Positions 1 through 38,052 of a DNA stretch of 38,052 bases are shown here, in pieces; the stretch's first letter is position 1; the number at the start of each line of letters is the position of its first letter. The stretch comes from Paracoccaceae bacterium (GTDB lineage Bacteria > Pseudomonadota > Alphaproteobacteria > Rhodobacterales > Rhodobacteraceae). The stretch is taken from positions 1 to 38,052 of the forward strand of contig JAQWIK010000034.1 of assembly GCA_029248915.1 (NCBI GenBank), read 5' to 3'. The notes under the pieces are model-generated. The model searched no databases, had not been told where the DNA came from, and saw only the letters and a list, made by a program, of their open reading frames with translations. Made by a program: the position numbers and the translations under genes.

Positions 1-278
1 TATCAGAAGCATTTGAAAGGTTTTTTTTGAATCGAAACCCTAATGAATGGGTAGATATAGATATCCGCGAAGTTTATTTGGAAACAAGAAAAAGAATTTT
101 TAAAAAATGCAAAAGACGTATTTTACATGCAAACTTAGGTGAAAGTTATATGGTTCATAGGCTTTGCCTTCACGGGATAAGCCCTTGGGATTTTAAAACC
201 AAAAACTTTAATGATGGACGGAAAATAGCATATTTTCGACCAGAACTTCAAGATTTGTCTAGTTGGCCAAAATTATGA
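1..278 (+). CDS. C-terminal end of an unrecognised protein (5' truncated by window)
   Basis: An open frame runs from the left edge (codons in frame from base 3) to a TGA at 276-278, giving about 91 residues with no stop. The frame is open through the edge, so the true start is probably outside; a TTG at 27 has no convincing ribosome site. The visible part is rich in Lys/Arg and aromatic residues and has no membrane segment or motif that I recognise, so I assign no function. Its stop overlaps the stop of the convergent DUF1289 gene by 6 nt (273-278), leaving no room for a separate terminator. It may be the tail of an enzyme, but that is a guess. Confidence 0.5.
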   Translation, partial: SEAFERFFLNRNPNEWVDIDIREVYLETRKRIFKKCKRRILHANLGESYMVHRLCLHGISPWDFKTKNFNDGRKIAYFRPELQDLSSWPKL

Positions 279-509
279 TAAATTTGAATTTCGCGCAGCC
301 CTGCCGCCACGACGTTTTTTTAATCTTAAAGCACGCTTTGGCAGTTCGTTAATAACTTTCTCTCTTTGTTCTGTGGGTAAACGTGACCAAGCGGAAATTT
401 CTTCTATTGTTCTAAGGCATCCAGTGCAAAGCCGTTCACTGGGGTGGATTACGCAAATTTTGATACACGGACTTTGGATTTCATTCCTTGTCCAGACTTC
501 ACTGCTCAA
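273..509 (-). CDS. DUF1289 family small cysteine-rich protein
   Basis: This 78-residue protein carries the DUF1289 signature: SPCIKIC near residues 13-19, then LCTGCLRTIEEISAW near 27-41, giving Cys pairs that look like a small metal- or Fe-S-binding knuckle (inference), and a basic Arg/Lys/Gly-rich tail. The function of the family is not established. The start is a TTG at 507-509, supported by GGAAGGA about 7 nt upstream; no ATG is available before the conserved cysteines. It is the last gene of a leftward run ccmI-ruvX-DUF1289, lying 30 nt after ruvX, an association that is common in Rhodobacterales. Its 3' end overlaps the neighbouring convergent gene. Confidence 0.85.
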   Translation of the reverse strand: MSSEVWTRNEIQSPCIKICVIHPSERLCTGCLRTIEEISAWSRLPTEQREKVINELPKRALRLKKRRGGRAARNSNLS

Positions 510-539
510 ACTAATTTCCTTCCAAAGAAGTCTTAAAAT

Positions 540-1013
540 TCAACATTTTTGTAAAACCCTTAATCTATCTAAGAACCCTTGAAGGATATAAGCTGCTGCA
601 ACATGATCAATTACTTCTGCACGACGTTTTCGTGTTGTATCCGCCTCCAATAAAGCTTTTTCGGCGGCTACAGTTGACAGGCGCTCATCCCAAAAAGTAA
701 TTGGAAGATTAGTTTTTACTGAAAAATTTCGAGCGAATGCTCGCGTGGATTGTGCTCTTGGTCCTTCACTTCCATCCATATTTTTTGGTAAACCAATAAT
801 AACGCCGCAACAACTTTTATTAGAGATTACCCCTAATAAAAGCTCAGCATCTATTGAAAACTTTTTCCTTTTTATTGTCTTAATAGGTGTAGCAACAGAA
901 AGGATGGTATCGCTTACGGCAACACCAATTGTTTTTGTTCCCAAGTCTAAACCAATTAAAGAATGGTTTGGTTGGATTGTATTTGCAAATGCTGAGACCT
1001 CTTCATGAATCAT
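540..1013 (-). CDS. ruvX: RuvX/YqgF family putative pre-16S rRNA nuclease (Holliday junction resolvase-like)
   Basis: The 157-residue protein has the RNase H-like fold signatures of YqgF: GLDLGTKTIGVAVSD at about residues 21-35 with catalytic-type Asp23, VIIGLPKNMDGSEGPRAQ in the middle, FWDERLST, and a C-terminal DHVAAAYILQGFLD with the last acidic residue. The family was first called a Holliday-junction resolvase; in E. coli it processes the 5' end of 16S rRNA, and that is the better-supported cytosolic role. Its ATG at 1011-1013 overlaps the ccmI stop in an ATGA junction, so it is very probably translationally coupled to ccmI. The length is usual for the family, and the three conserved blocks are intact. 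Confidence 0.95.
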   Translation of the reverse strand: MIHEEVSAFANTIQPNHSLIGLDLGTKTIGVAVSDTILSVATPIKTIKRKKFSIDAELLLGVISNKSCCGVIIGLPKNMDGSEGPRAQSTRAFARNFSVKTNLPITFWDERLSTVAAEKALLEADTTRKRRAEVIDHVAAAYILQGFLDRLRVLQKC

Positions 1014-2236
1014 TGAGGCAACCCAATTTCCGTTGCAATATCGTTAATGATTGTAAGGTCAGTTGGTGAACCATTAAAAATATTCACAGCTTCTGCCCAT
1101 GTTTTTTTAGCCCGTTCTAATTCACCAAGTACTGAAAGTGCTTTTATAAGTCGTACCCACTCTCTTGATGTTCCCCCTTCAGTTTCCAAACGACTTGCTA
1201 AGCTCTCAACCATATTAGAAATCATCTCTTGTCTGTCTTCTGATGCCATTTCGCTTGAAGCCTCTATGTCGGCTTTAGTGGGTCCAGCTAGAGAGGTTTC
1301 TTTTGTTGATGGAAGTTCATATCGATTTTGTCCTGCTCGCCATGCCACTTCAAGAATTTGTTCACGAATAAGGGGAATCCATGGAGCGTCGTCTGGACCT
1401 CTACCAAGAAGTTTTCGCCAAATTTCAAAAGAAAGGTCTGGTCTATCTAAATTTCCATACATAAGCCCTAAATAATAGAGAGCTCCGCCGTTTTTACTAT
1501 CTTTTGATAAAACCTTACGAAAAAGACTTTCTGCTTCGGGTGAAACATAACCATTCAATGATAGTACCATCAACTCAGCCAATTGGTATAAATCTTCAAT
1601 CGAAACTTGTTCTCCCAAAAGTTTGACTAAAGACATTTGAGCAATCGCAGCATTTTCGAAATTATTCAGGCTGGCCTCTGTTCTCACGAGAAATCGTAAT
1701 CCTTTTTCATCATTTGGACGATCTTCTGATATTTTTCGTAATTTCGTAATTATGTCACCCATTTCACCTTCGGGAGTGTTAATGGTTTTTATTTGGGACA
1801 AAGCATCCCAGGCTTCTTGCTGCGACGGCCGGGTTTCTTTTAAAATTTTTGCTTCTTTGATTCTGGTTTTTTGAGAAAAATCTAAATATCCTAAACTGCC
1901 GAGTGATAAGTAAAGACCCGACGAAAGTAAGATCGTAAAAACTCCTAAAACGATGGCTAGTCTTAATCCGGAATTTGCAGATTTAGGACTAAATTTTAAA
2001 AAAGATTGACTTTTGCCTTTCAAAATCCTGCGCGAAATTTCAACTTTTAGTTGCTCAGCTTCATCAACATCGACAGCTCCTTTTAGGATATCTTTTTCAA
2101 TTTCAGAAAGCTGTGATTTGTAAAAATTTAAATCTGCGTTTTCTTCTTCTGGGAAAGAATTTTTTTTTAATGTTTGATGAAAAATGACACAAACAAACGC
2201 TAAAATAATTACTACGCTCAGCGAGAATACTATCAT
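1010..2236 (-). CDS. ccmI: c-type cytochrome biogenesis protein CcmI
   Basis: The 408-residue protein has the CcmI layout: an N-terminal membrane segment (about residues 3-20), a cytoplasmic loop with the typical FYKSQLSEIEKDILKG and ISRRIL patterns, a second membrane segment (about 92-115), then a periplasmic TPR-like helical domain. CcmI binds the C-terminus of apocytochrome c and delivers it to the CcmF/CcmH haem lyase in the inner membrane. The ATG at 2234-2236 has AAGGAAGG just upstream. The gene is first in the leftward run with ruvX. The other ccm genes of this window (ccmABCDG) are about 24 kb away, so the maturation system is split here. Recognition rests mainly on the N-terminal half; TPR regions are less diagnostic. 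Confidence 0.9.
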   Translation of the reverse strand: MIVFSLSVVIILAFVCVIFHQTLKKNSFPEEENADLNFYKSQLSEIEKDILKGAVDVDEAEQLKVEISRRILKGKSQSFLKFSPKSANSGLRLAIVLGVFTILLSSGLYLSLGSLGYLDFSQKTRIKEAKILKETRPSQQEAWDALSQIKTINTPEGEMGDIITKLRKISEDRPNDEKGLRFLVRTEASLNNFENAAIAQMSLVKLLGEQVSIEDLYQLAELMVLSLNGYVSPEAESLFRKVLSKDSKNGGALYYLGLMYGNLDRPDLSFEIWRKLLGRGPDDAPWIPLIREQILEVAWRAGQNRYELPSTKETSLAGPTKADIEASSEMASEDRQEMISNMVESLASRLETEGGTSREWVRLIKALSVLGELERAKKTWAEAVNIFNGSPTDLTIINDIATEIGLPQ

Positions 2237-2410
2237 TGTGCCTTCCTTTACGTTACTCTTTTAAACATCAAATTTGATCAAAGTAAGCCCTTAAATCTCC
2301 AATGTTGCTAGATGTCGCAACTGAAATGATTTATGACGTACCGAGTCGGAGAGGCTCACAAACTTCAGTTAGAAATATCCAGTGTTTTAGCTACTTTGGG
2401 TGAAATTTAA
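2237..2410. promoter_or_regulatory. Divergent intergenic region, ccmI / soxB
   Basis: This 174-base gap separates leftward ccmI from rightward soxB and must hold both promoters. No near-consensus -35/-10 pair stands out. A 7-base inverted repeat (AACTGAA at 2319-2325, TTCAGTT at 2364-2370) encloses a small GAGTC/GGCTC hairpin at 2343-2357. The enclosed GGAGAG resembles one glycine-riboswitch motif, but the remaining riboswitch core is absent, so I do not call one. soxB has GGGTGA shortly before its ATG. Confidence 0.3.
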
Positions 2411-3655
2411 ATGAAACGTTATTCTGTTTTTGCAGTTGCGCGAGAGGCGCTCCGTTATCACCAAGGTTGGGGTCGTGTTTGGAAAAAGCCTGAACCAAAA
2501 AAGAAATATGAAGCTATCATCATAGGAGCAGGAGGCCATGGTTTGGCTACTGCTTACTATTTGGGGAAAAATCACGGATTAAAGAATGTAGCAATACTCG
2601 AAAAAGGCTGGCTCGGTGGGGGTAATACTGGCCGTAACACTACAATTATTCGTTCTAATTATCTACAAGACGCTTCGGCTGCAATTTATGAAAAGGCCAG
2701 AAGTTTGTATGAAACGATGAGCCAGGATCTAAATTATAACGTCATGTTTAGTCCGCGAGGGGTAATGATGTTGGCGCAGACGCAGCACGAAATCAGGGGA
2801 TACAAACGGACAGCTCAAGCAAATGCCCTTCAGGGTGTATCAACAGAATTCATCTCTCCTGAAAAAGTAAAATCTCTCGTGCCAATTATTAACATTGACG
2901 GTCCACGATATCCCGTTCTCGGCGCATTATGGCAGTCTCGTGGTGGGACAGCGCGGCATGATGCTGTCGCCTGGGGCTATGCTCGCGCCTGTTCGGAGAT
3001 GGGTATGGATATTATCCAGCAATGTGAAGTTACAGGCATTCGACAAAAAAATGGTCAAGTTCTGGGAGTTGAAACTAGTAAAGGTTCAATTGATTGTGAA
3101 AAACTGGGTATCGTTGTGGCAGGTCACACGGGTGTTCTTGCTGACATGGCCGGTTTTCGAATGCCTGTAGAGGCCGTAGCGCTTCAGGCACTTGTTTCAG
3201 AGCCCATTAAACCTTGTATGGATGTGGTGGTAATGGCGAATACGGTGCATGGTTATATGAGCCAGTCTGATAAAGGTGAAATGGTTATTGGCGGTGGTGC
3301 GGATGGATATAATAACTACACTCAAAGAGGTTCTTTTCATCACGTAGAAGAAACAGTTAGAGCACTAATTGAAACATTCCCTATTATTTCTCGCCTCAAG
3401 ATGTTGCGATGGTGGGGCGGCATAGTTGACATGACTGGTGATAGATCTCCAATTCTTTCAAAAACGCCGGTTAAAAATATTTTTATAAATTGTGGTTGGG
3501 GTACTGGTGGATTCAAGGCAATTCCTGGTTCCGGCTGGGCTATGGCAGAATTAATAGCTAAGGGTCATTCTAGTTTGACAGAAGAATTTAGATTAAATCG
3601 TTTTAAAGAAGGTCAGTTTATTGATGAAAGCGTAGCAGCTGGAGTGGCGCACTGA
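2411..3655 (+). CDS. soxB: Sarcosine oxidase beta subunit
   Basis: The 414-residue protein is the catalytic subunit of heterotetrameric sarcosine oxidase, which oxidises sarcosine to glycine with O2, giving H2O2 and a one-carbon unit passed to tetrahydrofolate. The dinucleotide-binding GAGGHG loop lies at about residues 39-44, followed by GGGNTGRNTTIIRSNY at about 69-84. His183, in the ARHDAVAW motif, matches the position to which FMN is covalently attached in characterised enzymes (family knowledge). The C-terminal GWGTGGFKAIPGSG closes the FAD domain. The stop overlaps the soxD start (TGATG at 3653-3657). It is first in a tight soxBDAG operon. Length and domain order are normal. Confidence 0.97.
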   Translation: MKRYSVFAVAREALRYHQGWGRVWKKPEPKKKYEAIIIGAGGHGLATAYYLGKNHGLKNVAILEKGWLGGGNTGRNTTIIRSNYLQDASAAIYEKARSLYETMSQDLNYNVMFSPRGVMMLAQTQHEIRGYKRTAQANALQGVSTEFISPEKVKSLVPIINIDGPRYPVLGALWQSRGGTARHDAVAWGYARACSEMGMDIIQQCEVTGIRQKNGQVLGVETSKGSIDCEKLGIVVAGHTGVLADMAGFRMPVEAVALQALVSEPIKPCMDVVVMANTVHGYMSQSDKGEMVIGGGADGYNNYTQRGSFHHVEETVRALIETFPIISRLKMLRWWGGIVDMTGDRSPILSKTPVKNIFINCGWGTGGFKAIPGSGWAMAELIAKGHSSLTEEFRLNRFKEGQFIDESVAAGVAH

Positions 3656-3984
3656 TGTTGATTTTAAAGTGCCCCTATTGCGGAATTGAAGCGGATGAAA
3701 CAGAGTTGAGTCCAGGCGGCGAGGCACATCTTAAACGTTATGGGCCTGGATCCTCTGATGAAGAACTCGAAGGTTATCTTTTCAGTCGAGAAAACCCGAA
3801 AGGTGTTCATTTTGAACGATGGCGACACGTCTATGGTTGTGGCAAGTGGTTTCATGCTGCACGTTGTACGGCTACTCTTGAAGTATTTGGTACTTATTCT
3901 GCACAAACGTTTGAGCCGCCAAAGGAAATAATTAAGATTATTAAAGTTAAACGACCAGGTTGGAAATGGAGGGATTTAAGTTGA
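3655..3984 (+). CDS. soxD: Sarcosine oxidase delta subunit
   Basis: This 109-residue protein is the small zinc-binding subunit of heterotetrameric sarcosine oxidase. The pattern CPYC (Cys6, Cys9) followed by His58 and Cys62 in RHVYGCGKWFHAARC matches the known zinc ligands of the family. The conserved C-terminal half (HAARCT, then a Trp-rich end) is present. Its ATG at 3655 overlaps the soxB stop, which implies coupled translation and fixed stoichiometry. A 63-base gap follows before soxA, the longest spacing inside the operon. The subunit has no catalytic role of its own and stabilises the complex. Confidence 0.95.
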   Translation: MLILKCPYCGIEADETELSPGGEAHLKRYGPGSSDEELEGYLFSRENPKGVHFERWRHVYGCGKWFHAARCTATLEVFGTYSAQTFEPPKEIIKIIKVKRPGWKWRDLS

Positions 3985-4047
3985 ATGCTTTCTTAAACCT
4001 GAAAAGTGAACTTCCTTCATTGTTTATATCTCAAAGGAAACTTTTTA

Positions 4048-7000
4048 ATGAGTAAGAGATTGGGAAAGGGTGGGCTGTTAATTAATAGAAATAAGCCCAT
4101 TAAATTTGAGTTTAATGGTAGAAAGTTTTCTGGTTTTGAAGGTGATACTCTTGCGTCAGCGTTATTGTCGAATAATCAAGTATTAGTTGGTCGATCTTTT
4201 AAATATCACCGACCCAGAGGTATCGTTTCTTCTGGTTCGGAAGAGCCAAATGCGTTGGTAAACTTGGGAGAGAATGATAAATTTGAGCCAAATCAACGGG
4301 CAACTACCACCGAACTATTTGATGGGTTAAAGGCATCTTCCCAAAACCACTGGCCATCATTAAATTTTGATATTGGGGTGATAAATAATTATCTAGCTCG
4401 ATTTTTGCCAGCAGGATTTTACTACAAGATGTTTATCCATCCTCGGCCGTTTTGGAAATATATTTATGAGCCATTCATTAGGCATTCAGCGGGTCTAGGC
4501 AGGGCGCCTTCGCAGAAAGACAACAGTAAATATGAGCATTTTTATGCTTTCTATGACGTGGTGATTATAGGTGGGGGCATTTCTGGCCTGAATGCAGCAG
4601 TGACGGCAGCTGAGAGCGGTCTTAAAATCTTGATTATGGAACAAACTTCTACATGGGGCGGTCGCTCTATTGTAGACTTTCCCAACATTTATGATGAAAC
4701 CAGTTTAGAGTATGTGTCGCGACTGTTGTCGGAATTAAAAAAATTTGAAAATGTCACCATACGTTCTCGTATGATGGGAGCTGGAGTATATGACCACGGT
4801 TATCTTTTAGGTTACGAAAGATTGAACGATCATCTTAATACTGATGACGGTCCACGTCATCGGTTATGGAGAATACGTGCAAAACAGATCATTACTGCCA
4901 CTGGCGCAATAGAGCGGCCCCTATCTTTCCCGGGCAATGATATCCCAGGTATTATGCTAGCATCTGCTGTGCGAGACTATGCCGTAAACTTTGGCGTCTC
5001 GTCTGGTGATAAAATCGCCATTTATACCAATAATGATGATGCATATCGTACTGCGATAACTTTGAGTGGATTTGGTATTGAGGTACCTGTAATTATCGAC
5101 GCCAGAGTAAGTGGTGGAGGAGAATTGGCAGAAAGTGCCAGAGCCCTCGGAATTAGAGTGGAAAATGGAAAAGCTATCTCAAAAGTTTTCGGTAAAAAAC
5201 GTGTAGAGGCTATAAATATTTGCGATCATAAAAATTCTACTAAAGATAGAGAAAAAATTAAATGTGATAGCATAGCGATGTCTGGTGGGTGGTCGCCTGT
5301 GGTCCATTTATACTCTCATTGTGGTGGAAAGCTCAAATGGGATGAAAAATTGGCGCTGTTTAGGCCGGACGGTTACGCAAAGCCAACTTCTTTCGATGGC
5401 CAGCCTTTCGTGACAGCAGTAGGCTCAGCAAATGGGTTATTGTTGATGCATGACGTAATCCAAGATGCGTGGGAAGGATGTCTAAAGGTTATACAGGCCG
5501 CTCGCGGGAAAGTTAAAAAGAAAAGTCCAAAAGAAACTTTGCATGAGCGTGCAAATGCTCCTGAAGCTATTTGGATTGCGCCTCAGGATGCAGATATCAA
5601 AAAACGTTCAAAAATATGGTTAGATTTTCAAAATGATGTCAAAGTTAATGACATTGAATTAGCGGCTCGTGAGGGTTTCGAAAGCGTAGAACACGCAAAA
5701 AGGTACACCACATTAGGGATGGCGACTGATCAAGGAAAATTATCAAATATAAATGGGTTGGCAATTTTATCATCAAGTTTAGGCAAGGAGATACCAAAGG
5801 TTGGAACTACGACATTTCGCCCACCGTATACTCCAATTTCGCTGGCTTCTATAGGCGGTTCAGCACGAGACGATCTATTTCAACCTATACGAAAAACACC
5901 AATGCATTATTGGCACGAAAAGAATGGGGCTTACATGGAACCGGTAGGTCAATGGCGACGTCCTTTTTGTTATCCTAAAGAGGGAGAAACTCATGCAAAG
6001 GCGGTAGAGCGAGAAATAAATCAAACTCGTTCTTCTTTGGGTTTACTTGATGCATCAACCTTGGGAAAGTTATTGGTGACTGGTCCTGATGCTGGAAAAT
6101 TTCTCGATATGCTTTACACCAATCTGATGAGCACATTGAAGATAGGAAAGTGCCGTTATGGGCTAATGTGTTCTGAAAATGGATTTTTAATTGATGATGG
6201 TGTTGTCGCAAGAATTGATGAGCAAACTTGGCTCTGCCATACGACTACGGGTGGAGCAGAAAACATACACGGCCATATGGAAGAGTGGCTTCAAACGGAG
6301 TGGTGGGATTGGAAGGTGTACGTTTCGAATGTAACTGAACAATATGCACAGGTCGGGGTCGTTGGACCAAATGCTCGTAACCTTTTGGAAAAAATTGGTG
6401 GCCTGAATGTTAGCAAAGACGAATTAGATTTTATGGAATGGAAGGATGGCAAACTTGGAAAATATGATGCACGAGTTTTCCGGATTTCTTTTTCGGGTGA
6501 ACTTTCTTTCGAGGTAGCAGTGCCAGCTAGCCAGGGTATGGCATTTTGGAATGATTTGGTTGAAGCTGGTGAAGAGTTTGGGGTTATGCCATACGGAACT
6601 GAAGCACTTCACGTTATGAGAGCTGAGAAAGGCTTTATAATGATTGGAGATGAAACAGACGGCACGGTCATTCCTCAAGACCTAAACTTAAACTGGGCTA
6701 TTTCGAAAAAGAAAGATGATTTTCTTGGAAAGAGAGCTCAAGAGCGTTCATTCATGGTCAATCCAAATCGCTGGAAGTTAGTTGGCTTGGAAACTTTAGA
6801 CGGTTCGGTTTTGCCAGATGGTGCTTACGCGATAGCTGACGGATTTAATTCAAATGCTCAGAAACTGACTCAAGGGCGAGTCACTTCTTCTTATTTTTCA
6901 CCAACTCTGAAACGGGGAATAGCGATGGGTCTTGTTATAAACGGGCCATCAAGGGAAGGTGAAATTATCGAATTTTCAAAAATTGATGGAACTATCATTC

Positions 7001-7059
7001 CGGCAAAGATCACTAATCCAGTTTTTTATGATCCTAATGGGGAAAAGCAGAATGTCTGA
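4048..7059 (+). CDS. soxA: Sarcosine oxidase alpha subunit
   Basis: The 1003-residue large subunit binds NAD+ and tetrahydrofolate and turns the methylene product of sarcosine oxidation into 5,10-methylene-THF. An N-terminal ferredoxin-like region (LVGRSFKYHRPRGIVSSG at about 46-63) precedes a dinucleotide-binding domain with DVVIIGGGISGLNAAVTAAE at about 170-189. The C-terminal ~400 residues are a GcvT-like aminomethyltransferase domain. I place the start at the ATG at 4048 (MSKRLGKGGLL), preceded by AAAGGA at 4033-4038; the frame is open upstream to 4006 but the extra residues do not resemble the family. The stop overlaps soxG by 8 nt. Length is typical. Confidence 0.96.
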   Translation: MSKRLGKGGLLINRNKPIKFEFNGRKFSGFEGDTLASALLSNNQVLVGRSFKYHRPRGIVSSGSEEPNALVNLGENDKFEPNQRATTTELFDGLKASSQNHWPSLNFDIGVINNYLARFLPAGFYYKMFIHPRPFWKYIYEPFIRHSAGLGRAPSQKDNSKYEHFYAFYDVVIIGGGISGLNAAVTAAESGLKILIMEQTSTWGGRSIVDFPNIYDETSLEYVSRLLSELKKFENVTIRSRMMGAGVYDHGYLLGYERLNDHLNTDDGPRHRLWRIRAKQIITATGAIERPLSFPGNDIPGIMLASAVRDYAVNFGVSSGDKIAIYTNNDDAYRTAITLSGFGIEVPVIIDARVSGGGELAESARALGIRVENGKAISKVFGKKRVEAINICDHKNSTKDREKIKCDSIAMSGGWSPVVHLYSHCGGKLKWDEKLALFRPDGYAKPTSFDGQPFVTAVGSANGLLLMHDVIQDAWEGCLKVIQAARGKVKKKSPKETLHERANAPEAIWIAPQDADIKKRSKIWLDFQNDVKVNDIELAAREGFESVEHAKRYTTLGMATDQGKLSNINGLAILSSSLGKEIPKVGTTTFRPPYTPISLASIGGSARDDLFQPIRKTPMHYWHEKNGAYMEPVGQWRRPFCYPKEGETHAKAVEREINQTRSSLGLLDASTLGKLLVTGPDAGKFLDMLYTNLMSTLKIGKCRYGLMCSENGFLIDDGVVARIDEQTWLCHTTTGGAENIHGHMEEWLQTEWWDWKVYVSNVTEQYAQVGVVGPNARNLLEKIGGLNVSKDELDFMEWKDGKLGKYDARVFRISFSGELSFEVAVPASQGMAFWNDLVEAGEEFGVMPYGTEALHVMRAEKGFIMIGDETDGTVIPQDLNLNWAISKKKDDFLGKRAQERSFMVNPNRWKLVGLETLDGSVLPDGAYAIADGFNSNAQKLTQGRVTSSYFSPTLKRGIAMGLVINGPSREGEIIEFSKIDGTIIPAKITNPVFYDPNGEKQNV

Positions 7060-7609
7060 CCAAGTAAATGAGAGAGAGATGCGATCATTTTCTGGCTATG
7101 TAAGAGTTTGTGAGAAAATGACTACTGGCATGTTAAGCATTCGTGGTGATTTTAGTTCCAGTGAATTTAAAACTGCTTTATTTAAGGCAGTTGGTACAAG
7201 ACTTCCAAATGAGAAAAAAGTAATTTTAGCTCAGAATAATATTGCTTGGATGTCCCCAGATGAACTATTGGTTTTCTGTGATTATGCAGCAGTATATAAA
7301 ATTAGTAAAAATCTGAAAATGGAGTTAAAAGGTCAACACCATTTGGTGGTAAATGTTTCCGATGCAAGAGCCTTATTTGAAGTTTCTGGTTCTGCTGTTC
7401 GCGAAATTGTGGCAAAACTTGCACCCGTTAATATTAAGGCGCTAGAGATTGGAGAAATTCGGCGAACTCGATTTTCTCAAATAGCTGCTGCTTTTTGGCT
7501 AACGTCAGAGGCAAATTTAAGTATAATTTGTTTTAGTTCCGTGGCTGACTATATGTTTAATTTGTTAAAAACTTCGTCTGCACAAAATTCTGAAGTGGGT
7601 AGTTTTTAA
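7052..7609 (+). CDS. soxG: Sarcosine oxidase gamma subunit
   Basis: The 185-residue gamma subunit completes the heterotetramer; it has a GcvT/YgfZ-like fold and contacts the alpha subunit. The start is the ATG at 7052 (MSDQVNEREMRSFSGY), overlapping the soxA stop by 8 nt with GGGGAAA upstream; the frame is open further upstream but that part lies wholly inside soxA. Visible family features are SIRGDFSSSEFKTAL, WMSPDELLVF and a central HHLVVNVSDARALFEVSG. This subunit is poorly conserved between species, so recognition relies partly on operon position (fourth in soxBDAG). No serine hydroxymethyltransferase gene adjoins the operon, although glyA often does in other bacteria. Confidence 0.92.
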   Translation: MSDQVNEREMRSFSGYVRVCEKMTTGMLSIRGDFSSSEFKTALFKAVGTRLPNEKKVILAQNNIAWMSPDELLVFCDYAAVYKISKNLKMELKGQHHLVVNVSDARALFEVSGSAVREIVAKLAPVNIKALEIGEIRRTRFSQIAAAFWLTSEANLSIICFSSVADYMFNLLKTSSAQNSEVGSF

Positions 7610-7680
7610 AAAATTCTTATTTAGTAGATTAGTAATATTTCTTTTCCTCTTGAAACTATCTTGATCGAGAGTATTTCTAC

Positions 7681-7732
7681 TTGACGTGTGAATGAATCAA
7701 ACGCATCTAAAGACATATTTTTATAAAGAGGA
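7681..7732 (+). promoter_or_regulatory. Possible sodB promoter and ribosome site
   Basis: The 132-base gap between soxG and sodB contains TTGACG (7681-7686), a good -35 match, but the bases 17-18 nt later (around 7704-7710, CATCTAA) are a poor -10. AGAGGA at 7727-7732, 9 nt before the sodB ATG, is a convincing ribosome site. No clear terminator for the sox operon is visible, so sodB could also be reached by read-through. The promoter call is weak. Confidence 0.3.
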
Positions 7733-7741
7733 CACAGTAAC

Positions 7742-8341
7742 ATGGCTTTTGAACTTCCAGACCTTCCCTATTCTCACGATGCATTAGCGGACTTGGGCAT
7801 GTCCAAAGAAACACTCGAATATCACCACGATCTACATCATAAGGCCTATGTAGATAATGGAAATAAATTGATTTCCGGCACAGACTGGGACGGAAAGTCT
7901 ATGGAAGAAATTATAACTGGAACATACGATTCAAGCTCTGTTGCTCAAAACGGGATATTTAATAATATTTCACAATTATGGAACCATAATCAATTTTGGG
8001 AAATGATGTGGCCATCTGGTCGTGAGATGCCTTCCGAGTTAGAAAATGCTATTTCTGATAGCTTTGGTTCCGTAGATAAATTTAAATCAGATTTTTCAGC
8101 TGCAGGCGCTGGACAGTTTGGTGCTGGGTGGTGTTGGCTTGTTAAAGACTCTGACGGCTCTTTAAAAGTGACTAAAACTGAAAATGGCGTGAACCCACTT
8201 TGTTTTGGTCAAACGGCTCTTTTGGGTTGTGATGTTTGGGAGCATTCTTACTATATTGATTTCAGGAATAAACGCCCAGCTTATCTCACAAATTTTTTAG
8301 ATAATTTGGTTAATTGGGATAATGTAGCTTCCAGACTTTAG
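7742..8341 (+). CDS. sodB: Superoxide dismutase, iron type
   Basis: The 199-residue enzyme dismutates superoxide to O2 and H2O2 in the cytosol. The four metal ligands are visible: His28 in EYHHDLHH, His82 in WNHNQFW, and Asp164/His168 in DVWEHSYY. Gln78 just before the WNH motif, with Gly instead of Gln in the ENGVNPL segment, is the pattern of the Fe rather than the Mn enzyme (family knowledge). The signature DVWEHSYY and the YLTNFLDNLVNW end are typical of Rhodobacterales. It follows the sox operon by 132 nt; sarcosine oxidase makes H2O2, so a shared oxidative-stress context is possible but not shown. Confidence 0.96.
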   Translation: MAFELPDLPYSHDALADLGMSKETLEYHHDLHHKAYVDNGNKLISGTDWDGKSMEEIITGTYDSSSVAQNGIFNNISQLWNHNQFWEMMWPSGREMPSELENAISDSFGSVDKFKSDFSAAGAGQFGAGWCWLVKDSDGSLKVTKTENGVNPLCFGQTALLGCDVWEHSYYIDFRNKRPAYLTNFLDNLVNWDNVASRL

Positions 8342-8351
8342 TATATTTTGT

Positions 8352-8933
8352 TTAAAGGTCTGCGTCGTTCTGCGCCGCAGACCTTTGGCTAAATTGAATT
8401 AAACACTCAATTGCCTCTTCCGCAGTGTCAACTATCGTGAATAACCCCTTTATTGCACTGTCCGCAAAACCTGATGATATGGTATGATCTATCAATTCAA
8501 TAAGAGGATCCCAATAAGTTTCGACATTTATAAGTACTATCGGTTTTTTATGGACGTCCAATTGGGCCCAAGTTAATACCTCAAAAAATTCATCTAGGGA
8601 TCCAGGACCGCCTGGCAACAAAACAATTGCATCAGAATTTGTAAACATAAGTTTTTTTCGGTCATGCATATTTTCTGTTATAATGTAGTTATCTAAGTCC
8701 GTTTTGCCGACCTCCCGCTTTACAAGATGATCGGGTATAACGCCAAAGGTTGTTGATTTTCCCTGCTGGGTCGCATTGGCTACTGAGCCCATCATACCTG
8801 TGTTGCCCGCACCGTAAACTAAACGCCACTTATTCTTTGCTATTAAGGTTCCAAAAATTTCCGCTTGGATCATATATTCTGGGTTGTTACCGGACCTTGA
8901 ACCGCAAAAGACGCAAATAGAGAAATTTTCCAT
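8352..8933 (-). CDS. LOG family protein (cytokinin riboside 5'-monophosphate phosphoribohydrolase-like)
   Basis: The 193-residue protein belongs to the LOG / TIGR00730 Rossmann family. It begins with SICVFCGSRSG, has VYGAGNTGMMG at about residues 39-49, MHDRKKLM at about 89-96 with the conserved Arg-Lys, and PGGPGSLDE at 107-115 including the catalytic-type Glu115. The usual PGGxGTxxE has Ser in place of Thr, a conservative change. Characterised members hydrolyse nucleoside 5'-monophosphates to base and ribose 5-phosphate; in bacteria the physiological substrate is often uncertain. It stands alone, convergent with sodB and divergent from the LysM gene (about 100 nt gap). The stop codon lies at the base of a strong hairpin. 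Confidence 0.9.
   Translation of the reverse strand: MENFSICVFCGSRSGNNPEYMIQAEIFGTLIAKNKWRLVYGAGNTGMMGSVANATQQGKSTTFGVIPDHLVKREVGKTDLDNYIITENMHDRKKLMFTNSDAIVLLPGGPGSLDEFFEVLTWAQLDVHKKPIVLINVETYWDPLIELIDHTISSGFADSAIKGLFTIVDTAEEAIECLIQFSQRSAAQNDADL
8354..8386. terminator. Perfect 11-bp hairpin between convergent sodB and LOG gene
   Basis: AAAGGTCTGCG (8354-8364) and CGCAGACCTTT (8376-8386) form a perfect 11-bp stem with an 11-nt loop. It lies 13 nt after the sodB stop and covers the last codons and stop of the convergent LOG-family gene. Neither side has a downstream U-run, so it is not a textbook intrinsic terminator; it may end transcription from both sides or protect the 3' ends of the mRNAs (inference). 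Confidence 0.55.
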
Positions 8934-9033
8934 AAGTAAGCCTTTAAATCTGTTTAGATGCTTTGACCTTGCTACCTCAACTTGTTAGAGTCATACAACA
9001 GGCAAATTGCTTATCGCTTATTGGGGGCATCAA

Positions 9034-10464
9034 ATGGCGGCGATACCTTACCTATGGTACTGGATAGTTGGAGGTTGCGTGGCAGCGTTAATTGCAACTG
9101 TTACGATATTTTCTGTTGATACATCGATTGGTAAAAATATTTCTGAAATAGTTAACGCTCAGGTTACTTCCAAAGACACAAAAGACCCAAGTGAAAGTGA
9201 TAAAGAAGAAAAAGAAATCGTTGAAAATAACGCGGGCAGTTCTGATAAAGTTGACATCAAAGATGAAGATGAACAAAAAAATATAAATGACGATGTTGCC
9301 GAAACAAAGTCTGCTACTATTCCTCCTAAACTCGAAACAGTTAGAATTGATGATGAGGGCACAGCACTCGTAGCAGGAACTGCCCATCCAGGCTCTATCC
9401 TGGAAATATTAGTTGATGCTAAAGTAGTCGAGAGTATCAAGGTGGGTGCAGACGGAAATTTTGCGTTTCTATTCGATTTAGAGCTTAAGAGTGTACCCCA
9501 AGTAATATCTGTTAAGTCTATTTACGGCGACACTCAATTATTGGCAGACGAAACAATGATTGTGGCCCCGAAGAAGATAGAAATGGTAAATGTTGCGCCA
9601 GAAAACAAAGAAAAAGAACAGCAGACCACTGGTTCAATAAATTCGGGTGATGAGAGTGGTGATTATCAAAATGCAGACAAAGAAATAGATGAAGAAAGCT
9701 CAACCAAGGATTTGAAAGTTGAAAGTGCTTCAACAAAAGAAATTGAAGACCCAGGATCGGATGAAAAAGCTTCGAGAACTATAATCACTTTAAGTGAAAC
9801 GTCTATTCAACCCCCCCAATTAGCTCAACCAACGGAAGAAAAAATAGAAAAAGAGGTTCAGAAAGTTTTAACAGCTGAGCCCTCCGTATCTGAGATTAAT
9901 TCTAGCGGTGAGCAGCCTACGGTTTTGTTGGCTGATAAAGAAGGCATCAAGGTGGCCCAAAGTAGTTCAGGGCCAACAGTAATGACGGATGTTCTTTTTG
10001 ATACAATAAATTATTCTAAGGATGGAAGCGTTGCTGTTACTGGCCGTGGAAGCCCTGACTCGATAGTACGTTTTTATTTGGATAATTCCCCAGTTGCTTC
10101 CACTTCAGTTGATCAAACAGGTTATTGGAGTGCTGATCTGTCAGATGTTGAAGCTGGAGTCTACACGCTCCGATTAGATCAGTTAGATCAGTCGGGTAAA
10201 GTTTCCAGTCGAATTGAAAGTCCTTTTAAACGAGAGAACAGAACCGTTTTGGCAGATCAATTGAAAGATATGGCTTCGCCAGCAAGGATTAACGTTATAA
10301 CAGTACAACCAGGTAATACGCTGTGGGCCATTTCGCGAGAACGATATGGAAGAGGCATTTTGTACGTTCAGGTTTTTGATGCAAATAAAGACAAAATTCG
10401 CAATCCAGATCTAATCTACCCAGGTCAGATTTTTGATTTACCTGACGATATTAAGGTAAAATAA
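9034..10464 (+). CDS. LysM-domain protein with two Ig-like modules, inner-membrane anchored
   Basis: The 476-residue protein has an N-terminal membrane anchor (about residues 5-27), a long acidic low-complexity stretch rich in Glu, Asp, Lys and Ser, an Ig-like module (VRIDDEGTALVAGTAHPGSI onward, about 105-175), a second acidic linker, a second Ig-like module (about 320-400), and a C-terminal LysM domain (VQPGNTLWAISRERYG to YPGQIFDLPDD). LysM binds peptidoglycan, so it is likely a periplasmic cell-wall protein tethered to the inner membrane. The architecture is common in Rhodobacterales, with no defined role that I know. I prefer the ATG at 9034 with GGGGG at 9023-9027 over the TTG at 9007, which has no good ribosome site. 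Confidence 0.88.
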   Translation: MAAIPYLWYWIVGGCVAALIATVTIFSVDTSIGKNISEIVNAQVTSKDTKDPSESDKEEKEIVENNAGSSDKVDIKDEDEQKNINDDVAETKSATIPPKLETVRIDDEGTALVAGTAHPGSILEILVDAKVVESIKVGADGNFAFLFDLELKSVPQVISVKSIYGDTQLLADETMIVAPKKIEMVNVAPENKEKEQQTTGSINSGDESGDYQNADKEIDEESSTKDLKVESASTKEIEDPGSDEKASRTIITLSETSIQPPQLAQPTEEKIEKEVQKVLTAEPSVSEINSSGEQPTVLLADKEGIKVAQSSSGPTVMTDVLFDTINYSKDGSVAVTGRGSPDSIVRFYLDNSPVASTSVDQTGYWSADLSDVEAGVYTLRLDQLDQSGKVSSRIESPFKRENRTVLADQLKDMASPARINVITVQPGNTLWAISRERYGRGILYVQVFDANKDKIRNPDLIYPGQIFDLPDDIKVK

Positions 10465-10506
10465 AAATTAGACATATTGTTATATATTTTAAGTTGTCCA
10501 TCCTAA

Positions 10507-12315
10507 ATGGAAAATAATGCAGAAATTGCAGAGGCTGAGCGTAAGTCGGCACTAAGGACAACTTTGCGGGTCGTGCCTTACTTGTGGCCTAAAGATCGTT
10601 TTGATTTCCGTGTTAGGGTTATATTGGCGTTAGTCCTTTTAGTACTGGCCAAAATAGTAATAAATTTTGCGCCATTTTTATACCGGGATGCTGTAAATGC
10701 ACTGACGGAAACTGGAAACTCTCCATTTTTGCTAGGAGCTGTAGGTATGACGGTCGCCTACGGTGGCTCGAGGATCTTATCACGAGGTTTTGAACAGCTC
10801 AGAGATGTAGTTTTTGCCGTTGTTGCCCAACGCGCATTTCGAAACTTAGCTTTAGAAACATTTCAGCATATACATAAGCTTTCTCTAAGATATCATATTT
10901 CGCGAAAAACTGGAGCTTTAAGTCGCGTAATAGAGCGAGGAGTAAAAGGTTTAGAGTTTTTATTGCGGTTTCTATTGTTTTCGGTTGGGCCGTTAGTTTT
11001 GGAACTCCTTATAATTGCTGGTATTATGCTTTTTTGGTTCGACTATTTATATCTTGCTGTGATCGTTGTTATGATCGCGGCATATGTTTGGTTTACGTTC
11101 AAAGTTACTGAATGGCGCGTTAAAATTCGAAAATTTATGAACGATCAAGATACTGACGCCAATCAAAAAGCTATAGATAGTCTGCTTAATTATGAAACTG
11201 TCAAATATTTCAGCGCTGAGGAACGAGAAGCTAATCGCTACGATGGGGCTATAAAGCAATATGAGAAAGCTGCATTAACAACAGCGTATTCGCTTGCATT
11301 CTTAAATTTTGGCCAATCTCTAATTATTACAGCAGGATTAATTATTGTGATGGTTATGGCGGCTTTAGGTGTTCAAAGTGGACATTTGACCGTTGGTGAT
11401 TTTGTTATGGTTAATGCTTACATGATTCAAATTACTATGCCTTTAAACTTTTTGGGTACAGTCTACAGAGAAATTCGGCAAGGCTTAGTGGATATGAGCG
11501 AAATGTTCAATTTGTTAGAACAGCCAGCAGAAATTTTAGATAGTGAAAATGCTACTGAATTAAAGATAGCAGGTGGTCATATTTCACTTGAAAACATAAC
11601 TTTTGGGTATGATGTGGCAAGGCCAATTTTACAGAATGTTTCACTCGAAATCCGTCCAAAAGAGACTATTGCAATTGTTGGACCTTCTGGTTCAGGTAAA
11701 TCAACAATTGGACGACTGTTATTCCGGTTTTATGATGCTCAGAAGGGCACAATAAAAATAGATGGACAGGATATTAGAGACATTACACAGAAAAGCCTAC
11801 ACAGCTGTATTGGTGTTGTTCCGCAAGATACAGTTCTTTTTAATGATACGATTTACTACAATATAGCATATGGGCTTGATAGTGCACCTCGAGAAGCAGT
11901 TGAAAAAGCAGCAAAAGATGCGCAAATCCACGATTTTATTTCGTCCCTTCCGGAAGGTTATGAAACAACTGTCGGTGAGAGAGGGTTAAAACTTTCTGGT
12001 GGTGAAAAACAGCGTGTAGGAATTGCTAGAACTCTTCTGAAAAATCCACCTATTTTACTTTTAGACGAAGCGACATCGGCGTTAGATACTGAAACAGAAC
12101 ATGAAATTCGGGAAGCTCTTCATAATGCTTCTGAAGGACGAAGTGTTCTTACAATTGCGCACCGTCTTTCAACTATTGCAGATGCGGATAGAATATTAGT
12201 TTTGGAAAGTGGAAGTATTGTCGAAATGGGTACTCATGAATCTCTTCTACTTAAAAAAGGACGCTATTATTCATTGTGGACCAAGCAATTATCAGAAGAA
12301 AAGCCAGCAGCTTAG
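10507..12315 (+). CDS. ABC exporter of the Atm1/ABCB7 (HMT) type
   Basis: The 602-residue half-transporter has an N-terminal permease of about six membrane helices (about residues 35-320) fused to an ATPase: Walker A GPSGSGKST at 392-400, signature LSGGEKQ from 496, Walker B ending LLLDEA with Asp520/Glu521, and the H-loop His in TIAHRLST. The start of the core (VVPYLWPKD) and the YETVKYF segment are typical of the Atm1/ABCB7 subfamily, which exports glutathione-linked sulfur or metal compounds and contributes to Fe-S or heavy-metal homeostasis. The ATG at 10507 lacks a clear purine-rich ribosome site. It lies 42 nt after the LysM gene and is convergent with the RND pump gene. Confidence 0.93.
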   Translation: MENNAEIAEAERKSALRTTLRVVPYLWPKDRFDFRVRVILALVLLVLAKIVINFAPFLYRDAVNALTETGNSPFLLGAVGMTVAYGGSRILSRGFEQLRDVVFAVVAQRAFRNLALETFQHIHKLSLRYHISRKTGALSRVIERGVKGLEFLLRFLLFSVGPLVLELLIIAGIMLFWFDYLYLAVIVVMIAAYVWFTFKVTEWRVKIRKFMNDQDTDANQKAIDSLLNYETVKYFSAEEREANRYDGAIKQYEKAALTTAYSLAFLNFGQSLIITAGLIIVMVMAALGVQSGHLTVGDFVMVNAYMIQITMPLNFLGTVYREIRQGLVDMSEMFNLLEQPAEILDSENATELKIAGGHISLENITFGYDVARPILQNVSLEIRPKETIAIVGPSGSGKSTIGRLLFRFYDAQKGTIKIDGQDIRDITQKSLHSCIGVVPQDTVLFNDTIYYNIAYGLDSAPREAVEKAAKDAQIHDFISSLPEGYETTVGERGLKLSGGEKQRVGIARTLLKNPPILLLDEATSALDTETEHEIREALHNASEGRSVLTIAHRLSTIADADRILVLESGSIVEMGTHESLLLKKGRYYSLWTKQLSEEKPAA

Positions 12316-12382
12316 TTAACGGTAATTAAACTGAATGACTGATTATCGATTTGTTTGTCAGACACACTTTTAGTAAATGTAC

Positions 12383-15300
12383 TCATTCAGCAGGACCAAT
12401 TAATCCGGCTAGCTCTTCTTTTTCCAATAAAGGAGGCTCCGCGTAATCCCAAATAATTTCTGCAGGTTTGGTTTTCCGAGCCATTTTCCTTAAAGCCCAA
12501 TCCTGTGCAACTTGTCCTCGCCTAGAAGCGCCTACTCTAACCAGTAACCGAGCAATCCACAAAACGTATGTGGTTACCCAAACTCGTGCAGATAAAAGGG
12601 CAGGGGTAAACACTAATGTCAACATGGTGGCGGTCCCAAGTCCAAAAACTACTGCGGTTGCTAACTGTTTCCACCATAATGCCGTTGGACTATCAACTGA
12701 GTAACCACCGTTTACGAAATCTAAACTTAGACCAAACATCATTGGAGCTAAGCCCGCCATTGTAGTTATTGTCGTTAAAAGAACGGGCCTAATTCTTTGT
12801 TCTGCTGTTCTTACTATCGCTTCTACTTTTGGTAGATAGCGTGACAGTTCTTGGTAAGTATCTATCAAAACTATATTATTGTTTACCACAATACCTGCAA
12901 GCGCCACTATACCAGTGCCAGTCATAATAATTGAAAAAGGTTGTTGCATTACCAACATGCCAATCAGAACACCTACAGTGGATAAAACGACCGCAATTAG
13001 AACAACAAATGAATTATAAAAGCTATTAAATTGTGCGAGAAGAATAATAAACATAAGCACAAGAGCTGCAGCAAATGCTGAGCTGAGAAAAGCTTGGCTT
13101 TCTGCTTGGTCGGCTTGATCGCCAGTCCACTCCCAGGACATACCTGGAGGAAGTGGATTTTCTTCCAGGTATTCTGTCAGGTAAGCTATTCTTTCATTTG
13201 CATTAATGAAAACTTCACTTTCCATGCCCTCATCGGATACGATGGTTCGCTTCAAGTCGGACTGAACGCCAGCTTTTATATCAAAATATCTTTTTTGTTC
13301 TATTCGATTTATTTCAGCCAGTTTTGTTACTGGTTTACGACTTATAAAATTTGATAGAGGAACGAGTCCGTCTGCAGTTCGAACTTTCAAATTATCCAAG
13401 GTCGATAAAAACCGATCTTCTTCTGGTAATCTTACTCGGATTTCTATTTCTTCGTCGGAACTATCAACTCGCATCGTGTCTAATAAAATTCCACGAGTTA
13501 CCAGCTGCACCATAGCACCAACTGTTGCAACGTCTGCTCCATAGCGGCCTGCTTTCTCGACATCAACATCAATTTGCCAATCTATACCTGGTAATGGCCT
13601 AGTATCTTCAACTTGAATTAAGCCTTCAGTTTGATCAAATAACTCGCGCATTTCAGCAGTAGTGATTAATAGATCATTCCAATTGTCACCTTTCAATCTA
13701 AGATGCACAGGCTTTGGGCTTGCAGGGCCTCTCTCTAATTCAAGAATTTCTATTTCTATTCCTGGTAGTTTACTAAGAGTGCTTGATAATTCAGCAATAA
13801 TTTTATTTCCATCTAATTCAGAATTCCCTCTTCTATTTTCCCAGGGAATTGTTTCTAGCTGGATCTGTCCGATTGTATCTTTGGGAGCTGTTGCTCCGGC
13901 TGTATTTTGATTTAAACCGCCCGTTCCAGCAAAAGAAAAGACGCTTTCAACACCTGGATGGGTATTTACAATCAATTCTGCCTGTCGGACCAGAATATCC
14001 TTCTCTACAAGCGAAAGATTACCTCTTGCTTTTACATAAACGATTGCCTGCTCTGGCTCTCCTTCAACAAAAAATTCAACACCATAATTATTTTTTCCAA
14101 AGGTTGTAAAAATGAAACTAGTGAAGCCTATAACGCCACAAATCGCAATGATTGGCATTATTGGATTACCGGCTATGAACTTTATAAAATACCCAAAGGG
14201 AGTTCTTCTATATCCAGCTTTCACATTTTTTTGTTTTTTCCGAATTTCCACAGAACCTAACACAATTGAAGCCATAAAAGCTGAGGTTATAAACATTAAT
14301 ACCCCAGGCAAATTTGCAATTGGACCTGACTCTTCAACATCAATATTGAGTAGAAGGTTCGGGTTGGCAACTTGTAGTATACTCAAGCAAAGCAAACCGG
14401 TTACTAATACCACAAGCGGTAAGCGTATAAACCACGGAATGATATCGCGCAAAAGATCTGAACTGGTTTCAAAAAATCTGCTTAAGCGTCCCGATACACC
14501 ACCCAATATAGGCAAATATATTAAGGCAACAATCAGAGAAGCTGATAAAACAAAAATAAGAGTTACTGGTAACATACCCATAAATTGACCTGGAACTCCT
14601 GGCCAAAACAACATCGGTAGAAAAGCACAGAGAGTTGTGGCTGTTGAACTTACTACTGGCCAAAACATACGTTTAGCTGCTTCGACGTAGGCTTTCATGG
14701 GCCCTGTACCTTGCGAAATACGCTTATCCGCATATTCAACCACAACAATTGCGCCATCAACAAGCATGCCTACAGCTAAAATAAGGCCGAACATGACAAT
14801 ATTTGATATTGTAATACCCATTAACCCTAATAATACGAAACATAACAAAAATGATGTAGGTATTGAAAAGCCAACAAGTAATGCTGCTCTAGTCCCAAGA
14901 GATGTAAGCACGACAATCATAACGAGAGCAATTGCAGTCAAAACTGATCCCTCTAACTGCCTGACCATACTATCCACAACTCGACTTTGGTCATTTGATG
15001 TACCAACATCTACTGCCGCTTTCAAATTTACAGGCCAGCCCTGACTTTCTTTTTCCACTAAAAGCCGCACTTCTTTGGCTGTTCCAATAAGGTTAAAACC
15101 CTTTCTCTTCACTACTTGAAGAGCAACAGTATTTTTGCCGTTAAATCGTGCCGTGCCGGATCTATCTACAAACGTTAGTTTAATTTGCGCCAAGTCACCT
15201 AAAGTGATGATCCTATCACCGTTAGTTTTGACAGGAAGATCGTATATATCTTGAACTTCATTAAAGCTGCTCGGAATCTTGACCGAAAAAGTACCTTGTT

Positions 15301-15961
15301 TGCTGTCTACTTCGCCTGCTGCTATCAGCTGATTGTTATTTCGAACAACGTTTATTAGCTCGCCAGCGGTAACATTGTAACTTTCTAATCTTAAAGGATC
15401 GATGGTTACCTCTACCATCTCCTCGCGATCTCCAGAAATAACGGCTTCCAGAACTGCGTCCATTGCTTCAATTTCTTCCTGCAGTTTTTTAGCCACTCGG
15501 GTCATTGTTCGTTCTGGCACATCCCCGGTCAAATTAACGATGATTATTGGAAATTCTGAAAAATTTAGTTCATTTATTGAGTATTTTTCTGCACCCTCTG
15601 GAAAAAAAGCCTCTGCAGAATTCATGGCATCTCTTACATCAGCCATCGTTTTGGCTTTGTCCCAACCGAATTCAAACTCTATAGCAACTCCTGCATAGTT
15701 CTCTGCAGCTGTTGATGTCATTTTTTTAAGGCCATCGATATCTGCTAACTCTGTTTCTATAGGACGAATAAGAAGGGTTTCGCTATCAGCTGCAGAAATC
15801 CCAGGAAAGACTACCGAAATGAATAAGGCTGGAATTTCAATATCAGGTTCTCCCTCCTTTGGGAGCCCAGTATAAGAAAAAATACCTGCAGCCAGTGACG
15901 CAATAATAAGTGCTAAAATCATTCTAGCTCTTTGAGATGCCCAGTCGATAATGCCTGTCAA
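12383..15961 (-). CDS. RND family efflux permease (AcrB/HAE-like) with two extra hydrophobic segments
   Basis: The 1192-residue inner-membrane pump begins with a short cytoplasmic end and a first membrane helix (about 14-32), then the porter domain, a five-helix block (about 338-490), a second porter domain and a final helix block (about 990-1140). GMLVDGAIVVVEY at 398-410 is the proton-relay helix; the first Asp (402) is kept and the second acidic position is Gly403. The protein is roughly 150 residues longer than AcrB: two additional hydrophobic stretches (about 513-531 and 551-570) sit before the helix that starts the second half (about 601-620). The ATG overlaps the adaptor stop (ATGA), so the two are co-translated. 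No outer-membrane factor adjoins them. The substrate cannot be read from sequence. Confidence 0.92.
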   Translation of the reverse strand: MTGIIDWASQRARMILALIIASLAAGIFSYTGLPKEGEPDIEIPALFISVVFPGISAADSETLLIRPIETELADIDGLKKMTSTAAENYAGVAIEFEFGWDKAKTMADVRDAMNSAEAFFPEGAEKYSINELNFSEFPIIIVNLTGDVPERTMTRVAKKLQEEIEAMDAVLEAVISGDREEMVEVTIDPLRLESYNVTAGELINVVRNNNQLIAAGEVDSKQGTFSVKIPSSFNEVQDIYDLPVKTNGDRIITLGDLAQIKLTFVDRSGTARFNGKNTVALQVVKRKGFNLIGTAKEVRLLVEKESQGWPVNLKAAVDVGTSNDQSRVVDSMVRQLEGSVLTAIALVMIVVLTSLGTRAALLVGFSIPTSFLLCFVLLGLMGITISNIVMFGLILAVGMLVDGAIVVVEYADKRISQGTGPMKAYVEAAKRMFWPVVSSTATTLCAFLPMLFWPGVPGQFMGMLPVTLIFVLSASLIVALIYLPILGGVSGRLSRFFETSSDLLRDIIPWFIRLPLVVLVTGLLCLSILQVANPNLLLNIDVEESGPIANLPGVLMFITSAFMASIVLGSVEIRKKQKNVKAGYRRTPFGYFIKFIAGNPIMPIIAICGVIGFTSFIFTTFGKNNYGVEFFVEGEPEQAIVYVKARGNLSLVEKDILVRQAELIVNTHPGVESVFSFAGTGGLNQNTAGATAPKDTIGQIQLETIPWENRRGNSELDGNKIIAELSSTLSKLPGIEIEILELERGPASPKPVHLRLKGDNWNDLLITTAEMRELFDQTEGLIQVEDTRPLPGIDWQIDVDVEKAGRYGADVATVGAMVQLVTRGILLDTMRVDSSDEEIEIRVRLPEEDRFLSTLDNLKVRTADGLVPLSNFISRKPVTKLAEINRIEQKRYFDIKAGVQSDLKRTIVSDEGMESEVFINANERIAYLTEYLEENPLPPGMSWEWTGDQADQAESQAFLSSAFAAALVLMFIILLAQFNSFYNSFVVLIAVVLSTVGVLIGMLVMQQPFSIIMTGTGIVALAGIVVNNNIVLIDTYQELSRYLPKVEAIVRTAEQRIRPVLLTTITTMAGLAPMMFGLSLDFVNGGYSVDSPTALWWKQLATAVVFGLGTATMLTLVFTPALLSARVWVTTYVLWIARLLVRVGASRRGQVAQDWALRKMARKTKPAEIIWDYAEPPLLEKEELAGLIGPAE

Positions 15962-17220
15962 TTTTTAACCTCTTGGAAAACTTGTTGTACTTCAACTCCA
16001 TCCGTAACGTATTCTTGCCCAATGATAATTACGGTACTTTTCTTAGGAAGACCTTTCAGCCAAACACCGTTCATTGTGTCACGTATTATATCAATTTCAA
16101 AAAATTGGACCCGAGAGTCATCATCTACTGTTCTAACTCCAAGCGCTCCATCGTCGTTTAAAGTAAGTGCAGATTGAGGTAGTAGATGCGCTTGCGTTCC
16201 GTCAGATGCTATCAATATTTCGGATGTTTGTCCCTCACTTATTGTTAAGTCGGTATTTTCGGCCTCTATTTCAACCCTAAATGTGCGGGTTGTTTGGTCT
16301 GCAGACCGGGAAATAAAGGTAACTTTACCTTTGATTTCTTGTCCGTTTATAAGCTTTGCTACTGCGTTTGATCCCTTAATTACCCGGCTAAGTTGTGTTT
16401 CCGGTACAAAACCGACAAACTTAATTGGGTCTAACTGAATAATTTTCCCGCAAAGAGCACCAGGTTGCAATAAAGTTCCCAATTCAGCTGTATCGGTTTC
16501 TAAAATCCCTGAAAACGGAGCTTTCAATGAAACCCTATCAATTTCTTTTTGGGCAATAGCCACGGAGGCCTCTGCGGATTGTATTTTTGAACGCGTACTG
16601 TCAAATCCAGCAGTGGCAGAGGCGATACCTGCTTCGGCAGCCCTTACTGCTGCTTTTGCACTGGCCACTCGAGTTTCGCTAGCATAACCGCCTTCCGACA
16701 GCTTATTGGCAGCATTAAAATTAATTTTGGCTTCGGTTAGCCGTGCTTTTGCTTCATCTAATTTTGCCTGAGTTTCGGGCACTCTGGCTCGGGCTTCTGC
16801 GAGACCTGCAACCGCATCGGCTAGAGAAGCTTGCCTAGTACCTGGATCCAAACCACATAAAATTTGGCCATGCGATATTGCTGTACCTTTTCGAAGAGGT
16901 TCATTTACGACTTGCCCTGATGTTTCTGAGCGCACTTCCACTAATCTCGCTGCGGCTGTTTGCCCCCGTAAAACTACGGCGCTGTCAATTGTTTTTGCAA
17001 TACTTTCTACCACCACAACAGAAATTATCTTTTTGCTATTATCTTTTTTCGGCAAAACAACATTTACTTCACTATTCAATTCTGGACCATCGCTTAGATC
17101 ACCAGTTAAATTCTCAATATTTTGACCATTAGAAAAGCCCGTTAATACGTCACGTTCGAAAACTAAAACATATAAAATAAAAACAACCACAACAGCGGTA
17201 ATGAGCGATATAATTCGCAT
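15958..17220 (-). CDS. RND periplasmic adaptor (membrane fusion protein)
   Basis: The 420-residue adaptor has an N-terminal membrane anchor (about residues 3-22) and a lipoyl-like half-motif, with EVRSETSGQVVNEPLRKGTA near 96-115. An Ala/Glu/Lys-rich helical hairpin follows (about 130-225, repeated EAKARLTEAK-like heptads), then the second lipoyl half (KAPFSGILETDTAELG) and beta-barrel and membrane-proximal domains. It bridges the RND permease to an outer-membrane channel. It precedes the permease gene with a 4-base overlap. The ATG at 17218-17220 has AAAGG upstream. It is divergent from the YfgM-like gene. No regulator gene of the TetR or MarR type is adjacent, so control is not evident. Confidence 0.93.
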   Translation of the reverse strand: MRIISLITAVVVVFILYVLVFERDVLTGFSNGQNIENLTGDLSDGPELNSEVNVVLPKKDNSKKIISVVVVESIAKTIDSAVVLRGQTAAARLVEVRSETSGQVVNEPLRKGTAISHGQILCGLDPGTRQASLADAVAGLAEARARVPETQAKLDEAKARLTEAKINFNAANKLSEGGYASETRVASAKAAVRAAEAGIASATAGFDSTRSKIQSAEASVAIAQKEIDRVSLKAPFSGILETDTAELGTLLQPGALCGKIIQLDPIKFVGFVPETQLSRVIKGSNAVAKLINGQEIKGKVTFISRSADQTTRTFRVEIEAENTDLTISEGQTSEILIASDGTQAHLLPQSALTLNDDGALGVRTVDDDSRVQFFEIDIIRDTMNGVWLKGLPKKSTVIIIGQEYVTDGVEVQQVFQEVKN

Positions 17221-17389
17221 AGGGGACCTTTCTGGGTATTGATAACAAATTAATGTTTCCGGATATAATAACTTTACGTGTGATTAGCCAGTTCAGATGA
17301 ATATTTTTTTACTTAATTAACTGATTTTTAGTCTTGGACTTTTACTGAATATGAAGTTAATAGACCATTATTTAAGTTTGGAGCAAATT

Positions 17390-18052
17390 GTGAGCGATAC
17401 TGACAGTTTTTTACAGGAGGTTTCTGAAGAGCTTCGTCGAGATAGGCTGTACAGGAATATACGTAAATATGGATGGCTTGCTATTCTTCTTGTGGTTTTG
17501 GTTGTCGGGGGGGCTACGTACCGCGAATATCTAAAATCCAAGGCTGAAACGGCAGCGCAACTTTTTGGCACAAGTATTATAGCTGCGCTCGGAGAAAAAA
17601 ATATAGATGATCGTATTTCCAAACTGCAAAAAATTAACGCTCCCGGTGATAACGCTAAGGTAGTCATCGCAATGTTGTTGTCTGCTGAGTTAAATGGAAG
17701 CGAAAGTCCCACACTGGAGAAAAGTAGCTTAAGTACGATAACTGAAGGTTCTTCCATTGATGCTCACTATCGAGAGTTGCTCAATTTTAAGATCCTGCTT
17801 GGTTCTGCTGAAACTTTGAGTTTAGAAGAGCGAGCGACTGCTTTTGAAGCGCTAAGCAAACCTGGCAACCCCTTTCGATTGCTCGCGGAAGAGCAGTTAG
17901 CTTTAATCGAGCTTGAGCAGGGCTACATTGATAACGCTGTTGAAAAAATTTCTCAGATATTGTTGGATGCAGAACTAACAGCAGGTCTGCGTAATAGAGC
18001 TACTCAAATGATGATTGCCTTGGGTAAGGATCCTGAGCTAATTAATAATTGA
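17390..18052 (+). CDS. YfgM-like inner-membrane TPR protein
   Basis: The 220-residue protein has a short cytoplasmic start (SDTDSFLQEVSEELRRDRL), one membrane helix (about residues 31-47, LAILLVVLVVGGATY), and a periplasmic helical domain with TPR-like pairs, one ending GYIDNAVEKISQI. I place the start at GTG 17390, with GGAG at 17380-17383 six nt upstream; the ATG at 17351 adds 13 residues without a good ribosome site. The order of this gene, bamB and der matches yfgM-bamB-der of E. coli, where YfgM associates with the SecYEG translocon and the periplasmic chaperone PpiD. The function by synteny is an inference; alphaproteobacterial homologues are usually annotated only as TPR proteins. Confidence 0.8.
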   Translation: MSDTDSFLQEVSEELRRDRLYRNIRKYGWLAILLVVLVVGGATYREYLKSKAETAAQLFGTSIIAALGEKNIDDRISKLQKINAPGDNAKVVIAMLLSAELNGSESPTLEKSSLSTITEGSSIDAHYRELLNFKILLGSAETLSLEERATAFEALSKPGNPFRLLAEEQLALIELEQGYIDNAVEKISQILLDAELTAGLRNRATQMMIALGKDPELINN

Positions 18053-18087
18053 GTTTTTAGACAGATCTCTTACCTGGAGAATTTTTC

Positions 18088-19398
18088 TTGCGATTATTTA
18101 TTATTATCTTTTTTGTTGGGAATATCTTGTTCGGATGTAGTGAGCAGGATAGAATTTTGCCGGGTAAACGAGAAGATCCAGCAAGCTCGTTTGGATTTGC
18201 TGCCCAAGATAAGATTACCTTTACTGAAAAAAATGATATAAAAATACCGGATATGCAAGTCAATGATGAGTGGCGATTTGTATCTTCAGAAGTATCCAAA
18301 GATTATCCTAACCTGATGTTGGGTGAAAATCTTAAGGAAGTTTGGTCCGTTTCAATTGGAAAAGGCGATAGTAAGAAAAAACGACTTGTTACAGACCCTA
18401 TATTCTTTAATAAAAAAATATTCACGTTAGATGTGAACTCCATAGCCTCTGCCTTTGACGCGGAAGGAAGATTGCTTTGGAGAAAAGACCTTACCCCTCC
18501 TGGTGAAAAGAGTGGTGACATCTTTGGTGGTGGATTTACCTTTGGTCAGGATCAACTTTTTGTGACTTTGGGTTATGGGTTTTTACTTTCGCTTGATCCC
18601 TCAACTGGTGAAGAAAATTGGTCTCAAAGATTGATTGGTGCTGGAAACAACACTCCAATTTTTAATGATGGTTTGGTTTTTTTAGTCAGCGGTGACTCAA
18701 AGGTATGGGCTATAGATGCAGATAAAGGTCGGGTAAAATGGACAGTCGATGCGATCGGAAACGAGACTAACTTGATCTCCAATAATGCGCCAGCTGTATC
18801 GGATAAGTATGCCGTATTTGGTCTCGGAAATGGCGAAATTTATGTGACCTTTAAAAGAGGTGGATATGTTCTTTGGAGCTCGTCGTTAAGTAGTCGAAAC
18901 GATAGCCGTGTTGTGAGTGCAATTGATGATATTGTGGCTAGCCCAGTGATACTTGATCGAAATGTGTATTCGGCTGATGGATCAGGAAAAGTCGTGTCTT
19001 TGAAAATTGAAAGTGGTGAGCGAAACTGGACTGCGCCTTATGGTTCTAGCGGTAATTTTTGGATCGCTGATAGGTCTTTATTTTTTATCTCTGATACAAA
19101 TAAATTAGTTCGCTTAGAAATTAAAACAGGTAAAACGGTTTGGCTAACTGAACTCCCATCTTTATCGCAGAAAAGAATTTTGCAGAGTAAAAAAAATATC
19201 CAGCACTATGGGCCAATAATTGCTGGAAACCAGTTAATTGTCGTTTCTAGTGATGGGTACTTTCGGTTTTATGACCCTGAGACAGGTGAACAAAAAAGCA
19301 AACTTAAAACAAAAGCAACGGCAACTGTTAACCCAATAGTTGTCAATGAAACACTATATTTAATTACACAAGACGGTAAGCTCCGGGCTTTTCGCTGA
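18088..19398 (+). CDS. bamB: Outer membrane assembly lipoprotein BamB-like (PQQ-type beta-propeller)
   Basis: The 436-residue protein starts with a lipoprotein signal peptide (hydrophobic RLFIIIFFVGNILFG with a lipobox ending at Cys17). The mature part consists of repeated beta-propeller blades with WSxx/WxxDL-type motifs, for example LLWRKDL, ENWSQRL, VKWTVDA, VLWSSSL, RNWTAPY and TVWLTEL. BamB is the propeller lipoprotein of the BAM complex, which inserts outer-membrane proteins. The start is TTG 18088, supported by TGGAGA at 18075-18080 seven nt upstream. It lies 35 nt after the YfgM-like gene and 47 nt before der. Other PQQ-repeat proteins look similar; synteny makes BamB the best call. 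Confidence 0.88.
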   Translation: MRLFIIIFFVGNILFGCSEQDRILPGKREDPASSFGFAAQDKITFTEKNDIKIPDMQVNDEWRFVSSEVSKDYPNLMLGENLKEVWSVSIGKGDSKKKRLVTDPIFFNKKIFTLDVNSIASAFDAEGRLLWRKDLTPPGEKSGDIFGGGFTFGQDQLFVTLGYGFLLSLDPSTGEENWSQRLIGAGNNTPIFNDGLVFLVSGDSKVWAIDADKGRVKWTVDAIGNETNLISNNAPAVSDKYAVFGLGNGEIYVTFKRGGYVLWSSSLSSRNDSRVVSAIDDIVASPVILDRNVYSADGSGKVVSLKIESGERNWTAPYGSSGNFWIADRSLFFISDTNKLVRLEIKTGKTVWLTELPSLSQKRILQSKKNIQHYGPIIAGNQLIVVSSDGYFRFYDPETGEQKSKLKTKATATVNPIVVNETLYLITQDGKLRAFR

Positions 19399-19445
19399 GT
19401 AAAAATTAGTTTAAGGCCTTTTCTGCAGAAGCCTTGGAGGCAGAA

Positions 19446-20879
19446 ATGTCATTTACACTAGCCATCGTTGGTCGTCCAAATGTTGGTAAATCAACACTTT
19501 TCAATCGGTTGGTTGGAAAAAAAATTGCATTGGTCGATGATCAGCCGGGAGTTACCAGAGACCTTCGCGAAGGTGAAGGTAAACTTGGTGATATTAAATT
19601 CACGGTAATAGATACGGCCGGTTTGGAGGATGCTCAAGATGAGAGCCTTCAAGGTCGAATGCGAGCCCTCACCGAGCATGCTGTGGAGATTTCAGATATT
19701 TGTTTGTTTATGATAGACGCTCGTGCTGGTGTAACCTACATGGATCAGACGCTCGCAACAATTTTGAGAAAAAACGCTAAAAACGTTTTGTTAGTAGCAA
19801 ATAAATCAGAGGGTTCTGCAGGGGATGCTGGCACTATAGAAGCTTGGGGGTTAGGCCTGGGAGAACCAATCAGTATTTCTTCTGAACATGGAGAAGGAAT
19901 GAGCGATTTACTTCACGCATTAATGCCTTTAGCTGATCGGTTTGATAGCGCAAAGGTGCCAAGTGCTGAGCCTGTCAAAGTAGATATACCTGTTGAAGAT
20001 TTGGATGAAGATCATTTCAATAAAAAACCATTACAAATAGCAGTAATTGGCCGGCCAAATGCAGGTAAATCAACATTGATCAATAAAATATTAGGTAAGG
20101 ACCGTTTGCTGACTGGGCCTGAGGCTGGAATAACAAGAGATGCAATTTCGTTAAATTTTGTGTGGAACGGCGATTCAGTTAAATTTTTTGATACCGCTGG
20201 GATGCGTAAAAAAGCTAAAGTTCAAGATAAAATAGAAAAACTTTCGGTGAGTGATGGTCTGCGAGCTGTAAAATTTGCTGAGGTAGTAGTTGTGCTTCTT
20301 GATGCGGACATACCGTTTGAGCAGCAGGATTTACGTATTGCTGATTTGGCTGAACGGGAGGGTAGAGCCGTAATAATCGCCGTGAATAAATGGGATCTTG
20401 AGCGAAGCAAACAGAAAAAATTGAATGATCTACGTGAGGCTTTCGAAAGGCTTTTACCTCAGTTAAAAGGGGCACCCTTAGTAACTATCTCGGCAAAAAC
20501 AGGCAAAGGATTACCTCAGCTTCATCATGCGGTAATGCGAGCTTACAAAGTTTGGAATAGCAGAATACCAACCGCTCAATTAAACCAATGGCTATCCGCT
20601 ATGCTTATTTCTCATCCACCGCCTGCTCCAAATGGTAGAAGAATAAAGATGCGCTATATTACCCAAGCAAAGACACGGCCTCCAGGATTTGTGGTTATGT
20701 GCTCCAATCCTGAAAAAGTTCCAAAAAGTTATTCTAGATATTTGGTAAATGGTTTGCGAGAAGATTTTAATATGCCTGGTAGCCCAATAAGAATGACTTT
20801 AAGATCTCAAGCAGAGAAAAACCCTTTTAAAAACAAAAAGAAGCCCTCTCATTCTAGGTTAAATAAACATCTTAAGTAG
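19446..20879 (+). CDS. der: Ribosome biogenesis GTPase Der (EngA)
   Basis: The 477-residue protein has the two tandem GTPase domains that define Der. The first P-loop is GRPNVGKST at about residues 9-17, with DTAGLED and NKSE (G4). The second is GRPNAGKST at about 203-211, with [10 protein letters not shown] and NKWD. The KH-like C-terminal domain follows ([16 protein letters not shown] onward). Der acts in late assembly of the 50S ribosomal subunit. I use the ATG at 19446, with GGAGG at 19436-19440 five nt upstream, not the TTG at 19434 that lies over the ribosome site. The C-terminal tail is basic, as usual. Confidence 0.97.
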
Positions 20880-20904
20880 TTGTATTTTAGAAATATAAAT
20901 ACTT

Positions 20905-22194
20905 TTAGTAAAGATTTCCTTGGTGATCTATAATGGTTTTTCCACCTAAGTATTTGTCTAAAACGCTAGGAAGTATAACTGATCCATCCTCTTGTTGACC
21001 GTTTTCCAAAACTGCTATCAAGCATCTGCCAACAGCCAGTCCTGATCCATTTAAAGTGTGCACAAATTCAGGCTTGCCACCATTACTAGGTTTGTATCGA
21101 GCATTCATTCTCCTTGCTTGAAAATCGCCACAAACTGAAACAGATGAAATTTCTCTGTAGGCCTGCTGTCCTGGTAACCAGACCTCTAAATCATGAGTTC
21201 TCTGTGCGCCAAACCCGGTGTCGCCAGAACAGAGCAATACTTCTCTGTAGGGTAATTTTAATTTCTCTAAAATTGCCTTTGCGCAATTTGTCATTCTCTC
21301 ATGTTCCTGCATCGATTGATCTGGATGAGTGACTGAAACCATTTCAACTTTTTCAAATTGATGCTGCCTTAACATTCCCGCAGTATCCTTGCCAGCAGAG
21401 CCGGCTTCGGACCTGAAACATTGTGTGTGTGCCGTCATCCTTAAGGGTAAACTTACCTCTGGAGTCATCTCGTTTGCACAGATGTTAGTCAATGTAACTT
21501 CCGAGGTAGGTATAAGCCACCAACCGTTGGTAGTCTGATAGCTATCATCGGAAAATTTAGGAAGTTGGTTAGTCCCATACATAGCTTCTTCCTTTACTAA
21601 TACGGGTGTAATAGTTTCAGTCAGGCCATGTTCATTAACGTGCACATCCAACATAAACTGTGCTAATGCTCTGTGAAGCCGCGCTATAGCGCCACGTAAA
21701 ACAACAAATCGGGAGCCAGATAATTTTGCTGCGGTTTCGAAATCCATGCCATGTATTGCAGCAGGGATCTCAAAATGCTCCTTGGCATTGTCTATCTTTT
21801 TAGGCTTACCCCAAGAAAAAATTTCCAGATTTTGGTCTTCGTTTTCACCATCTGGGATATCTTGATTGAGTATATTAGGCAGAGACATTAATGTTAAATT
21901 CAGTTCTTGATCCAAAGCTTTAGCTTTATCATTCATATTTGCAACTTCGGCTTTTTTATCAGCCACAAGTTTTCTAAGTTTCTCAAACTCGTGTTCATCT
22001 CCTGATGCCTTTGCAGCCCCAATCAATTTACTTGATTTATTTTGTTCGGCTTGCGCTGTTTCAGCAGATAAAATGGCTGACCGACGAGCCTCATCAATTT
22101 TTAAAATTTCTTGTGACGCAGCATTTATTCCGCGTCGTCCAAGTGCTTTATCAAAATCTTTTGGGTTATCGCGAATAAAGCGTATATCGTGCAT
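20905..22194 (-). CDS. serS: Seryl-tRNA synthetase
   Basis: The 429-residue class II synthetase charges tRNA-Ser. It starts with [18 protein letters not shown], followed by the long antiparallel coiled-coil arm (about residues 25-105) that contacts the tRNA variable arm. Then come motif 2 ([20 protein letters not shown], about 263-282) and motif 3 ([16 protein letters not shown] near the C-terminus). All core parts are present and the length is typical. It is a single gene, convergent with der (25 nt between stops) and divergent from yajC across a 295-base gap. No unusual feature apart from a hairpin in its upstream region. Confidence 0.98.
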
Positions 22195-22489
22195 AATTTG
22201 CAGTCCCGAGAGTTATTTAATTTCTTACTGCAGATAACCTATATTTCACAGCAGTAACAATAAAAAATATTCTTTAATCTGAAATTTACCTAATATTGAA
22301 AGGTATTATTAGTTACCATGCTATTCAGTATCTTATTTGAGCAATTTCTTCCCTTAGGGTAGCTGATAAAAGGATAAAGAAACGTTTTATTTGTAAAATG
22401 CACCAGTTGAATAATTTGCTTTAGAAGCTCTTGCAAACTGGGATCCTAACGAATAGGTTGCCCGAAAAGATTACAAGGGGTAATTCTAA
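22195..22489. promoter_or_regulatory. Divergent intergenic region, serS / yajC
   Basis: This 295-base AT-rich gap is the longest gene-free stretch of the window. It must carry promoters for leftward serS and rightward yajC-secDF. A perfect 7-bp inverted repeat, TTACTGC (22225-22231) and GCAGTAA (22251-22257), lies 31-63 nt before the serS start on its transcribed side. I see no tRNA, no convincing small ORF and no recognisable riboswitch. yajC has AGGGG-type purines (around 22476-22480) upstream of its ATG. Confidence 0.35.
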
Positions 22490-22771
22490 ATGGGTTTTCA
22501 AGACTTTATACCATTAATTTTGATCTTCGCGATCATGTATTTTCTACTAATTCGTCCTCAACAAAAGAAAGTCAAGCAGCATCAAAATATGGTAGCTTCT
22601 CTTCGGCGTGGTGATCAAGTGGTCACACAAGGCGGTCTAATGGGTAAAGTCACCAAAGTTAAAGAAGAAAATGAAATTGAAGTTGAAGTAGCTGATGGCG
22701 TAAAGGTTCGTGTCGTCCAAAATACGATTGCTCAGGTTCTATCAAAAACAGAACCTGCAAAAGATAAGTAG
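22490..22771 (+). CDS. yajC: Preprotein translocase accessory subunit YajC
   Basis: The 93-residue protein has one N-terminal membrane helix (about residues 6-22, IPLILIFAIMYFLLIRPQQ), the conserved RPQQKKVKQHQ junction, and the small cytoplasmic domain with LRRGDQVVTQGGLMGKV. YajC associates with SecDF at the Sec translocon. It is first of yajC-secD-secF, 23 nt before secD. Length and motifs are normal. Confidence 0.97.
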   Translation: MGFQDFIPLILIFAIMYFLLIRPQQKKVKQHQNMVASLRRGDQVVTQGGLMGKVTKVKEENEIEVEVADGVKVRVVQNTIAQVLSKTEPAKDK

Positions 22772-22794
22772 CCAACCCTTTGGAGTAAAATAAG

Positions 22795-24426
22795 ATGTTG
22801 CAAATCGCTCTTTGGAAGCGCTCACTTATATTGCTTCTATGTGTTGGTGGGCTACTCTTGGCACTGCCTAACGCATTTTATTCAAGAGTAGAAAATTTTA
22901 ACGACGAAAAGCTTTTGAACGAGACTTCTGACGGATGGCCATCTTTTTTGCCTTCTTCATTGGTGAACTTGGGTTTAGATTTAAGGGGTGGCGCCCATCT
23001 CTTAGCTGAGGTTCAGGTTGCTGACGTGTACGAGCAACGCATGGCAGCATTGTGGCCTGATGTTAGAGATATACTACGCTCTGAAAGAAATACCGTTGGT
23101 ACTATTAGATTACAAAAAGGAAAGTTAGACGAATTACGAATAAGGCTTTCCAATTCTGCCGAAATTGAAACAGGTATTAATTTCTTAAAGACTTTAGCTA
23201 AACCAGTTTCTGGCGTTGGAAGCGTTGGAAAAGTAGATTTAGATTTTGTAGGAGAAAACGATGAAATAGTTGTCCGGTTGAGTGATGCTGAACGCCGGGC
23301 GACAGACGACCGAACTATGCAGCAAGCTTTGGAAATCATTCGTCGACGAATTGATGAAGTTGGAACGCGTGAGCCAACTATACAAAGACAAGGTTACAAC
23401 AGAATTTTAATACAAGTTCCAGGAATAGGGTCTGCGTCTGAATTAAAGCAATTGATTGGTACAACAGCGCAACTCACCTTTCAACCTGTCATAGCCGCGC
23501 GTGTCAATTCAGGCTCGTTAATTAGCGTTGGACAAGAACTACTTCCAGCTTTGGATGACCCTGCGGAGTTTTATTTACTCAATTCTGTTGCAGTTGTTAC
23601 AGGCGAAGAACTAGTTGATGCCCAGCCCAGTTTTGATCAAAATGGCAGACCAGCAGTTAATTTTAGATTTAATCCTTCTGGAGCCAGAAAATTTGGAGAT
23701 TATACTTCAGAAAATATAGGTAATCCTTTCGCAATCGTTCTAGACGAGGAAGTTATCAGTGCTCCAACCATACAGAGTCACATACCTGGTGGCTCTGGGA
23801 TTATAACTGGAAGTTTTACAATCGAAGAAAGTACAGAGTTGGCTATTTTGCTGCGCGCGGGTGCTTTGCCGGCTGGATTATCCTTTCTAGAAGAAAGAAC
23901 TATTGGGCCTGAGTTAGGTGCTGATAGCATAAAAGCAGGAAAGGTAGCTTGCATTGTTGCATTTGGAGCCGTTCTGGTCTTCATGGTGGCTAGCTATGGG
24001 CTATTTGGCTTATTTGCAAATGTTGCTCTCTTAATAAATATTGGCTTAATTTTTGGATTATTGTCTGGAATTGGCGCAACACTAACTTTGCCTGGTATTG
24101 CTGGAATTGTTCTCACGATAGGCATGGCTGTTGACGCCAACGTCCTGATTTTTGAGAGAATTCGAGAGGAGTTAGTTTCTGCAAAAGGTCCAGCTAGGGC
24201 AATTGAGTTGGGCTATGAGAAAGCAATGTCAGCAATTTTAGACGCTAATTTAACGACTTTTATCGCAGCTGTTATATTGTTTGTGATGGGCTCTGGTCCG
24301 GTGCGAGGTTTTTCAATCACACTTGGACTTGGAATTATAACATCTGTTTTTACGGCGATTTTTGTTACGCGTCTTTTAGTCATCATGTGGTTTGAGCGGC
24401 GGCGCCCAAAAACAATAGAGGTTTAG
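22795..24426 (+). CDS. secD: Protein translocase subunit SecD
   Basis: The 543-residue protein has an N-terminal membrane helix, the SecD signature LGLDLRGGAHLLAEV at about residues 59-73, the P1 periplasmic domain with QQALEIIRRRIDEVGTREP, and a five-helix C-terminal block. The block starts at about 385 and includes the conserved GMAVDANVLIFERIREEL, with the Asp used for proton coupling. SecD and SecF use the proton gradient to help release and pull secreted proteins on the periplasmic side. It lies 2 nt before secF, so the pair are co-transcribed and probably coupled. No anomalies seen. Confidence 0.98.
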   Translation: MLQIALWKRSLILLLCVGGLLLALPNAFYSRVENFNDEKLLNETSDGWPSFLPSSLVNLGLDLRGGAHLLAEVQVADVYEQRMAALWPDVRDILRSERNTVGTIRLQKGKLDELRIRLSNSAEIETGINFLKTLAKPVSGVGSVGKVDLDFVGENDEIVVRLSDAERRATDDRTMQQALEIIRRRIDEVGTREPTIQRQGYNRILIQVPGIGSASELKQLIGTTAQLTFQPVIAARVNSGSLISVGQELLPALDDPAEFYLLNSVAVVTGEELVDAQPSFDQNGRPAVNFRFNPSGARKFGDYTSENIGNPFAIVLDEEVISAPTIQSHIPGGSGIITGSFTIEESTELAILLRAGALPAGLSFLEERTIGPELGADSIKAGKVACIVAFGAVLVFMVASYGLFGLFANVALLINIGLIFGLLSGIGATLTLPGIAGIVLTIGMAVDANVLIFERIREELVSAKGPARAIELGYEKAMSAILDANLTTFIAAVILFVMGSGPVRGFSITLGLGIITSVFTAIFVTRLLVIMWFERRRPKTIEV

Positions 24427-24428
24427 TA

Positions 24429-25388
24429 ATGCGTTTGAAACTCGTACCACAAAACACATCATGGGATTTTTTTGCACGGTCAAAATTATGGATTGGGTTT
24501 TCCGTTATATTGATTATTTTATCCCTTATTTCCTTTTTTGTTCAAAGTTTAAATTTTGGGATAGATTTTCGCGGTGGGACAAGTATTAGGACAGAAAGTT
24601 CTGTATCCATTGATATTGCTGCTTACCGTAATGCATTATCTAGCTTGGATTTAGGTGATATTACAATCTCTGAAGTTTTTGATCCCAGTTTTAAAGACGA
24701 TCAAAATGTGGCAATGATCAGGATACAAGCGCAACCTGGTCAAGAGGCGGCGACGTCAGTACTTGTTGAAAATAGCTTGCAACAGCTCAGGGATGTTAGC
24801 AATGATATAAAATTTGTATCTGTTGAAAGTGTTGGTCCAAAAGTTTCGGGAGAACTAATTAAGACAGCTATATTAGCAGTGATTTTGGCTATCTCTGCTG
24901 TTTTATTCTATATTTGGATAAGATTTGAATGGCAGTTTGCAGTTGGAGCAATCTCCGCTCTTATTCACGATGTCCTACTCACAATTGGTGTTTTTTCTGT
25001 GTTGCAAATTAAATTTGATTTGGCGATCATCGCAGCAATATTAACCATAGTAGGATATTCGTTAAACGATACGGTGGTCGTTTTTGATCGAGTCAGAGAA
25101 AATTTACGAAAATTCAAGAAACGTTCATTAATTGAAGTTATGAACCTTTCGATCAATGAGACTATGAGCAGGACTGTTATGACCTCGGTTACAACTCTAC
25201 TTGCGCTTATCTCATTATTTGTTCTTGGTGGTGATGTAATCCGTGGCTTTGTCTTTGCCATGATTTGGGGCGTCGTTGTGGGCACTTATAGCTCTATTTT
25301 TATAGCTTCGGCTATTCTTATTTGGACAGGAGTCAAAAGAGATTGGAGCAAATCTAATGCCGAGGCAGGTACGCAGGTGCCGCAATAA
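24429..25388 (+). CDS. secF: Protein translocase subunit SecF
   Basis: The 319-residue partner of SecD begins with a membrane helix (about 24-42), then LNFGIDFRGGTSIRTE, the small P4 periplasmic domain, and five helices containing IVGYSLNDTVVVFDRVRENL, the counterpart of the SecD proton-relay helix. The ATG at 24429 follows the secD stop by two bases. The length is usual for a stand-alone SecF. The next gene, a TauE-like permease, starts 23 nt downstream, so transcription may continue into the ccm group. Confidence 0.98.
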   Translation: MRLKLVPQNTSWDFFARSKLWIGFSVILIILSLISFFVQSLNFGIDFRGGTSIRTESSVSIDIAAYRNALSSLDLGDITISEVFDPSFKDDQNVAMIRIQAQPGQEAATSVLVENSLQQLRDVSNDIKFVSVESVGPKVSGELIKTAILAVILAISAVLFYIWIRFEWQFAVGAISALIHDVLLTIGVFSVLQIKFDLAIIAAILTIVGYSLNDTVVVFDRVRENLRKFKKRSLIEVMNLSINETMSRTVMTSVTTLLALISLFVLGGDVIRGFVFAMIWGVVVGTYSSIFIASAILIWTGVKRDWSKSNAEAGTQVPQ

Positions 25389-25411
25389 TTTTCGAGAATC
25401 TTATAGAAGGT

Positions 25412-26143
25412 ATGCTGCTACAAGACGGTATATTTTTGATAATAGCTGCCGCTTTACTTGCGGGTATTGTTCGAGGGTTTTCTGGGTTTGGTACAGCCAT
25501 GGTATTCCTTCCAATCGCAAGTCAATATTTAACACCTTTTGAAGCAATAGCTTCTCTTGCAATAATGGAGTTTCTTGGAACCTTCGCTGTTATGCGAAAA
25601 TCTTGGGGCGATGCTCAAAAAATAGATTTAGCAAGGTTGGTTTTAGGTATGTTTATCGTGACACCTTTTGCACTTTTAATTTTGGCGCAAGCCAGTTCAG
25701 ATATTTATAGGTACAGCGTATCACTACTGTCGTTATTTCTATTGATTTTGATAAGCACAGGCATAAGATACAAAGGGAACCTGAACCCTTTGATTATTTT
25801 TTCTGTGGGCGGATTAGGTGGTTTGACTGGAGGGTTAACTGGTATCCCAGGTCCACCAGTCATTCTTTTATATGTGGCTAGTTCTCATCCTATTTCCGTC
25901 ATAAGAGCGAATAATCTTCTGTTTTTATACTTTTTTGATGTATGTGTTGTAATGTTTTTTCTTTTAAGTGGTGTTCTTACTTTAAAACTACTTTTGCTTG
26001 GTTCAATCTTGGCTATTCCTAACTTTTTAGGAAATTTTCTTGGAGCTAAATTTTTTGATCCAAATAAAACTAATCAATATCGCCTATTCGCTTATATAAT
26101 TATTGCAATAGCTGCCATAAGCGGTCTTCCAATTTGGGACTAG
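25412..26143 (+). CDS. TauE/SafE family membrane permease (sulfite/anion exporter-like)
   Basis: The 243-residue protein has about eight predicted membrane segments and the two repeated motifs of the TauE/SafE family: GIVRGFSGFGTAMVFLP (about residues 18-34) and GGLGGLTGGLTGIPGPPVILLY (about 132-153). Members export or import small anions such as sulfite, sulfoacetate or related organosulfur compounds, but the substrate cannot be told from sequence. The ATG at 25412 follows AGAAGG. It sits between secF and the Mth938 gene, a placement I regard as conserved in Rhodobacterales. A role in sulfite export would fit an organism that handles organic sulfur, but this is only inference. Confidence 0.88.
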   Translation: MLLQDGIFLIIAAALLAGIVRGFSGFGTAMVFLPIASQYLTPFEAIASLAIMEFLGTFAVMRKSWGDAQKIDLARLVLGMFIVTPFALLILAQASSDIYRYSVSLLSLFLLILISTGIRYKGNLNPLIIFSVGGLGGLTGGLTGIPGPPVILLYVASSHPISVIRANNLLFLYFFDVCVVMFFLLSGVLTLKLLLLGSILAIPNFLGNFLGAKFFDPNKTNQYRLFAYIIIAIAAISGLPIWD

Positions 26144-26174
26144 TCAACCAACTTTAATAGCTTGGAAAATTTAA

Positions 26175-26537
26175 ATGCATGTTAATGAAGTAAAATTTTT
26201 CGATGTAATTCCCATTGATAGTTATGGCCCAGGTTTTTTCCGTATTGAAGGTAAAATTTTTAAATCTGGTATAGTTTGCTCAAGCTTTGGCATTAGTTCA
26301 TGGCAGGGATATGAAGATTTTAATAATCTTAAGAAATTAGAAAATAAGATCGATGTTATATTTGTTGGTACCGGCCATGAAATTTGTCACTTACCTGAAG
26401 ATTTTAGTAAAGCAGTTGAAAAAATAGGGTTAAATCTGGAGATCATGAGCACGCCTTCGGCATGCCGTACTTATAATGTGTTGCTTTCCGAGGGAAGGCG
26501 AATTGCCATCGCGGCACTGCCTGTTGAAGAAAGGTAA
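26175..26537 (+). CDS. Mth938-like domain protein (NDUFAF3/DUF498 family)
   Basis: This 120-residue protein matches the Mth938 fold family: FFRIEGKIFKSGIVCS, then IDVIFVGTGHEICHLPEDF and STPSACRTYNVLLSEGRRIAIAALPVE. The mitochondrial relative NDUFAF3 is a complex I assembly factor; the bacterial role is not established. It lies 31 nt after the TauE-like gene and 5 nt before ccmA, suggesting one transcript. The linkage with secDF and ccm genes is frequent in alphaproteobacteria and may reflect a shared membrane-biogenesis context. Confidence 0.9.
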   Translation: MHVNEVKFFDVIPIDSYGPGFFRIEGKIFKSGIVCSSFGISSWQGYEDFNNLKKLENKIDVIFVGTGHEICHLPEDFSKAVEKIGLNLEIMSTPSACRTYNVLLSEGRRIAIAALPVEER

Positions 26538-26542
26538 AGAAA

Positions 26543-27163
26543 TTGGCTATTTCAGTTAAGTCTTTATCAGTAACTCGCGGCGGTATTAGTCTGCTTCAGG
26601 GGCTCGATATTGAAGTAAAAAATGGACAGGCAGGAATTTTACAAGGGCCAAATGGCATTGGCAAAACGACGTTGCTTCGTACATTAGCGGGATTACAGCC
26701 GATCGAGTCGGGAAGAATAGAAGGCTCATTAGAAAATATTTGTTATTCTGGTCATTTGGACGGCGTCAAACCATCCTTAACCGTTCAAGAAAACTTAGAA
26801 TTCTGGGCAAATGTTTTTGGCTCTTCCTCAATCATTGAGGTAGCTGAAAAATTTATGTTAGTTGATTTACTAAATATTCGAGTTGGAACCTTATCGGCTG
26901 GTCAAAAAAGAAGAGTAGGACTCGCCAGGCTTGGATTGACGGGTCGACCAGTATGGTTGCTCGATGAGCCCACTGTATCGTTAGATGAAACTTCTGTTAA
27001 GATCTTTGGAAATATTATTAAAGATCATCTTTCAGAAAATGGATGTGCAATAATTGCAACTCATATTGATCTAGGACTAAAAAATAATGTCCAGATAATT
27101 GATCTTTTGAAATACCGATCAAAACCAGGTGAATTAAGCAGTTCAAATGGGGCTTTTTTATGA
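26543..27163 (+). CDS. ccmA: Haem exporter ATP-binding protein CcmA
   Basis: The 206-residue ABC ATPase has Walker A GPNGIGKTT at about residues 33-41, the signature LSAGQKRRVGLARL, and Walker B VWLLDEPTVSLDE. CcmA drives the CcmABCD complex, which releases holo-CcmE (haem chaperone) for cytochrome c maturation. The start is TTG 26543 (MAISVKSLSV), with AAGGTAAAG upstream; no earlier ATG is possible because the preceding gene ends 5 nt before. Its TGA overlaps the ccmB ATG by 4 nt (ATGA at 27160-27163). It is first of ccmABCDG. Confidence 0.95.
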   Translation: MAISVKSLSVTRGGISLLQGLDIEVKNGQAGILQGPNGIGKTTLLRTLAGLQPIESGRIEGSLENICYSGHLDGVKPSLTVQENLEFWANVFGSSSIIEVAEKFMLVDLLNIRVGTLSAGQKRRVGLARLGLTGRPVWLLDEPTVSLDETSVKIFGNIIKDHLSENGCAIIATHIDLGLKNNVQIIDLLKYRSKPGELSSSNGAFL

Positions 27164-27816
27164 TTACATTAATTCTTCGAGACTTAAGAATTGCCGTCCG
27201 CGCAGGCGGTGGCTTTGGCCTGAGCTTGGCATTTTTTTTCATAATAGTTATTTTTTTTCCTTTTGCCATTGGTCCAAATTTAGAGCTGTTATCAAAAGTA
27301 GCTCCTGGGGTACTGTGGGTTGGAGCTCTCTTGGCCTGCCTTTTATCTATTGAACGTATATTTGCGTTAGATTTCGAAGATGGAACTTTGGATTTGCTGG
27401 TAACTTCACCTTTGCCATTAGAGGGCGTTGTAATTTCAAAAGCTCTTGTCCATTGGCTAACAACTGGTTTACCTTTAATCTTTCTAACACCTTTTCTTGG
27501 AGTTTTGCTTGGGCTACAAAACAGCAGTATATTTTTTTTGGTAATTTCACTGATATTTGGAACACCTGCACTGAGCATCATAGGAACATTTGGCGCTGCA
27601 TTAACAGCTGGAATGAAACGAGGTGGACTTTTGTTGTCAATTTTGGTTTTACCTCTTTTTATTCCCACCTTAATTTTTGGAGCAGAGGCGGCCCGGCGAG
27701 GGATTGAAGGTTTTGAAACACAAACCTCTATGCTGTTGCTATTGGGTGTCACGTTGTTAAGTTGGGCTATATTGCCATTTGCGGCTGCCAGCGTGCTTAA
27801 AATTAATTTGCGATGA
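27160..27816 (+). CDS. ccmB: Haem exporter permease CcmB
   Basis: The 218-residue membrane protein has about six membrane segments and the CcmB start LRDLRIAVRAGGGFGLSLAFF, followed by FEDGTLDLLVTSPLPLEGVV and FGAALTAGMKRGGLLLSILVLPLFIP. It forms the membrane channel part of the CcmAB transporter. Translation is coupled to ccmA through the ATGA overlap, and ccmC starts 9 nt after its stop. A long antisense open frame crosses it but has no coding character. Confidence 0.95.
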   Translation: MITLILRDLRIAVRAGGGFGLSLAFFFIIVIFFPFAIGPNLELLSKVAPGVLWVGALLACLLSIERIFALDFEDGTLDLLVTSPLPLEGVVISKALVHWLTTGLPLIFLTPFLGVLLGLQNSSIFFLVISLIFGTPALSIIGTFGAALTAGMKRGGLLLSILVLPLFIPTLIFGAEAARRGIEGFETQTSMLLLLGVTLLSWAILPFAAASVLKINLR

Positions 27817-27825
27817 AGGGTAAAA

Positions 27826-28551
27826 ATGTCTTTTTGGGAATATGCTAATCCAGTAAAATTTCTTAAGCTGTCTGGTACTGTTCTTCCTTATTTTAGTATT
27901 TTGGCTGCCATTACAATTATTGCCGGAATAACTTGGGGGTTTTTGTTTACTCCAGATGACTACAAGCAAGGCGCAACAGTAAAAATACTATATGTGCACG
28001 TCCCATCTGCTTTTATAGCCATAAATGCATGGTTTATGATGCTTGTTGCTTCAATTATTTGGTTGATAAGAAGACATCACGTTAGCGCTCTTGCTGCAAA
28101 GGCAGCAGCACCTATAGGAATTGCGATGACAATTATAGGTTTAGTCACTGGTGCTCTTTGGGGTCAGCCTATGTGGGGAACGTGGTGGGAGTGGGATCCT
28201 AAGTTGACTTCATTTTTAATTCTATTTTTGTTTTACCTGGGCTATATTGTTCTTTGGGCAGCGGTTGAAGATCCGGATACTGCCGCTGATTTAACTTCCA
28301 TATTGTGTGTAGTGGGATCTGTCTTTGCCGTATTGTCCAGATACGCAACTGTTTTTTGGAACCAAGGTTTACATCAAGATGCATCACTATCGGTTGATAA
28401 GGAAGAACATGTGGCTGATGTATTCTATTATCCTTTAATAGTAGTTATGGCTGGGTTTGTTTTGCTTTTTATTGCACTGGTATTACTTAATACGAGGTCG
28501 GAAATAATGAAAAGGAAAGCGGGTGCCATAATTGCCCGTGGTAAGATTTAA
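27826..28551 (+). CDS. ccmC: Haem handling protein CcmC
   Basis: The 241-residue protein has six membrane segments and the tryptophan-rich haem-binding motif MWGTWWEWDPKLTS at about residues 115-128, with periplasmic His residues in the flanking loops (LYVHVPSAF and the later NQGLHQDASL). CcmC presents haem to CcmE at the outer face of the inner membrane. GAAGGG precedes its ATG. The stop is followed after one base by the ccmD start. Length and motif are normal. Confidence 0.97.
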   Translation: MSFWEYANPVKFLKLSGTVLPYFSILAAITIIAGITWGFLFTPDDYKQGATVKILYVHVPSAFIAINAWFMMLVASIIWLIRRHHVSALAAKAAAPIGIAMTIIGLVTGALWGQPMWGTWWEWDPKLTSFLILFLFYLGYIVLWAAVEDPDTAADLTSILCVVGSVFAVLSRYATVFWNQGLHQDASLSVDKEEHVADVFYYPLIVVMAGFVLLFIALVLLNTRSEIMKRKAGAIIARGKI

Positions 28552-28552
28552 A

Positions 28553-28705
28553 ATGCCAGATTTGGGTGAATATGCTTTTAATGTGTTAGCCTCTTATGGG
28601 GCAACAAGTTTGGTAATTTTGATAGTAATTATTTGGTCTTATATGAAATACGATCGAGCCAAAAAAACTTTATCGAGAGTAGAAAGAAAAGTTAATGAAA
28701 AATAA
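28553..28705 (+). CDS. ccmD: Haem exporter protein CcmD (small ORF)
   Basis: A 50-residue frame starts with ATG at 28553, one base after the ccmC stop, and ends with TAA at 28703-28705, overlapping the ccmG start by 11 nt. It encodes a short N-terminal part (MPDLGEYAFNVLASYG), a membrane helix (ATSLVILIVIIWSYM), and a charged C-terminus (YDRAKKTLSRVERKV). This is exactly the CcmD pattern: a single-span protein that stabilises the CcmABC complex with CcmE. Position between ccmC and ccmG supports the call. It is easily missed because of its size. Confidence 0.93.
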   Translation: MPDLGEYAFNVLASYGATSLVILIVIIWSYMKYDRAKKTLSRVERKVNEK

Positions 28706-29240
28706 GCGTACTCCTCCGCTTATTATTTTGCCACCTCTCATTTTTTTGGGCCTAGCTACGCTTTTTATTTTGGGTATTAAAAGAGAAAACCCAAATAATC
28801 TGCCGTCCGTATTTATTAATAAATCTGCTCCGACCATTACAGACGTGCCTTTGGATGGCTATAATCCAGTCTCAATTGATGAGATAGAAAGTCCAAATAT
28901 TAAGTTGGTTAATTTTTGGGCGAGCTGGTGTCCACCTTGCCGGGCAGAGCACCCTAAACTATTAGAACTTTCTGAGCAAGGAGTTCAGATAATTGGCGTA
29001 AACTTTAATGATAATAAAAATAATGCGAGCTCGTATTTACAAGAAAGTGGTAATCCTTTCACAAGTATAGCATTTGACCCATCAGGTAAAACTGCAATTG
29101 ACTGGGGTGTTACTGCTCCGCCAGAAACGTTCATTCTTAATGGTGATGGATTAGTTATTTTTCGCTTTGCAGGTCCATTAGTAGGAACCGATTATGAAAA
29201 TAGGTTCGAGCCAGCTCTGAAAGACGCCTTAAAAGATTAA
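28695..29240 (+). CDS. ccmG: Thiol:disulfide interchange protein CcmG/DsbE
   Basis: The 181-residue thioredoxin-fold protein has an N-terminal membrane anchor (about residues 8-27), and the active site WCPPC at 78-82 (Cys79, Cys82) inside NFWASWCPPCRAEHP. The cis-proline segment follows as VTAPPETFILNGDG. It keeps the CXXCH cysteines of apocytochrome c reduced in the periplasm. Its ATG lies inside the end of ccmD. It is the last gene of the rightward ccm run; ccmE, ccmF and ccmH do not follow. Confidence 0.97.
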   Translation: MKNKRTPPLIILPPLIFLGLATLFILGIKRENPNNLPSVFINKSAPTITDVPLDGYNPVSIDEIESPNIKLVNFWASWCPPCRAEHPKLLELSEQGVQIIGVNFNDNKNNASSYLQESGNPFTSIAFDPSGKTAIDWGVTAPPETFILNGDGLVIFRFAGPLVGTDYENRFEPALKDALKD

Positions 29241-29242
29241 AC

Positions 29243-29262
29243 GATGAGCCTTTTTGCTCATC
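29243..29262. terminator. Hairpin between convergent ccmG and acnB
   Basis: GATGAGC (29243-29249) and GCTCATC (29256-29262) form a perfect 7-bp stem with a 6-nt loop containing a T-run. It lies just 2 nt after the ccmG stop and 8 nt from the acnB stop. No U-run follows on either side, so it is at best a weak bidirectional terminator. Confidence 0.5.
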
Positions 29263-29270
29263 TAACGAAC

Positions 29271-32063
29271 CTAATAGTGTGCAGATAATGCCTCTAAAGA
29301 ATTCTTTTTAGGAGGCTTAAACTTTGTAAGATCAATTCCAACAACAGCCTGCTTATATTCATCAATATTTGGAGTTCTACCTAAAATAGCGGATAAAACT
29401 ACTACTGGCGTCGATGCCAGTAATGACTCGCCAGCTTTGCTATCGGTATCTTCTACGACGCGCCCTTTAAATAGTCTTGTAGATGTTGCAAGGACAGTAT
29501 CACCTTTTGCAGCTTTTTCTTGATTGCCCATACAAAGATTACAACCAGGTCTTTCAAGATAAAGAATATTTTCATACTCAGTTCTGGCTTTAGTTTTAGG
29601 ATTTTCGTCACTAAATTCATAACCCGAATACTTTTTTAGAATATCCCAATCACCTTCATCCTTCAATTCTTCAACAATGTTATATGTTGGTGCGGCAACA
29701 ACTAATGGTGCTTTAAAGTCAACTTTGCCATTTTTTTCTTCTAAATTTCGTAACATTTGAGCAACAATTTTAATATCACCTTTATGAACCATACATGAGC
29801 CAACAAAACCTAGGTCAACTTTCTTTTCCGCGTTGTAATATGAAACGGGACGGATCGTATCGTGAGTATATCGTTTCGAAATATCAATATTATTTACGTC
29901 AGGGTCAGCAATCATCGGCTCATTAATTAAATCCAAATCCACCACTACTTCTGCAAAATATTTTGCATTATTATCGGGTTTTAGTGCTGGCTTCTTGCCG
30001 TTTAGAATTTCGTTAATGCGAATTTGGGCAATATCTATAAGGCCACTTAACATATTCGCATTATTTTCCATTCCTTTTTCAATCATAATCTTTATTCTAT
30101 CACGTGCTATTTCCAATGATTTGATGAGCGTCTTATCTTCTGAGATACAAATGGAAGCTTTTGCTTTCATTTCAGCGGTCCAGTCGGTGAAAGTGAAGGC
30201 TTGATCTGCAAGGAGGGTGCCAATGTGAACCTCTATTACTCTCCCTTGAAACACATTATCACCAAATTGTTTAAGCATCTGGGCTTGCGTGGCATGCACG
30301 ACATCTCTGAAATCCATGTGGTCCGCCATAGAGCCTTTAAAGGTTACTTTTACCGATTCAGGAATTGGCATGGTGGCTTCACCGGTAGCTAAAGCCAGAG
30401 CGACAGTTCCTGAGTCAGCGCCGAAAGCTACTCCTTTAGACATTCTAGTGTGTGAGTCTCCACCAATAATGATGGCCCAGTCATCCACAGTGATATCATT
30501 CAAAACTTTATGGATTACGTCTGTCATAGGGTGATACAACCCTTTTGGATCGCGCCCAGTTACTAAACCAAACCCGTGCATAAAATTCATGAGTTTAGGC
30601 GTATTTTCCTGTGCCTTAACATCCCATACAGACGCTGTATGGCATCCGGATTGATAAGCACCATCCACACTGGGTGCTAGAACGGTAGCAGCCATCGCTT
30701 CAAGTTCCTGAGCAGTCATCAAACCAGTAGTATCCTGCGATCCTACTATATTTACCATTACTCGAACATCGGAGCCCGCATGTAAAAACCTATCTCCTTT
30801 AATTCCTTGAGCATTTGCATTGAAAATCTTTTCAACGGCAGTCATTCCCTGATTTGCATGAGTTACTTCGCGCGCTTTTGCATAAGCTGATTTGAGTTCT
30901 ACGCCTAAAGCTTCGCAGGCAAGACTTTGAAGCTTTTTCCCAAATACAATTGAATATGAACCGCCAGCCTTCATAAATTCCATCTTCTGTGGCGTAAAGG
31001 CAGACGATAAATCGACAAGCTCTTCATCTCCAGATGCACTAAGCAACTTTTTTCTTTTAATATCTATTTTTAGAAGTGTTCCTGAGTCCACAGAATACTT
31101 TTGTTCTAATATTGGGGAATCATCATTATTGAGGATTGGTTTTCCGTTTTGGTCAATTTTTTTGACCCAGTTTTTCAAATCTATTCCAATTCCACCAGTA
31201 ACACCAACAGTTGTAAGAAAGATCGGAGAAACACCATTCGTTCCCGCCACTATAGGAGCTGAGTTAACAAAGGGCACATAAGGACTAGACTGCTTTCCTG
31301 TCCATAGAGCTACATTATTTATTCCAGACATTCTTGACGATCCAACGCCCATTGTGCCTTTCTCGGCGATCAGCATTACGCGCCTATTTGGGTACTTTAG
31401 CTTAAGTTTCTCAATTTCTTTTTGAGCTCTTTCAGAAATGAAACATTTCCCGTGAAGTTCGCGATCAGCTCTTGAATGCGCTTGATTGCCCGGAGACAAA
31501 AGGTCTGTTGATATGTCTCCCTCGCCAGCAATATATGTCACAATTTCAATTTCATCTTCTATTTCAGGAAGTTTTGTGAAAAATTCAGCATTTGAGTAAC
31601 TTTTTAAAATACTTTCCGCTATAGAGCTATTATCTCGATAAGCTGAGATTAATCTTGCTGTATCAGCTTCATATAGAAAAACCTGTGTCTTCAGCACTTC
31701 TGCCGCTTTTTCTGAAATTATTTTGTCTGAGCTCAAGGCTAGGTCAATTAAAACTTTGATCGATGGACCGCCCTTCATATGCGATAGAAGTTCAAAGGCA
31801 CGATCTATGGATACTTTGTCAATTTGATAAATACCACTTATGATTTGCTTCAGAAACTCAGCTTTTTCACCAGCTGCTTTTGTTGTACCTGGCAGCATAT
31901 TGAATATAAGAAAGTCAACGCATTTGTCGTGATACTTGCTGTTTTGGGATTTAACGTGAGTAATAATCTCACGCGCTAAATCGCCATTATCAATGGGCTT
32001 TGCACTTAATCCTTGTTCTTTTCTTAATTTTATCTCAGTAAGATATTCTTCAAATAAATCCAT
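29271..32063 (-). CDS. acnB: Aconitate hydratase B (bifunctional with 2-methylisocitrate dehydratase)
   Basis: The 930-residue enzyme interconverts citrate and isocitrate in the TCA cycle and, in AcnB-type enzymes, also 2-methylisocitrate. The N-terminal HEAT-like domain (about 1-160) is followed by the swivelling domain and the catalytic core with RVMLIAEKGTMGVGSSRMSG, SGCHTASVWD and DDWAIIIGGDSHTRMSKGVAFGADSG. The 4Fe-4S ligands are Cys757 (GSCMVHKG) and Cys841/Cys844 (GCNLCMGN). The spacing between Cys757 and Cys841 is wider than in E. coli AcnB. The ribosome site is weak. A palindrome lies at the predicted transcription start. Iron-free AcnB also acts as an RNA-binding regulator in some bacteria; nothing here tests that. 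Confidence 0.97.
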   Translation of the reverse strand: MDLFEEYLTEIKLRKEQGLSAKPIDNGDLAREIITHVKSQNSKYHDKCVDFLIFNMLPGTTKAAGEKAEFLKQIISGIYQIDKVSIDRAFELLSHMKGGPSIKVLIDLALSSDKIISEKAAEVLKTQVFLYEADTARLISAYRDNSSIAESILKSYSNAEFFTKLPEIEDEIEIVTYIAGEGDISTDLLSPGNQAHSRADRELHGKCFISERAQKEIEKLKLKYPNRRVMLIAEKGTMGVGSSRMSGINNVALWTGKQSSPYVPFVNSAPIVAGTNGVSPIFLTTVGVTGGIGIDLKNWVKKIDQNGKPILNNDDSPILEQKYSVDSGTLLKIDIKRKKLLSASGDEELVDLSSAFTPQKMEFMKAGGSYSIVFGKKLQSLACEALGVELKSAYAKAREVTHANQGMTAVEKIFNANAQGIKGDRFLHAGSDVRVMVNIVGSQDTTGLMTAQELEAMAATVLAPSVDGAYQSGCHTASVWDVKAQENTPKLMNFMHGFGLVTGRDPKGLYHPMTDVIHKVLNDITVDDWAIIIGGDSHTRMSKGVAFGADSGTVALALATGEATMPIPESVKVTFKGSMADHMDFRDVVHATQAQMLKQFGDNVFQGRVIEVHIGTLLADQAFTFTDWTAEMKAKASICISEDKTLIKSLEIARDRIKIMIEKGMENNANMLSGLIDIAQIRINEILNGKKPALKPDNNAKYFAEVVVDLDLINEPMIADPDVNNIDISKRYTHDTIRPVSYYNAEKKVDLGFVGSCMVHKGDIKIVAQMLRNLEEKNGKVDFKAPLVVAAPTYNIVEELKDEGDWDILKKYSGYEFSDENPKTKARTEYENILYLERPGCNLCMGNQEKAAKGDTVLATSTRLFKGRVVEDTDSKAGESLLASTPVVVLSAILGRTPNIDEYKQAVVGIDLTKFKPPKKNSLEALSAHY

Positions 32064-32097
32064 TGGAAATAAAGCCTAATAATTGGGGATTAATCAA

Positions 32098-32136
32098 ATT
32101 GTATACAATAGTACACTATAGATAATATAGGTGCAA
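32098..32136 (-). promoter_or_regulatory. Predicted acnB promoter with palindromic operator-like site
   Basis: On the minus strand TTGCAC (plus 32131-32136) and TACTAT (plus 32108-32113) are spaced by 17 nt. The perfect 12-base palindrome ATTGTATACAAT (32098-32109) begins inside the -10 and covers the expected start point, 35 nt before the acnB ATG. TTGTATACAA-like palindromes are typical of GntR/FadR-type repressors (family knowledge), so repression of acnB is a reasonable inference. No regulator gene lies nearby. Confidence 0.45.
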
Positions 32137-32166
32137 GTCTGCATGATCGAAAATTGTAAATATATT

Positions 32167-33471
32167 TTAATCGAAAAACACTCTTTGGAAAATCGTATCG
32201 ACATGTTTTGTGTGGTAGCCAAGATCAAATTTTTCGTAAATTTCTTCTTTTGTTAGCACCCTCAAAACTTCTGGATCGTTGAGGAGTTCCGTTTTGAAGT
32301 CTTTACCGTCTTCCCAAACTTTCATCGCGTTCTTTTGTACTAATTTGTACGCATCTTCGCGATTCATACCCGCTTGCGTCAAGGCAAGCAGAACACGCTG
32401 AGACATAATTAACCCACGAAATTTATTCATATTTTTTATCATATTATCCGGGTAAACCACCAATTTTTTAACAACAGATGTTAAGCGCGCTAAGGCAAAA
32501 TCTAAAGTTACTGTAGTATCAGGGCCAATATTTCTTTCTACGGAACTGTGGCTGATATCTCTTTCATGCCAAAGCGTAACATTTTCCAGGGCAGGTATAA
32601 CTGCCATTCTCACAAGACGAGAAAGGCCTGTAAGATTTTCAGTTAAAACTGGATTTCTTTTGTGCGGCATCGCAGAAGAGCCTTTTTGGCCCTGTGAGAA
32701 GTATTCTTCAGCTTCCAGAACCTCGGTTCTTTGCATATGTCTAATTTCTGTTGCGATGTTTTCTATAGAGCTAGCAATGACTCCCAAAGTGGCAAAGAAT
32801 GCTGCATGTCTGTCTCTTGGTATAACTTGGGTTGATATTGGTTCAGGAATAAGACCTAACTTTTCGCAGACATATTTTTCAATGAAGGGATCGATATTTG
32901 CAAATGTACCAACCGCACCAGAAATAGCGCCGGTTGCTATTTCATTTTTTGCTATTTCTAATCGACTTCTGTTTCTCTTCATTTCAGCAAAAAATCTTGC
33001 AAAGGTTAGCCCCATAGTCGTTGGCTCGGCGTGAATGCCGTGACTTCTTCCTATTCTGACAGTCATCTTGTGTTCTTCAGCTCTCATTTTCAAAGCACTC
33101 AGAAGCTCATCAAGATTTTCTATTAAGATATCACTCGCACGTACTAATTGAACATTTAAACAGGTATCTAACACATCAGAGCTTGTCATACCTTGATGTA
33201 CAAAACGAGCTTCTTCACTTCCGATGTGTTCAGCTAAGTGGGTTAAAAATGCAATTACATCATGCTTTGTTGTTGCTTCAATTTCATCTATTCGGGCGAC
33301 GTCAAACTCAACATCTTTTGCTTTCCATACTGCTTCTGCGTTTTCTAATGGTATTACACCTATTTTAGCCATTGCATCGCAAGCATGCGCTTCAATTTCA
33401 TACCAAATTTTAAACTTCGTGCTTGGTGACCATATATCTACCATTTGGGGGCGCGAGTAACGTGGTATCAT
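32167..33471 (-). CDS. purB: Adenylosuccinate lyase
   Basis: The 434-residue fumarase/aspartase-superfamily enzyme catalyses two steps of purine synthesis: SAICAR to AICAR plus fumarate, and adenylosuccinate to AMP plus fumarate. It begins MIPRYSRPQMVDIWSPSTKF, contains KHDVIAFL and HQGMTSSDVLDT (about 85-105), IGRSHGIHAEPTTMG with the catalytic-type His, and the superfamily signature GSSAMPHKRNPV at about residues 263-274. The ATG at 33469-33471 has AAGGA seven nt upstream. It follows dddP in the same direction with a 90-base gap. Confidence 0.98.
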   Translation of the reverse strand: MIPRYSRPQMVDIWSPSTKFKIWYEIEAHACDAMAKIGVIPLENAEAVWKAKDVEFDVARIDEIEATTKHDVIAFLTHLAEHIGSEEARFVHQGMTSSDVLDTCLNVQLVRASDILIENLDELLSALKMRAEEHKMTVRIGRSHGIHAEPTTMGLTFARFFAEMKRNRSRLEIAKNEIATGAISGAVGTFANIDPFIEKYVCEKLGLIPEPISTQVIPRDRHAAFFATLGVIASSIENIATEIRHMQRTEVLEAEEYFSQGQKGSSAMPHKRNPVLTENLTGLSRLVRMAVIPALENVTLWHERDISHSSVERNIGPDTTVTLDFALARLTSVVKKLVVYPDNMIKNMNKFRGLIMSQRVLLALTQAGMNREDAYKLVQKNAMKVWEDGKDFKTELLNDPEVLRVLTKEEIYEKFDLGYHTKHVDTIFQRVFFD

Positions 33472-33561
33472 TTGCCAATCCTTTTGGAAATAGTTCTGAA
33501 ATTGATGTACTTGGCTATTTCTAAAACGGCAAGGGTAGGGCGGATGTGTTTTTTAAAAAAC

Positions 33562-34905
33562 TCAAACATTTCCCATCAAAACTGGGTCAAATGGGTATTT
33601 TGTAATATTTTCATAGCCACTTTCTGTTATAAGAACCTGGTCTTCTAATTTGATAGAAAAATCTCCATTCTCGGGGCTCACCAATGCCTCGACGCATAGT
33701 ACCATTCCAGGCTCAAGAAAATAGTCATATGCACCTTCTACAAATTTATCGGGATAGGCTATTAATGGCCATTCATCGCATAAGCCAACACCGTGCATTA
33801 GGCATCCGTATTTACCTTTTTGAAAACTTTTATCTAATATGTGTGAATTGAAGGTAAGGTCACGCATATTAACACCTGGGCCTAATAGCTCCATATTAGT
33901 CAATATGTGTTCGTGTGCGTGTTGCATGGCATAAATCATATCTGGACGAGGCGATTTGTCACCAATCCACCAAGTTCTGCTTATATCAACACAAATTCCA
34001 TAAGAACCTACAAGATCAGTATCAAAGGCTATTATTTCGTTATTTTGAGCTATTCGAGGTCCGCATTCTTGAAACCATGGATTAGTCCGAGGGCCAGATG
34101 CTAGTAAACGCGTCTCGATCCACTCTCCACCCCTTTTAATATTTTCCGCATGCAAAACGGCCCAAATATCATCTTCACTTGTATTTCCCTTGGGGACTTG
34201 CAGTCTGGCTTCTTTTTCCATAATCGCAACTGCATTTTCGCAGGCTACTGAAGCGCATCGCATCGCTAAAATTTCATCTTTTCCCTTAACGGAACGACAT
34301 TTTTCTGTAACTTCTTCGCCTTCCATTATTTCAAAGCCCTGTGCTTCTAAGGAACGTAATCCGTGAAGCATGATTTTATCGACAGCAAGTCTCATATTTG
34401 ACTGAGAGTGTTCGGTAATTAAAGCTCTCACCTCATTTGAGAATTTATCTGCAGCAATATCAATTTTATCGCCTCTATCGAAGTAAAAGAGATCTGCTCC
34501 AGATCTTTGCTCTTTTATTAAAAGGTTAAATTCGCTCAGAAATGGTGAGTTTTTATAATCCCAGATGACCATATACCCGTCGCTGCAAAGTAAAACCGCT
34601 CTAAAAGGATTGTGGGTATTCCAAAGCTGCATATTTGTACTGTCTGTAGCGTACCTAATATTTAATGGGTCAAACAAAAGTAAGCCGCCATATCCTCTTT
34701 GTACTATGTGATCTGTCAGCCTCTTCCATCTATATTCCCTCATACGAGGCAAATTTGGTAAGGCTAGTCCAGATTGGCGCCATTCATCATAGGCTAGTTT
34801 GGTCGGACCAATTTCCACTCGGTCTTTATTATTTGGCGTTTTATCGCCCAAAATTATACCCTGGGACGGATCTATTTTTCGATTGTCTCGAAAATGGTTG
34901 TTCAA
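33562..34905 (-). CDS. dddP: DMSP lyase DddP (M24 peptidase-fold)
   Basis: The 447-residue protein matches DddP of roseobacters nearly end to end: RKIDPSQG near the start, YATDSTNMQLWNTHNPFRA, GGEWIETRLLASGPRTNPWFQECGP (in two parts) and YPFDPVLMG at the end. DddP cleaves dimethylsulfoniopropionate to acrylate and dimethyl sulfide. Metal-binding residues Asp295, Asp297, Asp307, His371, Glu406 and Glu421, and catalytic Asp377, fall at the same numbers reported for the Ruegeria lacuscaerulensis enzyme if translation starts at TTG 34905. That TTG has GGAG at 34912-34915, six nt upstream; the in-frame GTG at 34917 would add four residues. It is divergent from the DUF3445 gene and upstream of purB. 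Acrylate-using genes are not in the window. Confidence 0.95.
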   Translation of the reverse strand: MNNHFRDNRKIDPSQGIILGDKTPNNKDRVEIGPTKLAYDEWRQSGLALPNLPRMREYRWKRLTDHIVQRGYGGLLLFDPLNIRYATDSTNMQLWNTHNPFRAVLLCSDGYMVIWDYKNSPFLSEFNLLIKEQRSGADLFYFDRGDKIDIAADKFSNEVRALITEHSQSNMRLAVDKIMLHGLRSLEAQGFEIMEGEEVTEKCRSVKGKDEILAMRCASVACENAVAIMEKEARLQVPKGNTSEDDIWAVLHAENIKRGGEWIETRLLASGPRTNPWFQECGPRIAQNNEIIAFDTDLVGSYGICVDISRTWWIGDKSPRPDMIYAMQHAHEHILTNMELLGPGVNMRDLTFNSHILDKSFQKGKYGCLMHGVGLCDEWPLIAYPDKFVEGAYDYFLEPGMVLCVEALVSPENGDFSIKLEDQVLITESGYENITKYPFDPVLMGNV

Positions 34906-34946
34906 TTCAAGCTCCACTATTTTCTTGAGATTTACCTAAATTTTCG

Positions 34947-34969
34947 ATTATGTCAGGTTTAAAACCGAC
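34947..34969 (-). promoter_or_regulatory. Candidate dddP -10 with overlapping imperfect palindrome
   Basis: In the 111-base gap between dddP and the divergent DUF3445 gene, the minus strand has CATAAT (plus 34947-34952, five of six to the consensus -10). Directly upstream and overlapping by one base is an 18-base imperfect palindrome (34952-34969, seven of nine pairs, core GGTTTAAAACC). A site in the spacer fits an operator. No good -35 is visible, in keeping with activator control (inference). Confidence 0.35.
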
Positions 34970-35016
34970 CATACTTTTTGTCGCTATTTAGCATACAATT
35001 ACCTAAAGGACCCAGA

Positions 35017-35736
35017 TTGATATTTCAAAAAAAAATCCCTTATGACACTACGTACCCGAAACTGCCGGGAACTAAACCAATTTCTCCGGACGAATGGATT
35101 ATATGTGACGATGCATTCTCGCAGCAAATGGCTTTGAGAGATAATCTAATAGAAACAAAAAAAGATAAAGTTTTAGCTATTTCAGAAGAAGCACAAAAGG
35201 CTGCCGTTGAGTTGTCAAAAATGACATTAGATTTTTGTATTTCAAAGTTGGGTTACCAGAAAAAGTCTAGCAAAGTTATAAGACCTGATAATGTTTCAGT
35301 TGAAATTGATTTTGATGAGCCGATGATGTTCCTTGGTCGCTTAGTTCAAAATGATTTTTGTATTTTGCAAAAAGCAAACCAGGAGCACGTGCTAACAGCA
35401 GCATCGCTCTGCTTCCCCGCGAGCTGGTCATTGGACGAAAAATTTCTTAAGCCACTTATTGATATACATGTACCAGTGAAAGAATATGATGAAAACATTG
35501 CCAAAAGAGTTCAACGTCTATTTGACGGTTTGCAAATAAATCGGCCAGTCTGGCGGTTTAACGCAATGTATTATGAAGATCCAAGCCTTTTTCAACCGAG
35601 AAGTATAAACCAGCCTCGTAGAAAACCTGCACCAAATAAAGTTAATTATTTCCGATCGGAGAGGCAAACTTTGATAAAATTGCCCGAAAGTGGAGCGATA
35701 ATTTTTGGCATACACACGTTTGTCGTACATGCCTGA
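35017..35736 (+). CDS. DUF3445 family protein (haem-dependent oxidative N-demethylase-like)
   Basis: The 239-residue protein has the DUF3445 pattern: a start IFQKKIPYDTTYPKLPGTKPISPDEWI, the central RLVQNDFCILQK and LTAASLCFPASWSLDEKF, then PVWRFNAMYYEDPSLFQP and a C-terminal RSERQTLIKLPESGAIIFGIHTFVV. In marine bacteria a DUF3445 protein is a subunit of dimethylamine monooxygenase (Dmm), and the family is described as haem-dependent oxidative N-demethylase. Here it stands alone without the other Dmm subunits, so its substrate is unknown. I choose TTG 35017 with AAAGGA at 35005-35010 six nt upstream, not the TTG at 34978. It is divergent from dddP. Confidence 0.8.
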   Translation: MIFQKKIPYDTTYPKLPGTKPISPDEWIICDDAFSQQMALRDNLIETKKDKVLAISEEAQKAAVELSKMTLDFCISKLGYQKKSSKVIRPDNVSVEIDFDEPMMFLGRLVQNDFCILQKANQEHVLTAASLCFPASWSLDEKFLKPLIDIHVPVKEYDENIAKRVQRLFDGLQINRPVWRFNAMYYEDPSLFQPRSINQPRRKPAPNKVNYFRSERQTLIKLPESGAIIFGIHTFVVHA

Positions 35737-35761
35737 GATTTGAAACTATAGTTTTTTATAA

Positions 35762-35794
35762 AAAAGTGCTCCCAAAGTAAATGGAAGCACTTTT
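35762..35794. terminator. Bidirectional terminator between DUF3445 gene and glnA
   Basis: AAAAGTGCTCCC (35762-35773) and GGAAGCACTTTT (35783-35794) pair over 12 positions with one mismatch around a 9-nt loop. The stem is flanked by A/T runs on both sides (TTTTCTTT to the right; on the other strand CTTTTTTATAAAAAAC). It lies between two convergent stops (35736 and 35810). This is the best terminator in the window. Confidence 0.8.
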
Positions 35795-35809
35795 CTTTAG
35801 TTATTGAAA

Positions 35810-37216
35810 TTAGCAGCTGTAATACATTCCATACTCTACAGGATGAGGTGTATGCTCATATGCCTCAATTTCTTCCATTTTGAGTCCGATATAGCCATCT
35901 ATCTGGTCTTTAGTAAAAACTTCTCCAGCAAGTAGATATTCATGATCCGCTTCAAGGCACTCTATTGCTTCCCTCAGGCTTCCACACACTGTTGGAATAT
36001 CAGCAAGCTCTTCTGCTGGAAGGTCGTAAAGATTTTTGTCCATCGCTTCGCCGGGGTCAATTTTATTTATAATACCATCTAGCCCTGCCATCATTAGAGC
36101 GGAGAAGCAGAGATACGGATTGGAGGATGGATCAGGAAATCGTGCCTCTACCCTTTTTGCCTTGGGCGATTCAGTCCAAGGAATACGAACACATCCTGAT
36201 CTATTTCGGGCTGAGTAAGCTCTTAATACAGGAGCTTCAAAACCTGGTATGAGCCTTTTATACGAATTTGTTGACGGGTTAGTAAATGCATTCAACGATT
36301 TAGCGTGTTTTAAAATACCACCAATAAACCACAGTGCTTCGTCAGAGAGGTCAGCATATTTGTCGCCAGCAAAAAGTGGTTTTCCATCTTTCCAAATCGA
36401 CATATTGCAATGCATCCCGGTTCCATTATCGCCTGCAATCGGTTTCGGCATGAAAGTAGCAGATTTTCCATATGCCTGAGCTACGTTATGGATCACGTAT
36501 TTGAACTTTTGTAATTCGTCACCTTGCTTTGTAAGGCTCGAGAATATTAGACCAAGTTCATGTTGGCATGAAGCAACTTCGTGATGATGTTTATCAACAG
36601 ACATTCCTAGTCTCTTCATCGTTGAAAGCATTTCTGAACGTATATCTTGACCATCATCAATTGGGTTAACAGGAAAGTAACCGCCTTTTACGCCAGGCCT
36701 ATGGCCGGTATTCCCGATTTCATATTCCGTATCTGTGTTCCAAGAAGCGTCTAAGGCATCCACTTCAAAAGATACTTTGTTCATTGAATTTGAAAATCTA
36801 ACATCGTCAAAAAGGAAAAATTCAGCTTCGGGTCCCACAAAAAATGTATCGCCGATACCTGATGACTTCAGATATGCCTCAGCCTTCATCGCAGTTCCGC
36901 GTGGATCTCTATTATAGGCTTCACCAGTATCCGGCTCAACGACATAACAGTGGACGCATATTGTTTTCTCTGCATAAAAAGGGTCAACGTAAGCGCTTTC
37001 CGTGTCTATCATTAATTTCATATCGGATGCCTCAATGGATTTCCAGCCGGCAATAGATGAGCCGTCAAACATAAACCCTTCCTCAATAAAATCAGCATCC
37101 ACTTGATCCGACATAATTGTAACGTGTTGTAATTTTCCACGTGGATCAGTGAACCTAACATCCACATATTCAGCATCCTCGTCTGAGATTAGTTTGAGCA
37201 AATTCTCTGCGCTCAT
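35810..37216 (-). CDS. glnA: Glutamine synthetase, type I (adenylylated form)
   Basis: The 468-residue enzyme makes glutamine from glutamate, ammonia and ATP. Visible motifs are DVRFTDPRGKLQHVT, FDGSSIAGWKSIEASDM (about 50-66), GPEAEFFLFDD (about 128-138), the metal and ATP segments GYFPVNPIDDGQDIRSEM and NGTGMHCNMS, and RIPWTESPKAKRVEARFPDPSSNPYL. Tyr397 in DKNLYDLP is the adenylylation site, so activity is expected to be tuned by GlnE and PII. The ATG at 37214-37216 follows AGGAAGGA. It lies 21 nt after glnB in the same direction, the standard alphaproteobacterial glnBA operon. Length is normal. Confidence 0.98.
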   Translation of the reverse strand: MSAENLLKLISDEDAEYVDVRFTDPRGKLQHVTIMSDQVDADFIEEGFMFDGSSIAGWKSIEASDMKLMIDTESAYVDPFYAEKTICVHCYVVEPDTGEAYNRDPRGTAMKAEAYLKSSGIGDTFFVGPEAEFFLFDDVRFSNSMNKVSFEVDALDASWNTDTEYEIGNTGHRPGVKGGYFPVNPIDDGQDIRSEMLSTMKRLGMSVDKHHHEVASCQHELGLIFSSLTKQGDELQKFKYVIHNVAQAYGKSATFMPKPIAGDNGTGMHCNMSIWKDGKPLFAGDKYADLSDEALWFIGGILKHAKSLNAFTNPSTNSYKRLIPGFEAPVLRAYSARNRSGCVRIPWTESPKAKRVEARFPDPSSNPYLCFSALMMAGLDGIINKIDPGEAMDKNLYDLPAEELADIPTVCGSLREAIECLEADHEYLLAGEVFTKDQIDGYIGLKMEEIEAYEHTPHPVEYGMYYSC

Positions 37217-37237
37217 GTCGTGTCCTTCCTAATTTAT

Positions 37238-37588
<351 letters not shown>

Positions 37589-37688
37589 TTACCACCAAGG
37601 TCAACAATTGCTAATCATCTCCTGCCGTGGTTTCAAAGTGTGACCAAACCAGTCATCTAATTTTGCGAGTAGCGTTTTTTGGATAAAT

Positions 37689-37719
37689 CTATTTTTTAAT
37701 CGGTTTGATTAAAAAATAG
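37689..37719. repeat. Perfect 13-bp inverted repeat upstream of glnB
   Basis: CTATTTTTTAATC (37689-37701) and GATTAAAAAATAG (37707-37719) are exact reverse complements around a 5-nt centre GGTTT. The site is in the 271-base gap between divergent glnB and tRNA-Leu, 113 nt before the glnB ATG. It may be an operator, or a terminator-like hairpin of another transcript; it is not positioned to end either neighbouring gene. Confidence 0.6.
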
Positions 37720-37807
37720 GCTATTTGTGAAAATATTAAATTTATTGTAACTATAATGGTTTTTTTTACAAAAAATTCATTTTAGCTCTCGAATCCTCAG
37801 TATCCTT

Positions 37808-37836
37808 TTGATAACAGTCTCGAGAAATACTATGTA
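37808..37836 (+). promoter_or_regulatory. Candidate promoter of tRNA-Leu
   Basis: TTGATA (37808-37813) and TATGTA (37831-37836) are 17 nt apart, placing the start a few bases before the tRNA at 37848. The -35 is good and the -10 is weak. Confidence 0.35.
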
Positions 37837-37847
37837 TTTTTTTAAAA

Positions 37848-37932
37848 GCGGGTGTGGCGAAATTGGTAGACGCACCAGATTTAGGTTCTGGCGCCGCAAG
37901 GCGTGGGGGTTCAAGTCCCTCCACCCGCACCA
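37848..37932 (+). tRNA. tRNA-Leu(UAG)
   Basis: The 85-base gene folds as a class II tRNA. The acceptor stem is GCGGGTG (37848-37854) with CACCCGC (37922-37928). The D arm has TGGCGAAATTGGTAGACGCA. The anticodon stem CCAGA/TCTGG (37875-37879, 37887-37891) holds loop TTTAGGT with anticodon TAG at 37882-37884. A long variable arm GCC-GCAA-GGC follows, then the T arm GGGGGTTCAAGTCCCTCC. CCA is encoded at 37930-37932. The anticodon reads CUA and probably other CUN codons. A probable integrase gene starts 57 nt after it. Confidence 0.97.
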
Positions 37933-37988
37933 ACTCTTCTTAATAACCTACTGATATTCCTTCGACTTTAATTATCGGAGGTAAAATC

Positions 37989-38052
37989 ATGTCACACATC
38001 CCGTACACAATCAGTCGTTCAGGCTGCTATTATTACAATAGACGTGTGCCTA
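37989..38052 (+). CDS. N-terminus of a probable tyrosine recombinase/integrase (truncated by window)
   Basis: An ATG at 37989, six nt after a strong GGAGGT (37977-37982), opens a frame that runs 21 codons to the window edge: MSHIPYTISRSG then CYYYNRRVP. This short start, ending in a YY-x-RRVP pattern, resembles the DUF6538-type N-terminus of tyrosine integrases that is common in Rhodobacterales. Position directly downstream of a tRNA-Leu 3' end, the classic attachment site, agrees with this. The catalytic Arg-His-Arg-Tyr residues are outside the window, so the call rests on the short N-terminus plus context. Confidence 0.6.
   Translation, partial: MSHIPYTISRSGCYYYNRRVP

Follow-up and report, generated by a model that had tools for sequence, protein, structure and literature searches.

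The contig analysed here stops a short way beyond a tRNA gene and inside an open reading frame, which raises the question of what that frame encodes and whether it marks the edge of an integrated element. The window, i.e. the whole stretch of DNA that was analysed, is all of contig G000:C34 (38,052 bases) from a marine member of the Rhodobacteraceae. A search of the whole window with ARAGORN gave a single tRNA gene, a tRNA-Leu close to the right edge, in which the TAG anticodon is visible and the terminal CCA is encoded at 37930-37932; the complete tRNA-Leu(UAG) described in the first-pass annotation was thus borne out. The features at and near the edge are as follows, G002 being the genome that holds a full-length relative of the truncated gene.

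35810-37216, minus strand: glutamine synthetase gene (glnA), left flank (PF00120, E 8.2e-131)
37238-37576, minus strand: P-II nitrogen regulator gene (glnB), left flank (PF00543, E 1.7e-32)
37848-37932, plus strand: tRNA-Leu(UAG) gene, CCA included, presumed to be the attachment site on the left (ARAGORN and sequence)
37914-37932, plus strand: likely att core, the tRNA 3' end, its length taken from the 19-nt displaced copy of tRNA-Thr in G002
37933-37988, plus strand: spacer of 56 nt from the tRNA end to the integrase start, matching G002 at 36 of 56 positions
37977-37982, plus strand: GGAGGT ribosome-binding site (sequence)
37977-38052, plus strand: 76-nt run identical to the G002 integrase locus (pairwise DNA comparison)
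37989-38052, plus strand: 64 nt (21 codons) of coding sequence, truncated at the contig edge and very probably the beginning of a tyrosine integrase gene whose product starts in a DUF6538-like way

The integrase start and its full-length relative

The frame at the edge begins with an ATG at 37989, reads MSHIPYTISRSGCYYYNRRVP and is open to the contig end at 38052. Its 21 residues gave a sub-threshold match to DUF6538 (PF20172; E 0.061, 13.5 bits, cut-off 27). A DNA search of 41 genomes found the window end at one other place, contig G002:C15, with 92% identity over 101 nt, and a scan of genome contigs with the integrase gave Rhodobacteraceae bacterium AG-343-P20 as the sole match. G002 is apparently this strain, which belongs to the same genus, and C15 corresponds to CACAPQ010000015.1. 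Because the complete integrase of 371 residues on G002:C15 begins with the same 21 residues, the frame in the window was identified as an integrase start, very probably that of a tyrosine integrase. The two loci are identical at 76 of 76 nt, made up of 64 nt of the gene and the 12 nt before it, which include the GGAGGT that had correctly been called a strong ribosome site. The whole spacers agree at the 36 positions given above and the last 20 nt of the tRNAs at 12 of 20; to the left of tRNA-Leu the two genomes are, in contrast to the 76-nt run, ~84% identical.

The G002 protein matches Phage_integrase (PF00589; E 1.3e-19, 71.1 bits, cut-off 27.1), a PHROG integrase family (4.5e-42) and the solved XerA (7.2e-05), and its match to DUF6538 (E 1e-4, 22.4 bits) lies below the curated cut-off of 27. 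In tyrosine integrases an R, an H-x-x-R, an H or W and a Y have catalytic roles, and R218, H310, R313, W336 and Y346 of the G002 protein are found at the expected motifs. A protein of Ruegeria sp. TM1040 that is annotated as DUF6538-containing is 32% identical to the integrase, and no paper dealing with DUF6538 and integrase together was found in the open-access literature.

Matches to the integrase at E <= 1e-20 were present in 34 of 295 genomes. The 39 loci that were examined, the better matches together with G002, are a subset of all matches, and a whole tRNA lies no more than 400 nt upstream in 27 of them; among the other 12 there are some in which the N-terminus was not located. Displaced tRNA-like ends were seen at four of these 12, L038, L114, L121 and L078. 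The spacing from tRNA to start is 56-58 nt in ten loci (the window, G002, L061, L064, L110, L068, L065, L066, L103 and L108), and the tRNAs used by this group are Leu (UAG, GAG, CAG and UAA), Thr (UGU), Arg (UCU), Met (CAU) and Asn (GUU). The start of L062 is broken, its homologous ATG lying at 56 nt. Exceptions to the spacing are L063 (69 nt) and L113, L115, L116 and L118 (40-42 nt), the last four having frames that begin near residue 75-83 of the G002 protein. This common spacing and the full-length relative together support the integrase start proposed at first pass. The gene had been placed 57 nt past the tRNA and it is indeed there, but the gap is 56 nt, 57 being the offset.

Displaced tRNA ends downstream of the integrase were found in G002 (19 nt at +5.9 kb), G206 (60/61 nt at +9.2 kb) and G148 (31 nt, 93.5%, at +5.9 kb). 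In G002 the integrase sits after a 46-nt copy of the end of tRNA-Thr(UGU), and its element of ~5.9 kb is in tandem with a second element of ~10 kb that bears another integrase. The tRNA and its partial copies lie as follows on G002:C15, of which positions 4001-55284 were read.

32605-32623: 19-nt copy of the tRNA-Thr end
38530-38575: 46-nt copy of the tRNA-Thr end
48710-48785: tRNA-Thr(UGU)

The second integrase of this tandem carries an Arm-DNA-bind_3 domain (L038 14530-16000, L039 4711-4786). Among the five other proteins of the 5.9-kb element one matched MORN_2, one FliL and one, weakly, PG_binding_1, and two had no match; none of the five was matched by PADLOC models, which gave one weak WYL match (E 0.0017) among two proteins of the G148 element. 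A PHROG 4756 protein (L096 17520-18767, L095 14115-14768, L042 15949-17484) was noted in the G148 element, in broken form in the G206 element and near a tRNA-Arg in G004, with a distant relative, by alignment only (20%), at L138 5679-7082; its motifs EVD and VHDS may be those of a polymerase palm.

Genome G317 holds two copies of the integrase, at tRNA-Leu(GAG) and tRNA-Arg(UCU) (L098 and L110), which are 81% identical over 242 residues. Both contigs end in the same 121 nt of the integrase gene and differ upstream, a pattern that may be read as an assembly interrupted by recombination between the copies or by a half that they share. As a guess, the window contig may end where it does because the gene is repeated in its genome; a search of its own assembly for a second copy of the integrase start or gene found none.

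The tRNA-Leu site and the choice of explanation

The state of the site in related genomes was examined in a genus set of 16 genomes including the window's own. The tRNA-Leu stretch was matched in 12 of these (the own genome and 11 relatives) and had no match in G005, G009, G010 and G013; the genes downstream are given here by Pfam names from one representative each. In none of the 11 relatives that hold the tRNA was the integrase found at tRNA-Leu, and the genus search, confined to this integrase family, returned G002:C15, the window and a 27% match on another G006 contig. The comparison with relatives lacking the insert that had been proposed at first pass was run, and the site exists without an insert in G001 and G014, where a flavoenzyme gene of the right flank lies directly past the tRNA, at no more than 0.1 kb (as two frames in G014). 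Trigger factor lies 0.26-0.74 kb past tRNA-Leu in G003, G006, G008 and G012, and ~8.2 kb from it in G001. A flavin monooxygenase followed by the flavoenzyme was found past the tRNA in G002 and, by eye, in G007, the contig of which begins within tRNA-Leu, and other genes were found there in G011 and G015. In G004 (L041 = C53, L042 = C29) the tRNA is followed by a methyltransferase, EpsG and other sugar- or polysaccharide-type genes, and a 35-nt second copy of the tRNA-Leu end lies beside the right flank on another contig. The ORF listing for those parts of this island that are visible shows no integrase. The second tRNA-Leu end in G004 indicates that the site is used by elements.

The window's own genome was searched for the missing parts. 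The rest of the integrase gene was absent from the assembly when searched with the G002 integrase, and searches with a 28-nt and a 19-nt pattern, in which up to 2 mismatches were tolerated, gave no second tRNA-Leu end. The right flank resumes only ~2.25 kb past the point that corresponds to the G001 junction, on contig C44, so that the right end of the element (attR) would fall in an assembly gap. Contig C108, at whose end lies an integrase fragment, was a candidate for the continuation and was rejected, since other genes follow and there is no match to the full G002 integrase; the fragment, of 41 residues, presumably resembles the end of a XerD-type recombinase. Another integrase of this genome, on C102, had no DNA match to the fetched loci. 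The genome also carries two pufL-pufM pairs (L107, G000:C44, 1686-3450; L112, G000:C76, 2390-4154) with proteins that are ~88% identical, and a similar copper protein near each, the one on C76 being judged by eye. By synteny with G001 the pair on C44 belongs to the right of tRNA-Leu. The sole match to PuhA in the genome is on C61.

In the window the integrase start lies immediately next to the 3' end of an intact tRNA. Because of this position and the identity with G002 an integrated element most likely begins at the window edge, and there is a high probability that the contig ends within the left end of an element inserted at tRNA-Leu(UAG). A partly overlapping possibility is that the gene is a remnant, a decayed or truncated integrase from an old element of which no mobile part is left. 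Broken copies occur frequently in the relatives (L061, L062, L068, L103 and L108), so the window gene could be one too, and the rest of it was not assembled; however, the 64 visible nt form an open frame with a good ribosome site ahead of it and match an intact gene of another genome exactly, which points to recent arrival and makes a mere remnant rather unlikely. The sharp start of the G002 identity 12 nt before the ATG, a contig that stops 64 nt into the gene and the example of G317, where the tRNA-Leu and tRNA-Arg contigs both stop within one shared stretch of the gene, would also suit an assembly artefact, a chimera or a repeat having placed the last 76 nt next to the tRNA. Such an artefact is nevertheless highly improbable, as the order of tRNA, 56-58 nt and integrase start is the layout of nine other loci and the window spacer differs from that of G002, 36 of 56 positions being shared, and by eye is similar to that of G206 at tRNA-Leu(GAG).

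The first-pass annotation had allowed for a prophage as well as a genomic island, and prophages often carry a tyrosine integrase at a tRNA gene. That part of the claim found no support. The integrase has no close relative in the IMG/VR contigs, and in 13 phage records the best match was 27.4% identical over 90% of the protein, the maximum being 28% over part of it. Nor was any phage structural family found among the scanned proteins of the G002, G206 and G148 elements, which are a subset of the ORFs, few of them compared with PHROGs. Alignment of phrog_4756-like proteins gave no relative in the IMG/VR contigs, and the range of the IMG/VR scans is limited to close relatives or to a small number of conserved patterns. 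A prophage in place of a small non-phage element is accordingly given very little chance.

Under the preferred reading, an element integrated at tRNA-Leu(UAG), the left end would encode a tyrosine integrase with a DUF6538-like N-terminus directly past the tRNA. A circular element would have recombined with the chromosomal tRNA gene at a short core, of ~19 nt by analogy with G002, that is the tRNA 3' end. The tRNA would thereby stay intact on the left (attL), and on the right (attR), in the gap, a displaced copy of its 3' end would be expected. Excision and integration, the short core and the remainder of the gene are part of this proposal, as is a size of ~6-9 kb like that of the three relatives. 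What the contig end most likely shows is a real boundary of an integrated element, ordinary in kind and truncated, which comes with a probable and informative target switch and an unexpected sister clade.

A probable target change and a sister clade with inverted att sites

A tree was obtained for 29 of the 39 rows, with 10 left out as broken or with no N-terminus found; it is midpoint rooted and has several long branches, and the window ORF is too short to be placed in it. Two groups were apparent, one of 12 rows that includes G002 (the window's clade) and a sister clade of 17. The tRNA differed in six of six within-genome sister pairs, three of these forks falling below the starred level of support, and this difference is confounded because one site in a genome is hardly open to two copies. 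Cross-genome sister pairs, judged by upstream sequence, had the same tRNA in two of two cases (L065/L066 at Leu-GAG and L072/L078 at Phe). The window and G002 are a cross-genome pair with different tRNAs: the G002 copy is at tRNA-Thr and that of the window at tRNA-Leu, and therefore one gene start occurs with tRNA ends that differ in structural class. A recent change of target, by the integrase or by its att module, is probable.

Comparison can be made with several known systems. As in the tRNA-integrated islands of Islander, an integrase lies by an intact tRNA, with a displaced tRNA end in three relatives, but those three are small (5.9-9.2 kb) and the right end of the window's element lies outside the sequence (PMC4383910). 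For the archaeal IntpT26-2 integrases, which are in part suicidal, target diversification was reported, with switching restricted to one tRNA class (PMC8371274). The resemblance to this account lies in related integrases at different tRNA genes and in recombination between copies being proposed as a source; unlike IntpT26-2 as there described, the Leu/Thr and Leu/Arg pairs cross classes, and their integrases agree either at all 21 residues that are visible or at 81-86% of positions. Tycheposons of marine bacteria, described as elements of 4-200 kb with metabolic cargo, share a tRNA at one border, a tyrosine recombinase and streamlined marine or freshwater hosts (PMC10872708). The window shows a tRNA border and a recombinase start, cargo and right border lying beyond its sequence.

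The sister clade shows a different arrangement of att sites. Inverted repeats of 79-244 nt flank the integrase in 13 of its 17 rows, at 100% identity in 10 of the 13 and at 91-99% in the others, and were absent around the integrase in L073, L074, L080 and L122. Each repeat is composed of the terminal nucleotides of the tRNA at that site plus the spacer, and in 10 of the 13 it takes in at least 3 nt of the gene. The cargo was checked in seven elements having the integrase pair and several kb downstream (five in G076, one in G230 and one in TM1040). In six of the seven the cargo lies between the copies of a second inverted pair (379-3183 nt, 95-100%), which overlaps the middle core, the Leu-CAG element of G076 having none, and a third, direct core of 16-17 nt was present in all five tested of those six. 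The Ser-TGA cargo of G076 is inverted relative to both the Ser-GGA (5089 nt, 89.6%) and the Thr (5054 nt, 89.3%) copies, with the integrase ends of the Ser pair in the same direction (2158 nt at 90.4%). The G076 cargo arm, which encodes a protein of 1074-1091 residues with a weak ResIII match, is thus present in either orientation among elements at different tRNA genes; as the G076 copies have diverged by ~10%, no date is put on the flips. The same layout, with type I restriction-modification cargo, was found outside the tree at tRNA-Phe on the megaplasmid of Ruegeria sp. TM1040 (NC_008043.1). The loci with this layout are listed below.

L150 14899-27668: TM1040, NC_008043.1
L133, L135, L138 and L139: G076
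L151 with L146: G230

The yeast 2-micron plasmid is split into two arms by recombination sites in inverted orientation. The sister clade is like it in this respect and in having a cargo arm in both orientations, but is bacterial and integrated at tRNA genes, and the layout was not seen in the window's own clade. There, an inverted att copy after the integrase was absent in 10 of the 12 tree rows, those with at least 1.5 kb downstream, and a search of part of the rows for longer inverted repeats gave only one unrelated 170-nt pair (79%), in a G154 element. No description of inverted tRNA att sites around an integrase was found in the titles and opening lines of abstracts of the open-access literature. 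Flipping of the cargo would be driven by the integrase. It is possible, if somewhat short of an even chance, that a Roseobacter-group family of small tRNA elements, to which the window integrase would belong, has had its integrase carried across tRNA classes by exchange of att modules, and, as part of the same tentative reading, that in a sister clade with a 2-micron-like flipping layout three tRNA-end cores, the middle one inverted, split the element into an integrase arm and a flippable cargo arm.

Within the genus the interval to the right of tRNA-Leu(UAG) is variable and holds trigger factor, a block of flavoenzyme and pufLM, a flavin monooxygenase, a polysaccharide-type island or an integrase. 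The match between the window and G002 allows a change of target by a tyrosine integrase to be tested, and the sister clade, which includes the named strain TM1040, would be a bacterial system for recombinase-driven flipping of arms and perhaps for amplification.
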